Assembly: GCF_030864355.1 (NCBI RefSeq)
Contig: NC_083393.1
Location: 2,666,001 to 2,730,000 of the forward strand
Direction: 5' to 3'
Source: Cutaneotrichosporon cavernicola
Lineage: Eukaryota > Basidiomycota > Tremellomycetes > Trichosporonales > Trichosporonaceae
Length of the DNA stretch: 64,000 nt
The notes under the pieces are model-generated. The model was not told where the DNA came from. It searched no databases and saw only the letters and a program-made list of their open reading frames with translations. Position 1 is the stretch's first letter, and every line of letters begins with the position of its first letter. This document shows, one piece after another, positions 1-64,000 of the stretch. The position numbers and the translations under genes were made by a program.

Positions 1-2360
1 CTCGTCCTCATCCTCGTCGTCGCTGGCGAAGATAGCTTTGAAGATGTCGATGCTGGGCTTGGTGTACGTGAGGATGTCGCGGCCCTGGTTTGCGTCATCT
101 GCCATACCGACCTCAGCCAAACTGGTTGGGACGTGCTCTCCGTCCTCCCGTGAAGTCGGCATTGGCACATCGTTCTCCACCTCTGTCCCTGCCTGGTGAG
201 TGAACTGCGATTCGAACGACATGGGCTCGACGCTTTGGAACGTGGTAGGAGTGGCTGTCCCGCTCTTCTCCCCCTCAGGCGGGCCATCGGGATGAGGATC
301 GGTAACGTGGAAGCGGCGACACACAAGCTTGACGGGATAGAAGTTCTTCACAACGCGCGTCAGTGGCCCATAGTCTCCGTCATGTGCCGCCTGTTCCCTT
401 GGGGTGAGATTCTGCTTCACTTCCACCTCCGTGTGCTGTGGCTTCGCGAACTCGACCGCTGCCTTGGATGGGTCGTAGAGGTGCAGTCCCGGCCGGGGCA
501 CTTTGGAGTCGCTGTTGGAGAGAGACGTGCTACCGGACGCGAATCGTGACGACAAGGCGTACGACATCGGGCGGAAGATGCGCGCCGACTGTGCGAACGT
601 CTCGAGCTCCTGGTTGATATCATCGACACTGGCGGACGGAAGAAGGGTGGGAAACGGCGACTTGGTGTTGTATGTCTGTGACCGCAGGTATGACCTGTAT
701 CGCTCTTGCTTCTGCCCGTCGTCCGTGTATGGCATGAATCCTTGCAAAGCTGCAGAGGCCGTCCTTGGGGACAGTGGCGGGATGACCACGTCCGTAGCTC
801 GTTCTGGTGGAAGCTCAGGCTCCGGCGCCATCGACAAGGATGGCAGTGGCACTGCCTTCGATTTAGCGGCCGCAGCAAATGCTTGAAGTCGTTCGCGATC
901 CTTCTCCGAGATGTACTCCCACACCGATTTGGCGGCAGAAACTCGAGGCTCTTCTCCAAGGGCTTCGCCGCGCTGAATGTCAGCTCCAACCTCATTCTCT
1001 GTCCCTCACCTGCGCGTGCGAGAGCAGCCGTCCTGGTGCCCCGCGGGGTGTTTCGCCGTTCACTGTTCCCTGCAAAGGCTGTTCGTCCGACTTCTTCGCC
1101 GCGTCCCACACGGTAGTGGGGCTGGGCTTCCAATCACTTGCAATGTCAGGGAAAGCCCACCTATCTGTCAGCGTAGCTCCACCACTGCCACTCACCATGT
1201 CTCCTTGGGCACGCCCTTGGGATCCAACACGAAGCCAGTCAACACAGGTCGGCCATCGTGCCATCTGGCCGTGTTCGAACCAGAGCGCGCCTCATCTCCC
1301 CCGGATTCAGGGGCACCCGGCTGCCCAAGAACAATCGTTTCATCGCCGACATCCTCGTTATCGAAGACGTAGTGCGTCTGGTCCGTCGCGTCTGCACTGT
1401 AGGGGTCGTCATCGTCCTCTCCCGCCCCCCACGCTGCTTGTCAGCTTACAACCGCAATAAAATTCACTTGGTCGCTTTCGCGGAATCGCGCCCATCCCCC
1501 GTCCCTTCTGGTATCCCAGTCCCTCCTTATCGTCCTTTGCGCCGTAGACAAGCAATGTCGTATCACGAGGCGCGTACATGTGCTTGCTCGCCTCGGTTGA
1601 GTCGTCGGTCTCCGTCTCGAGGCCGGCACGCACACGCCCCAGCTTCCCCTGCTGTATCCTAAGCTTGCGTAGCGTCACACGGGGCCCGATGCCCTGCCCC
1701 GGTCGCCAGCCTAGCTTCTGCAGGATCGAGTGCCCAATTGAGGACTTGGCCGGGACAACGAGCGACTCGAGCGCCGAAGACAGACTGCAAGTAAGAATCA
1801 AAACACCTCCAAACTCACCTCTTATCGCCTAGCTCGCGCTCCCCCGCAAACGCGTCATGCTGGAACGTTTCGGTGTTCTGCAGCTGCCGGTCCTCGTTCA
1901 TTTGCTGCCGGTCTTCCTCGTCCATGAAGTCATCAGCGCTTTGCTGATAATTGGAGCGGTTCGAACGCGACGACTTGAAGGTGGACGGAGTCCATCCTGA
2001 CTGTTAGTTCCGACTTGGGATCCTAGCGGTCTCACCTTCCTTCGAGCCCACAGAGTTGAAGTATCCCGCGGACCAGCCGCCAGTGAACGCGCCGTGGAAG
2101 CGCCGACGGCCCTTCTCATCTCGGACCTAATGTTAGTTAGCCATCAACATAATCGTCTATCTGCTTACCTCTTGTTCCCATGCTGGCAAGAACTCCTGCT
2201 TGTCCTTCTTGTGTTCGCTGAGCGCTGGCAGTGGTGTTCCAATCTGGTCGTCAGCTGCAGCAAGAAGCGTTGGACTCACCTTAACGAAAGACTCGTTCAA
2301 ATACGCGCTCTTGAGGTTTACATTCTCGAGCTCGAGTTTGTGCTTGAGCCGCGAAGTCAT
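1..2360 (-). CDS. GPATCH1: G-patch domain splicing protein, GPATCH1/TGH type (3' end beyond window)
   Basis: This is the N-terminal and middle part of a GPATCH1-family protein, which is spliceosome-associated and nuclear. The start at 2360 gives a first exon beginning MTSRLKHKL. The conserved DUF1604 block follows over several short introns: ESFVK then [35 protein letters not shown], and [11 protein letters not shown]. The G-patch itself is at about 1650-1800 ([19 protein letters not shown]), followed by [22 protein letters not shown]. The 42-nt intron at 2127-2168 joins WEQE to VRDEKG exactly. Near the left edge the frame reads [16 protein letters not shown], another family hallmark. An upstream ATG at 2561 is in the same open frame, but the 67 added residues do not look like the family, so 2361-2561 is probably leader. 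The gene is divergent from the PEX8-like gene. Family assignment is firm; internal exon ends in 1-1400 were not resolved. Confidence 0.88.
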
Positions 2361-2611
2361 CGCGAGCAGAGTGAGTTGACGGTTACATTCATGTTGAGTA
2401 ACTGGGCAGTCAGACTTCTGCTTGAGCGGCAAAACACCTCCACTTCTAGCCACGTGGTTTTGGTACCGCGTTCCTCGCCGCTCGGTGGAGACCGGCTTGA
2501 CCGGATATTTCAAGAGCCGAAGTTGATCACCATCGTCGATGCGCCGCCCACCATCTGGCATCTTGCATCTTGCACATCGTTATCAGCATATCCACACTCA
2601 TTTAATCACAA

Positions 2612-4545
2612 ATGTCGCGTATCATGCCGCAACGGGGAGGGAACCGTGAGACACTCGAGATCCTAAACCCCTTCCTGCAGGTCCTCCGCTCCGATGGGCC
2701 CATTCCTATCCCCATCAACACTCTCAAGGGGGCGCTGGGTCACTTCCTTGCCACGCTAGAAGACGAGCAGCTGGACGGATTCGTGACCGACATCCTGAAC
2801 TCCAAGAACTTGTGGCGCACACTCTCACCGTCAGGGATTATCGAGGCGGTGCGGCCAGCTCCCGTGGTCAAGGTGCGGAACCTCAGGCCGGATCTCAAGG
2901 ATGGATGGTTCACCCGCGACAAGCTTGGCAAGGCGTGTCGCACCTGGTTGGAGCAGGTCTTCACCGCAAGCAAGAAGGTCAAGAGTGACAACGCCGTGTA
3001 TTTCTACGTCGGCCTGCTCGCTGGAGTGGACGACGCGGAGGACATGAAGTGGGGCCAGCCGCGCCAGGACATCGAAGAGGAGGTCGTCGTTGCGCTCTCG
3101 GAGCGCCTATACCCCAGGACCTCGGAGGAGAAGAGGAAACAGGAAGAGGAGCTCGAGCCTGCACTCAAGACGTACTGTCAGGCTGCGGGCCATGTCGACG
3201 CCGCGCGTCTGCGCGTTCTCGACCTGAGGGTGGGTAGGGTGTGTTCCGCGCTGACAGTCAGAAAGTTGCGCCACAGCTCCACGACGCAATCTTCCAATCG
3301 CTTGGGTATCCTTCAATAGCCGGTGGCCGGCCGAAGTTGGACCTCCAGCTCACGAAGGAGTTGTCGCGCGGCCTGTCGCAAACGATCATCGCACTGTCAC
3401 AGGGTGGCGACCGGAATCAGGTTTTCGCGTGGGACACAGCGACGGCGTACGTGGCGCGCATGCTTGACTGCGGAGAAGGATTCCAGAAGGAGTGGACTAA
3501 ACGCACCGCCCCTGCTTCTGGAAGTATCGGTACGTCACGGCGATCGTTCTCCTCGCTGACTAGCAGAGTGGGAGAGGCAGAAGGAGGCGCTCGCGTCCTT
3601 CACGCAGGTTACCTGGCCTGTCGTCGAGACCATGCTGGAGCCACATAGCTATGGGAGCAAGCGGGAACGTGTCGACCTCGCATCACATATCGTCCTCACG
3701 ATGGGCAAGTTCGCGTCTCCCGCGCAGGAGGATTCGCAATCAGCAGCCTTCGAGAACGTGCTCTACGGGTGCCTGGACCTCATCGCTGCTCACGGCAAGT
3801 CGGTGGCAGTGCGCCAGCTGCTCGAGGACCTCAACAAGCCGAAGGTGTCTGACTTGTTGGCTGGGTTCATCCTTATCGTCGCCGAGCAGCTCATCCGCCT
3901 CATCGACGCGCAGAGCATGCGTGACATCGTCTTCCCTCTGGCTCAGAAGTGAGCTACCCTTTGTGGATACTAGCTAACAGCAGGTATATCGTGCGGCCGA
4001 TACACCGGGCGAGCTTTGAGGCGGCGAACGCGTTCATGCTCACTCTTCTCGATACGGCAAGCAGTACACTCGTGACAGACATGACGCAGGGGCCCTTCGT
4101 CGACGCCCTCACGGTCATCCTAGCACACAGCCTGCTGCGACACGCGCGCGACGGGTCAGTCAAGGCCGAGCAGCTCGGCGCGGCGTACCCTCTCGTCGTT
4201 AAGGCTGCCGGGCGGCGAAGTACCGACCTGGTGGCTCAGTGTATATCGATGCTTGACGAGGCGACGTTCTCGAGCAAAGACTACGAGTTTGCAGTCAAGA
4301 AGATTCGGATCATGATTGCCTCCAATATCCCACGTTCACTCATGCCAGCGTACCTCGACAGCATCGCCAAGTTGATTACCAACACGCCGCGTGAGAGTGA
4401 GGCGCGCTTGGAGCTGTCTGGGCTCGCGTTCAAGGTCGTGATGGGGAATGTTCCGGACGAGAGCAAGCAGTTGGCCGTGGACTGGTGGCTGCAGTGGCGC
4501 CGGCGCTTTGAGGGTGGGACGGACGCGCCTCAGGCGAGATTGTAG
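2612..4545 (+). CDS. PEX8: Peroxin 8-like protein (PEX8), intraperoxisomal import factor
   Basis: A helical protein of roughly 590 residues in four exons. Introns lie near 3234-3267, 3530-3570 and 3950-3983. Three features support PEX8. The C-terminus is ...PQARL, a PTS1-type tripeptide as expected for a protein inside the peroxisome. The block FEAANAFMLTLL followed by a helical repeat ending FAVKKIRIMIAS resembles the same region of filamentous-fungal Pex8 as I remember it. There is also a WW-containing helix (DWWLQWRRRFEGG) just before the tail. Pex8 links the docking and RING complexes during cargo release. The first intron is only about 34 nt with a GTGGGT donor, so its ends are uncertain. 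The gene is divergent from GPATCH1 (about 250 bp between starts) and convergent with CWC22. If it is not PEX8 it is still a peroxisome-targeted helical-repeat protein. Confidence 0.72.
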
Positions 4546-4948
4546 CGTAGCGTGGAGGTTTGTAGACACCATCATTATGCATCATACTGGCGTACCAACG
4601 ATGGCTATTCCGTGCCGTCCTTGATGCTGATGATGCCATTGGAAGTGACTGTTGAGGTGAGGGCAAAGCCAAGGTCCTCTAGGCTCAAGGTGAGGAGGAC
4701 GCGCGAAGGACACGGCCTAGACATTAGCAACCTCGAATTGGCACAACACTTTGGCTCTGAACCTGGAAGCTGGAAGAGTCGGAACGATGATCACCCTCGA
4801 GCCCAGCTTCCACTGATCAGCAGCTCAACATTGACCCCAACCACGTTCACAGTGGTCCAACAGTCCAGCCACCTGGACACTGCATCTCACTCCATACGAT
4901 CTGGTGACGATACAAAGAATACTCGGCTTATCACATCAACTGCCTACA
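4546..4948. other. Convergent 3' region between PEX8-like and CWC22 genes
   Basis: About 400 bp where the two genes point at each other. No conserved reading frame is seen. It probably holds the two 3' UTRs and polyadenylation signals. Confidence 0.6.
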
Positions 4949-7309
4949 CTACTTGCGACGGGGCGGGGTGTCACGGGAATCGCGACGAGGAGGCGGCGAG
5001 CGCGAGACAGCACGGCGGCGGGGCGGGGAATCGTCACGAGAATCGCGGCGGCGAGGTGGAGGCGACGGGGATCTCGAGTCGGCACGACGGCGAGGTGGAG
5101 GCGACGGGGATCTCGAGTCGGCACGACGGCGAGGTGGAGGAGAGCGTGAGTCTCGTCCGCGGCGTGGTGGAGAAAGCGAGTCCGAGTAGCGCCTGCGCGG
5201 CGGCGGAGAGCGCGAGTCAGACTTGGACGAGCCACGACGACGGCGGGCTGGCGGGGAACGCGAGTCTGACTCTCGGCGCCGGCGGGGAGGTGGGGAACGC
5301 GAGTCCGACTCGGACGAGTAGCGGCGACGCCGGCGACGCGAGTAACGCGAGTCGTCGGACGAATAGTCCGAACTCGACAACGACGAGCTCGACAAGTCCG
5401 ACGACGAGTCAGAGTCCGAGCTGTCATGCGCCTGAGCGGCGAGGCGCTCCGGTGCCGTCTCGAGCCAGGTGCGCATGTCGTCGGTGGCCGCGCCGAGACC
5501 AATCATTGTCCAGAAGTTGATGGCAAAACGCGTGTTCCGCGGGTTGTCCGTAGGGAAGATGCCGGCGAAAGCTGGCTGCAGGTCCGGGATTTTGAGACGT
5601 TCGACAAGCTTCTTCAACCCCATCTCCTCCTTCATCTCGTTGAACACGAACTTGATGAAGATACGCGAGGATGACGTCGTCTCCTCTTCGTTCATGTGCA
5701 CCGTGTGCAGGACGGCCCACGAGATACCGTCCGACGCGAGTAGGTGTCCAAAGAGGCGCCCGATATTACGCAGCTTGTTCGTCTCGTACCGATGGATCGT
5801 GTCATAGTACTTGGTAAACGCCTCCTGGAAGAGGTCCGTCCACTGACGGTTCAGCTTGCAGAAGCGCTCGGCGATCAGACCGAAGAAGTTCGAGTACGAA
5901 CGCTCTTGCGAGCAACATTCGACAATCATGTTGACGAGCTCCATCTCGCGGCCCTCGGGAATGTTGACCTTGAGGAGCTTGTGGACCGCTTCCTCAAAGT
6001 TGAGCGAGTTCATAATCGTCAGGAAGATCGTCCTCCTCAGGTTGATGAGGTTCTGCTCAGTCATGTCCTGAATACCCTCCTTGTCTGGAGCCACGTCGTC
6101 GTCATCGTCGTCGTCAGAGTACTCGTCGTCTCCACTCGTGCCCGACTCATCGTCTGAGTCGCCGATGATCTCCTTCTTGATCTCGTCGTACCGCGCCTCA
6201 TTCTCGAGGAAGTTTGGGTCTGGCTTGAACAGGTTGAGGCCCTGCAGCACCTGCAACTCGTCTTCCAGCTTGAGCTTGTGCGTGATCTGCTCTTCCTCCT
6301 CCACAAGATCCAGACCTTCGGGGATCATCGGGTTGTCCTTGTACTTGTCCTTGCGCACCTGGAACAACACCTCAATCATGTACTGGCAACGCTTCGACAC
6401 CTTGCCGTCGTGAAGAACAGCGCGGAAGCGCTCGAATACCATTGTGTTGGCCTTGGGAGCGTGCTCAGCGAGGAAGAGACCGACTTCGCGGGTAAACGCG
6501 ACGGCGACCTCGATTGAGTCGTCGGTTGGGCGCTCTAGACAGAGAAGGAGGATCTGGAGGGCGACAATCTCGTGCGCAACATACTGGTTCACGAGGTGGG
6601 CGATGAATGTCGATGTTGCGGTGCACACCGACTTGTCGTTACGCTTGTACGCCCGACGGAACTGTGAGATGAGGCGAGTGAGTACCAGCTCGCCGACGGT
6701 GGGCAGCTTGGTGTTGACAATTGCGACGAGCGACGCGAAGATAGGGGTGAATGGGAGCGAGGCGGCCTGGGCCCGCATAATCGACTGCGCAAATAGCCCG
6801 CGACCGCGAATCAGGTTCTCGCCAAACAGCTCGGGGATGACATGCTTGATGTTGGTGACGTTGACCTTGTTGATCATACCGTTAATCGACTTGCGCAATG
6901 CGTCCCAGCTCAGGCGCTGATACTCGGGACTCGTCTTGTCCTTTGCCGCTTCCGCCTGCATCGCGCGCAGGCGGGCGGGTGGAATGTACGCCCCCCCGGA
7001 ACGCGAACCGAGGAGCTTGGCGAACTCTGCGCGCGCAGCATCGTCGACCGTTGTCACCGCCCCGTTGCCGTTCTTCGTCTCATCTGGTCGCGATTCGGGC
7101 GAGCGCGACCGGCGACGGCGTGAAGGAGGGGATGGAGAACGCCCGCGAGGAGAGGCGGACAGAGACCTAAAGTGTGTCAGCATTGTGTATACCTCAGCGG
7201 GAATCATATCGCACCTCTTACGCTTCGAGGGCGGTCCTTCGTCGTCCGAGAAGCTTCTCCCGCGGGAGCGAGAAGGTGGCGAACGAGAAGCAGACGGCGA
7301 GCGAGGCAT
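4949..7309 (-). CDS. CWC22: Pre-mRNA-splicing factor CWC22
   Basis: A protein of about 770-786 residues. A short RS-rich N-terminus (MPRSPSASRSPPSRSRGRS) is followed by the CWC22 signature GGAYIPPARLRAMQ and WDALRKSINGMINKVNV. Next comes the MIF4G domain (about residues 130-320: HVIPELFGENLIRGRGLF, ISQFRRAYKRND), then an acidic linker and the MA3 domain (about 410-520: LRRTIFLTIMNSLNFEEA, ECCSQERSYSNFFGLIAERF). The tail of about 150 residues is rich in Arg-Ser-Pro repeats. CWC22 recruits eIF4A3 to the spliceosome for exon-junction-complex loading. A 48-nt segment at about 7171-7218 has GT/AG ends and a CTGAC branch site. It is in phase and free of stop codons, so both spliced and retained forms would be coding. 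The RS tail is encoded by GC-rich tandem repeats. Confidence 0.95.
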   Translation of the reverse strand: MPRSPSASRSPPSRSRGRSFSDDEGPPSKRKRCDMIPAEVYTMLTHFRSLSASPRGRSPSPPSRRRRSRSPESRPDETKNGNGAVTTVDDAARAEFAKLLGSRSGGAYIPPARLRAMQAEAAKDKTSPEYQRLSWDALRKSINGMINKVNVTNIKHVIPELFGENLIRGRGLFAQSIMRAQAASLPFTPIFASLVAIVNTKLPTVGELVLTRLISQFRRAYKRNDKSVCTATSTFIAHLVNQYVAHEIVALQILLLCLERPTDDSIEVAVAFTREVGLFLAEHAPKANTMVFERFRAVLHDGKVSKRCQYMIEVLFQVRKDKYKDNPMIPEGLDLVEEEEQITHKLKLEDELQVLQGLNLFKPDPNFLENEARYDEIKKEIIGDSDDESGTSGDDEYSDDDDDDDVAPDKEGIQDMTEQNLINLRRTIFLTIMNSLNFEEAVHKLLKVNIPEGREMELVNMIVECCSQERSYSNFFGLIAERFCKLNRQWTDLFQEAFTKYYDTIHRYETNKLRNIGRLFGHLLASDGISWAVLHTVHMNEEETTSSSRIFIKFVFNEMKEEMGLKKLVERLKIPDLQPAFAGIFPTDNPRNTRFAINFWTMIGLGAATDDMRTWLETAPERLAAQAHDSSDSDSSSDLSSSSLSSSDYSSDDSRYSRRRRRRYSSESDSRSPPPRRRRESDSRSPPARRRRGSSKSDSRSPPPRRRYSDSLSPPRRGRDSRSPPPRRRADSRSPSPPPRRRADSRSPSPPPRRRDSRDDSPPRRRAVSRSPPPRRDSRDTPPRRK
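5050..5138. repeat. 39-bp tandem repeat encoding RS-domain units of CWC22
   Basis: Two perfect 39-bp copies (5050-5088 and 5089-5127) plus an 11-bp partial copy. On the minus strand each copy encodes 13 residues of the Arg/Ser/Pro tail (RADSRSPSPPPRR type). The repeat keeps frame, so length variation here would only change the RS tail. Confidence 0.9.
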
Positions 7310-7659
7310 CCTGGCTGCCTTGATACAGAGGATGACGCGTCTGCGGGTTTGAGAGGGGAGAGAGGTGGATGGGTCAGAGGGTTGTTACGTTGGCTGAAAA
7401 CAGTCAACGCTTGTGGTGGCGACTTGAGTGGGCCGGCTGCACCTGTTAATAATTTACACGTGTCATTGATCCTATGCCTTGCCTTTTGTTTCCGTGATTT
7501 TCGGTGGGGCCCCTGAAGTGGCAGGTGACGCGACAAGCAACAATGGATACTGTATAGACGCCTTCACCCCACGTACCCTCTCAAAACCCATTGTATTGTC
7601 TCTCTCTGTTCTCTCTCGCCCTTTATCCACCTCCCTCTCTTCCCTTCAACTCTCATAAA
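7310..7659. promoter_or_regulatory. Divergent promoter, CWC22 / phosphoacetylglucosamine mutase
   Basis: About 350 bp between two divergent starts. The right half (7590-7655) is a pyrimidine-rich leader full of CTCT tracts ending just before the ATG at 7660. No coding frame of interest is present. Confidence 0.6.
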
Positions 7660-9441
7660 ATGGCTTCCCAGAACCAAGAGCTCCTCCAGGCTATCGCCAA
7701 GGCCGCGGACCAGTACCCGAAGCCCCCCGTGACGTTCGCCTACGGAACCGCCGGGTTCCGCACCCTGTGAGTTCGAACGTGGCTGTGCAACTCCGCTAAC
7801 GCGACAGTGGCGAGCGTCTGCCGTCGGTCATCTTCCGCGTTGGCATGCTGGCGGTACTCCGCTCGCAGCGCCTCAACGGCGCGACGATTGGCGTGATGGT
7901 CACCGCGTCCCACAACCCCGAGCCCGTAAGCTATTTCCAGATCCTTGCAGCTGATATAAGGACAACGGTGTTAAGCTTGTGGACCCTGCGGGCGAGATGC
8001 TCGAGCAGTCTTGGGAGGCCCACGCTACCGCGCTGGCCAACTGTGAGACGACACAGCTCCTGGTCTCAACGTATGAGGACATCGCAGCACAGTTGCGTAT
8101 CGACATCAACACCCCCGCGTCCGTGGTTTACGCGTATGACACACGCCCCTCGGGCCCAGCACTGATCCAGGCGCTGGAGGCTGCCCTTGGTGCTTTCGGG
8201 GACCGCGTCAACACTGTCAACGTTGGCATCACCACCACCCCGGTTCTCCACTACGTCGTCAAGGCCACCAACGACAAGTCTGGCACGTACGGTAAGCCCA
8301 CGATCGAGGGGTATTACGAGAAGCTTGCGACCGCGCTCAAGACTCTCATTGGCAATCGTGCACCCTTGGCCCCCCTGTACGTCGACTGCGCAAATGGCGT
8401 CGGAGCCGTCGCACTGGAGGAGTTCGGCAAGTACGTCGAGGACATTATCACGCTCAAGGCTCTCAACACGGACACCAAGACCAAGGGCGCGCTCAATTAC
8501 CAGTGCGGCGCCGACTTCGTCAAGACCAAGCAGCAGCTCCCGCCATCGGTGGCAGAGGCTGGCGTCCTCGCGAAGCCCGACACGCGCGGCGCTTCCTTCG
8601 ACGGTGACGCTGACCGCATCGTTTACTACTACCTCCGCGACGGCAAGACCTTCCGCCTCCTCGACGGCGACAAGATTGCTGTGCTTGCTGCTCTCTTCAT
8701 CGAGGACCTCGTCAAGCGTGCCAAGCTCCACGATGACATCAAGGTCGGCGTTGTTCAGACCGCCTATGCCAACGGATCATCGACCAAGTTCATCAAGGAG
8801 GTACGTCAGTGGCGTTTTGGACATGTCGCCTGGTTTAGCAGATCTGACACCAGCGCAACATCCCAGTGACCTGCACTGCTACTGGTGTGAAGCACCTGCA
8901 CCACGCGGCGCTCAAGTATGACGTCGGTGTCTACTTTGAGGCCAACGGGCATGGCACCGTCCTCTTCTCGTCTGGCGCGCTCGAAACGCTGCACAAGGCC
9001 AAGCCGAACTCGCCGGACGAGGTCAAGGCGATCAAGAACCTCCTCGCCCTCTCCGAGCTCATCAATCAGGCCGTTGGTGATGCGTTGTCGGATCTCCTCC
9101 TGGTCGAGGTAGTCCTCGCGCATCGCGCGTGGGGTGCGGCCGAGTGGGACGCCGGGTACGAGGACCTCCCCAACCGCCTGGTGAAGGTCGAGGTCCCCGA
9201 CCGCACCATCTTCCTTACCACCGACGCCGAGCGCAAGCTCACCTCGCCGGATGGGCTGCAGAAGCTCATCGACGAGGCGGTCCTCAAGGTCAAGCAAGGC
9301 CGCTCGTTCGTTCGGCCTTCGGGGACAGAGGACTGCGTGCGTGTCTACGCCGAGGCCTCGACGACGTCCAGTACTGACCAGCTTGCCGCTATCGTTACCG
9401 ACCTGGTCAAGCAGGCCGCTGCAGCTGCGGCGACTGCGTAG
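7660..9441 (+). CDS. PCM1: Phosphoacetylglucosamine mutase (AGM1/PCM1)
   Basis: Interconverts GlcNAc-6-phosphate and GlcNAc-1-phosphate on the way to UDP-GlcNAc for chitin, N-glycans and GPI anchors. All four loops of the alpha-D-phosphohexomutase family are visible. The phosphoserine loop is [10 protein letters not shown], split by an intron before DNGVKLVDP. The metal loop is [13 protein letters not shown]. The sugar-specificity loop is [11 protein letters not shown], and the phosphate loop is [17 protein letters not shown]. The start ATG opens MASQNQELL, followed by the N-terminal [10 protein letters not shown] motif. Introns lie near 7768-7806, 7926-7961 and 8800-8854. The product is close to the usual length of about 530-550 residues. 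The EANGHGT loop is typical of the acetylglucosamine enzyme rather than of phosphoglucomutase. Confidence 0.95.
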
Positions 9442-9917
9442 AGAGGAATTGCCTGGGATTAGGATACAGTATAGATCTATATGTATGTGCGTTTGCACTC
9501 TGGGATGGCATAGGTTTGGGATAGTGCTGTGAGAGAGTGAACGAGTCCCAGATGCTAGGCTGGCGGGACCCCGAACTCAAAAGAGGATTGTCTGTGCGGG
9601 CTTCGCCTGTCATGCATTCCAGTCCAGGATACTATTCCATTCCGTCCCCATTGTCGCTGTCTGGCTGTCTTGCTGTCTGGCTCGCGGATTTAGGGCTTGT
9701 TGTTGGCGCGCTTCATGATCAGCCTGGTGGCGCAGATGGTAGAGCTGGCTGGAGGGCAGAAAGACCTGTAGTGGCAGGGTTGGGTGGCAACTGCTGACGT
9801 CGATCTGTGGGCCCCGGAAGGGCAAGCGTCAGCGCCTCCTCCAGCCGCCAGCACTGTCCTTCCCACCTCACAATCACAGTTTCTCTCTCTCGTCAACTCT
9901 ATCAAGCAGCAGCAGTC
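9442..9917. other. Intergenic region upstream of MEMO1 homologue
   Basis: Nothing coding is recognised. The last 60 bp is a pyrimidine-rich leader (TTTCTCTCTCTC type) before the ATG at 9918. Confidence 0.5.
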
Positions 9918-11489
9918 ATGTCCGGGTAAGTATCGCGCATGACCGTGCTAATTTAGCGTGCGCGAGGCTACCCACGCTGGCAGCTGGTATACCAACAACG
10001 GTAAGTACCCTTGACTTGATGACCCGTGTTGCCGCCCTTCCCGCTCTCCGTCGCCGTCACACCTATAGCCTGATAGCCTACTGCGGCTCAATTACTGCCC
10101 ACACGACGACGTGCACAGCTGTCACGCCTGGATGCTCCACGAGCTAGTAGCTACGTTGGGCGCTAACGTCAACCGATGCCCGCCCTCCGCTTATCTCCCC
10201 ACTAACGACAGCCTCACGCCTTCGTGCCGAGCTGGAGGGATACCTTTCCAAGGTCACGCCAATCCCCGCTCTCTCATTCATCCCGCCGGTGAAGGATGCC
10301 AAGGCCATCATTGCGCCGTAAGCCACCCGATGGTCCAAGGTCCAGCTGACATCAGCCACGCGGGCTACTCGTATTCCGGGCCCGCGGCCGCGTGGGCCTA
10401 CGCCTCAATACCCACCGACAAGATGTGAGCTAGGTCAGCGTCGGGAGCTGACAACAGCAAGCGCGTGTTTCTTCTCGGGCCCAGTCACCACGTATACCTC
10501 TCCGGTATTGCGCTGAGCGGCTTCGCGGCGTACGCAACGCCGCTCGGTGACATCCCCCTCGACCTCGAGAGTGAGTGCTTTCCACGACCCACCTATCCCC
10601 CGCGTACCCAACCCCTCCATCCAGACGCACCGACCTTGCCCTTCCGGCTGACCGCAGCCATCGCTGAGCTTCGCCGCACCAAGCTCTTTTCAGAGATGAA
10701 GCCCAGCGTCGACGAGGACGAGCACAGCCTCGAGATGCACCTCCCCTACATTCACCAGGTGTTTGGGTGCGTCTCAACAAGGTTGCGCTGATGCAGCTCT
10801 AATGGCGTCAAGCTCGTACCTCTTCTTGTAGGCCACCCTCCGGCGAACCAGACGGAGGCTCTTAGCGCCGCACTCGCCAAGTACTTGGACGACCCCGAAA
10901 CCTTCTTCATCATCAGCAGCGACTTCTGCCACTGGTGCGTTCGTGCTGTGGACGGCGAAATCTAAAGCATTTCCTATCGTCTTCTGCTCAGTTCTTAGGA
11001 TTTCGCGGACATCTGACAACAGGGGCACGCGCTTTTCGTGCACACCGTACTACCCGAGGGCGCCGGACCCGCCCAACCCTGTCCCGCCCGTCGAGGGGCG
11101 CTCGACTCCAGCCCAATCTCCACCCGAGATGGTCAAGCGCTTTGCGAGTCCAGGCGCAACGCCCATCTGGAAGTCGATCCAGTACATGGACCACGAGGGG
11201 ATGGACCTGCTCCGCAAGCCGGCACTCAAGGGCACCGTCGACGCGTGGGAAGGCTACCTGGCGCGCACAAAGGTAGGGCCGCTAGCGAACGCGCTGACGC
11301 CAGAACACGATCTGTGGGCACAAACCCATCACAGTGCTGCTCAACCTCGTGCAGTATCGTTACGGCGGTAAGGCTGGTGCCGAGGATGTGCACTTCAACT
11401 TTGTCCGCTACGAGCAGAGCTCGCGCTGCATGACCGGGCGTGACAGCAGCGTGAGCTACGTGAGCGGCGTCCTGCGCCCCAACGCGTAG
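9918..11489 (+). CDS. MEMO1: MEMO1 family protein
   Basis: Homologue of the MEMO1 (mediator of ErbB2-driven cell motility) family, which is Mho1 in budding yeast. Members are now viewed as metal-binding, redox-linked proteins. Diagnostic blocks appear in order across several introns: VREATHAGSWYTNN; LRAELEGYLSKV; the metal-site histidines in HAGYSYSGPAAAWAY and VFLLGPSHHVYLSG; SLEMHLPYIHQVFG; and FIISSDFCHWGTRFSCTPY with the conserved Cys-His. The C-terminal part is ITVLLNLVQYRYGGKAGAED. A short first exon codes only for MSG and the next exon is also small, so the 5' splicing is intricate. A proline-rich insertion (about 11060-11130) is longer than I expect for the family. Confidence 0.92.
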
Positions 11490-11544
11490 CGCCATCCCTT
11501 CGTTGTACTCTGTTTTGTCCGAGTCGATGCATTGCTACAGAAGT

Positions 11545-12024
11545 TTACTCCTGGTCGATGACCTTGTAGCCCTTGACCTGCGTGTCAGCTGGTCCGCACG
11601 ATCAAACTCGGTATGGAGAGCAGTGGTAGCATACCCGCACCGCACTCACCTTATTGTCGCGGATCATCGCGAGGTACTTCTGGGCGAGGTCGTAGCAGAC
11701 CTCGATGTTGTTGACGCCCTCGGTATTGTAACAGTCCTGGAGCTCGCGGCGGACGATACGCGCCTCCATCGCCTTGACCCAAGACTCGCGGATGTGCTCC
11801 TCACGCAGCTTGAGGGTTTCTGTGCAGCCAAGCGAACCAAGTAAGATATGCCGGAGAGACAGATAGACGGGTGGAGGAAGGGGAAAGCGCAAACGATCAT
11901 CGTCCGCGAACAGTCGGAAGAGCCGGAGCAAAGAGAAGAGCGTCAGCCTCATATTACGTCGCGGCGCATAGCGCGCATGTTACTCACGCCTGTACTCATC
12001 CACGGAAGGGCGGTACTCGGGCAT
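11545..12024 (-). CDS. NDUFB10: NADH:ubiquinone oxidoreductase subunit NDUFB10 (PDSW type)
   Basis: A small complex I accessory subunit of the inner mitochondrial membrane. The first exon reads MPEYRPSVDEY and is followed by an intron of about 150 nt. The main exon carries LREEHIRESWVKAMEARIV, then RRELQDCYNTEGVNNIEVC and YDLAQKYLAMIRDNK. A third exon encodes VKGYKVIDQE and the stop at 11545. The Cys pair in DCYNTEGVNNIEVC matches the conserved pair of this subunit. Phases agree (1 nt after AGG joins AA of the next exon). The first intron is longer than its neighbours and may hide an extra small exon. Convergent with the MEMO1 gene, 55 bp between stops. Confidence 0.85.
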
Positions 12025-12930
12025 GATAGGCGATGTATGTGGTGGTGGGAGTGGATGGAGAGATGGAGGTCGCTACCGCCAATGTCCCACATACTAGCTC
12101 CCAGCAAGGACAGCCCAATGAGCAACGGCGGCTTTGCGACAGACTTGGGAGATTTGATCCCGCCTCCATGTGGGTTTAGCATGGCTGTTTCGAATCATGA
12201 AGGTTGACTTCTTTCATGGTCCGAGTTTTGGTGGTCTGGAGAAGTTGGCGATGAGCACTGAACTTCAATAGACAATGTATAGACAGCATGCATAAAAAGC
12301 AGGGCAAGGAGACGAATGGAGGTTGATTTGTGGGATCCAAGGTATGCCAAGTCTCTGGTATTGGCCTGTGCTGCCATCTGCCCATGAGCACTAGACGTTG
12401 CTCGTCAACTCATTGGGCTACAGGCAGGAAGCGTTGTTGACGTAGTATCACCTTCCTTGCACCCAGTGCTCCAGTGCTCCGGTGCTCAGGTACCCGAAAC
12501 GTCTCCTTTCCGGGTCCGGTTTGCTTGAGGGGATGAGCTAGGCAGCAATTGTTTGTTTGTACAGACTAACTGACGATGACTACTATTGATAGTGTTCTGC
12601 AGATTAGAGCACGGCCCAGACAATCGTCCTCATCATCTACACCATCCTCGCAACTTGAATCTTCCTCTTCCTCTCATTCTCTGTGTTTCTATCTCTCTCT
12701 TGGCTTCTCACTCTCTTCTTCAAGTCTTCACTCTTCCATCCCAACCTTCCTCTCCCCTTCATTACCACCGCATCTCACCACGACCGTATACGTATTCTCA
12801 TCTACTTCATCTCCCCAAGCTCTATCCCGATCTTGCTCCCACCCACATTCCTCAACCTCCCTCATCCTTAAACCCACAACACACCCCACCCTCCAACCCT
12901 TCCAGGCTGCTGCTCATCTTTGAACGAGAG
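12025..12930. other. Divergent intergenic region with long pyrimidine-rich leader
   Basis: About 900 bp between the NDUFB10 start and the Pumilio-like start. The part from 12620 to 12900 is strongly C/T-rich and stays open in the Pumilio gene frame from an ATG at 12586. Its translation is low-complexity Ser/Pro/Leu and looks like 5' leader rather than protein. Confidence 0.55.
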
Positions 12931-15416
12931 ATGGGCCTCAGCAGTTCTCCCGTGGAGGAGGAACCTCTGTCCACCATGGTCCCAACAGCCTTCCTTTCCT
13001 ACCTTGGGTTCATATCCCCCATGGCCTCCCCAGAGATGACTTGCACTGCTTCTGAAGCCACTCCACTACCATCCCTCATCAATGATATCGACCTTCCGAA
13101 GAACCAGGAAATCGATGCCGTCTTCGACTCGTGGCACAGCAATAACCATGAACGACGGCAGTCAAATGATACCCAAATTTCCCTCCCTTGCACCGAATCT
13201 ACCTCACTGTCCTACAACAGTGAGGGCGGCCCCGTTAGTAAACTGCATGCTCTCACTGACTACCAGTCGCGGTCCATCCTTCCTCCTATTCGGGGGGCAG
13301 GCAGTTGGTCACGCTCCTGGACCTCACCGCCGGGAATGTTCCCTCCGTTCAATGGGGGGATCTGGTCTCCACCTCAGTGGTCCGCCTCATCTGGGGACAG
13401 TAACACGGGTGACGTGAGTGATTTCTGTCTTACGTTCCTGATGAACAGAACCACGCTGAGATACTTGCTCTTCGTAAGCATAACCAGCTCCTCGTCGCCG
13501 AGCGCGATATGGCCATTCAGAAGATTCAACAGCTCACTGCTATGGTGAGACTCTTCTTTGCTCGACTCCGAAACTAGCCCACTCATAACAGCTTGCGAAT
13601 TGTTTATTAGCTCCTGCATCGACCCTCGCCCAGCAAGTCGCCGTTCCCCTTCTCCCACCCTACCTGACCGACAGTCTCTACCAGAGTGCAAGTAACTCTC
13701 AGCAACAGGTATTCCAGCAGCAATCTACCTTCCCCGGACGAGGAAGGGTCGACGTAAGATTAGTCCTCGATGTCATTGATGACCTAACAGCCCCTTACAA
13801 CTGTGGACCTCATCATCAAGGGCAAGGTCGATTATCTCCGGATGAACAAGCGCAGCGACTTCGAGCTTGTTAACTGCCTTGTGTCAACCATCTCACAGGA
13901 ACAGTTCAACCTCAACATACCACCGTGAGCTCCACTGTGATTCTTAGCTGACAATCTAGTAAGGGACTCAAGGAAGCCACAATTACCCTGGGGGTAGGTT
14001 GTGTTCGGCTCACATTGGGTCACTAAACAGCAGAAATCCCTTGGGCAGCCAAAGTTCGCCGTCTACACCCAGTACTTGGTCAAGATGATCACTGAACAGG
14101 CCAAGTCCCTGTGCCTGACGTCGAACGGTAACCACCTCTGCCAGCAGCTCCTGGAAAAGTGCGACAGCGAGGACAAGCTCAATTTCATCAAGCAGATAGA
14201 GTCCGTTCAACGGTTCCGGCCTTGAACCAAGGAGCGAGTGCTAACGAACAGGGAGGACATGTTCGCCATCGCCAACGACATGTTCGGAGTCCACGTTCTC
14301 GTTAAGGCTATCGGCGTTAGGGAGCTCGAGGTACGACTCATCGATACTGTGCTGATGGCGAGGCTCGTATCGTCGACAGACTTGTCTCGTATGGTATTTT
14401 CAAGTCCATGCAGACGGGAGCTCGCAAAGTATGGCGTCCAGTGGGTCAACATTCGGTACAAAAATGTTGATCCAAGTACCTCAGCAAGTGTCGCACCTCT
14501 GGCGACACCGGCATCTTCGATAAGTACGCATGGGTTCTGGGGGGACTCACTTCAGAATCAAGACAGACATGACGGGCTCCTGGGCCGATCTAGCTGTCTC
14601 TAGCCAGGTAAGCAACACAGGTACCGTCAAATCTTACCCAGCACGGTACGATCTCGTTACAGCAGATGTTTGAAGGTTGTGCCACCCAGGATTTGGTGGT
14701 AAGTTTGTTGTCAAGACGAAACTGATCCCCAGGAAGCCTGTTTCAATGAGGCAGGTGTGCAGGGGGGGTGTCACTAACAGTAGATCCTTGAGGACCTTCC
14801 CCGTGTGGCTACGAACGAATTCGGACAGTGAATGAAACGGCTCTTGAGGTTGGACCTAACATAGCAGCTATCTCATTAAAAGATTTCTCGGCCTGGAGCC
14901 GATGTTCCATGCCGCGATCTTCACGGCTTCTATGTTCAATGCTCTCGCCCACTCCATCCTGACCTGCTACCCGCCTCTTGCCACCAACTACTACGGTGTT
15001 CGTTTCGTTGAGACGGTCATTGACTCAAACCGGTTGCTTCAGCGCGCCAATGCCATCAAGTATCTCAACTCTCTCTGCTCTCAGAAGGACGGGTAAGGGC
15101 TCAGAATGAGCGCACGCTCACTTGTCAGACGTATTCCGGCCATAGTCGATGTCGCCAACTCGTCTGTTGGTCGCGGTCATCTTCGTGCGTCGACCACGGC
15201 TCGAGCAGCAGCTTATCCGCAGAGTTTGTCCTTCGCCACATGCCGCGTCACGGTGACGGCGGCCTTATGAGCCGCGTCCGCAGCACCTGTCGCCAGTTCC
15301 AGACGACCCTGCGCAACTCTCAGAGTGGAAACGAGCTCCTGCGTAGACTGTGAGTAGGTACATCTGAGAGGACTAACGTCAGCGGCGTCATCAATACGCC
15401 TGCTCGCCGTTTCTAA
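12931..15416 (+). CDS. Divergent Pumilio-repeat (PUF) RNA-binding protein
   Basis: A multi-exon gene of roughly 10 or more exons. The N-terminal 160 residues are low complexity, followed by a short helix (HAEILALRKHNQLLVAERD). The second half contains degenerate PUF repeats, each with the G-x4-[VL] core: SNGNHLCQQLLEKC, NDMFGVHVLVKAIG, ATNEFGQYLIKRFLG and TNYYGVRFVETVID, at spacings compatible with 36-residue units. PUF proteins bind 3' UTRs and control mRNA stability or translation. The repeats are weaker than in Puf3/Puf5 types and several are broken by introns, so the exact repeat number is not known. The last exon ends INTPARRF. The chosen start ATG gives MGLSSSPVEEE. An upstream in-frame ATG at 12586 is less likely. 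Family call good, orthology unknown. Confidence 0.7.
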
Positions 15417-15710
15417 GCGCTCAATCCCAATCATCACAACCCTCGTCACCCATCTCAATGCCCGTCCGCGTAACCATCCAGTCTTTGTTCCGATTCACGA
15501 CCGCGTTGTTCCATCAGTGTCTTGGACACCAGGGTAGAGGTGCTCCTGAAGGAATCGCTGTATATCATGTCAATGAATGGCCGTCGTTGTACCTTGAGGA
15601 GCGAGTCATGGCCGCTGGGATGAGTGTGAGTGATCAATGCAGGATGTGCATGGCGGTGGTGGTGGTGGTAGTAGTGTACAACAGAGATGCGGAGCGAAGG
15701 ATCCGATAGT

Positions 15711-16916
15711 CTAGAGCTGGTTGCGCTTCTTGGAGGTGCGCATGTAGGGCCGAAGGAGCCATTCGACGTCGGCTGCAGTCTGGTCGACAGTACCCTGGCG
15801 GATCTCGTATGCTGACGTGAGCTTGTTCCCAACAAATTTCAACTCACGCTTGGCCTCGAAGCGCGGTCCAACCTCGGCAAGTTGGACGTCCTTGTGGCTC
15901 GTCTTGGCAAACACGTGGTGGCGGAACGAGATGAAGTCACGGTCATTGGCAAACGTCATGACACGCTTGGCGTCGTCCTTGGGCACGGGGAACAGGGCCT
16001 TGAGGATACCTGCGACACGCTCGCCGAGCTTGGTGCCGAAACCATCAAAGATGAGGTGGGGGTACTGCTCAGATACGGTGGAGTCGGACGAAGCGACATC
16101 GTGGCGGAGCGTAACGTTGTGAAGGGTCATACTAAGTGTAGGCCCGTGTGGCAGGTGGCTAATAACCATAGCGTCGGGTACGCCGCGGTGTTCGTGAACG
16201 AGCACAAGATCCGTAATTCCCTGGGCAAGACAAGTCTGCACGAGATCCTTCATAACCGTGTTTCCGCGATTCAGGCGCACCGCATTAGGAAACACAAGCC
16301 GCATCTCCTTGGCGAACTGGGTAAGCCTGGAGCTGGGGTCGCGCGATGTCGTGACCACCACCTTGGGATCGTAGGTGCCGACCTTTGCGTACTCGTCGTC
16401 AATGTGACTCTTTGGGTCGGATTGCGCCTCGTCCAGCACTAGGTCCTTGCCGATGCTGCGGGCCTCGTTCCTCAGTTCTGTAGGGAGGGAGCGGCCAGAT
16501 GCGAGCGCATCCTTGATCGCTTGCTTGCGCTCGTAGATTGCGCGTTCGGTGGATTCGTGACTCTTCTTGAAGACATATTCCCGGCGTTCGCGGGCTTGGC
16601 GGCGGAGCTGGGGTTAGATGCGTCAGAGGGGTTGTTGGAGCAAAAGGAGAGGTAGGCCAAGTCGCTGGTCTACTGACAGAAGCGTAGCGTATAAGAGAGG
16701 GGGTCCAGAAGCCATCGGCTCCAAAGCTATGGAGCCAGATGCCAAGTAACCATATGTCATGTCATGAAGAAGCGACAGAGGTGGAAACAGATGCCAAGGA
16801 AGAGCTCCCGTCAAGAAGATAAGCCAGCTCCACGCCGAAGGCGGGGGAGCGGGTGTTGAAGCATGGCACACAATAGAGGCACCATAATTATCGAGAATGG
16901 TCAAGTGACTTACCAT
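15711..16916 (-). CDS. IMP4: U3 snoRNP protein IMP4 (Brix domain)
   Basis: Component of the Mpp10-Imp3-Imp4 subcomplex of the small-subunit processome, needed for 18S rRNA maturation in the nucleolus. The N-terminus LRRQARERREYVFKKS is typical of IMP4. The Brix domain follows (KVVVTTSRDPSSRLTQFAKE, MRLVFPNAVRLNRGN, ITDLVLVHEHRG, HLIFDGFGTKLGERV), and the tail ends RTSKKRNQL. The start codon stands alone as coding exon 1: ATG at 16916-16914 is followed at once by a 306-nt intron (16608-16913, GTAAGT...CCCCAG), and exon 2 opens with the family LRRQAR sequence. This intron is several times longer than most others here. Convergent with the PUF gene. Confidence 0.94.
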
Positions 16917-18455
16917 GATAGATGAACTGTGGAGTAATGCGGATGGAAATGGAGATGTTGACAAGTACTGGAATGGACACAAGACTGGGATCGAAGCTGG
17001 AAAGTGGAGGTATCCAAAATCTATGGCGGAGGTGGAGGTGGGAGGCCTATCTAGATGTCTGAAAGCCAGGTAGCAAATTGGATTGGCATGCCTAAAAGTA
17101 CTGAACCCCGGACTGATCGCTGATCAGCACGGATTGTTGAAAGGACAAGAGCGCAGCGCGGTACATAGAGGCTTGGCTTGCTTGGCTCTTAGGGATATAA
17201 GGGGAGGATTGTAGTATTCAAAACCTTTCAAGCTTCCAATTGCTCAAAAGTCGGCACGTTCGGCTCACTACCACTCCATAACGCTCCATATCGTGTACTC
17301 TACTGTACTCGTGTATCAGCATCTCTTGCACACATTCTGAGCGGCGCAAAGAAGGTATTATTAATGTCTCACGAGAGTCGTCTCAACCAATCCCAGTGCT
17401 GCTTCGCCCATACTGTGTGTCAGAGGATGGTATACGTGTGTGATGTGTGACGCTCTGTCGGTCGAGTACACCGCATCCCGAGGGAGATGGTGCCTGGTTG
17501 AGTTGGCTGGCTCCACAACAACTGATGGCGAGACCGAACCAAACCTGAAAATACACAACCGTGTCAGAGTACATTGCCACTACTGCACCAGCATACAGTA
17601 GATCTTTGAGATCAAGCTTGCGATCCCTCGGATTCCCGGGCCGTCTGTTGGCAGGACGAGTGGGGCGCTGGAAAATTACATGCCACAACTTGCATTGTGC
17701 GGTTGGCTCCCCGGTCAGTGGCAAAATGGTACTGGGTGGTGGGGGAGAGGATCGAGGAACAGCAAGAGTACGTAACCCATCTAATTTGGTTGTGTTTTGG
17801 ATGCGCAGTAGAGTTAAGACCGGCGGCAATATGGGGAACACGGGCAAACCTGCAGTATCATACAGCGCTGTACCCTTGACCGAGGCACACAGCTGCCCAA
17901 GTGTCCAGCAATTTCCAGTAATGACGTCGCGCACGTGCGTGAGTGGGTTGCTATCTTCTTTCTCCACTGGTGACCCAAGTCTTACTCCACAGCCCCATAC
18001 ACCCATACCCCTGCAAGTGCGTGAGAGATATTCAATCTTTCCAAGTCGTTCCAACGGTCACGTCTGGTTCCCGCTCCTCTTGGCTTATACTTAAGCTGTC
18101 ACTCCCTCTAATTCAGAAGACTTAGTCGTCTGATAATCGCGCAGAGGCCCAGTGCCACTCGTCTACGACCCCTGGATCCAATTCCCTCATCTGTACCCAC
18201 AACTGGACCAGCCCTCCCCCGCCAGTGTTCAACCAACCGCAACAACTATCCACTCACCCCGGCCATCTCTGTTTCAGTTTCACTCCATAACGCCCAAACG
18301 TCCATCACGCGCGCCCAACTCTTGCACACAGCCTAGCCTAGTCTAGCGCACAACGCGTTGACCTCCTAAAACTACATCCTTGGTCGACGCGTCTCTCCAC
18401 TCGACACTTCCCCTCCCGATTCCTCCCCACTCTTCCTCCTCATCACCACTCCATC
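16917..18455. other. Intergenic region, IMP4 / PPN1 divergent promoters
   Basis: About 1.5 kb with no convincing coding frame. The open frames on either strand are short or of random composition. The segment 18180-18450 is the C/T-rich leader of PPN1. A CRE-like element and a CACGTG box lie at 17922-17937. Confidence 0.55.
17922..17937. promoter_or_regulatory. TGACGTC half-palindrome next to CACGTG box
   Basis: TGACGTC (17922-17928) is followed three bases later by CACGTG (17932-17937), about 520 bp upstream of PPN1. CACGTG is the core site of Pho4-type bHLH factors, and PPN1/PHM5 belongs to the PHO regulon in budding yeast. Function here is inferred only. Confidence 0.35.
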
Positions 18456-20797
18456 ATGCTTGCGCCCGCGACAGCGACAGCGGCTGTCGCCGCCCTCGCC
18501 CTCTTTGCGGGCGTGGCTGCGGACAACCAAGTCCCTCTGCAAGTTGAGATGGTCAAGCCCAAGCGACGTTAGTATCCCTTGTAATCGCAAGGCCTCTGTC
18601 TTCATCACTAATTTCCAGAGCTCACAGGGCGGTTCATGCATGTCACTGATTTCCACCCCGATCCATACTACAAGGTCAAGGCAACGCTCGAGTCGGGCTG
18701 CCATCGCCTCAAGGGCGAGCAAGACCCCGAGGAGGAATATAAGCGTAGACGCAAGAACAGGGGCAAGAATCGCATGGACCGAGACGACGAAGATATTGAG
18801 GCTGGAGAATGGGGCACGCCGATCTCGTGAGTAACCTAACCTTCCTCGCTGGCATGTTGAACGCGCGTCGCGTGTATCTATGGCCTAACAGCCATACCCG
18901 CATACCGCCAAAGTGTCACGCTTACACCTTCCCGCAGTGACTGCGACTCGCCCATCACCCTCGTTGACCTTGCGTTCGACTGGCTCAAGAAGGAGTGGGT
19001 CGAGCAGGTCGACTTTGTCGTCTGGACTGGCGATAGCGCCCGGTGAGTGTCCGCATTGCGTCGATAAATTACCTCGTCGCGCGACGCCCCTACTGACCGT
19101 GCCAGTCATGACATCGACCGCTTCCTTCCTCGTTCAGGTAAAGAGATCTTTGACCTCAACCGCATGATGGCCCAACGCATGGTCAACACGTTTGGCAAGA
19201 AGGTGCCCATCATCCCCTCGCTCGGCAACAATGACGTCTACCCTCACAACATTATGGAGCCCGGGCCGAATCGCGTGACCCAGGAATTTCTGAAGTATGT
19301 CGGAACGCCTCCCATTCAATGTGAGCCACACTGACGACATAGAATATGGAAGCACTTCATCCCCGAGGAGTACCGTCACGTGTTCGAGCGTGGCGGCTAT
19401 TTTGCGGTCGAGGTCATTCCCGACCAGCTCGCCGTCATCTCACTCAACACGATTTACTTCTTCGTGTCCAACTCAGCCGTCGACGGCTGCCGCCCGGGCT
19501 CGGGCGAGCCGGGTGATCTTGAGATGGAGTGGCTCGAGGTCCAACTCCAGGGTTACCGTGACCGCGGCATGCAGGTCCACCTCATCGGCCACGTCGCGCC
19601 GCACGAGGGGCTATACTACGACGACTGCTGTATGTTTATCCCCTGACGAGTTGATCAAGTGGCTAACCTTATCCAGATCTCCGATACGGTGACCTCGCTC
19701 TCCGGTACCAGGACACTCTCGTTGGCCACCACTACGGTCACCAGTAAGGCCCTGTCTCCTGAGCGACACTGACACTTTACAGGAACATCGACCACTTCTT
19801 CTTCATGGACGTCCCCGAGCTCGAGGCCATCTCCCAGGGCGAGTCAGCTGCGCTCAACGGCACCCGCTACCTCGAGATCGAGCCCAAGGACCAGCTTCTC
19901 CAGCCTACAGTCGACGACTACTCGTACCCCGGGCCCGAGATCCACGGTCCTCACTTCCTGGAGAGCGGGCGGTTCAAGATCTTCGGAAGGAAGAAGTCTG
20001 CGCTGCTTCTGGAGCAGCTGAAGAAATCGTTCAGCGGACTTCCAGGCCCAACGGAGCTCAAGTACAAGGACTACACCGTCATCAATGTCGCGCCGAGCAT
20101 CATTCCAACGTACCAGCCCGCGGCCCGCATCTACTCGTACAACATCTCGGGTGTAACTCTTAATTCCGAGGTCCGCCAGCAGGTGGTGCACGCGGAGCCC
20201 GACGACCCCATGGACGCGATGTGGAAGGCGAGGAAGGGTGACTGCAAGAAGCCTGAGAACATGTACAAGCCCCACTGCTCGTTCAAGACTCGACCACGAT
20301 ACGCGTCGCCCGACTCGCCGTCACGCTCGAACAAGCCATTCACCACTCTGGGCTACACACAGTTCTACATCCCCAACCTCGACCAGCCAAAGAAGTCCCA
20401 GGCGTTGCCCGGGTGGGAGATCGAGTACACTACGTTCTCGGCGCGCTCGCTCCTCCCTGAGTCGCTCACGAACGGCATACATAAGGCGTACGGTCAGCCC
20501 CCGCCTGTGCCGTACCACCTCCTCCCGGCCTTCGACCCCGACATTGTCGACCTCGTGACGGCCGACGAAGTCGCGCTCCTCGATGCCGAGGATGACGTCC
20601 CGAGGGCTGGCCCCGACACGGACCACAAGAAGGAGCAGTTCTTACGCGCCATCAAGCGCATTACGCCATGGAAGCTCAAGGACCTCACCATCAACAGCTA
20701 CGTCAAGTTTGCGCGTCGGCTCGCCAACGACAAGAAGGCGTTCAAGAAGTTCCTCGTCTACATGTTTGTCTCCAGCTGCCCTGGAAACACATGCTAG
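18456..20797 (+). CDS. PPN1: Vacuolar endopolyphosphatase PPN1
   Basis: Cleaves long inorganic polyphosphate chains inside the vacuole. The first exon encodes a hydrophobic leader (ATAAVAALALFAGVAA) that may act as a signal anchor. The metallophosphatase motifs are in order: HVTDFHPDPYY; WTGDSARHDIDRF (split by an intron near 19043-19106); IPSLGNNDVYPHN; HLIGHVAPHEG; and VGHHYGHQNIDHFFF. A basic insertion (EEEYKRRRKNRGKNR) follows the first motif, as in other fungal endopolyphosphatases, which mature by proteolysis. The C-terminal exon is long (19805-20797) and ends SSCPGNTC. Five or more introns are packed in the first 1.3 kb. Length fits fungal family members of about 600-700 residues. Confidence 0.94.
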
Positions 20798-21282
20798 TGT
20801 GCATACGTTCTCGAGCACGTTAGAGCCGCCATGGCGATACACATCATACCATCTGTATGTATCAGTAGTTTTAATCATGACCGTCACATGCATTGGATCG
20901 GATGAGCGAGGCTTTGACGAATATAGTGACAACGCAGGGTTAGTGGTGTTGCTCAGAACTGAACATTGCGTCATGGTCACGTGAAACCGCCCAGCATTTG
21001 CAGTCCTCCAGCTGAACTGGCCAAGTTCAATGGATAGCACCCTTGATGCCGGCGTTGAACTTGGAGCATTCGAAGCCGTCATTTCAAGAGGGAAGACAGG
21101 AAGGAGACACAGTATCAACAGTAACTTGTCCCGAGGTGGCTTGCTTAGCTACTGACGATAGGCTTCGCGTCAAATCATACTCTGCAAAGTTACATAGGTG
21201 AAATCCACAAAGGAAGCAAATCCACCACTCAAATACTATAGTTCAGAGGGATGCCACCAGGGCCTCCCAGCTCGTAAGATGG
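20798..21282. other. 3' region of PPN1 and of the BTB-like pseudogene
   Basis: About 480 bp, convergent. No coding sequence is recognised. A TCACGTGA palindrome is at 20977-20984, with no obvious gene to serve. Confidence 0.5.
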
Positions 21283-22141
21283 TTATAAAATCAGAGTATA
21301 GTCCGATGGAGAGAAGGAACGAAGGGCGCGACTAATATTTGACTGGACGCGACGGTTGCACTCATCGCAGATGAAGTTTAGAGTGTAATAATCATTCCTA
21401 AGAACAAGCGAGGGCTGAGCCATTAGGAGTTGTGTAACTTTATTGAGCTCCTCTTTGACTGGGCTAAAGAAACTATACCGTTCAGTGTTCTTACAGTGCC
21501 GGTTGCAGAATCGGGCGAATTCGCCATGGATTCGGAAAGACGGGAAATGGATTGCTTCGCGCCAGCGTCTGTGGAGGTCGTAAATGGCGACCAGGGCGAG
21601 TGGCCTATGGCGCTTAAGCCTCTCCAGGCTCCACGTCGACATGTTATCGATGGGTTCAGCCAGCAGAGAGAGGGAGAGGTCGCGAAAGTCACTGGTGTCT
21701 TGAGCAAGGATTGAGAGTACGACCACAATGCAGGGCGTCATCTGGGCTGCCTTGGCTGTGTGGAGGAGAACACGCGTGACAGTAGGGAGTTCCAAGCTGT
21801 CCGCAAGGGTAAGTAAGGACGTCGTTGAAGTGAACGAGCTCCAGCTTTGGAGGAGGGGAGCCGCGTAACGTGCTGTTGATCGCACCCAGGGCGTAGGCCA
21901 GTGCGGCCGAAGTTGTAGGAAGAGGGATGACTCCTTCTTTCTCGCCGCTAACGGCCTCTCGGGAGACGTTGTTAATGGACTTGAGGTCCTTGAAGAACGA
22001 GGAGAAGACAGCGAGGCAGTCCCAGTCCTAATAGAAGCGGATGCCGTCGGACGACTCGAAGATAGTGTCCGAGGGCTTCTTGGTAGCGAAGAGAGAGTGG
22101 AATACTGTGTTGGACTTGGTCACTCCGTCATTTGCGGTCAT
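21283..22141 (-). pseudogene. BTB-like family pseudogene 1 (stop plus frameshift)
   Basis: A copy of the local BTB-like family. From the ATG at 22141 the frame reads TIFESSDGIRFY, meets an in-frame TAG at 22028-22030, and continues DWDCLAVFSSFFKDLKS, clearly one broken BTB/POZ fold. After ALGAINSTLRGSPPP (near 21870-21885) homology moves to another frame (SLELPTVTRVLLHTAKAAQ) and runs to the TAA at 21283 with the family C-terminal FICDECNRRVQSNISRAL. Neither lesion can be removed by a plausible intron. The C-terminal C-x2-C-x2-RV motif is shared with the other copies. Function in the family is unknown. Confidence 0.7.
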
Positions 22142-22345
22142 GGTAAAGGGCCAGTAGCTGGAGGAGAGGAGAAGAGGAGGAGGTGGTAGTGGAGAGGGGG
22201 AGAGTTAGGCAGGTGGGAAGAAAGGAGGATGCAGGGTAGTCTATCGTTCAACGATTAACAGAGCCACTGGACAGATAGTGCGGATAGTACGACGGGTGAG
22301 TGGGCAGATAATGAGTGGTGATAGAAACTGAGCGAGAAAACGTTC

Positions 22346-23267
22346 TCATGCAGCCCTTATATGTTGGCGAGAGCAGAGGAGCGTATGGCCCCAGTCACAC
22401 TTCACAAAATATTCCAAATTGAAGCGTGTTTTGAACGGATCCTTAAGTCTACACAAATACACCACAGCTCCTTGGCACGCCCCAAGGAGGGCGTGATTGA
22501 GAGCAGCAGCTTCGCGAAGACGCCCAAGTTCGTTTTTCACGCTCCTCTGCACGCGGTCGTCACATCAGTCGCAGTTGAGATAGACACTGTAGAAGTGGTG
22601 CAGAGTGAAAGACGAACTGTGCGAGAGCGCCTCGCGGACGATATCCATCTACAGTAGCTGCGGACCAGGTTGTCAAAACTGCCATCGCACTTGACGACCT
22701 GGGAACATTCGTCTTTACAGGAGCGCGTTAGATTGTTGTAATTGTTACGGAAGTTGGAAATGGAATCGAGGGCGTCGCGCCAGCGAAAGCGTTGGCGGAA
22801 GAGAGCGATCAGGGCTAGGGGACGCAATTCTTGAGCCACTCGTGGTTCCGTGCGGAGAACTCCGAGCCGGGTCGAGCGAGGATGGAAGTGGCCATAATCG
22901 AGAGTGTGATTAGAGCGCACAGCTCGTGTTTCGCGACCTTAGCTGCCAGGAGAAGCGCTCGGATCTCCAGGGGAACGTCGAGTTTATAGGAGAGACTGAT
23001 GACTTCGTCAAAGCTACTGAAACTGTCGGACGGTCGCAGAGCGGGAGGGGCCGCACCCGGTAGTGTTGCGTTGATTGCACCAGGGGTGTTGGGGAGGGCG
23101 CTCGACGTGACTGGTAGATAGAGAGATCGGGGCTCTGGACAGCCCGCCGCGTTGGGTCCGAGCTTGTCGACCGACTCGAGGCCCTTGAAGAACTGGAGAG
23201 GCAGGCGAGGAAAATGGTGAATTACAATTTCAAGCATGTCAAAGAAAGAGGGAGGGGGGGACGACAC
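22346..23267 (-). pseudogene. BTB-like family pseudogene 2 (frameshifts and stop)
   Basis: A second decayed copy, matching pseudogene 1 segment by segment but in three frames. FFKGLESVDKL ... GAINATLPGAAPP ... SYKLDVPLEIRALLLAAKVAK ends at a stop near 22815. RPLALIALFRQRFRWRDAL continues in the next frame. The C-terminal FYSVYLNCD-stop-CDDRVQRSVKNELG sits in the third frame with a TGA where pseudogene 1 has Glu. No intact BTB N-terminus is visible. At least two frameshifts and one nonsense codon make it a clear pseudogene of the cluster at 21.3-25.9 kb. Confidence 0.7.
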
Positions 23268-23528
23268 CCGTTTCGAGCTACGACCAGGATATGCAGGGGG
23301 AAGGTTTGGGGATCCTTCTGTTGATCAGTGACCGATCTACCAATCGATACATTGCAGAGCTAGTCCTTTTCCAGAACGAGGAGAAATGGCCACCGCTACG
23401 TTCTATCCTTCATCGTTCACCACCATCTACAAATGTGTCGTTACCTCGTCCTATACTGTCCTGTCTAATGCTATACAACTATCCCGAGAGAAACTGCCGC
23501 CTACTGTACAGAAACCTTTTCCCCTGCC

Positions 23529-24704
23529 CTACGGCGTAGTCACCGCCTTCATCTTGCCCGAGAGCGTCCAACTCATGTAGTCGAACAGCATGTCGGGCAT
23601 GTCACGGTTGAGGTTGCCGAGCCGCCAGCTCGAGGGCGTAATGTTCCAGTCGTACTGACGAAGAATGGCTTCAATCATGGCTGTGCCACACGTCTTGCAA
23701 AAGGAGTCCCGAAACTCGCTCTCCAGAGCGACGAGCAGGACCTCGAGGCAGACGCACTGGGGGTATGCCTCGATCGTCTCCCAGATGCAAATCGCGGCAT
23801 GGATGTAGTACGCCGCCTCCAATCCGCACTCGGAAGCGTATGTCGGGCAGTGATGGGTCGAGCATGTGTCGGAGAACTTGAAATCGGTGTACAAGCATGA
23901 ACCGACAAACTCGGTCATCTCGGAGTTCCAGCGACCGACCATGATCCCAACCTCTTCGAACCGGTCAGGAGCCTTGGTCATAAGAGTCCGAGTCCACCAG
24001 AAGCGTTTGGGTTGATAGATGTACTGGTACTGGTGGACGGGGGAGAGGAGGAAGGTAGAGTAACGGGCGACAACCGTGATGAACTTTCCGAGGGTGGCGA
24101 AAACAAAGATGGTTTGGCTCTTGGCATGGCCATAGTCGAGCTCGAGACGGCGGATGACGGCCTGGAAGAAGATCTGAGGATTAACGTCGAACTTATCCTG
24201 GAGTTCGACGAGGTCGGTCAGGAGCGCGTCGTTGTCGGCCTCGGTCCCATTGAGAGCGAGATGGGGTGGATGGTGATACGCGTCAGGACACGTTAAGACC
24301 CCGGCTAGAAACTCCACGGCTGCGGTCGAGACGCCAGTGATAGGGAATTCGGGGACGAGCTGCTCGTCATGAGGTGACGGGGTGGGAATCGTCAGAGCAG
24401 ACTTGAAGGCATCGCTTGCCTTGGCAAGGGCTTGGGCAGGGAGGAGGAAGGTGGTTCCGTCGTCTGCAACGAGGTTCGCATGAAGGATGGCAGGCTTGGG
24501 AGGAACATCGAGCGCCGGAAAGTCATGGGCATCGCGGACAGAGTCTTTGGAACTGTCTGGGCTGGAAGTCCCTGGGGATGACTTCAGAACTGTGGCTGCC
24601 CATGCCTTGACCTTCTTGGAGGAAGGCGGGTTGGCACAGAGCTTGGGGAAATCACTGTGTCGTGCAACCGGGCGCTTGGGAAGAGGATGATTGTCGTGTC
24701 CCAT
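23529..24704 (-). CDS. BTB/POZ-like protein, intact member of local family
   Basis: A single-exon gene of about 391 residues from the ATG at 24704. An upstream in-frame ATG at 24809 would add 35 hydrophobic residues and is less likely. The N-terminal 100 residues are disordered. They are followed by a BTB-like fold (LVADDGTTFLLPAQALAKASDAFKSAL, then VEFLAGVLTC). The C-terminal half is helical and Cys-rich (HHCPTYASECGLEAAYYIH, FRDSFCKTCGTAMIEAIL). It shares RWNS, CP-x-Y and the terminal C-x2-C region with the gene at 25091, and looser similarity with both pseudogenes. Many fungi carry such BTB genes in expanded clusters, possibly as Cullin-3 adaptors; no function is assigned. Confidence 0.7.
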   Translation of the reverse strand: MGHDNHPLPKRPVARHSDFPKLCANPPSSKKVKAWAATVLKSSPGTSSPDSSKDSVRDAHDFPALDVPPKPAILHANLVADDGTTFLLPAQALAKASDAFKSALTIPTPSPHDEQLVPEFPITGVSTAAVEFLAGVLTCPDAYHHPPHLALNGTEADNDALLTDLVELQDKFDVNPQIFFQAVIRRLELDYGHAKSQTIFVFATLGKFITVVARYSTFLLSPVHQYQYIYQPKRFWWTRTLMTKAPDRFEEVGIMVGRWNSEMTEFVGSCLYTDFKFSDTCSTHHCPTYASECGLEAAYYIHAAICIWETIEAYPQCVCLEVLLVALESEFRDSFCKTCGTAMIEAILRQYDWNITPSSWRLGNLNRDMPDMLFDYMSWTLSGKMKAVTTP

Positions 24705-25090
24705 GTTGTTAACGAGGTTGAGCTTGAAAGGCAGTGATGAAGAGATGGAAGGATGACAGATGAAGAACGACCCGGACGAGATTAAGGACCGGAAGAAGGA
24801 AAGTTGCAATGAACATTGAGGGTACTTAGAGGTACTTAGAGAAGGGAAGGTACAAGGCGACTAACACAAGCTAACGGTGAACTTGCAGATGGGGTTACGA
24901 GTTTACGACCAGTCGAAAGGCAAAGCATACCCAGCAGGATCCCCAATTTCGATCCATCGATAAAGGCAGATCGGCCGATTGTCGAGTACTCCAAGGCCGC
25001 GATGGACGCCCTCGTACCTGTACGTTTAAAGGACGGTGCCCGTGAGTAGTGGAGTGGTGCGAGGTGGTTGTGGGAAAGAGGGCGACAACA
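24705..25090. other. Short divergent region between two BTB-like genes
   Basis: About 390 bp between the intact copy and the plus-strand copy. The missing BTB N-terminus of the latter was looked for here and not found. It contains a direct duplication of GGTACTTAGA near 24822-24841. Confidence 0.5.
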
Positions 25091-25870
25091 ATGTGTGTCA
25101 GTGGGCGAGGACTCTGTCCATCGGGCGACATTGCCAAGTTTACGGACATTGACGTAGTCTTACCTCAATCACCCTTTAAACGATCTCTGTGGTCTGCAAA
25201 CTGCTACCGATTCAACTGCGTGTACGACGTGTTATACGCCAGTCTCGTCCACTATCGCTGGCCGCCAAACATCATCTTCGCAGCGAGAGTCCTCCTCGAC
25301 CGCGGAAATGCCCAGTACTGGTCGCAGAAGCTCCTCGCCGACGGAGAGCAGGGCTTGCACCCGTGGGCTGTCCGCCGACTCAGAGAGGACGCGCCCAAAG
25401 TCTACGGTGCTCTCCACCAGCTCTTCATCCGCTGGAACTCGGCCTTCGCACTCTTTAAGAAGTCGTCCTCGACAACGTTTCTTGTCGACAACAACCGGGC
25501 TTTTGGCGCGCGCTGCCAGCGGAAAGGCGGGGCTGGCGATGCAAAGGAGACGTTCAAGAGCCTGCATCAGAAAGGCCCCTGCCCCGTCTACTGCGCGTAC
25601 CAGGGAGACTTTTACAAGTTCCACGGGGCTATTCTAGAGAAGATATACGCGTTCGCCGCGGAGACGCCTGGGCTCATAGACTGCAACGGGCCGCTCGAAC
25701 GCTTCTGCTCCGTTCACGTGTCTTGCCAGAACTGTGTGCGCCGCGTTGAGGCTTCAGCTCGCGCGTCTTGGCTGCGCACTATGACCCATGTCGACTGGTC
25801 TCTCTCGAGGAAGGATGGTGCCAGGGGCCCATGGCAGGACGGGAAGAAGAGGAAGCGCAACCACACTTAA
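25091..25870 (+). CDS. BTB-like family member lacking the BTB N-terminus
   Basis: An open frame of about 259 residues from the ATG at 25091; the frame is open from 25049. It matches only the C-terminal half of the family: NIIFAARVLLDRGNAQYW, RWNSAFALFKKS, GPCPVYCAYQGDFYKFHGA and SVHVSCQNCVRRVEASARAS. It ends in a basic stretch, GKKRKRNHT. The spacing of RWNS, CP-x-Y, Y-x2-H and C-x2-C equals that of the divergent neighbour, so the two are paralogues in inverted orientation. Lack of a BTB domain suggests truncation by rearrangement, or a 5' exon I could not find. Confidence 0.55.
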   Translation: MCVSGRGLCPSGDIAKFTDIDVVLPQSPFKRSLWSANCYRFNCVYDVLYASLVHYRWPPNIIFAARVLLDRGNAQYWSQKLLADGEQGLHPWAVRRLREDAPKVYGALHQLFIRWNSAFALFKKSSSTTFLVDNNRAFGARCQRKGGAGDAKETFKSLHQKGPCPVYCAYQGDFYKFHGAILEKIYAFAAETPGLIDCNGPLERFCSVHVSCQNCVRRVEASARASWLRTMTHVDWSLSRKDGARGPWQDGKKRKRNHT

Positions 25871-26117
25871 GGCTGAGGCCACGGCAACAGGCATTGTAGA
25901 ATTGTAAGCTGACCTTGTTTGTATCTTCGGGAATCCCAATCCTCGGTGTACTGTACTATCCGAGATGGATGATATATCAACTTAGACGTCTGAAGAAGTA
26001 CCCGGTCTTTCATAACAGCCCACGAGTTCAGCTCCCAAGGGAGACAGAGAAACGGCAGAAGCGTTAGAGACTCGCATGTTGGCCATGTTATTACTGCCGA
26101 CGACCAAAAATATTGCG

Positions 26118-26189
26118 TATTCGCTGTGAGTTTCGAACTCACGACCTTTCGCGTGTGAAGCGAACGCTCTCCCACTGAGCTAAGCGAAC
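26118..26189 (-). tRNA. tRNA-Val (anticodon CAC)
   Basis: A 72-nt cloverleaf on the minus strand. The acceptor pairs GTTCGCT with AGCGAAT (first pair G-U), followed by discriminator A. The D arm is GCTC/GAGC. The anticodon stem is TTCGC/GCGAA with loop TTCACAC, anticodon CAC. The T arm is GTGAG-TTCGAAA-CTCAC. No intron. A T-rich pol III terminator (TATTTTTGG) follows immediately. Lies between the BTB-like cluster and the F-box-like gene. Confidence 0.95.
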
Positions 26190-26367
26190 CGGAATTGCTT
26201 AATACTGTGTTTCCTATCCCATTACCTAGTTCTGAGATCGTTAGCCCAACCCTATTTTCCACGCTGTTTCCCGTGTAATGTGTTCCACCTTTCTGTAGCC
26301 ACTTGCCTATCTCCTGATGAATATTTGCATCACCGCATAAAGCCATCCAGGCCGAGGAGTAACGCAG

Positions 26368-27313
26368 TTAAATGACATCTCCACCCGAAGGGAATGTCCC
26401 CAGGAGGTTACAAGGGTGATGGGCGCCAGCGGCAGGGAGGAATACATCACCCAAGCGGCAATTTTCGACGTTTGGGAACAGGGCGCGAAGGTGTGGCTTC
26501 CAGGCCCCGCAGAAGCAAGGCTCGTGTGAATTGAGTGTCACAACGCGTGTGTACTGAAGAAGTGATGTCTTGAAGTTGGTCGTGTAAGGATCCCCATCGC
26601 CGTCGACGAGGCCAAGGAACTGGTCGAAGGAGGAGAAGACACCCCTCGCGAGGGCGTCTGTATCCTTTACGGGCCCGCAATGCTCCAAGATATCAGCGCG
26701 GAAACCGTCGAGGCGAGAGGCAAAAGTGATCTCGTTTTCAACTTCGAGTTTGGAAAGGACGTTGACAGTCGCGCATCCCTTCCCGCCAGAGGAGCAGCGG
26801 TACAAGTGCCGGAACATCTCGATTGAGCGACGGATAGTATGGTCCCTGTTAATGAGGGATCCGCGTAGGACCATCCACGGCCAATCCAACTCCCCTAGAA
26901 TCAGACTCTTGTAGAGTGCTTCCCCGGCGATCTCGAAGAAGGTCTTGTTGACTCGAAGGAGGGTGGCACGCGTTCCGCGATCGGCGTAGTTGACGATGAC
27001 CTCTAGGATGTGGTGGCAGGCGTTGAGGGGTGCGAGAGTCTCACTGCCAGAAATGGGTGACCCCATTCCGGCAGGTGTTAAGTCCGCGGCAGAGGTGGGG
27101 AGGGTGGCCGAGGTACCGAACTGACTGGGGCGCATCGGGATGGGAGAGCTCGGCTGCGATTAGTGCTGGCCAAGAAGCAGGGCTCACCGGTGAGTCGTAA
27201 CGGCGCAAGTTCCAGGTCGACGGGCTACCGCGGAGCTTGGGCGTGAGTCCTGTCGAGGGAGAGTAAGGGGGGAGTCCGGGGCTCTGTAGCCCGATCGAGG
27301 TAGGTGCGCTCAT
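26368..27313 (-). CDS. F-box-like protein, hypothetical
   Basis: A two-exon gene of about 300 residues. Exon 1 (MSAPTSIGLQSPGLPPYS...) is proline/serine-rich and ends RRYDSP. A roughly 34-nt intron (GTGAGC...ATCGCAG) joins in phase 0 to PSSPIPMRPSQFG. Around residues 80-120 is an F-box-like helix set: LNACHHILEVIVNYADRGT, RATLLRVNKTFFEIAGEALYKS. That pattern is common in large basidiomycete families of substrate receptors. The remainder contains EPCFCGAWKPHLRALFPNVE, resembling the strand-turn part of such proteins. No leucine-rich repeats are obvious. Partner and substrate unknown; the F-box assignment is tentative. Confidence 0.65.
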
Positions 27314-27732
27314 GGAGAGCTGAGAAGGTGAGGATTGTGGTGATGTGTGATTAGAGGATTAGTGATGGAGAACGAGTTAGAAGTGAATGTTTGGATTCAG
27401 CAGAGTGTTTGGATTAAGCAGGGCGTGAAGGTAAGGTGGGGAAGGCGTGCATGGAAGTATGGACAAAGAATAGAAGAGTAGCGGAGATGGACGATGGGCA
27501 ATCTGCCACTCGTGATAGCCGTTTCGGGGTGTTTGGCCAGAACGAGGAAATAGAACGCGACAGCACGAGAAGGTTGGAGCAACCACGCTGCCGGACTTCG
27601 TGGAGGCATCACAGCTACCATGGAATCCTCTTCCAGTCCCCACACCCGCTCACACCACAGCCGGATCGAAAAGTACATGAGATATCACAATGCGATATGC
27701 ACGCTCTATAAGCCTCCTCCTGATACCAGTCT
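27314..27732. other. Intergenic region between F-box-like gene and RRP12
   Basis: About 420 bp with no recognised feature. It holds the upstream region of the F-box-like gene and the 3' end of RRP12, which precede it and follow it on the same strand. Confidence 0.5.
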
Positions 27733-30700
27733 CTACGCGCGAGACCCCTTCTTCTTGTTGGTGAGGTTGACGCGGTGTCCAACCCTGTCCTTACGCTGCG
27801 CCGCCTGCCCGATAGGGACGTACGAGAACGGGTCGGGCCCGTCGCTGCGCTTGACGTCTCCCTTGCCGCGCTTGGAGCGGAACTCCTCGCCGAGCTTGAC
27901 AGCCCTCTTCTTGGCCTTCTTCGGCTTCTTGTCGCCGATCAGCTCGTCGAGGTCCATCATCGCCTCGTCCTCCCGCTCGGCCTCGCGGGCCCTCTTTGTG
28001 TTCTTGTTGAACTTGAGGCCGCCGCGAGCATCGCGAGTCGCGCCGTCGACGCTCCGCATCGCCGCCATGTACGCGGTGCCCTCGCCAGCCCCACGCTTCA
28101 TGTCCATCCCCTCGTCCTCGTCGCCAGACTCCTCGATAACAAGCTTGCCCGAGCGGTCCGTCTTGAAGTGTGCGGCATCCTGCCCTGGCTTGCGCTTGCG
28201 GGACGCGGCGGACGGGTCGGCACTGGTGACTCCACCCGCGATCGATCGCGAGAGCAAGTCCATCGGTTCGTCACCCTCGTTGCGGATGAAAGTCTGGCCA
28301 GCGGCTGCAGCGGCAGCGGCAGCCTTGCGCTGGCGCTTCGAGAGCGGCTTGATTGGCCGCGCCTCCTCCTCGCCATCCGACTCGAGGTCCGAGTCCGAGT
28401 TGTAGAGGATGTCATCGAACGCGTTTCCTGACGACTGCTTGGGCTTGCCCTCGTCGTCGTCGTCGCCATTCTCAGCCGCAGCCTTCTTGCGCTTGGCACG
28501 GTCCTTGCGCCGCTTGATATTCTCCAGCACCTTGCGCTCACCACCTGCGGGTGCGTTCTTGTACACCACGTCGTAGCCAAACTTCCGGATCATGCGCTCG
28601 AAGATGTGGACCGTCTTCGACTTGAAGTGGTTCTTGTGGTCGTGGACCCAGCCAAGGAGAGCGGGGACGAGCGCGTCCAGGTGGGGCTCGACGGTGTTAA
28701 TAGGCAACGCAACGACAGCGACCTTGACAAAGCCGAGCGCCGACTTGACGATCTCACGGTTCTTGGAACCGACGAAAACGACAATGGTGGCGACGAGCTC
28801 CGAGATGAGATCGTTAGAGACGTCGTCCTTGAACTCGAAGAGGAGACGCGACAGCGCGTTGATACTGGCCGAGATCATGTGCGGAGTGTCGGCAGTGAGA
28901 CCAGCAGCCACCATGGTAATGTACTCCTGGACGTTGGCAGCGACCGTGTTCTCCTCCATCTCCTCGCTGTCCTCGTCGACAGGGACATGCTGCTTGACCT
29001 CGCCACCCTTGGACATCTTGTGCGCCATGAGGACGAGTAGGTCGTAACCGGCGTCACGGGCCTTCTCGTTAGTCTCCTTCGTGCCAAGGACAGCCTCGGA
29101 GAGCAGCTCGGGGATGAGGTGGAGGCGGTCTGTGGGAAGCGCCTCGACAACCGTGCCGAGAAGCTGGAGGCGGTCGCGCTGGGCACCGGCGCCAACACCA
29201 GTCGCGACCTCATTGAGCTTCTGGACGAGGAGCTCGAGGTTGTCGCCGTTGACAGCGACGCCGAGCTTGCCGGCTTCGATGAGACGGGTGAGGAGACGAT
29301 ACGCCTTCTTCTGGACCGTCGCATCCGAGTGAAGCAGCAGAGCCTGAGTGGACGTCGCATCGAACAGGGCCACTGATTGAGCCGGAGCAAGGCTCGGAAC
29401 GAAGATGATGAGCAGGTCCATCATAGTGTGCGAGATAGGCGATGCGCCGGGACCAGGGATCTTGGATGACCCGAGATTCTCTCCGAGGTGCTTGGTGACT
29501 GTGTTGTACGTCTCAACGATGTCCGAAGAGTCCATGATGCGGACCCACGCGGCGATGACGTCGCCGACCATGCCGCGCTGCTCGCGAGGAGTGGAGCTGA
29601 AGACGTTGAGGAGCACACCGACCATGTCCTTGGCCAGGGCCTTGAGCGCAACAAGGTCCTCCTTCGCACGCTCCTGGTCGACACCGAACTGCTTGCGCAG
29701 CTCAGATGGGTCAGTTGTCGAGCCAAGCAGACGCTCGGTTGAGGTGACGAGCGCGGTCAATGAGCGGAGCAGTGGCGAGAGAAGGAGCGGTTGGGAGTAG
29801 AGGAGGTTAGTGATGAGGCTGAGGAACTGGCTGGTGAGGCCCTGGGGTTAGTCTTGTTCCAATATAGCCACTCACGTCCTTGAGGTCGCGAGGCATGTCG
29901 CAAAAGCCGGGGAGGCATGCCCAGATCTGGCTAACAATGGTCTCCCAGACCTTGGCCTCGGTGTCCTTGCCAGCGTCCTCAGCCTTGACCTTGCGCTCGA
30001 AGATGCGCTCGGACAATGGGCGGAAGTACTCGGCGAAGTACGCAAGCGAGTCGTTGGTCGTGCGCGCGCGGATGAGGGGCAGGAGGTGGGCACGGCCAGG
30101 CTGAGGCGGACGGCCTGAGGCATCCGGCTCGATGTTGAGTGGGAGCGCCTTAAGCACGCCCTCCACACCGATAACCTCGATGGCCATGCCGAGCACGTCG
30201 TCGACCTTGTTCTTGTGGTCGAAGCCCTGCTGACTGCGGAGGTCTCCCACGTCCTGGATAAGGGGGAGGAGGAGCTCCTCAGCGGCAGTCTGGGCGCACC
30301 CCGCAGGGTCAATCTTCGCCTCGCCCGGCGCAATACGGAGACGCAAACGCGAGATGAGTGCGGCGAGGATGGTGAGAAGGTACTCGATGCGGATAGCGTG
30401 CGAGTCGAGGGCCTCGGTGAGCGCCGCAAGCAGGCGAGTGAGGAACGGCGTCTTCTGCTTCTTGCGGGCGCCGGGCATGTGCGAACCGCGGCGCATGAAG
30501 TCGATCGCGGCGACGATACCGTCATCCGTGATGCAGTACCTCACAATGCCGTTCGCGACGGCATCTGCCGCGGCAGCGCAGACGGTTGCCGATGTGGAGG
30601 GCGCCAGGAGGGTTTCGTTGAAGATGAGGTTGAAAGCCTTGGGGAGGTACGCCCCGAGGTTTGCGGGGTCCTGGAGCACCATCTTAATGAGGGCAGAGCT

Positions 30701-31726
30701 CAGCGCCGACAAGTACGACGTCATGTCTGACGAGCCGAGCTCAGGTGGCGACTGGAGGAGCGAGTCAACGATCTTGGGCAGGTTGGTCATGACAGCGGGC
30801 TTGGCAGCGTGCTGGTCTGCAGGAGGAGGCGACAGGAGGTGGGCAAGGAGCGAGTACACCTGCGTGGTGAGGTGGGGGTGGGGAGGGAGTGCGAGGAGGA
30901 GACCGCAGAGCTTGCTGAGCTCATCGTCGCCCCATACAGCCACCCAACCTCGCAATCCTTGCACGACCCAGATCGCCTTCTTCCCCTCCGAGTCCTCCGA
31001 GTCGGCGAACCGCGTCTTCTTGCCCTTGAAAGTTGGCTTGCTCGAGCCACCTGAGCGGATGTCCTCTTCCAGCACATTGGTGACCCAGTCGCGTGCGCGG
31101 GGCAGGTAAGGGTGGGCGCCAGGCGTGACGCGGGGAGGCACGGGGGTGATGAGGATCTTGCGGACACCCTCCTGCGCCAGATGCCGGACCTTGGGGCGCG
31201 GGTCGAGGTTGAGCTCGAGGAGGTAGTTCCATGCACGCTTGAGGAGCGGAGATGAGCCCATTAAACCCGGCGTCGCGAAGAGGATGGCGCTGGTGCAGAT
31301 TTGGATGAGGGAGCGGAGGGGAGGAGGGTGTTCAAGCGCTGTGGGGTACAGCGGGAGGAGGGACTCCAGGAGCGGGGAGAGCTTGGAGAGCACCACCTGA
31401 GCTGGTGTCTCCGGCACCACAATTGCAAGGAGGTAGAGCGTTGCGGGAATCAACGCGCCGCTGCTCATGTTCTCCGTCTCGGCCATCTCCTCGCCCGTCT
31501 CTCCAGGGAGGATCTCATCCGCGCACGCCTTCTCGAGGCACTGAAGGAGCGCGGTGAAGTATGCAGTGGAGGAGTGGGGGAGGCTTGAGCCGGGGAGCGT
31601 GGATGAAATGGTGGCCTCGATCGCGGTGAGGAGCTGCGCTGGCTTGGCTTGGTGCGCTTGGGCGGAAGACGTCAGTCGCCGCACATTGGCGAGCTGCGTC
31701 CCGAAGTCTGGCGTTACTGACGCCAT
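27733..31726 (-). CDS. RRP12: Ribosomal RNA-processing protein 12 (RRP12)
   Basis: A HEAT-repeat export and maturation factor for pre-ribosomes. Two long exons are separated by one short intron near 29843-29876, which joins CDMPRDLKD to GLTSQFLSLITNLLYSQP. The frame then continues ALVTSTERLLGSTTD to the stop at 27733. The product is about 1,300 residues, as usual for the family. The middle part carries the NUC173-type region (NLGAYLPKAFNLIFNET, FEYLLTIL-like helices). The C-terminal 250 residues are basic and acidic low complexity (RRKDRAKRKKAAAENGDDDDEG, KPKKAKKRAVKLGEEFRSK) and end NKKKGSRA, typical of nucleolar proteins. Start MASVTPDFG at 31726 is preferred over an in-frame ATG at 31804. 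A TCACGTGA palindrome lies about 100 bp upstream. Confidence 0.93.
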
Positions 31727-32242
31727 GTCGGGCGATGTAATGTGGGATAGGAGGTGGATGTTGATGACGGCCGTGTGAGAACTTGGACGTTCACCTGGAG
31801 CCAAAGTTCAAAATCTCAGCTCGGTCACGTGAGTCAGGCACGACCCGCGTGGCAGTTGCCACCCGGTGGAGGTCGTCCACCCCGCGATGTTGAGGGTTTC
31901 AACATATGCTTTCGCGGTGGTGCATGCATCGACAGGCCGGGTCATCCTACCGCTGCATTAAGAGCATGGACTCCAACTTGCGTACTTTCTTGTTTTTTTC
32001 GTGTGCCCAGATGTTGTGTATTTCGTGAGTTCTCAAGCAAGTGATCGCAACGGTGCGAGAATAACGGGTTCATTCTGCTGGCTCGAAACGTACACATCTC
32101 TGGAAGCGAAGCACTCTCTCAGCTACTCTCTAAAACTCGTTATAACCGATAGCCTCGCAACTTCAGTGGCCTCATCCTTTCTCGCCTTCGCCACTCCCTG
32201 TCTCATCTCCACCCCAACGCAATCTGACTCCAAGCAACCACA
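31727..32242. promoter_or_regulatory. Divergent promoter, RRP12 / first small Met-Gly gene
   Basis: About 515 bp. TCACGTGA (31825-31832) lies close to RRP12. On the right, GTTATAACC (about 100 bp before the ATG at 32243) is followed by a C/T-rich leader. No coding frame recognised. Confidence 0.5.
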
Positions 32243-32586
32243 ATGGGCACCTGCACCAGCCGCCAGCTCTACCTCGATGACTTAATCCCTGGCAACCGCC
32301 GCCACCATGAGATCTATTTCGTGCAGCCCTACGAGTACCCAAAGGGTCAGGCCAAGAACTATAAGTACTACCAGCGCGACATCCCGACAATGGGCCACGC
32401 GCCATGCAGTTACTACAACAACACCCGTGAGTTTCAGATCCCACCTCACTGACGGTAGGTCGGTGCGACATAATCCGCTCAAACGTGGGCGTTAACCCCC
32501 GCAACGGATTACCGCACCATTACTGCCACAATTGTGGTAAGAGCTACGACAACGTCTGGCAGTGGGACCTCCGTTTCAAGTGGTAG
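32243..32586 (+). CDS. Small Met-Gly Cys protein A (predicted N-myristoylated)
   Basis: Encodes 103 residues in two exons with a 32-nt intron at 32427-32458 (phase 1, donor GTGAGT, end CTGACGGTAG). The N-terminus is MGTCTSRQ: Gly2 and Ser6 fit the N-myristoyltransferase consensus, and Cys4 is placed for palmitoylation. The middle is Tyr-rich (NYKYYQRDIP). After the intron the protein reads RRCDIIRSN and ends YCHNCGKSYDNVWQW, so four cysteines (APC, RRC, C-x2-C) could form a small zinc site. Of the seven family members in this window it is the closest to RRP12. I know of no named family with this layout. Splicing is supported by frame, branch site and the shared intron phase. Confidence 0.8.
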
Positions 32587-33271
32587 ACCCTACTCCATGG
32601 CTCAATTTCCAAAACTCTCTGCTTCCATTTCGTTTTCATCCAGCAATATATCTCGTGTCCTCCATCACCTGCATGCTAGCATTGTGACTTTCTCCTGACG
32701 TCCTGCTGAGCCAGATGCATCTGGGAAACTGGTGGCGCAAAAGCAATTTTCACGCACGGGATGTACGTATGTGTGTGAATCTCCCACCGGGGCATCTCGT
32801 TCTTGTGTTCCCCCGTAAGCGGCACGACCGAGTGACGAGGGGTACATCCTTCAAAGACGAGTGAACAAAGTTGGGTTTGCCAGCCAGTGTTTGCCAGGCG
32901 TTCTGTTCTGCGTTGCAGTGACTTTACGTGCCGCATGCCTATGTGTTTTCCAGCTGTTGTAGCAGCAAAATGAAGCCATTTGCAGCCTGTATCCAAAGTA
33001 ATCGGGACCAACAATGGTGGAGCAGCCCAATCGAGTTTGCAGGAGAACGCCATGAGAGCCTCTGCTCTTCGTGACGTCGGTTCGTGGCAAGTGATCCGTC
33101 ACTAATATCGCGAGTCAGTGTGCAGGTGTGTCCTACGGCGTCATTTCTTGTTGCTTTCAACCTCCCTTCCACTCCGTCATCCTGTGCTACTCGCACCCTC
33201 TAATCTGCTCTGAATGGGACAAAAGGCCCCAATCCTGCTTCCTCGTTGTCCACTCATCCACTACTACTATC
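32587..33271. other. Spacer between small Met-Gly genes A and B
   Basis: About 685 bp. No further family copy was found on either strand. The last 150 bp is a C/T-rich leader for gene B. A TGACGTC element is at 33073-33079. Confidence 0.5.
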
Positions 33272-33572
33272 ATGGGCTCCTGCATCAGTGCACCCCGCAA
33301 CCCCCAACCCCCCATGCCCCTTTCCAAGATGTACGTCATCGAGGGCTTCGAGAAACTCCCTCTCTGCCGCATCGACGGTGGTGGTGAGTGATCTGGAGGG
33401 CTCTCTGATAGAAGGTCTGCCAAGCCCCTGTCCTCTCGAACTTGACGTCAAGGGTGTAGGGTACTACTGGTGTACCCGATGTTGTAACCTATACACTCTC
33501 CCCGGCGTGAGCCAGAATATCTACCCCATGTACCCCGGCCCCTTCTACGAACCCCAGAACAGCAGCGAGTAG
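33272..33572 (+). CDS. Small Met-Gly Cys protein B (predicted N-myristoylated)
   Basis: About 90 residues in two exons. The start MGSCISAP has Gly2, Cys4 and Ser6. Exon 1 ends EKLPLCRIDGG. The intron at 33384-33411 is only 28 nt (GTGAGT...CTGATAG), phase 1. A tandem acceptor (TAGAAG) would make it 31 nt and drop one residue. Exon 2 reads LPSPCPLELDVKGVG then YYWCTRCCNLYTLPG, so the pattern is P-L-C, intron, S-P-C, then C-x2-C-x3-Y as in the neighbours. The tail is Tyr/Pro-rich. Function unknown. Confidence 0.8.
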
Positions 33573-33893
33573 AGCGATCCGGATAGCTAGGGCAATACAT
33601 GGAATCAGATTGTGACATGATACTGGCTGAAGAGTTGAACGGGCGGACCTAACTGCGGAAGAGGAATGGGCTCCGCCACCGATATCCGCGACTGACTTGG
33701 AAATCGAGGATACTTCTGTACGGGCTCCAAAATCGTGTGTGAGTTCACGTGCGCCACCCTATCTCGCCTCTTAGCTGTCTCGCACTCTCTACTCCCACCC
33801 TCGGCGGGGAGCGTTATATACTCGTTTCTTCACGGTTTCCATCATTCACTCTCCATATTACTCTCAGCGTCTCGATAACTACTCCCCTTGATT
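33573..33893. promoter_or_regulatory. Promoter region of small Met-Gly gene C
   Basis: About 320 bp with a CACGTG box near 33742-33747 and a TATA-like GTTATATACT about 80 bp before the ATG at 33894, followed by a C/T-rich leader. Confidence 0.45.
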
Positions 33894-34287
33894 ATGGGCA
33901 ACATTCTCTCCCGCACACCTGAGATCATCCATCCCTCCAACGAGGAGATTTACCATCTGTGTGGCATCCAGTTCTTCGGCCTCTCAGGTTTCGACAGGGC
34001 GCCCCTCTGCGCGTCTCGCTGGATCACCGCACGTGAGTCACCTCAAGTGTTTGACGGTAGAACTGACAGCAGGCCCGTGCAAGTTGCAAGACCTCGCTGA
34101 CTATCCCTCAGGGCGGAGGCACTGCCCACGGTGCAACAAGGTGTTCCTCATGAAAGGCACCCCAGCGTGGGAGGACAACAGGGCCCAGAACTACCCCAAG
34201 TACGAGGGGCCGTGGTTCGGCACGGAAAAGGACAAGAACGGAGGAATCGTGGCAGTTAATTTAGAGGTTTCCATCCGCTATAGTTAA
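33894..34287 (+). CDS. Small Met-Gly Cys protein C (predicted N-myristoylated)
   Basis: About 117 residues in two exons. The N-terminus MGNILSRTPE has Gly2 and Ser6 but no adjacent Cys, so myristoylation without palmitoylation is expected. Exon 1 ends FDRAPLCASRWITA. The intron begins at 34033 in phase 1 and may end at 34060, 34069 or 34072. All three acceptors keep frame, and the first one ends TGACGGTAG, as in gene A. Exon 2 carries GPCKLQDLADYPSGRR and HCPRCNKVFLMKG, the same P-x-C, intron, P-C, C-x2-C-x3-[YF] order as in the siblings, then a charged tail (PWFGTEKDKNGG). The transposase fossil follows downstream. Confidence 0.78.
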
Positions 34288-34635
34288 GACATTGGATGCC
34301 CCAAGAAGGACTCTGGCATCACTGGGGAGCTGTTAATATCGGTAGCTAGTCGCAACGTGCCAGCGCTACCCTACATCCAGATCTCGAGAACGTGAGAAGT
34401 CCAACATGAGTCTGGTCACACAAACGCAGTTTAGGGCTACGCTCTGGGCAGCTAGGCCTTTTCCACTTCCATTATCCTTCTGATTTACAGCACATATGAA
34501 CGGCCGTCACGTGGGACAGTACAGCTTCCGGCAATAGTTCTGAAAAATTTCAGCAATTGTGGCGGCGGCGCGTTCGAATCGCTCGCACGCGGCGTCTTTC
34601 AGTGCACACAATCCGTATGCATTCATTCTATACAT
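34288..34635. other. Spacer between gene C and transposase fossil
   Basis: About 350 bp. It contains a TCACGTGG box near 34505-34512. No terminal inverted repeat partner for the fossil was recognised. Confidence 0.4.
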
Positions 34636-34992
34636 CTACAGGAACGTTGACTGGAGTGTCAGCAGTGGGCGAGGGGAGACCATGGCTAGACGGCGCTTGA
34701 GTTCTACCCATGCATGCTCGATGCAATTGACATCTGGTGAGCTTGGGGGGTGGAAAACCAAGTTAAGTCCTTGTTTATCCCACTCTGCACAACAAATCTT
34801 GGCCTTGTGGACAACTGCATTCCAATCATCAAGAATCATTGCGGGAAGCTGTAATGGACTTCTCGCTGTGCTTCCAACACCACGGGAGTGATCTTGATCT
34901 GCGGCATAAAACAACACATCTGGCTCGCCATTGAGGCCGAACCCAAACACCTCGTTACCAGCTTCCTCGCCCCACAAAATGGCTACATTAAC
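34636..34992 (-). mobile_element. Tc1/mariner-type DDE transposase fragment
   Basis: An open frame on the minus strand equals the C-terminal half of a Tc1/mariner-like transposase. It opens VAILWGEEAGNEVFGFG, in the place of the usual V-M-V-W-G block. It has a degraded second-Asp region (ILDDWNAVVHKAK) and the hallmark FHPPSSPDVNCIEHAWVEL with KRRL. The helix-turn-helix half, the first catalytic Asp and the inverted repeats are missing, so this is an inactive fossil. It lies between small Met-Gly genes C and D, ending about 40 bp before the start of D. Confidence 0.8.
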
Positions 34993-35033
34993 GTGCTTCT
35001 CTCATCGTCTCATCGTTTCGCCACCAATTCATC

Positions 35034-35249
35034 ATGGGCACCTGCTTCAGCTCGCACACATTCGACCCGCCTCCCACTGATTGGGAAGACCTCCCTCCTC
35101 GCCAGCGCCTCGGCCTTGAATGTAAGTACGAACGCGACAAAGCTGACCCAGCCGTTGACGAGCCGGAGTCGCAGATCTGGATGTTCCGCGAGCGGCTCTT
35201 CGTCCCTAAGCCGAAGCCGTACAAGTGGCCAAAGGACCCTCGTTTATAG
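35034..35249 (+). CDS. Small Met-Gly protein D, Cys motif lost
   Basis: The N-terminus MGTCFSSHTF is nearly that of protein A (Gly2, Cys4, Ser6). A 30-nt segment at 35122-35151 (GTAAGT...CTGACCCAG) sits at the family intron position in phase 1. It contains no stop and is a multiple of three, so spliced (61 residues) and retained (71 residues) forms are both coding. Where siblings have C-x2-C-x3-[YF], this protein reads QIWMFRERLFVPKPK, with no cysteines. It keeps the aromatic and basic surroundings and ends YKWPKDPRL. A divergent or degenerating member whose upstream region abuts the transposase fossil. Confidence 0.68.
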   Translation: MGTCFSSHTFDPPPTDWEDLPPRQRLGLECKYERDKADPAVDEPESQIWMFRERLFVPKPKPYKWPKDPRL

Positions 35250-35677
35250 CGACACCACAACACTCATACAGCAGAGCAAGTGTGGTGACGAGAGAGGGGT
35301 ATGAGGATGCATCTGATGTCCTGAGGTCCGTGTGCCACCTCGCGCTTCGTACTATCCAGCAAGAGTGACTTCCTTTGTCTGAGTCAGACAACCCAATCCT
35401 CTACTGACAATACTGTCTGGTCCGTGCGATGCGCACCTGTGATGGTGAGGGTGAAGCGTTGTGCCTTGTTGGCATCCTTGCTTCTCCCCATCATTCTCGC
35501 TTGTCCGAAGGGGTTCGTCATGTGCGGAAGACTTCAGCCAGCGTTGTTCTACCGACGAACCCCGACTGGCTCACTCCGCTCCTTTGACCGCCATCATCAG
35601 ATATAAACCCTTCTGCGCAGCACAGTCTTTTTCTTACCTTTACTCTCAACCCCTTCTTCATCTTCATTCCTCACATC
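35250..35677. promoter_or_regulatory. Spacer and promoter of small Met-Gly gene E
   Basis: About 430 bp. TATA-like GATATAAAC lies near 35598, about 75 bp before the ATG, with a pyrimidine-rich leader after it. No coding sequence seen. Confidence 0.45.
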
Positions 35678-35892
35678 ATGGGCTGCTGCATGAGTGCTCC
35701 TGAGGGCGGTACCGACCCCAGCCCTGGCCCTGTCATGATCGACAGCCTCTACCCTGCCCCAACCTGCCCTTCCATGTTCTGTGAGCCACACCAATACCTC
35801 CAAAGTTGACGCCAGATGTGTGCAACCTGGTCAATGAGAATGGCCTTTATCGCTGTACCCACTGCCGCGCCATCTATCAGCTCATCCGCTGA
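35678..35892 (+). CDS. Small Met-Gly Cys protein E (predicted N-myristoylated)
   Basis: The shortest intact member, 59 residues in two exons. The intron is at 35781-35815 (35 nt, phase 1, GTGAGC...GACGCCAG). The N-terminus MGCCMSAPEG has Gly2, Cys3, Cys4 and Ser6, the strongest dual-acylation signal of the set. Exon 1 ends YPAPTCPSMF. Exon 2 is nearly all zinc-site-like: YVCNLVNENGLYRCTHCRAIY, ending QLIR. The four cysteines are spaced as in the siblings. It shows the minimal unit of the family: acyl anchor, short linker, Cys domain. Confidence 0.8.
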
Positions 35893-36559
35893 GTTAGTCT
35901 AATAGAACTTTGGGAAGAGAAGTCATAGACAGCTGGGGGGATATGAAAGTGTGCTCGACGTTTCGGGGATCAATCAGAGCTGGGGTTAGTCAGCGAGTTG
36001 TCTTGGTGCGAGGTTTCAGCGGTGTGGAATTAGAACGAATGGTGACTGATGCCGTTGGTCATCAGTTTCTGCTTGCCAGACCTTCACCCTCCCCGTTCGG
36101 CGCGAATTGGCGGGCCACCTGATGCGGTTGTGAATGTAGATTATCAGCATGCCAGGTTGTGCTAGTTGAATGGTGACTGGGTTTAACTTGTGGGAGGAAT
36201 GCAGTTCGAACCGTAGTGCGGTCAAAAGTGGCAGGCTCCCTCCAGGTCAAGCTTGGTTCCAAGATCTGCGGCCCAGTGTTAGGGCCGACAGAGAAACAGC
36301 TTAGTACTCTCCATTGATGTATCACTGATCTGCTTCAGTGAGGTGAGTGTCCAGCAGTTGATCGCGTTCTTCATTGTTTAAGATGCTACATGTGTATGCG
36401 GCGTGGCTCATACGTCGTCCACTCTCAGAGTACTTAAAGCAATGCAGCACAATGAACCTCCCTTGTTCTTCGTCAACCACGACTGAGCTCCCCAGGATGC
36501 CGCCTCGCTTCTTCCGGCTAAAAAGCGGCGGGCAACTGTACGGGAGCTCCCCAACCACG
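35893..36559. other. Spacer between small Met-Gly genes E and F-prime
   Basis: About 665 bp. A minus-strand frame of 136 codons (36322-36732) overlaps the next gene and is judged a shadow. Nothing else recognised. Confidence 0.4.
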
Positions 36560-36902
36560 ATGGGCCAGGTCCTCCGCCACCTCCGTTCCAAGTCATATAA
36601 CAAGCCTGTTAAGGCCGCACAATCTGACAGGTGCCTCCCAGAGAATGGTATGTCTATCTCAATCCAGCTTACACAGGCCCTTGCGTCCTGTAGTGTCAGG
36701 ACGAGACGGCCCAAGTGTTCCAGTGGGTGCACTGCAGGTTCAGTATCGACCTGCTCAATCCCACCAAGGTGGTCAGTGGCGGCTTGGAGAGTGGCGATCC
36801 GTAGAGCGTAGAGCTAGGGCCTGTGGGGGAGAATGCATGCATATCTGCCAAAGGTACAAGGCGGTGGCAAGAGTTGCGTACATTCCACCCGCACCGACAT
36901 GA
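36560..36902 (+). CDS. Small Met-Gly family member F-prime, variant or decaying
   Basis: A relative of gene F. Exon 1 reads MGQVLRHLRSK (Gly2 kept, but Arg at position 6) and ends in phase 1 at 36647, like all siblings. The nearest acceptor (36676) gives GPCVL, identical to exon 2 of gene F, but then a TAG. Later acceptors, at 36693 or 36699, avoid the stop and open a frame to 36902. The C-terminal part, ACGGECMHICQRYKAVARV, aligns with CGTRTGMCICYKCWTAYRV of gene F, with the last Cys of the pair replaced by Tyr. Either a functional variant with altered splicing or an early pseudogene. Confidence 0.5.
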
Positions 36903-37118
36903 GTGCTGATCAGCGCGATCACACTGTGCTCCTTTGTTCGTCATCCTCCGAAGCGCGTTGTGGATTGTTCTTGTCACCCCATTAATCACAATCTGCCGCG
37001 CTGTCCGTTGACGCAAGCCGCCATAAAGGCCGTTCATTACATCATGGCCGCCCTGTCGCACCTCTAATCCCAACCCCACCTCTCACTGGTCAACCGTATC
37101 CGCCACCACATCCTAGCC

Positions 37119-37447
37119 ATGGGCAGCCTCCCCAGCAAGTGCACCGCCAGCGCACCTGACGAGTCTGTTATCCGTGGTCCGTACGACCTCAAGGACACGA
37201 CGACGCTCCCGCCTTGCGGTGGGCGCTGGTGGCAGTGTGCGCCCTGAAGTGACGAGGGCTGATGACAGGGCCTTGCGTCCTCACGCGCTGTGGGACACGC
37301 ACCGGCATGTGTATCTGCTACAAGTGCTGGACCGCGTACCGCGTCCACAGCCTGTGCGACTACCCTCCAGACTCGGAACGGTGTGAGTGGCCCCACAAGC
37401 ATGTTAAATGGCCTGAGCTGCCAGACGGGTTGTATATGCATTTCTAG
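37119..37447 (+). CDS. Small Met-Gly Cys protein F (predicted N-myristoylated)
   Basis: 92 residues in two exons. The intron is at 37219-37268 (50 nt, phase 1, donor GTGGGC, end CTGATGACAG). The N-terminus MGSLPSKCTAS has Gly2 and Ser6, with Cys at 8. Exon 1 ends TTTLPPCG. Exon 2 is the most Cys-rich of the family: GPCVLTRCGTRTGMCICYKC followed by WTAYRVHSLCDYPP and ERCEW. The tail is LPDGLYMHF. It lies 147 bp tail to tail from the N-myristoyltransferase gene, the enzyme predicted to act on it. Confidence 0.78.
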
Positions 37448-37593
37448 CTTGGTTGGCGCCTGCGGTTAGCCCGTGTGACGGACCTGTGTGGCCGGCGCTT
37501 GCTGTTAATGTGTTTATTGGTGGGCAGTGGTCAGCGGATGGGCAAGAAATGTTAGGTCTGTGTCAACTATGAGTGGCAAATGCATCCAAAACT

Positions 37594-39629
37594 CTAAAGC
37601 ATCACCACGCCGACACCCGAGCTCTTGCGCTGCGCCGTCGTGGACATGCCACCGTCGATCGGTGCTGTGGACCAGTTGTACAGATAGTCTGTGATCAGCT
37701 CTGTCCTATGAATCCTGCGGCTTACAGTTCTGCAGGCGAGGGAAAAGACGGTGTCAGTATTAAGGTTAGACTACTGCGGACACCACTTACGAGGGCACCA
37801 TCACCTCGGCCAAACTGCTATCAGCAACGCCAGCCTATCTGTACGAACCATCTGCTCGTCCAAGAACGCGTTGTTGTCCAGGAGCGTAAGCGCGTTGACG
37901 ACGTCAAAGTCGTGCTTTTTCGCCATGACGAGGAGGTCCGTGACGAGCGCGTTCAAGCGACGGTCAAGCAGGTTCTGCGTTTTGAGGTCGTGAGTGAACG
38001 CGTCGTCCGACGACGCGCCGGGCGCGAACACAGCGTCACTCGCATAGTAGAACATGTACGCCGCGTTCAAGCAGTCGTACTTGGGGTGCTGCATGATCGT
38101 CGAAGGGAGCGTGTAGAACGACACCACATCTGTGATGAGGTTTGTCGTTGGGTCCTAGGTGTCAGTGTGCCCTGCAGCGAACTCACTTCGACGACATAGG
38201 CCCACACGACCTGGTTCTCGCGCTTGCCGTTGGCCTCCTTGCCCATGCCAGAGATGAACCAGTGCTCGACGTCCTCGTCCGTGTTGAACAGCTGTGCGCA
38301 GTCAAAGCGGCCGAGGTACCGCCGCAGCAGCGCCGCTACCTGCGATACGTCGGCGGGCACCATCTCGCGGAAGCCAGGCGTCTTTGTCTGTTCTCCAGGG
38401 TTGTACTTGCGTACGAGGCGCGCGATTGTCTCGCCCTTTCGCAACGGCGAGAAGCCAATGTCGACGAGCTTGGCCGGGTTTAGCGACCGGTGGTAGTATC
38501 GACAAGTGCTGAATGGGGTAGGGATGCGCACACCTGCGGTGTAGATCGCCTGCCAGATGTTCGCGAGGTTGACCCGGCGCGTCACCTCCTTGATGAGGAC
38601 GGGCGCGAGGCGCTTCGAGCGCAGCTTCTTATGCACGCAAAGGAAGTTAATCTCGGCGTTCATGAAGGTGTTGTTCCGCACCCGCAGTTCGACGGGGATG
38701 CCCGAGATGAAGCCGACCAGCTTGCCCGTCTTCTGCACACGCACTCCGATGTGCCACTCCTTGTAGTATCCTGGTGGGGTGAGTGCCCTGGTGTGAGCTC
38801 TGGCACAGAAGTCGCAATTCACCAGAGGAGGAACTCGCGCGAGTAGCGGAAGCGGAACATGGCGTCATCGTCCTCGACATAGTTCTCCGTCAGAAGGTTG
38901 TGCACCTCGTCGATCTGGGATAAGCTCGGCGTGTGACACTCCCCACGAACCTCCTCGTCCTTTTTGATGTCAACGATACTCCACTCGAAGCCTGCTGGTA
39001 ACGCAATGGGGTGCGGCTGCACGTCTGCCGGCGTCTTGTGCTCGTCAATCGGGCCCTCCGTCTCCTGCTCCCCCTCCTTTTGAGGAACAGGTTGCGTCTT
39101 CCAGAACTGGTGTTAGCGACCTCGACGTCGTCCTACCTTGTGCTCTGCAGCGGCTTGGGGTCCACCAAGATGACCCTCGAGGAGCTTCATCAGGTCCGCA
39201 GCCTGCAGTGCTTTTCTGATATCGTCTGTCGTCAATCTGGCTGCCCAGACGCCGTCGGTCGTACCATTGCTAGCTCCTGCCGACTGCGACGAGTTCATGT
39301 TGCCCCGCACGATGTTTACGAGCTCATCCGCGGTCACCTCCCTGCCGTCAGCTTCGCTGTTGCCGTGCGCACTTGACGACAGGCGCCTTGGCCTTGGCCT
39401 TCTTCTTCTTCTTCTTTTTCTTCTTCTTCGCGCCGCCATCCTCGCCGCCTGCGCCACCCGCTGACCCTGGCTCCGTCGCGGCATCAGCCTCCTCGCTGCC
39501 CGACTCGTCCTCCTCGTCGATGTGCGTCTCCTCGAGTTGGGGGACGAGAGTGTCGTTGAGAAGTTCGGCGATAGACTTGACACCCGATCGGGCTTGGTCC
39601 CCCCCGGTTGCGCCCGCGTCGCCCGTCAT
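37594..39629 (-). CDS. NMT1: Glycylpeptide N-tetradecanoyltransferase (N-myristoyltransferase)
   Basis: Transfers myristate from myristoyl-CoA to N-terminal glycine of cytosolic proteins; essential in yeasts. The N-terminus is acidic, followed by a poly-lysine run (ribosome-binding type) at about 39395-39430. Conserved blocks: KFWKTQPVPQ, LPAGFEWSIVDI, LLTENYVEDDDAMFRFRYS, PPGYYKEWHIGVRV, LVGFISGIPVELRVR, INFLCVHKKLRSKRLAPVLI, IYTAGVRIPTPFSTCRYYHR, DVVSFYTLPSTIM and YYASDAVF. The C-terminus is FGRGDGALNYYLYNW then ...GVGVVML, whose terminal carboxylate is catalytic in the family. Reaching that C-terminus needs a 34-nt intron (37815-37848), a 61-nt intron (37730-37790), a 4-nt microexon and a further intron. 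Divergent from the MLP1-like gene. Confidence 0.96.
37726..37729 (-). other. 4-nt microexon of the NMT gene
   Basis: On the minus strand the order is GCCCTC, GTAAGT...CCTGCAG, AACT, GTAAGC...ATCACAG, ACTATCTG. Including AACT yields ALNYYLYNW, the invariant NMT sequence. Leaving it out breaks the frame. Both flanking introns have good donors and acceptors. Confidence 0.8.
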
Positions 39630-39907
39630 GGTGAATGAGATGGAGATTGAGAAGAAACAACACGGGACGTGTTACAACACACCCGTCTCTCCATGATCGT
39701 GGAAACATGAAATTACGTAAGGAGAGTGGAGGTCTATACTGAAGGAAGGGGACATTAGAACCATCCTAATGATATGTGCTTCCGTGCTAATTGTGGTTGA
39801 CAGTGACGAAGAGTCAATGTCGTAACCATTAACGTCCCTTGTTGGTGGTTGCTTCATCACTGTCCACTCTCCATCCTTCCTTGTTCTCCTGAATCCAATC
39901 ATCCGCA

Positions 39908-42900
39908 ATGTCGGCAGACCCTCCTCCCGACATCGCAACCCCCCCAGAAGCTGCTGCAGCTCCAGCAATGGGTGCAGCCTCTTCATCCTCTGCTCTGCCA
40001 TCGGATGTCCTGGCAGACGTTGAGAGAGAGCAACAAGTCGCCGATCTCCAGGCTGCCCTCTCGAAGTCTGAAGGCCTCATTGAGCAACTGAGGAAAGAGG
40101 AGGATACTCTCGTCAAAGAGCGCGATGCTTCCGGCAGGTTGTCCTACGCGTGACATGCTAACGCGTCAGTTTCCACTTCGTCGCAGCTGCGCGACCAGCT
40201 CGCCAAGGTCCAGTCAGCGCTTCACCAGGTCTCTGCTGATCTTAGCGTTACCTCCAGCCGCGTCACTGTAAGCTGTCAAGCGTTTACGACTCTGACAACA
40301 GGCTGTAGAGGCTGAGAAGGCTGAGCTCGCCGAGGATATGCAGAGAATGAAGGAGCGCGCCTCCGAGACAAATCGTGCGTTGTTCTCTCATGACTTCAGC
40401 TGACAGTCCAGAGGAGCTCTACAGACTGCGCCTGCAGAAGAACGAAGCGTCGCAAACCGTTGCCACCCTTCGCGTCGAGGTCTCCGAGCTCAAGATGGCT
40501 GCCGACTCTGCCAAGGTAACGAACGCCTTCTTCGACGCTACTGACTCGCAGTTCAACGAACAACGTTCCGTCCAAGCACTGAAGAGCAGCCGCAACGAGG
40601 TCATGAGTTTGACCTCGCAGAACACAGAGCTCGAAGAGCGGTTCGCCAAGTACCGCGCGTCATCTGTGAGTTGCACACCTTGAGATGGGGGTCTAACATC
40701 CCAGCAATCACAATACTCGGAGCTGCAGCAGGAGCGCGACCGCCTCGAGTCCAAGGCGGTGACGACCAGGTCATCCTACAACGCCCTACAACGCACGTAC
40801 GAGGATCAGGCCACCAGGCTCGCTGAAGCGCACGCGAACGTGCGGACGCTCACGAACACTCTCGCCAAGCAGAAGGCCGAGAACCGCCTGGAGCTTGAAC
40901 GCGTGATTGCCCAAAATGCGCTGCTGGAGAAGTACTCGACCGAGGCGCGAGACACTGTTCAGGATCGTGAGGCAGAGCTCGAGGAGATGGCAGGCCGGTT
41001 CTCTGAGAAGGAGCGCGCGCTCGAGGAGACGATCAACCGCTTGGAGGGCGAACTCGCGAGCTCCAAGAAGCGTGCGGACGACTTCAAGTTCGCACTTGAC
41101 CGCTTGACCTCCGTCAACGAAGCCAGCCTCGACTACAGCCCAACTGCCACCATTGCTGCCCAACAGCGTGCCAACGGGCAGTCGTATACTCATGTCTGGA
41201 CGCAGAACGTCCTCCTCCAAGAGCAATTGAGCGAGGCAAACACCAAGAACGAGCACTTGGAGGACATGATCCGGCAGATCCAGGAGGAGATCATGGAGAA
41301 GGTGCTTACCGATGCCAAGACGCTGGCTGACATCAGAAACCGATCTTTGACCAGCAACGCAAGGATCACGAGCTTGCCAAGGAGCGTGCAAACACCCTTG
41401 CTGGCGAGCTCTCTGGAGCCATCACCGCTCGCGACGTCGCGCAGCAGCAGGCGCGCGGTGCTGAGGCTGAGGCCAAGCGCCTTGCCGAAGAGGTGGCTTC
41501 TCACCAGACCACCGTCGAGGACCTCGGGTATCAAGTCCGCGAGCTCGTGCGGCAAATCGCACTCCGCGACAACCCCAGCCTTGCGCACTCGACCTCACCA
41601 TCTCAGGAAGTATCGGATGGAGACATGATCACCGACCACTTCGTTGCGTTCGCATCACTCGACGCGCTCCTGAAGCGGAACCGCCAACTACTGACCCTCA
41701 CGCGAAGCCTGGCGTCTAAACTCAGTGACAGAGAGACCACCCGCGCCGAGGGCGAGGCTACGACTGGTCTAGAAATTGACCAGGCGGCTGAGATCATCGA
41801 GCAGCAACGCGAGCAGCTCGAGCAGACCTCCACCAAGCTCTCCGAGGTGACCCGCGAACGCGACCTTTTCTCCAAGCTCTTGTCGAAGGGTGAGGGCCTG
41901 CACTGGCCTGGGACCGGCTCCAACTCGATACACGATGACTCCAACGAGCATGCCGTTGCGTCGCTCCAGGCTGAGCTAGCTGCTGTTCGCTCTCGTGCCG
42001 ATAAGGAAGTAGAAGAAGCGAAGGCTCGGGCGCGCGAACAGAGTGAGAAGGCTGGCAAGGCGGAAGTGGCCCAGGCCAAGGCAGACGCTATGACTGCCCA
42101 TCTGCAAGGTGAGTTACACACTGCTCCGCAGGCTAACTGGACTAGAGCAAGTGCGCAGCATCAATTCGACTCTGGGGCTGCAGAAGACCAACTACTCCAA
42201 TCTCGAGTCTCAGCTGTATCAGGCGCAGTCCCAGCTCAACTCATCGCAGCTCGACCTCCGTCGCGCTCGCGAGGACGTCGCGTCGCACCAGGCAGCCGAG
42301 AAACGCCTGCGCGACGAGGCAGCCCAACTCCGCGCCGAGAAGGAGCTCTGGGAGAGCCGACAGGCTCGCCTCGAGTCCGACCTGGCCGTTGTGCAACAGG
42401 ACCGCGCGAAGCTCACGTACACTATCGAGAACTTTAACAATGTTTCGACTGCCAGTGAGCGCACACGTGCGGAGGAACACACACGGTTCCAGAAGCGCAA
42501 TGAGGAGCTCCAGGCCCAGACGTGAGTCGTGATACCCCGCTGCCACTGACCTTCAGCGCCACACTTCGGTCTCAGGTCGACGAGGCGCGTAAGCACGCCT
42601 TTCAGGCGCAGAAGAAGGCCGACGATGCCGATGCTCGCATCGCCTCGGAGACGGCCGCCATCCGAGCGGAGAAGGAGGCGGCGGTGGCTAGCAAGACCGC
42701 AGAGGTCGAGGCCCAGCTTGCCGAGGTGGAGAAGGCGAACCAGCAGATCAACGAGTCGAAACGAATCGGCTTGAATTGGCAGCGCCGTTCGAGGGAGCTG
42801 CAGGGCCAGGTCGATGAGCTCACGGCTGCCAACAACAGCATGGCCGAGAAGGAAGCGGCGATCATAAAGCTGACAGCCGAGCTCGAGGAGGCTAGGGCAA

Positions 42901-44618
42901 AGATCACCACGCTCGAGGCCAAGATCTCCGAGTTGGAGGCCAAGGTCACGGAGGGCGAAGCGTCACACAGAACAAAGGACGCCAGGGTGTTGAACCTGGA
43001 AGCCGACCTTGCTGCTGCCCAGGCTGGTGGAGCTGCTGCTGGAGCGGTGGCGAGTGCGACGGCTGATGCTGCTGAATTGGTGAGTTGGACTACGTGCGTG
43101 GAGCTGTATCTAACAGCAGACGGCTCTCAAAGACGAGCGTGAATCGCTTCAACAACGCCTTACCCAGGCCGAGAAGGATCTCGAAGCTGCCAAGTCAGCA
43201 GGTTCGTCCGCTGTTGCAGCCGCGGAACCTGCCACAGGCAGTGCAGGCGAGCTGCAAGCCAAGATTGGCGAGGTGACCAAGAGACTCGAGGAGAAGGAGA
43301 CACAATACGAGAACGACGTCCGCAAGGTCAACAAGGCCAACCTGAGCATGAAGGCACGCATCGGTATCCTCAACGGCGAGCGTGCAAGCCTCGACCAGAA
43401 GATCGCCGCACTCGAGAAGGAGGTCACTGAGCTGAAAACTACGCTCGCCACCGCTGAAGCCACCGCAGCGTCCGCCGGGTCTGAGAGCGCGACTCCCAGC
43501 CAGGACGCGATCGCGGAAGCTGTCAAGGCGGCTGTGTCGAAGCGCGAGGCCGAGCTTAGCGCGAAGCACGAAGCGGCGCTCTCTAAGGCGTCTTCGGGTG
43601 GACCTGCCGGGTCTGTCGTGGCTGCTGTCAGGGCCGCTGTCGACGCCAAGGAGGCTGAGCTCAAGGCCGCTGTCGACGCCAAGGAGGCTGAGATCAAGGC
43701 CGCTGTCGACGCCAAGGAGGCTGAGATCAAGGCCGCTGTCGACGCCAAGGAGGCTGAGCTCAAGGCCACTGTCGACGCCAAGGAGGCTGAGCTCAAGGTC
43801 GCGTACGAGGCGAAGCTCGCCCAGGCCAAGGCCGAGCTTGCTGCCGCTGGCGGCAGCGGCGACGCAACATCGGCAGCCAATGCCGCGGAGCTCGAGAAGA
43901 AGGTGGAGGAGTTGGAGAAGAAGGTCAAGGCGCTGGAGCGAAGTGCCCGTACGGCGGAGATTTCGCGAAAGACGCTCGAGCGCCAGAAGAACGACCTCGA
44001 GTCTAAGCTGGCCGCCGCCATTGGCACGAACGGCGGGCCATCACCGGCGGCCGCGTTGTCCGCTGTTGCGACACCCTTCAAGCCCGCCACGCCTGTGACG
44101 CGCTCGGCAACCGCAGCTGTTGCGACACCTGCCACTCCCACCGCGGCTGCTACCACCACGCCGGCTGCAGAACCCTCTGCGACCGTAACCACGTCGGGTG
44201 ACTCGACCCCTGCCCGTGGCGGGATGGCGGTCCGCGGTATCCGGGGCCGTGGCACAGCTATCCGCGGACGCGGCGCTGCGCCCGGTCCACGCGCCAACAT
44301 TCTTGGTAGTAAGTGCCTTGCCAACGGCAAGTGGTGCCCTAATCTTTCCTTGCTGACACGACAGACGTCAATGCCACACTTGCTGGCTCAACAGAGGGCG
44401 GGATGAAGAGGCCAGCGCCTGATGACGAGCCCGCGAACATGGGGGCTGGGGCTGGCAGCGCAATCCTGCAGCGCCTCAATAAGCCGCCGGCAGAAGCTGC
44501 TGCGCGGCCAGCCAAGAAGGCACGTGGCGGTGCAGCAGCCCGTGGCGGACGAGGGACAGGCCGAAGGCCAAGTGCCGCAGGGCATCAGGATGGGACGGGC
44601 GGTACCGGAGGAGCATAG
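39908..44618 (+). CDS. MLP1: Mlp1/TPR-like nuclear pore basket coiled-coil protein
   Basis: A protein of about 1,400 residues over roughly ten short introns. It opens MSADPPPDIATPPEAAAAP. Nearly the whole body is coiled coil. The TPR/MLP1/MLP2 signature is visible around 41130-41300: DYSPTATIAAQQRANGQSYT then VWTQNVLLQEQLSEANTKNEHLED. Upstream segments (LTSQNTELEERFAKY, LRDQLAKVQSALHQV) are also family-like. The C-terminal 150 residues are disordered, Ala/Thr-rich and RG-rich (MAVRGIRGRGTAIRGRG), then GGMKRPAPDDEP and a final ARGGRGTGRR tail, as expected for the nucleoplasmic end. Mlp1/TPR anchors mRNA quality control at the pore. It is somewhat shorter than the animal protein. An 11-residue tandem repeat sits near the C-terminus of the coil. 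Confidence 0.85.
43633..43797 (+). repeat. Five 33-bp tandem repeats encoding an 11-residue coil unit
   Basis: Five consecutive near-identical 33-bp copies inside the MLP1-like gene, each encoding AAVDAKEAE[LI]K; the last has Thr for Ala. The 11-residue period is a hendecad, which supports a right-handed coiled coil, in contrast to the heptads around it. Confidence 0.92.
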
Positions 44619-44945
44619 TCAGTAGAACTGCAGCATTTGCCTAGATATGTATACATTATCTGTGCGTCAGATGTGGTGACTGAATGGTTTACAGGCCGCT
44701 TGCATCGAATATTATGGGGTATCTTCACTGCATGAGCGGAGGGACGCAGTTCTCAGACAGTCTTGGTTGGTCGAGGGGTATGCCAAAGATGACGACGGTG
44801 GTGAGATGAAGGCGCAAACTATATACATGGAGGGCACGTAATGTGACACAGCGGAAGACGAACGGGGATGCGGAGAGAAGAGGTAAATCGATACTCGGTA
44901 GTGCTGGCCAAGGGTATCGGTGGGAGGAGAGGTTGAGATGCACGC

Positions 44946-46496
44946 TCACATGCCCATGTTACTCATGCTGCTGCCCTCGCTCGGGGGCATCATGCGGCGA
45001 GGTTCAGTCGAAGGATGCGGCGGCTGGTGCTGTTGCTGGTACATGCCGGGATGCGATATGAAACCAGCATGCTGGCCTGGTGGTGGAGGGTATCCGTACG
45101 CCATCTGTGGTGGCGCGCCACCATACTCCATTGCCGGACCAGTGGGCGTTGGAGGGTAGCCGTAGGTCGGTGAGGGCATCCCAGGAGCGTGGTGAGGCGG
45201 AGCGTACTCGGGCGGCATGTGGTAGCCGCCACTGAGAGGAGAGTGCATTGGGTTTGGTTGAGGATGGCCGTGCGACATCATGTGTTGTGACGATGGCGAC
45301 TGGCGGTGCATGTCGGGAATCGGAGGCACGGGGGGGATAATCTCGGGCTGTTGAGGCATGTCGCCGTGTTGAGCGGAGCGCTTACGCGAGGGCAACCGCT
45401 TCTTGGGACGTTGAGCTCCTGGCGTGCCGTTTCCGAGAGCCTGCGACGCCTGTGCCTGAGCCGCAGCGTGGTTGGCACGGGCCTGCGCCTCGCCTGGTGT
45501 TGCGCCGGCGACCTGAGCTGCCGTCGCGAGCATCTTCTTGGACGCCTCGGCCGACAGTTTGTGGGGCCGGATCGACAGCCCTCCACTCTTGCCTCCTTTA
45601 GTGGCCTGCATTGGAGCGCCTGTAGGTTCGCCGTCGGGGTCATAGCCATCGGGGGCGTTCAAACAGGCCTTGCTGTCAGAGGGATAAAGGTTCGTAACGA
45701 GCAACTCACTTGGATCAAACTCTTGCCCTCTGGCTTGGTAACTAGGGGCTGCAGCTTGGAAGTTGTGAACGTGTACACAAGGCCAGTCTCTGAGACGACA
45801 AGGAGGAGTACCTGTGTGCCGGTCAAGATGGAGAGTTCGTACGCCTAGAGTGTCATCAGCCAGTCGACGCACAGGACTCACCTTCTTCATGATTCCAGCC
45901 TTGCGCTTGCTGAAAGTGATGTGCCGCCTCGGCCGGTCGGTGATGTACTCGATGCGAATTCTGCGACGGCTGCTCTCTTCGCCGTCCTTGTCACGGTAGG
46001 TAAAGCCACCAGGCACATCCTGCGTCTGACGCGGGCGCTTCAGGTGAGGGGCAGGAGATTCTAACCGTCAACGTGCGCTCCCGTCACCACCGACTCACCA
46101 TCATCGTCGTCGTCTGATCCCTCCATACCCGTCTCTGCCTGGAATTGGACGGGGTTTACTTGTGGAGGCCCGTGGGAGGATGATGGAGGGTAAAGGGGAT
46201 CGTGCTGTGGCTGGTGCGCCATTCCGGGGCCTGGTGGCGAGTCAGCACAGGTCAGGTTGAGACATACCTGTTGCCCGTCCCTCGTCACTTGGGCCGCCAT
46301 AGTTGACCATTCCTTCCAAACCGGTAGGCATCTCCATACCAAGGCCTTCCTGGCTACTGCCGTAGTCGGGCATGCCGCCCATATTGATGGAGACGGAGCG
46401 AGACATGATAGGGTATGGCGTTGGCGAGCTCGGTGCCATGCCAAGCGGACTCGCGTCGTTTATACGGTGCGCGTACGGTGAAGCAGTGAGAGCCAT
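44946..46496 (-). CDS. MCM1: MADS-box transcription factor MCM1 (SRF type)
   Basis: A DNA-binding regulator of mating, cell-cycle and metabolic genes. The SRF-type MADS domain is split by an intron: RRRIRIEYITDRPRRHITFS, then KRKAGIMKK and, in the next exon, AYELSILTGTQVLLLVVSET with GLVYTFTTSKLQPLV. The SAM extension GKSLIQ-ACLNAPDGYDPDG follows and is very close to yeast Mcm1. About 130 N-terminal residues precede the domain, including an acidic run (EGSDDDDDG). The C-terminus is disordered and rich in Pro/His/Gln/Tyr, ending SSMSNMGM. The start at 46496 (MALTASPYAHRI) lies just after a strong 3' splice site (CTTTTTCAACAG), suggesting a 5' UTR intron. An in-frame ATG at 46631 is less likely. 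Confidence 0.94.
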
Positions 46497-47599
46497 ACAC
46501 CTGTTGAAAAAGGAGGTAGAGCGAGCGTGGCGAGGGTGGGGCCCGTTGGGGTACGTTGGCAGGGGGGAAGGCGAGAGGGGAAGGGGGGATGATCGATGTT
46601 CTTGCTCCTCTTGAATGAATGTGAGAGTCAAGTGCGGAACAAGACAGAGAAACCTCGCAGGAGCCTGTGCGACTGCAGAAGTGTCAGCGGTCGATCCCAG
46701 ACCCCAATAAATGATCAGCAGGATGTGGACAAGTGCAAAATCTCTGCGCGCACACCTGAGCCCATCATCTCTGCGGTGACAGAACTGCGCCCCTCGGCCT
46801 TCTCAATGATTGTCGCCATCGACGAGCTCATCGTAGTAACAGTCGCTGCCGCAATGAAGTACCGCCATCCTGGCTGATACAGCTGGTGCGTGTGGCAAGC
46901 CAGTTCGTACGCAGACAATGCAGAAAGAGATGTGCGGAGAATGAAGAACCGGGAGCCACACAATCGTGTCGAGCCGACAGAAGCTGCAATCTGCCCAGGT
47001 ACCTCCCTAGACAACAAGGTTTGAGACTTGAGACAATGGAGGTGCCAGAACGCTGGATAGGTGTTACTCACAGTCACGGTCTCGTGGAACGCCACAAGCT
47101 CAAGTGCAGGTTGAACGAGGTCGGAAGAGATGCTCGAAGGAGTCAAGTGGCGCTCCTGCTGTATATATGGACGTAGCTTGACTACACGCGAGGGCAGTTG
47201 GTGGGACGCCGGTTTGGACACCGAAGAGAGGTTGTGGTGCAAGGGGCCCACACGCGAGGTTTTGCTGGCTGGAGGGGGGGCGGTGTGGACGGAGAAGAGC
47301 GGCGGGAAGGTGTACGAGAAGGGAGCAGGGACCGAGGCAGGCCGACCAGAAGAGGAAGGAGGGGACGAATGCGGAAGGTACAAGTGTCGAAGAAGGTTAG
47401 AGGAGCAAGATTGAAACGGTGTCAAGTGAGAGATAAGAAAGAAGGAAGAATGGTCGTGTTTGTTGTTGACGCAATCAAAGAGTAAAGTCGAGTCGAGATA
47501 ATGATCAAAGCAAAGACAATGTCAGCGTAAAGGCTTTGGGTAACAAGAGCTGATCCAGAGTCAAAGGAAGGTGGTCAAGGAGCAAAAGCGGGGTGGTCC

Positions 47600-47619
47600 G
47601 GGGGGGGGGGTTGGGGGGG
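47600..47619. repeat. G-run pair (G11 and G7)
   Basis: Eleven G then TT then seven G on the plus strand, within about 110 bp of G-rich sequence with many GGG runs (GGGTGGGTGGG). Compatible with a G-quadruplex in the MCM1 upstream region. Confidence 0.6.
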
Positions 47620-48971
47620 CAGGAAGGAGGAGGAGGAGGAGCGGGGGTTTGGGTATGGATGGGTGGGTGGGATGAAGGGTGGTTGTATGGTGGGCGGGAT
47701 GCGGATGATCAGACCCAAACCAAACCACAGAACAGTACCATTCTCCAGGAACAGCCCTGCCTGCGCGCGCACACACGTCTGTCGCGTGTCGAGGCATCCA
47801 AATGTCGCCCGATGCGATGTCTCCGTGAGGGACGCGTTGCATACACAGGCTGTGCGCGCGCGGAATCCCGCGGACTGGACACAGGCCTCTGGCGACTGTG
47901 AGGGGCAGGAACGGTTGTGACCCGCACGTTTCCGTCACCAGCCGCCGTAAAGGTTGGAGCGCACTACTAGGGCTGGAACCGCTGTCATCCATGGTTGGAA
48001 AGAACTAGCGTTGTACCCTGCCTAGATGCCTAGCTGTGCAGTCTCCTGCTAGGTTACCTGGGGGGGTGGATGGAGAACCTTTCCCTCTTCTGGTATTGGG
48101 GTAAACCTCAAACGAGGCATGGTTGCCTCTTATGGGTGGTATTGACATGTCCTCAAGCAGTAACTGCTCTAGGGATTTGACCACCTTTGGATTCCATGTC
48201 TCCTGCCCCCCTGCTTCCTTGTTATTCTGTCCACATTCATTTCGTGTCGGCTGACACACGCGACATCTTTGCCTCGCTTCGGTTGCAGGTTGACGCATGC
48301 TCAAACGCTCAAAAAAGAATGAGTGATTGGGCATGGATACGACAACACCACCTAACCGGCGGTAACATTTCTTTGCCAACAGCAACACACACACAACAAC
48401 AACATGACGACGTCACCACAACAAACACCCCAACTCAGATTTCGGCCACACGCTACTTACTAGTGATTGCAAGAACCAAAGCCGTCGATTGCGAGAGAGT
48501 AGGTGGTGGATGCGGTCGAAACAATTGTCACGGAGAAAGATTGAGACAAAGAGAGTGGAGGAAAGACGAGTTGAATAGGTGGAGGGAAGGCGGTTGTTGA
48601 TTCCAAATGTCCAGTGGAGGTTGGGCGGCCAACACAGAGGTTGAAGAGGATCAAGGTAATATGAGTGAAAGCAAGCTAGCAGCCAGCAGGAGGGAGGTAT
48701 GATGGATGGAAGGGTTGCCAAGTTTGTGTAGATGACGCTGTAATGTGGATGTAGGATGTTGATTAATTGTGGATCGCACAAAGTGGTGGAGGATGCAAGT
48801 ACTGTATACTTGTAGTTTGTGTACACAGGAGGTTGGGGCGTTTGGCTGTTGAGCCTTTGTCGATCGGTTACGGTGAGTGAAAGAGTGACAGGTAAAAGTG
48901 GGCTGTGTATGTGTGGGTGTGTGGGGAGGGTCAAGGTCAAGACGGTTTGTGTATGAGGATGGCGTCAATGA

Positions 48972-48995
48972 TAATGGTAATGGTAATGGTAATGG
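48972..48995. repeat. TAATGG hexanucleotide repeat, four copies
   Basis: Four perfect consecutive copies of TAATGG in the gene-free region. A simple microsatellite. Confidence 0.9.
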
Positions 48996-51608
48996 TTCAA
49001 GAGCCTTGGGCCAGTTCCTACACTATGGTGATGTTGAGAGGATGGTGAGCAGCTAGTGAGTGGCGGCGGTGACTGGTGACTGAGAGACTGAGACACCTGA
49101 GAGACCTGAGAGTCTTAGGACCAAACCACCTCTGGGCCCACAATATTCACTATCTCACCCAGGGACCTCTACAATTATCAGGGTCCAAGTGTTTGTTTCC
49201 TTATGGGGTGTACGTAGGGTTGACGAAATATGCAAAAACTTGTGGTATATGGCAAATCTGTAAAGGCTACCCTGAGCTCCTTTTTGATCCCTCATGTTAA
49301 ATGGACAGGCTTGATGTGTCTCCAATGACCCAGGGTGAGAAAGGGTCCCTTCTAACCTTTCGGACCAACCCATCCTTTGGCCTTTTGCCTTTTGCAAGCT
49401 TGCCGCTTGCCCGACTAGACTTGACTGGTGCTGGGCTAATCCCAATGACTCTTACAGTTGCGCGCCCGAAACTCGGCTTGGCCATGCCCGTCGTCAACCT
49501 CCAACCTCATCCCATTTCGTACCTCGCCGGCCTAGCCAAGCATACGCCATCCCGGGTGCGCCGGTGCCCCAGTTCCCCGGTTCTTACGCCACTCTCTACC
49601 TCTCTCTCTCTCCTACTGGCTAGTATATGACTACGGCATCAACCACGTCCATCTCGCGCGATCTCGCGACTGATACCGGCATCCACACCGACGATCGGAC
49701 TTGACAGGCACGCTGGGCCCGAACCCATGGTCAACCATAACCTCATGCTCACCATCCCAGAGTCGCCCTAGCACGCGTCGCCTGCTCTCTTGGCCCCCGC
49801 ATTACTCAGACGCCGGCTGACGCGGCACGATTCATGTCCCCCCTTGCCCTGTCTGGACATGGCAAGGTACAGTTGTACACGGGCATTTACCTGCCTACCG
49901 TACCCACGAGCCCTGCACCAGCTTACAAGGTGAGGACCGTTAGGCTCTGACTTATTGATGGCTAGCACCGTAAGCAGCCTCACCGATCATCGGTACTTTA
50001 AATGCTGCCGGCAGCCCACGTCCATAGTAGAGGGAAGAGTCGCGACCACGACCTCGACTAGGCTAATAGCAGGACATCCCAGGTAAAGCCTAACAACCTA
50101 CTGTATAGTACAATCGTTTGGCGTGGCAACGACCCTGTGGGTCAGGCTGAAATGCCCTACACGCGAGAACGACGTGTTCCATGCCACGAACATGAACGCT
50201 GGCACTCCTAGGAGCAGCGGACAATGGCAAGATAAGCTCAGACTGGCGCGGATCGTCATCCCGTTGGTCTATGTCTGACGGTCGGGAACTTCAAGGGGTA
50301 ACTTGGGTCTTAAACCACCCAGTAAGCCCGAACGTTTGCTTGATACTAGGTACAGCCCCGGGATTCAAAGACAGCTCTGTCAAAGCTTTGGTTTTTGAAC
50401 AAGCTCCAGCATTCAGTACCAGTTAGACGGCATGGGGCGGCACCGTATGACGGCTCTACTGACACCCAACTGTCGGATGAGACACGCAAGGGGGCAATTC
50501 ACTCCCGATGTCATTTCCGAGGCGGTTCACTGGTGCCTGGCCCTTTAGCATACGTGTCGGCGCGTCGGCAATAGACGTTTATGGATGGTGTAAGCCTTAC
50601 AGGCTTCGTCTCCAATACGCCAAGAACAAGACTTACTCTGAGTCTGAGTGAGTCACAATAGGCCGTGTTGTTTGTGGCACTTTTATTTGAGTAACTCGTA
50701 CGATCACGTGAGTGCAAAGATGGACAACCTCAATTGGCGGCGATATGGAACAATGCCGACTGCTCATTGTTCGGGGACGCGATGAGGAGATATACTTACG
50801 CGATGTGGACCCAGAAAGTAACAAGCTTGACAGCGCTGGAGCTGGGTACAGAGTTGGGAAGATGGAGAGTTTCCTGGAATCGGAGTGAAACTGGGATGGG
50901 GAGCGTGACAGGTGTGACATTCATGACCGTTACAAAGTCAAAGTGTGACAATGTCATTCCAGTTAGTTCCAGTTGTAAACCATTGTAATGTTCATCAAGT
51001 TTTATGGAATAGAATACACGGGGAATAGATTAATCCCCTTGTATAACCTTACTGCCATGCAATGTACCATCATATCACGAGGAAAACAACAAGGTTGCGG
51101 GTGACTTGAAAAAGCGCCAATCGCAGAAAAAACATCAAGACGTCGTATGTTCAATCTACACCTGAAGCCTGGAACAGGCTTGCGACCTCTGTTGGTTCTT
51201 CGTTCTTCGATGCCAGATCGGGACTTTTTTCTACAGTTGAACAGAACCGTGGGACAAAGCCGCAACGTACTCCCCCCGATCATCTGAGACCTCTCGCTCA
51301 CCGCCGCTCTCAGCTCTCAATCATCTCAACCCAGAGACACTGTCGCCAATGCATCTCCTTGTCGCTCCAAGGCCCCATCAAATGATATACATGATATTCA
51401 ATCCATGGCTCCATGGCTCCATGCTTCCACAGACCGCCAACCGCCAGATCACCTCGACAGCCATGGCAGCCACATCCACCTCCACCTCCACCCCACCTCC
51501 ACCCCACCTCCACCTCAACTCCCCACCTCCCTCCACCGACCACAAATTTCGTCATAGCTGCTACATGTACTTCCCACACCACACAGCAAACACTCGACAT
51601 TACACACA

Positions 51609-52251
51609 ATGGCATCCTCATCCACCGGCAAGGGCAAATCGGTAGAATACGAGCCGGTCCATGAAGCCCACCACAGTCTGGAGGAGAGCTCGATCGCATG
51701 GCCAGTCGTCCGGTCCGAGGAAATCGACGATGCAATGGAACACCGCGTCCACTTTCTCGACGAGAACAAGGGACGGACGCAGGCGTGTCTGAGCGAAATG
51801 GGTGTGTCCTTCCTTTGTCATAATCTTCCAGCTAATATCAGCGGGCATCGAGAGCATGGGTATTCACAAAGTCACCCTTGCGCCACACACCGAGTCCACC
51901 GTCCTGCACTCGCACCTGAGCGAGAGCGAGTGGATCTACATCCTCTCTGGCAACGTCACCCTCCGCCTCGCCCGGTCGATTGGAGATGTCGAGGATCTGC
52001 GCCCGGGTCCAGATAATGGGGTTGAGGTGCAGGAGACGCTTCTGCATGCTGGCGACTTTGCCGGCTTCCCGGCTGGTAACCCCAAGGAACGGTGGGCGCA
52101 TTCCCTGCGCGCCGGAGACGAGGCTGTCACTTACATCCTTGGGGGGGAGAGGAAGAGTGTCGACGTTATCACGTATCCTACGCTGGGAAGGACGCTTGTG
52201 AGCCATGAGGAGAGCGGCGCCGAGGCCATGTTTACGGGGCGGAGCGATTAG
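51609..52251 (+). CDS. Cupin-domain protein 1
   Basis: Two exons, intron near 51801-51841 (GTGTGT...ATATCAG, phase 1), about 200 residues. Residues 65-170 form a single cupin: GIHKVTLAPHTES then VLHSHLSESEWIYILSGNVT with the H-x-H...E metal triad, followed by LLHAGDFAGFPAGNPKERWA and VTYILGGERKSVDVITYP. Small fungal cupins of this sort include dioxygenases and isomerases, but nothing here fixes the reaction. The second cupin gene follows only about 110 bp downstream in the same direction. Confidence 0.85.
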
Positions 52252-52363
52252 GGTAAGTGTCGCCGTACGCTATGTATCGGTCTACAACTAGACTATAAGG
52301 TCATGACGATGTCGACATTAACCGATGCTCAACATTACTCACCTGCTGACACGTCCATCAACT

Positions 52364-53124
52364 ATGCCATTCAATCCCCTCATCAAGGCCGCCGATATCA
52401 GGGCAGGCCTCAAGAACTCGTCTCACTTCCTCAACCCCGACGTGTCGAAGAACACGCTCTGCCTTTCGGACATGGGTGCGAAATGGGGCGAGGGCCAAGC
52501 TGACGCCAGTGGGGATGGGCAAGGACATGGGGGTCCACTTTATATCCCTCCCGCCCAACAAGTCTGGCAGTGAGTTTTCCTTTCGACGATCCTCCGCTCT
52601 TCTTCTGACGGCAGGAACTTCACCACCACTACGTCGACAGTGAATGGTTCTACATCCTCCGCGGGAATGGTGTCCTCGTGCTAGCCCCATGCGCCATGGA
52701 ATCAACTTGCGAAACATCTGGTATGGCGCCGATCCCCGCCCCCGTCGAGGTGGAACAAGTAGCCGTCGCTCCCGGCGATTTTATGGGTTTCGGGGGTACG
52801 ACTGGTGGCGGTGGCTCTCGGGCGCAAGGGGAGACGCCACTTGCGCATACTTTGGTCGCGGGGGATGAAGGGATGGAGTACCTCGTTGGCGGGACGCGGA
52901 AGGAGTTTGACGTGTGTGTGTATCCCCTGTGAGTCGAGGACTTGGAGGGGGAAGAGAGCGGGACGAGAGCTGGCACACATATGAGAGAATGAGAATGAGA
53001 GTGAGGTGCTGATGACAGCAAGAGTAAGATTCTGCCTCGCGATATTGGCGGCGCGAGGGCGCTGGGCGAGTATGGTGCGCTTTATGATGTTCCTGTGGCG
53101 GTGGCCGCGGAGAAGCCCAAGTAG
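52364..53124 (+). CDS. Cupin-domain protein 2
   Basis: Three exons. The start MPFNPLIKAADIRAGL is preferred; an in-frame ATG is at 52325. The cupin core is ELHHHYVDSEWFYILRGNG, with metal-binding His and Glu, then VAPGDFMGFGG and EYLVGGTRKEFDVCVYPL. A 90-nt intron (52929-53018) leads to a last exon ILPRDIGGARALGEYGALYD ending AAEKPK. The first intron is odd. The obvious donor GTGAGT at 52570 gives the wrong phase for the His-rich motif, and only a GTCTGG donor at 52562 with the acceptor at 52614 joins it correctly. Paralogue-like neighbour of cupin 1, with a glycine-rich insertion (GGTTGGGGSRAQGE). Confidence 0.75.
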
Positions 53125-53390
53125 AGGTACCCATGTGATGTAAGAGAGTGTCAGTTACGCCAATGCCGTTGTCAACCACCTGGTGGTTCGCCACCGTCAT
53201 GCCAAGTATCGCATGGACTCCGACATCTCCCAAGGCTGGGGAGTGAAATTCCATCACCTGTCGCATCCTGGTGAGCGTACGACTGCAACCAAGCCTCCCA
53301 TCTGCGCCTCCCATCGTCAGTAACCAGTGCCTCGACAGTCGGCCCATAACCCGCAAGCCGCTCTGTCCCGAAAACTGCAATCACTTCATA

Positions 53391-53438
53391 CTCTACGCCT
53401 TGCTCTACGCCTTGCTCTAGGCCTTGCTCTACGCCTTA
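53391..53438. repeat. 12-bp tandem repeat spanning a stop codon
   Basis: Four copies of CTCTACGCCTTG (the third and fourth with one change each). The fourth copy contains the stop codon of the CoA-binding gene (53429-53431 on the minus strand). Because 12 is a multiple of three, each downstream copy repeats the TAG in frame. Confidence 0.88.
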
Positions 53439-54118
53439 CCGGCCTGCTGGCGCGCCTCGTCGCCGTGAACAAGCACACAGGGGCCGCCGATCACAATCTC
53501 GTCAGAGAGGTTGTGCTCCTTGATAAAGGCCTCGATCTCGTCGTTCTCAGCGCCCGGCTGGAACCACATGCTGTGCGGCTTCTTGGCCGGGTCGGCGTAC
53601 AGCTGCTTCAGGAAGTCGTAGCCGAGCTTGGGCGAGATGATCATCGAGAGCGACGTGTTGCGGAGGTCGGGGAGGGCGAGCTGATATTAGCTCGGCTCCC
53701 ATAGCGGTACATTTAGGGAATTGCAGTGAGCCTCCTCGCACAGCTTCAGAGGATCAAGCACTAGCTGCCCCACCCACAACCACTCACAGGCGACTCGACG
53801 ACGCTGAGGCCCTCGACGGGCTTCGAGTTGTCGAACCGGTCCGACGCGGGACGCACGGGCGTCACGTTCATCTTGCGCTCCTGGTACCAACGGATGAGCT
53901 TGGGTTAGCGGTTGTGTTCCGAGAGCAGTGGAGGCATACGACTGGTTGGGCAATGAGGCCTCGCTCCAAAGTCGTCCCTCCACCTCACGCCGCACCTTGT
54001 TGTCAAACTTGGCCGGGTCCTGGAGCACACGTCCGACAACAGCGTACCGCGGCGCGCTCATGAAGCGCTTGGCGGCAGCCGGGATGATCTTGATGGTGTG
54101 GGGGTCGACGTGGCCCAT
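53429..54118 (-). CDS. CoA-binding (YccU-like Rossmann) domain protein
   Basis: About 150 residues in three exons. It opens MGHVDPHTIKIIP, then PRYAVVGRVLQDPAKFDNK. After a long intron (about 97 nt) it continues LIRWYQERKMNVTPVRP then DRFDNSKPVEGLSVVESP. After another intron it reads LALPDLRNTSLSMIISP, HSMWFQPGAENDEIEAFI, then VIGGPCVLVHGDEAR and stop. This is the order of the CoA_binding_2 family (bacterial YccU): a small Rossmann fold with a G-[RK]-V-L nucleotide loop, WFQPG-type active-site edge and the GPCVL motif. Physiological role unknown. Convergent with cupin 2. Confidence 0.88.
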
Positions 54119-55769
54119 TGTGAGTGCTGAGTGGAGTGGAGATGAGTGGAATGAGATGAGTAACCGGTGCCGGTTGATGGCTACGTCGTCATGATTCGGC
54201 CTCGCCTAAATCCCGGAAAGTCAAGTCGCCATTGATCATTAGCATTCCGAATCCATTAGGCCGGCCTAATTGGCTTGATTACCAGGAATAGCTGTGGGCC
54301 GTGGGAGAGTTGGCTCACACTATGTAATTTGAGCATGTCGGTTCAACACCGTACACACTTTCTGGCAGGCGGTATTCGTGGACAACTGACATGACGTGTA
54401 TGGAGTTGACGGCTGCGTTTGCAGATGCTGATACACCTTCTGAGCGACAAGTTTACTTTAAAAGGCACAAGACACTCATGCGCTGGGTATGTCCCACCCA
54501 CAAGGTTGGAGCTGGCGATTAGCTCGCAACCAGTCAACATCGTAACCCGGTGCCCATCTGACACAAGCATCTGACATCATCGTTCTCTATCAACAGACGT
54601 TCTCAGACGTTCTCTGGCGTCCCGACCTGGTCCCAAAGCCTCCGAGGAACGATGCGCAAAACTTATTCTGGACTAATGCCGGAACGCGAGTCATGTGGTG
54701 ACAGAGGCGGGATTACTTCTGGATAGCCAAGGCCCCACTGGAACCCACCCATCTGATACATCAACACGCTGTGCATCAGAGCTAACCTCGACAGAATGGC
54801 CGGAACATGAAAGTTGATGGATTCGGCCTGGTCTTTCACATTGGATTTCTTGGCAGACTACAAGAAACAGTAGCCGCCAGTCCATGGTCGTGCCGGGGCT
54901 TACGGGTCATCCAACAATGGCCATGGCCATAGGCTTAACTGTACCTGCCAAGCCAAGTCAACACGACGGAAGACGGAAGACTGGCAGCATGACGCAAGAC
55001 CATGGAACCCTCATCCAAGGTCCTCATCTTCACTGGGGTTGGGAAGAGGTGTCGTCGGAAACGCTAACGCTTCAGGTGTCGTCAGCGGCTAGGATCGCAA
55101 ATGTCGCAGTTTCCTTCCGGTCGACGAGGCGCTGAGTTGTAGCCGGGGAGTGTCACTCGGAGCACGCTTTCAACGTGTACAAGACGAATATCATGGTTAG
55201 CGAGATGATCAACCCCAACGCAATGTCGACATTGTGAACAAAGCAGCCGTGCTCGCGAAACACGTCACCGACCTCACAACATTCCGCAAGCGACCTGTAT
55301 CCCAAGACGATGGCCGTCAAAAAGGTTCAAGTCAATGCGCCGTGCCTGTGGTCTCGTCAACTCCATTCCTCGCACCGCATGAGTTTAGCTCCGACTTTCC
55401 CGGGTTCCTGACGACCACCTAGGATTGAAGAGATGGACGCGGCCACCTGGGCCGCTGGTCAATGGATTGACAGCACAAGTGCGTCATTCTTCTTTGCCAG
55501 GGGGGGAAGACGGCCCCGATAGATCACTCCAGATATCCTTGACACGACAAGACTGGTGGTACGATAAGATGATACATTCCTCCCGTAGTCATCTGTATGT
55601 TCGCGATTGGCCAGCCACCACCGTCTACGGCGTTTCGCTGCTCTCATTCCATCACTTGACGCTTTCCCCAGGTTGACAGACTGGATCTTCACCCAAATAA
55701 CCCACTCCATCTCGAATCAGTTCAGTTCAGTTAGAAAAAGCAGATGCTCTGAGACACCGCTGTCTTATC
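54119..55769. other. Gene-free region upstream of the CoA-binding gene
   Basis: About 1.65 kb. No coding frame with family character. AT-richer than the genes around it. Nothing further recognised. Confidence 0.5.
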
Positions 55770-55849
55770 AGGTCGAACTGGGAGTCGAACCCAGGCTACA
55801 AGAACTAATGAATCAGAATCTTGTGTACTGACCGTTATACGATTCAACC
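55770..55849 (-). tRNA. tRNA-Gln (anticodon CTG) with 8-nt intron
   Basis: An 80-nt gene on the minus strand. The acceptor pairs GGTTGAA with TTCGACC, discriminator T. The D arm is GTAT/GTAC, and the anticodon stem CAAGA/TCTTG. The loop TTCTGA-T is interrupted after position 37 by TTCATTAG, the canonical tRNA intron site. The T arm is CTGGG-TTCGACT-CCCAG. Removing 8 nt leaves a standard 72-nt tRNA. Confidence 0.93.
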
Positions 55850-58649
55850 GATATTCATTGGTGAACGGGGATCGGCAAGGTTCTCGGCGTGGAGAACGGC
55901 TGGGCGGGAAAGACTGAGCAAGACATACCGAGGGCTGGTGGTGGTCGTAACGCTCGAGCTGGGAAGAAGGCTTGTGATGAAGCGCGATCGATTCGCGGCG
56001 GTAGTAGGTGGCGGTGTGGAATGGTTCGCATCCGAGAATATGTCAGTCGACCCGGTCCGCGTCAACATTACGTTCCTCTGCGGCGTGGCTGACACTTGGT
56101 GGACAAGCAGACTGTCTCCTTCACTTTCCTGCAAGTCATCCGCCACAAGCAACCAAAGGCCTTGACCATGATCTACTGCGGCTGATACTCGTCTGATGAC
56201 CTGCCATCGCCGAGTTCCGCATATTGGATCTGTCCCTCACCCCTACGAGCTCGCGCCGAAGCCATTCGTACGTTTCATAACATGGCGGCTCTCATGCAAA
56301 TCAAGATTCCGTCAGGTCCCGCAATATGGCGGCTCGGCCCTCGCCACAGACGGCTCCTGGTGTTTCGGGACCCTATGTAATCACTGTATAATAGATCGGC
56401 CGCGGCATGTCGTTGTCCGTGCCATTGATTACGCCTCCATGACCGAAAACTGCGGCTTGACATCCGGATGGTGCGGGATTCCGTGTTGATACCAGCTTGG
56501 TATCGTACTGATGCCGTGCAGGCTCCTGTGTCAACGGGGTTCGCTCCGTTGGGACTGGCAGTATAGTTGCCACTTTCGGCGGCGCTCGGGTTTAAGTCGG
56601 GCTTTTACGGAGGCGACTCCTTTGGTGTCTTTGGTCAAGCAGGGGATGAGGCTGACGCACGCCCCGTAGAGAACAGGTACTGGTCAGCACGTTCTCGGCG
56701 GTCCTGGCGAGCACATCGGCCTAGCCGAACCTTGTTCCCCTGGTAGCGAGAACGACATGCCCAACGGTCAAACAAGTGTGTCGGTCCAGGGAATCGGAAC
56801 GCTCCGGTGCCGAGTCGCGTCGCGTTCATGTATGTACCTTTGCGTGATATTCCAGGCAAACCCTCCCAATATCAGGCTGGCACAGGATCACAACTTGATG
56901 GAATCTTGTATATTGCCAGCCTCTCCACTCAATTGCCTCCCTTACCCAATCCCGGAGTGCCCCCAGTCTCGCCCGTTTACCGCACGAGCCAACTGCATCT
57001 TGCTCGCACTCGAGCCACACCCTGCACTCGCCATTTGCTGACTGTCACGCGAGCGAGCCATTCCTGGGTGGGAACAAGTCCAGCCGTTTAAGTCGGAACT
57101 GGGTCCACAAGGACCCCATTCCTCTATTGCGAGCATGTGACCTATTGCAGACACCCCCATTTCTTGTTGTGATGGAGAGGTTTGGCGTTTCGCATTCTGC
57201 AGCACTGCTATAATCAAGTGGACGTTGAAGAGAGTCGCACTTGACTGTTAGCATGGATGAGTTGAGGCTCAGAGTGCGAGTTGATGTGGAGCCGAAGAGC
57301 TGTGTTGTGATGATCGGGGGGGTGGATCCTGAAGTGGTAATTGCAGTGCGTCCAGTGACACATTGGATGGGACACAAACAGTGGGCGGGTGGAACCAAAC
57401 AATTTCACAAACACCCACTTTAGCCCAGAAAGAGAAAAAACCCAATCAGTTTCACTTTGCGACCAACCAATTACCCTTTTAACCCTGACAGCATATGTCA
57501 CCCTCAGGGTTGACAAAAGGAAATTCATGCGTGGGCGCACAGAGTCTCTGTCAACGCGCCTGCTTTTACTTTTTCTCGTCTGCGTCGACCATCTGCGGCC
57601 CCTGTCGACGTAGTTTGCCGGATGGGCCATGGGATAGACAAGCCTGCCTGCCTCATCGGCTTTGTGATTTACCCTTTACTCAGTCCTCATTGCCCCCCCC
57701 CCCCTCCTCCTCTGGACATTGTACCTCCAATACCTATAGCAGTAGACCCGGGACCCAGTATGCTCACTGCGGAAGGCTCGGGTGTACGTCGAGTGAGAAT
57801 GCATGAATGGTGTGCACTGTTCAAGGTGGAAGAACGTCACGCTACTACCAACCCCTGACCTTGTCACTTTGACATTGTCACTCAGCAACCGTTGACACCT
57901 TTCACACACCTAACCACTAACGCTCATAACTTGCCCCCGTCGTGTACATAATCATCTTGCCACCGTCTATCGTCGTCGGTTTCGCCTCTTGGTTGCTCAT
58001 TTCAACACAAAATACCCCCCCTCCCCCCAACTCCACTCCACTCCACTGTTGATCCTTGGAGCGTGGAGCGAGCGCACGGTTCTCTGGGCCCCACCACACA
58101 CCCACACCTTGATACCCCACACTCAACACGCCCAACCGCTCAACGCCACCTTCCTCACACACCCTTATCCTAAATCCTCAACCCCAAACTCAACACTTGT
58201 TGTCGATCAGCGCTGGCCGCGTCGTCAACTAAACTCATCATCATCTCATCCTCCTTCCTTTCTCTCAAATCTTCTACTCCACAGGCCCCAAGTCCCAAGT
58301 ACCTGTTCCCATTGCGCTCGGTTCTGGAAACGCCTCCCTCCGGTTCTCCTGCCAGGTTGTCCCTTCCGGGGTCCGTGATAACCACACAGACCGACAGTGA
58401 CGACCAATATCTCCGCCAGCGCAAGGACTTTGCTTCTCCCTTCTTCCTTGACTCGCCAGTCTTTGCTTCGCACCGCTCCATTGATACCAAGCAAAAGTTT
58501 CTTGTCGTCTCTCGTCACCGCTTCACACACCTTTCTCGCCTCGCACCACGGCAACCACGACTACCATAAAGCCTGCCTGGCTCCAACGAGACCGAGACCA
58601 CCACGACCCACTGCTCTGACCCAAAGGACAAGCGCCAAACATCATCACC
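55850..58649. other. Gene-free region with long pyrimidine-rich leader
   Basis: About 2.8 kb. No convincing coding frame. From about 57900 to 58640 the sequence is rich in C and T with CCACCC and CTCC runs, probably promoter and 5' leader of the following disordered-protein gene. A C10 run lies at 57691-57700. Confidence 0.5.
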
Positions 58650-60329
58650 ATGGTCGGCAGGTTCTCGCTTCCGAGCCTGCCGAGCATCCCGGCATTGTCG
58701 GACCTGCTCGACACCTCGCCCCAAGTCTTCTATCCCCCCTCGCGCCCAGCCTCACGCTCATCGACCACCGCAACATCCGCCGTCTCCTCGTCCAACGTCT
58801 CCTCATGCCCCTCCTCACCTCGCCGGCGTCCCGTAGCGTTCCCCGATGACCGTGGGCCTTCTCCCCTTCCCCCACCGCCATTCTGGGCAGGCACAGCACA
58901 TCCGCACATCGAGGCGCCGCTCGGCGCCCGCGAGAAGCCGTTGAGTCAACTGCCCCGGCGGCAGTCGTCGCTCGGACCCCCAGCAGACTCACAATGGCTC
59001 TCTGCCCGTCCAAGCCACAGAAGAAGCCAGAGCGCCGCTCCTACATCCTTCACCTTTGCGCCTTCCACCGCCCCACCACTACGCGTCGAGCCGCGTAACC
59101 TGCACCCCTCCTCTTCTGCCATCTCTCTCCCTCCTCTGGCGGAGAACGACGCACTCAACGCCAGCCCCAGTCGGCTCATGCCACCACCACCAGTCGACCT
59201 GGAGCGACGAAAACACAACAGGCGATGGTCGTTGATCGGGCCCGCACCGGCGGAGCGCTCACGTCGCCGCGCCCAGTCAAGCGTGACCATGACTTCGGTT
59301 CCCGGTATCGGTACTTTTGTCGAGCCACCCCTTCCAGAACGCCTACGGCGACGACACTCGCAGATTGTCGGCCTGCCCAGCGCACCCGTGCTATCCAAGC
59401 CACCAACCCCCGTGTGCCCAACCACGCCGCGCTCGCGTCGCAGCTCCATCGTCTCACTCACCTTGTCGGATGGCATGACGGCCTCTCCCTCCCGCGCGCA
59501 CTCGTCCGTCAGTGTCAGCGACGTCGCTGCTCTTGCGACCTGGTCCGAGGAGCCCTCGTCGCCCTCGCCGACCCGGCGGCGCGACTCAGTCTCCAGCCCT
59601 AGCGAGGCCTTGCGTGCCCGCCTCCGCACCCTCAGCAAGCTCGAGGGCCGCGAGTGTCCCTCGACTCCACCACGGCGGCGCAACACAGTCACATCGCCGC
59701 ACAGCACCAACGTCACACCCGGTCACGGCACACCTGCGACACCAGGCAGCTCCACACCAACGACGAGCTCCCACTCGCACTTTCCTCCGCCCTCGCCGAC
59801 GCCAACGCGCCGCCGTATCATGCACAGACACTCCCTCTCTCTTCCAGTCGCGGAGGAGTCGCGGCCCACGACCAGCCGTCTCCGCCAGCCCGCGCAGCTG
59901 TCCATGGCGCCAGGCATCGAGCACCTGCCACACCGGCCCCGCCCGCGCCCGTCGAGCATGCTCGGCCTGCCCTCGCCCCTCTTAGCCTCATCTCCAGGCA
60001 GCTTAGTCAGCGACACGGGCTCGTCCTCGCCTACCGCGAGCATTGAGAGCCTCACTCTCTCCCCCGCCTGGCTCAACTTAAACCTCACCTTATCGGCGCA
60101 ACAGAAGCGCTCCAGCGTCAGCTCGGAACGCAGCCGCGAGCGCGATCGCAACGACCGCAAGCGTAACTCGATCAGCAGCATCGCATCCGTGCCCGTCTCG
60201 CGCAGAGGCTCGCACGCCAGCAATTACGACTGGCGCCGGCCGCCGGCCACACTCTCCACCTCGCGCCCCTCCGTGTCCATATCAGATGACACGGACGGCG
60301 AGCGTTTCCTCGACTTTGACGACATTTAA
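58650..60329 (+). CDS. Disordered Ser/Pro-rich protein with many RRxS sites
   Basis: An intronless 559-residue protein, MVGRFSLPSLPSIPALSD..., with almost no predicted globular part. Ser, Pro, Arg and Thr dominate. It has at least eight basophilic kinase sites of PKA or related type spread over its length: PRRQSS, HRRSQS, RRAQSS, RRRHSQ, SRRSSI, RRRDSV, RRRNTV and MHRHSLS. Many SP/TP sites are also present. Repeated context such as RRRHSQIVGLPSAP and RRSSIVSLTLSD suggests conserved docking or 14-3-3 binding segments. It ends in a short acidic tail (DDTDGERFLDFDDI). No family recognised. A regulatory scaffold or signalling substrate is the most natural guess. Confidence 0.8.
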   Translation: MVGRFSLPSLPSIPALSDLLDTSPQVFYPPSRPASRSSTTATSAVSSSNVSSCPSSPRRRPVAFPDDRGPSPLPPPPFWAGTAHPHIEAPLGAREKPLSQLPRRQSSLGPPADSQWLSARPSHRRSQSAAPTSFTFAPSTAPPLRVEPRNLHPSSSAISLPPLAENDALNASPSRLMPPPPVDLERRKHNRRWSLIGPAPAERSRRRAQSSVTMTSVPGIGTFVEPPLPERLRRRHSQIVGLPSAPVLSKPPTPVCPTTPRSRRSSIVSLTLSDGMTASPSRAHSSVSVSDVAALATWSEEPSSPSPTRRRDSVSSPSEALRARLRTLSKLEGRECPSTPPRRRNTVTSPHSTNVTPGHGTPATPGSSTPTTSSHSHFPPPSPTPTRRRIMHRHSLSLPVAEESRPTTSRLRQPAQLSMAPGIEHLPHRPRPRPSSMLGLPSPLLASSPGSLVSDTGSSSPTASIESLTLSPAWLNLNLTLSAQQKRSSVSSERSRERDRNDRKRNSISSIASVPVSRRGSHASNYDWRRPPATLSTSRPSVSISDDTDGERFLDFDDI

Positions 60330-60698
60330 TACCCTGTCCGATTCACAAGTGTTCCCTGTCCATTTCTTCTTGTTTCCACCCACGTCACGCTGTTGTACAT
60401 GACCCACACGATCGTATGCATGTTTGCCACACCTTGTTGGTGCCTAGTCGCTCGCACTCGTTTCAATGAACAGGTGATGCACCCTGGCGAATGTCGGTGA
60501 CTCTTGTCCGCGATGCAGCTCGAGGTGGTGTAGAGTTGGGTTGGGGCAGACCCTGCTGATGCGGTATCGGCGCGAGAGGACGACTGGGACAACCGCCGGT
60601 ACCATTGCCGAGTCAACTTAGCGTAACTCGACGCCCCCATCGAGCCGGAACTTGGCCTGAGACACAACATGTACATGTACATACATCCCAAAATACAG
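60330..60698. other. Convergent 3' region between disordered-protein gene and HMCES
   Basis: About 370 bp with no gene. It includes a short GTACAT repeat near 60671-60683. Confidence 0.5.
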
Positions 60699-62111
60699 TT
60701 ACTTCTTGGGCGACTTGAAGAAGGACGTGATTGATTTCTGTCCGCTCTTGTCCGGGGTCGGGCGCATGACTTTGGTCTGGCGCCCGCGACGGTCTGGTTG
60801 GCGTTTACGCTTTTGCGGGGGCTCGGCGTCGACGTCGATGATCTCTGAGGGAATGGAAATGGGTTCGGGTTCGGGTTCGGGCTTGGCTTGGTCGTGGAGT
60901 TCTTCCTTGACTTGCGGCATGGCCTCGTCCTCAGCCTTGGGCTTGATGTCCCTGTCATCTTCGTCCTTGACCTCGGCCTTGACGTCCCCCACCAGCTCCG
61001 CCTTGACCTCGCCCTTGACCTCGCCCTTGACGTCCCCCATCAGCTCCGCCTTGGAGATGGGCTTCGGTGGAGGCTGTCCAGCCGGCGCAACTTTCTTCGG
61101 CGACTGCTTGGCAAAGAAACTCTTGATCCCGTCCTTGCGCTCCGCCACGGGTAGGATGTAGGACACGTCACTCTTCCCGATCTTGCCGACCTCTGGCACG
61201 ACTGGAAACCTGTCGTCAGCTTTGCAAACTGGAGCACTCACGCCGTGATGCCGGGGTAGCTAACAAGTAAGTCTGCTGTACCCCCCTTACCCTCCTTCCA
61301 TCCCTGTGGCTCAACGCCGAGGTCTAACCAGCGAGCGACGTCTTCTTCGCTTGTGAGAATACACGGCATCCGGTCGTGCAACCATGCAATATCTGCGGCG
61401 GGAACAGTTGTGAGAATCGTGAACGTGGTCAGTGGTATTGGGTTCCCAGTTGGGTACGGTTCCCGATCATCGTCTGGTCCGGGCACAAATTTTGACGGGA
61501 CGGGGTCGACATAAGTGACTGTATCCCAGAGACCTGCGAAGAAGAGGATTGGCGGATCGCATGCCTCACCTCCCTCGGGAAGAGGGAGACGAGCAAAGTT
61601 GGCGACTTTTGAGCTCCCTTTCTTCTGCCACTCAAAGTATCCCTGCGCCGGCACGACACAGCGCTTATATCCCTTGAGGGCGTGCCACATCCCGCCACTT
61701 GACGGGTCGATGAGAGCCTCTGAACGCGCATTGATCGTGTTCAGTGGCCCGGATGGCGGGTGTTTCGTCCAATGCGGCACGAGACCCCACTGCATCGTCT
61801 CGATCATGGCGCCTCCCGTGGAAGCGTCGCGGCGGAGAATCGGGGCACGCTGGCGTGGAGCAATATTATAACTGCGTCAACTAGACGAGTAAGCAAAACT
61901 CTCACCTGGGCCAGAAGTCGCCTTCACGCTCCCACTTGATCCCACATTGACACGCCACGTGATGTTCGGGTGCGCCGCCACGAAGGCGCATTGGGCCGTC
62001 CTGCGATTCGTCGTTTTCGAACCGGCGGGCACGGAAGAGACCAGCGTACTGCCCCTGCAAGTCGTTGAGGAAGGCAAGGTGCGCTGCACCCATGGCGTAG
62101 CGTCCACACAT
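60699..62111 (-). CDS. HMCES: SRAP-domain abasic-site protein (HMCES type) with PIP box
   Basis: Shields abasic sites in single-stranded DNA by forming a DNA-protein crosslink through Cys2. The start gives MCGRYAMGAA, so Cys2 is exposed after Met removal. SRAP motifs follow: YNIAPRQRAP, MQWGLVPHWTKH, LNTINARSEAL, CVVPAQGYFEWQKK and WLHDRMPCIL. Introns lie at about 61870-61906 and 61210-61242 (32 nt). The C-terminal 170 residues are disordered with alternating KAEV/KGEV acidic-basic repeats, a basic stretch QKRKRQPDRRGRQ, and a final QKSITSFFKSPKK. The Q-x2-I-x2-FF core is a canonical PCNA-interacting motif. A second GIKSFF core lies just after the SRAP domain. Shares a divergent promoter with the HSP12-type gene. 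Confidence 0.93.
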
Positions 62112-62203
62112 TGTAATTGATAAGATGAAGAAGACAACATTCCTTGAACGCGACAGTACAGTCACCCAGGACAGAGCGGAGAGTGGACATGTCCGTGGTG
62201 ACT

Positions 62204-62239
62204 CACGTGGTGCACATGGCGATGACGTCAGTGACGTCA
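62204..62239. promoter_or_regulatory. Two adjacent CRE palindromes plus CACGTG, HMCES/HSP12 promoter
   Basis: CACGTG at 62204-62209, then TGACGTCA at 62223-62230 and again at 62232-62239, start-to-start 9 bp. TGACGTCA is the perfect ATF/CREB (Atf1-type) site. They lie about 100-130 bp from the HMCES start and 260 bp from the HSP12 start. Confidence 0.75.
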
Positions 62240-62404
62240 CTTGAATAATGGAGCTCCACACGCTCGATCACCTCGGAGATGGAGTTCATGATGGACATGC
62301 ACCACAGGTACCACCAGTAGCACGACTCTGCCCGCTCCGCCCGCCCCGCAGCGACCGCGGAAGGTCTCCTATGCAGCGAGGTGGCAAACTCTCCTCGCAC
62401 TGCA

Positions 62405-62410
62405 TATATA
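62405..62410 (+). promoter_or_regulatory. TATA box of HSP12-type gene
   Basis: TATATA about 95 bp before the ATG at 62500, followed by a C/T-rich leader. TATA-containing promoters are typical of stress genes. Confidence 0.65.
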
Positions 62411-62442
62411 GACCGTCCCAACTTGACTTTGTCTTTCAACTC

Positions 62443-62496
62443 TCTACTCTACTCATCTTCTCTACTCTACTCATCTTCTCTACTCTACTCATCTAA
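62443..62496 (+). repeat. Three perfect 18-bp repeats in HSP12 leader
   Basis: Three consecutive identical copies of TCTCTACTCTACTCATCT end 3 bp before the ATG context AACAATG. Pyrimidine-rich, probably part of the 5' UTR. Confidence 0.92.
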
Positions 62497-62499
62497 ACA

Positions 62500-62750
62500 A
62501 TGACCGACCACGGCCGCCGCGACTTAAGCGACAAGGTAGATATCTGCCTCCGTTTCAGACCACACTAACCCAGATCGCTGCCAAGCTCAAGCCCGAGAGC
62601 CGCAAGACTGTTGCCGAGAGTACTGGCGACAAGGTTGCGGGCAAGCTGGACGCGGCCGCAAGCCGCATGCAGCCGCAACACCACAAGAGCGTCGGCCAGA
62701 AGATCAGTGATGCGTTCACCAGGGACACGTCGAACCGGCGCGTCGTTTAA
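62500..62750 (+). CDS. HSP12: HSP12/HSP9 family small stress protein
   Basis: 70 residues in two exons; intron 62536-62573 (38 nt, phase 0, with a CTAAC branch site). The sequence MTDHGRRDLSDK then IAAKLKPESRKTVAESTGDK and SVGQKISDAFTRD matches the Hsp12 pattern: N-terminal M-[ST]-D-x-G-R-x-D-[FL], K-P-[DE]-S-x-K, and G-[DQ]-K repeats. Hsp12 is an unstructured protein that becomes helical on membranes and protects them in stress. It is shorter than many fungal members. The stop codon is inside the first copy of a 29-bp minisatellite. Promoter has twin CRE sites and TATA. Confidence 0.88.
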
Positions 62751-62859
62751 GACGGAGATATGCAGATGTAATCGTTTAAGACGGGAGATATGCAGATGTA
62801 ATCGTTTAAGAAGGAGATATGCAGATGAAATCGTTTAAGAAGGAGATATGCAGATGAAA
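62743..62859 (+). repeat. Four 29/30-bp tandem repeats starting at the HSP12 stop codon
   Basis: Copies at 62743-62771, 62772-62801 (30 bp, one extra G), 62802-62830 and 62831-62859. Each begins TCGTTTAAGA and contains GGAGATATGCAGATG. The first copy supplies the last Val codon and TAA stop. The first two and last two copies form pairs, a sign of stepwise duplication. Confidence 0.93.
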
Positions 62860-63540
62860 TCTTGAACAAGCACAAGTAGAGTGCGGGACTTTTGTGCGGG
62901 TTGTGCGAGATAGCCGGGGCTTTGCCGGGATGATTACCGCTTGTGGGTCAAAGTTACCCTGAGTTTGCTTTGAGCTGTGTATTTTCAGCCCACTTTTACA
63001 GAGCCGGCCGTCTTAAAGTTGGAGATTGCCCGCAAATAAGCCGCGCAAACTACCGCATCACCCGCAACATGTGTGCAGCATGTGCAGAGAACAGAGAACG
63101 TGCGGGGGCTGCGTGCGGGAACTCTCATTGTTCCATGCCAATCCTCAAAGTGACAGCCGACTGGCGCTTTGACTTTGACAAACTTTGACCACCGGTGTTT
63201 AACGCTGATCACAAAGGACCAAACCCCCGTCCACCGTCCATCGCGCATCGTCCCTCTCAACCTCCCCAGTCTGGACTGCATCAGCTGACGCCATCTCCGT
63301 TCACAACGGCTAACAAGCCCCTCCATACCTCACTCATCGCACAAACTGGGGTTTGACAAGATCCAGGCGCTTATCCGATGGCTGTTAGGTATAGCCTACC
63401 TACATCCCTGGGCTCTCACACTCCACACCACACCAGCATTCCACTAGCGATCTGCACCCTTCCTTGCTCCAGTCACCACTCACCATAAGTAGTCCTACCC
63501 CACCGACGTTTTCTCCACATCTCCTCTCTCCGCATTCATC
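62860..63540. other. Spacer and promoter region before the MFS transporter
   Basis: About 680 bp. No coding frame recognised. The last 150 bp is C/T-rich leader. Confidence 0.5.
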
Positions 63541-64000
63541 ATGGAGTACACGACTGCCGAGATTGCCTCGCACACAAAGCCCGCCCTCATCAACTATGTC
63601 GCGGCCATCTTTGCCGCAATCGGCTCCTTTCTCTTTGGATATGTACATGCTCTCAAAGCTATAAGCTAACAACAGGACTCTGGCATTGTCGGCAGTGTCA
63701 TCAGCGACGGCTACGTCCACTTTTGGAGCTACTTCAACCCGAGTGACAGTGTAAAGGGCGCCATCGTGAGCGTGTTCGCTGGCGGTGCATTCTGTGAGTT
63801 GGGACAAGCCAAAGGAGCTAACAATAGTCGGAGCACTCGTCGCCGGTCAGACCGCCAACCGCTTTGGCCGCAAGCGTACCATCCAACTCGGATCGCTCAT
63901 CGCCATCATTGGCTGTACTATCCAGACCGCTGCTGTCAACAGCGCCATGCTCATCGTTGGCCGCCTCATCGCAGGTCTCTCCATTGGAGTTTTGTCCATG
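63541..64000 (+). CDS. MFS sugar transporter, N-terminal part (cut by window edge)
   Basis: Start MEYTTAEIASHTKPALINYV, then membrane segment 1 (AAIFAAIGSFLFGY) joined through a 33-nt intron (63643-63675) to DSGIVGSVISDGYVHFW. A second short intron near 63794-63828 joins GGAF to FGALVAGQTANRFGRKRTIQ, the conserved loop between segments 2 and 3 of sugar porters (G-x3-D/N-R-x-G-R-[KR]). The last visible segment ends VGRLIAGLSIGVLSM, matching the sugar-porter motif at segment 4. Position 11 of that loop is Asn-Arg rather than Asp-Arg. Substrate cannot be read from this part; hexose, quinate and lactose-type permeases share these motifs. Confidence 0.9.

Follow-up and report, generated by a model that had tools for sequence, protein, structure and literature searches.

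Results

Seven small genes beginning with Met-Gly (g1–g7) lie head to tail on the + strand of the window between positions 32,243 and 37,447, with the 5' part of RRP12 on one flank and the gene for N-myristoyltransferase (NMT) on the other (Table 1). The window is the whole stretch of DNA analysed, 64,000 nucleotides from Cutaneotrichosporon cavernicola, which is a cave yeast. The start codons of RRP12 and g1 are divergent and 516 bp apart. The original prediction had placed seven small genes of 59–117 residues head to tail over 5.2 kb; all seven starts were confirmed and the six spliced models of g1–g5 and g7 fall within that range, but g6 is not intact in the model used, which is well below it.

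Table 1. The mini-gene array and its neighbours in window coordinates; each of g1–g7 starts with ATG-GGC at its first position.
Feature	Position	Strand	Description
RRP12, 5' part of gene	29807..31726	-	other flank of the array
g1	32243..32586	+	exons 32243-32426, 32459-32586; 32-nt phase-1 intron; 103 aa; MGTCTSR...; C-intron-C..CxxC
g2	33272..33572	+	exons 33272-33383, 33412-33572; 28-nt phase-1 intron; 90 aa; MGSCISA...; YYWCTRC
g3	33894..34287	+	exons 33894-34032, 34073-34287; 40-nt phase-1 intron; 117 aa; MGNILSR...; HCPRC
Transposase remnant	34490..34990	-	between g3 and g4; DDE_3 match in 34636-34839
g4	35034..35249	+	MGTCFSS...; 71 aa unspliced, 61 aa with 30-nt intron; without C..CxxC
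g5	35678..35892	+	exons 35678-35780, 35816-35892; 35-nt phase-1 intron; 59 aa; MGCCMSA...; YRCTHC
g6	36560..36693	+	MGQVLRH..., without S6; 29-nt intron, four codons, then in-frame TAG; 34 aa
g7	37119..37447	+	exons 37119-37218, 37269-37447; 50-nt phase-1 intron; 92 aa; MGSLPSK...; CICYKC
NMT	37594..39629	-	8 exons, 579 aa in model; convergent with g7

Gene structures and composition of the array

Five of the seven genes (g1, g2, g3, g5 and g7) have one two-exon layout, in which a phase-1 mini-intron of 28–50 nt separates a first cysteine (Cys1) from a second (Cys2) and is followed by C-x2-C. This architecture goes beyond what the original prediction had described, and a strict scan of the window for it returned these five genes and nothing else. 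Alternative introns are also present in g2 (31 nt) and g7 (32 nt), and the g7 splice given in Table 1 matches the proteins P0002 and P0005. The product of g3 is identical to annotated CcaverHIS002_0110130 (P0001), and RNA-seq hints went into the annotation that carries it (PMC10568926). P0007 is the window's own unspliced reading of g4 and is no independent relative. Further candidates from loosened layout scans were dismissed as chance-like: L038, L053, L065 and L083 with any ATG permitted, L046 with any phase permitted and, from a further loose scan, two other places in the window (donors 9306 on the + strand and 54497 on the - strand) and one in L087.

GC3 in six array genes (0.72–0.79) resembles that of the neighbouring genes NMT and RRP12 (0.79 in both), and the intergenic stretches of the array have a GC content of 0.52. 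The transposase remnant within the array, which we take to be Tc1/mariner-like, recurs as partial copies at five further genomic sites. A 17-nt block is common to g6 and g7, and g6 is a probable decayed copy related to g7. A tandem, fast-diverging array that contains a decayed copy and a transposon remnant would also fit conflict-type or selfish small genes with rapid birth, decay and divergence, whose zinc and lipid features serve an antagonistic function; however, no indication of a toxin or of drive appeared in the analyses run, and we give this explanation very little credence.

Conservation of the N-terminal motif

Six of the seven genes have a myristoylation-type N-terminus with G2 and S6, g6 being the exception, and a cysteine occupies position 3 or 4 in g1, g2, g4 and g5, and also in L018, a solitary gene described below, while g3, g6 and g7 have none there. 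The six Met-Gly starts with Ser6 and the four genes with such a cysteine had both been predicted correctly. NMT substrates follow a PROSITE pattern of Met-Gly, a permitted residue at position 3, a small residue at position 6 and no proline at position 7. Checked N-terminus by N-terminus, this pattern was fitted by L018, by each of the five orthologs in other genomes whose N-terminus is complete and by every array gene except g6.

The orthologs are P0129 (CspHIS471_0608490) for g1, at 93% over all 103 amino acids, P0004 (72%) and P0006 (54%) for g3, and P0002 (96%) and P0003 (65%) for g7; none was found for g2 or g5 in the searches made. The array is still clustered in C. sp. HIS471 (tags 0608470 and 0608490) and apparently also on a 5,281-base contig. 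Positions 3–5 vary among these five orthologs, all of which retain G2 and S6. Two repeat families occur in the array, the larger of which consists of exactly codons 1–6 and is found in g1, g2, g4 and g7.

The AGY-form of the MGxCxS codon pattern, ATGGGNNNNTGYNNNAGY, matched the genome 46 times against 48 for a reversed-pattern control, and four of its matches fall on the same strand in a 3.45-kb stretch (P about 5e-7 by a rough Poisson estimate). The TCN-form gave 102 matches against 48 for its control. All 46 AGY-form and 79 of the 102 TCN-form matches were inspected for layout, and one of the 121 inspected outside the array, L018, had it; the scan covered the MGxCxS type, as distinct from MGxxxS types without Cys4 such as g3 and g7. 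One explanation for such genes is that they encode zinc mini-proteins in which the Met-Gly-Ser start has been inherited but does not work as an acylation signal. The AGY-form at control level would fit this, as would a second cluster (below) whose genes mostly manage without Met-Gly, but the excess of the TCN-form over its control, the retention of G2 and S6 beside variable positions 3–5 and the coincidence of the largest repeat among paralogs with codons 1–6 all argue for a start that functions, and we consider an idle motif unlikely.

The cysteine part and kinship within the array

Residues C39, C49, C64 and C67 are invariant across g3 and its two orthologs, and the C-terminal four-cysteine part would probably bind zinc. 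Models built from the other zinc-type members recovered g3, g5 and g7 (1, 0 and 1 of 2000 shuffles were equally good), while g1 and g2 were not linked to other array members in these left-one-out models (523 and 1244 of 2000); g2 and g3 align at 29% over 73 residues. A Pfam scan of ten members, g3 and g7 not among them, gave no convincing family: the best E values, from one member each, were 0.0027 (GRXCR1-2_C) and 0.034 (Zn_ribbon_5), and RING families were absent among the weak matches of the ten. A search of solved structures returned weak matches only (best E 0.066), many of which were rubredoxin CxxC stretches, and AlphaFold2 models had low confidence, with mean pLDDT values of 34.9 and 43.1.

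Genes of the same layout elsewhere in the genome

L018 has the array-type layout behind an MGSCLS start and lies 264 kb from the array. A cluster on contig C7 (L054) also has the two-exon layout, in which Cys1 and Cys2 are split by a phase-1 mini-intron and followed by C-x2-C, but differs from the array by a CxGDxxGxNxG-type motif before the intron and by mostly lacking Met-Gly. An in-frame Met-Gly start is absent from five of its six four-cysteine genes; in the sixth, MGSMKR is one of several possible starts and lacks S6. Neither L018 nor the contig-C7 cluster is near NMT.

Judged by its sequence, L018 belongs to the contig-C7 cluster: it scored 29.1 bits with the contig-C7 model against 11.2 for the best of 2000 shuffles (0/2000 as good), and the array model failed to recover it (261 of 2000 as good). 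The contig-C7 model gave marginal scores with g1, g2 and g5 (51, 36 and 54 of 2000 shuffles did as well) and no link to g3, g4 or g7. In the other direction, the array model brought only c7b (22 of 2000) and c7a (96) of the six contig-C7 genes below 5%. Because the template used to find the contig-C7 members and L018 came from the array, their likeness in layout is partly ascertained. We regard a common origin of the array and the contig-C7 set as fairly probable. Searches of the genome with the single proteins g1, g2, g3, g5 and g7 returned self-matches only, as did those with single C7-type proteins save that L018 weakly matched C5:1148550 (E 0.09, three stops); such searches are too insensitive for paralogs and thus say nothing against dispersed members.

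Adjacency to the NMT gene

The NMT gene was identified by PF01233 (E 2.2e-47) and located at one genome locus only. Six of the seven introns in our model are 30–36 nt long, and the annotated protein, CcaverHIS002_0110150, has 566 amino acids, with 13 residues fewer in one exon. The stop codons of g7 and NMT are separated by 146 bp on opposite strands, in agreement with the 147 bp and tail-to-tail arrangement predicted.

That the array adjoins the sole NMT locus found, with the tags of g3 and NMT 20 units apart in HIS002, could point to an enzyme-substrate module, in which the array and NMT are kept linked for co-regulation or co-inheritance of the enzyme with dedicated substrates. Chance adjacency comes to ~0.03% on a simple count of both flanks, for a gene picked after the fact and with a total of about 7,750 genes (PMC10568926 Table 2). 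However, the array and NMT stand tail to tail and therefore have no common promoter, and genes of the same layout are not confined to the neighbourhood of NMT; the positions of L018 and the contig-C7 cluster weaken the case for such a module. It also counts against it that NMT serves many substrates genome-wide, and we find the module highly unlikely. Also highly unlikely is a version in which NMT is co-inherited and co-regulated with dedicated, diversifying, dually acylated zinc microproteins, ancestral unanchored copies having gained their acylation signal beside it. The apparent relatives elsewhere in the genome suggest that the neighbourhood of array and NMT is mostly coincidence, and the adjacency is most likely incidental. 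Of the two options in the original prediction, a family that simply expanded at this place thus fits better than one co-inherited with its modifying enzyme; the reading as zinc peptides survives as a lineage-specific set of small, NMT-type and probably zinc-binding proteins, shorn of its tie to the enzyme.

Discussion

The sequence evidence supports the existence of a genuine family of microproteins, specific to the lineage and predicted to be acylated and to carry a zinc knuckle. We propose, with somewhat better than even confidence in the whole, that these are tandem membrane-tethered zinc microproteins for which the proximity of NMT is incidental. They would form a fast-evolving family of 59–117 amino acids, with five mini-genes of one common two-exon layout, born by local duplication and decay between RRP12 and NMT; g6, and g4 without its zinc part, would be examples of such decay. 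NMT, working in trans as it does on its other substrates, would N-myristoylate the proteins at their MGxCxS or MGxxxS start (residues 1–6), and S-acylation of Cys3 or Cys4, in the members that have one, may complete a membrane anchor. The four C-terminal cysteines (Cys1, the intron, Cys2 and C-x2-C) would hold one zinc ion in a small binding module. From lipidation, zinc binding and a role at the membrane, which we infer, the proteins may act as membrane-tethered zinc-knuckle adaptors or as competitors for partner proteins. The cluster on the other contig, mostly without the Met-Gly anchor, is probably related, and the solitary anchored gene L018 may bridge the two sets.

Several known systems resemble these proteins in part. 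The SH4-type N-termini of the Src family, LAMTOR1/Meh1 and G-alpha have the same MGxC..S dual acylation layout, but precede kinases or signalling domains, whereas the array consists of tandem microproteins. RNF11 and ZNRF1/ZNRF2 combine N-terminal myristoylation with a C-terminal zinc module, both of which are predicted features in the array proteins, but they are larger and have full RING domains in place of one four-cysteine knuckle. RNF11 and ZNRF2 appear in a table of myristoylated proteins, and ZNRF1 in a reference title, in PMC12952070. The arenavirus Z protein, a RING protein myristoylated on G2 (PMC11658702), is a small myristoylated zinc protein; it is a viral RING protein, unlike those of the array, and the likeness is one of analogy with no homology claimed. 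No description of an NMT gene cluster or of such a mini-gene family was found in the literature searched, which included PMC4692089 and PMC11658702.

For apparent adjacency of an enzyme and its substrates in eukaryotes, the array indicates that dispersed relatives should be checked for first. The array contributes a family of probable membrane-anchored zinc microproteins of which our searches found no description, and the very small introns of this yeast lineage make such genes easily missed or fused. The tandem paralogs provide a natural experiment in how an N-terminal acylation signal is gained or lost.

Results

The genome paper (PMC10568926) describes gene models built by BRAKER with RNA-seq hints, about 7,300-7,800 genes per strain and numerous rearrangements between strains. 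The window, C1:2,666,001-2,730,000, belongs to a 20.2-Mb genome in 8 contigs. Annotated CcaverHIS002_0110130 is identical to our model of g3, the third array gene, and our model of the N-myristoyltransferase gene (NMT) is 98% identical to CcaverHIS002_0110150; these matches identify the source as Cutaneotrichosporon cavernicola.

Coordinates of the features discussed (window positions unless a contig is named)
Feature	Position	Strand
Uncharacterised ORFs, side by side	21283-27159	
ORF, similar pair, first	21283-22119	-
ORF, similar pair, second	25046-25870	+
RRP12	29807-31726 (5' part of gene)	-
Array (g1-g7)	32243-37447	+
Transposase remnant (DDE_3)	34490-34990	
g7	37119-37447	+
NMT	37594-39629	-
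NMT, C-terminal end	37594-37814	
L018	C1:2,434,544	
L054	C7:60500-68500	both

All seven array genes start with ATG GGC. The originally predicted Met-Gly start with Ser at position 6 holds for six of them; g6 lacks the serine and reaches a stop four codons past its intron. The beginning of its exon 2 has 17 nt in common with that of g7, and g6 is treated as a decayed copy in the splice model used, a different splice choice being possible. The N-terminus and coding-like third-position GC (GC3) are retained in g4, from which C..CxxC is absent. The zinc-type genes, g1, g2, g3, g5 and g7, are two-exon models in which a phase-1 mini-intron of 28-50 nt separates Cys1 from Cys2 and C-x2-C comes next. 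Such mini-introns are normal for this genome: the NMT model has seven introns, six of them 30-36 nt long. Scanning the full window strictly for this layout with a Met-Gly start gave these five genes only, and a looser scan added two chance-like matches. GC3 is 0.72-0.79 in six array genes, and NMT and RRP12 have similar values. A transposase remnant lies within the array; five further genomic sites hold partial copies of it.

The MGxCxS codon pattern in its AGY form occurs 46 times genome-wide, four of them inside the array, and its reversed control 48 times. For the TCN form the two counts are 102 and 48, a twofold excess that may reflect composition bias, real myristoylation-type starts or both. 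Among 121 hits read outside the array, one had its layout: the solitary L018, with an MGSCLS start, a 29-nt phase-1 intron and C/C..WRCMHC (slash, intron).

L054, an 8-kb stretch of contig C7, carries six four-Cys mini-genes, all with CxGDxxGxNxG or a close variant. Five came from the layout scan; the sixth was read by eye and has the backing of annotated CcaverHIS002_0700280, in which the first exon of this gene is fused with a neighbour's second exon. An in-frame Met-Gly start is absent from five, and the remaining gene has MGSMKR among several possible starts. L054 also holds an MGCCLS start, for which a zinc part was sought and not found.

Elsewhere in the window, the pair of ORFs singled out in the table shows weak similarity (E near 1e-4 when six sequences were compared) and matched no family in a Pfam scan; they are perhaps a further local fast-evolving family.

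Discussion

A model of the six C7 genes finds L018 (29.1 bits vs 11.2 for the best shuffle), and we take L018 to bridge the array and the C7 set. On g1, g2 and g5 the same model was marginal (51, 36 and 54 of 2000 shuffles equally good), and g3, g4 and g7 gave no match. Tested the other way round, a model built from the five zinc-type array genes missed L018 (261 of 2000 shuffles) and, among the C7 genes, fell below 5% only for c7b (22 of 2000) and c7a (96 of 2000). Within the array, g3, g5 and g7 are mutually linked (0-1 of 2000 shuffles), g1 and g2 were unlinked to the rest by the same test, though an alignment of g2 with g3 covers 73 residues at 29%. The four cysteines are invariant across ten aligned sequences drawn from both sets; these had been picked for those cysteines, with g3 and g7 left out. 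We consider a common origin of the two sets fairly probable, layout counting more than sequence; the outcome with the array model lowers that probability somewhat.

Orthologs were seen for g1 (C. sp. HIS471 0608490, 93%; P0130, on a 5,281-base contig, 79% over exon 2), g3 (C. spelunceum 0404960, 72%; P0006, 54%, on a 5,281-base contig of the same source) and g7 (HIS471 0608470, 96%; P0003, 65%); the family searches made showed none for g2, g4 or g5. Since these orthologs carry neighbouring tags or lie on like contigs, the array genes form a cluster in HIS471, the shared contig being judged from locus tags, and apparently also in a more distant relative, where we infer that P0130 and P0006 share one contig. 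Gly 2 and Ser 6 are retained in all five full-N-terminus orthologs from other genomes, and codons 1-6 of g1, g2, g4 and g7 form the larger of the array's two repeat families; on these sequence grounds we read the predicted acylation signal as being under selection. A Cys of g7 (SERC) is replaced by Tyr (SERY) in the proteins of HIS641 and HIS471, a strain difference, and the HIS641 annotation is without one further stretch; the gene model is unstable.

Array and NMT are convergent with 146 bp between stops, in line with the tail-to-tail proximity first noted (147 bp). The further idea that the family is tied to its enzyme is not supported: L018 and the L054 cluster share the layout and sit away from the one NMT locus found in the genome. 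The position beside NMT is most likely incidental. A priori there is little chance that one locus should fall by accident beside one particular gene, but this case was singled out only afterwards. Most plainly read, the array is a tandem family that expanded within the RRP12-NMT interval, the alternative that the original prediction had itself allowed. At its C-terminal end NMT is annotated in C. cavernicola as YLYNW and then a tail; annotated C. oleaginosum NMT (P0009) diverges from this form after GDGALV, probably a splice-model difference.

AlphaFold2 models built on three-sequence alignments had mean pLDDT values of 34.9 and 43.1, and the short strand pair around CxxC in both models is only suggestive. 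From their anatomy, we favour the view that the array genes would encode membrane-tethered zinc-knuckle microproteins, with lipidation and zinc binding as steps predicted from motif knowledge.
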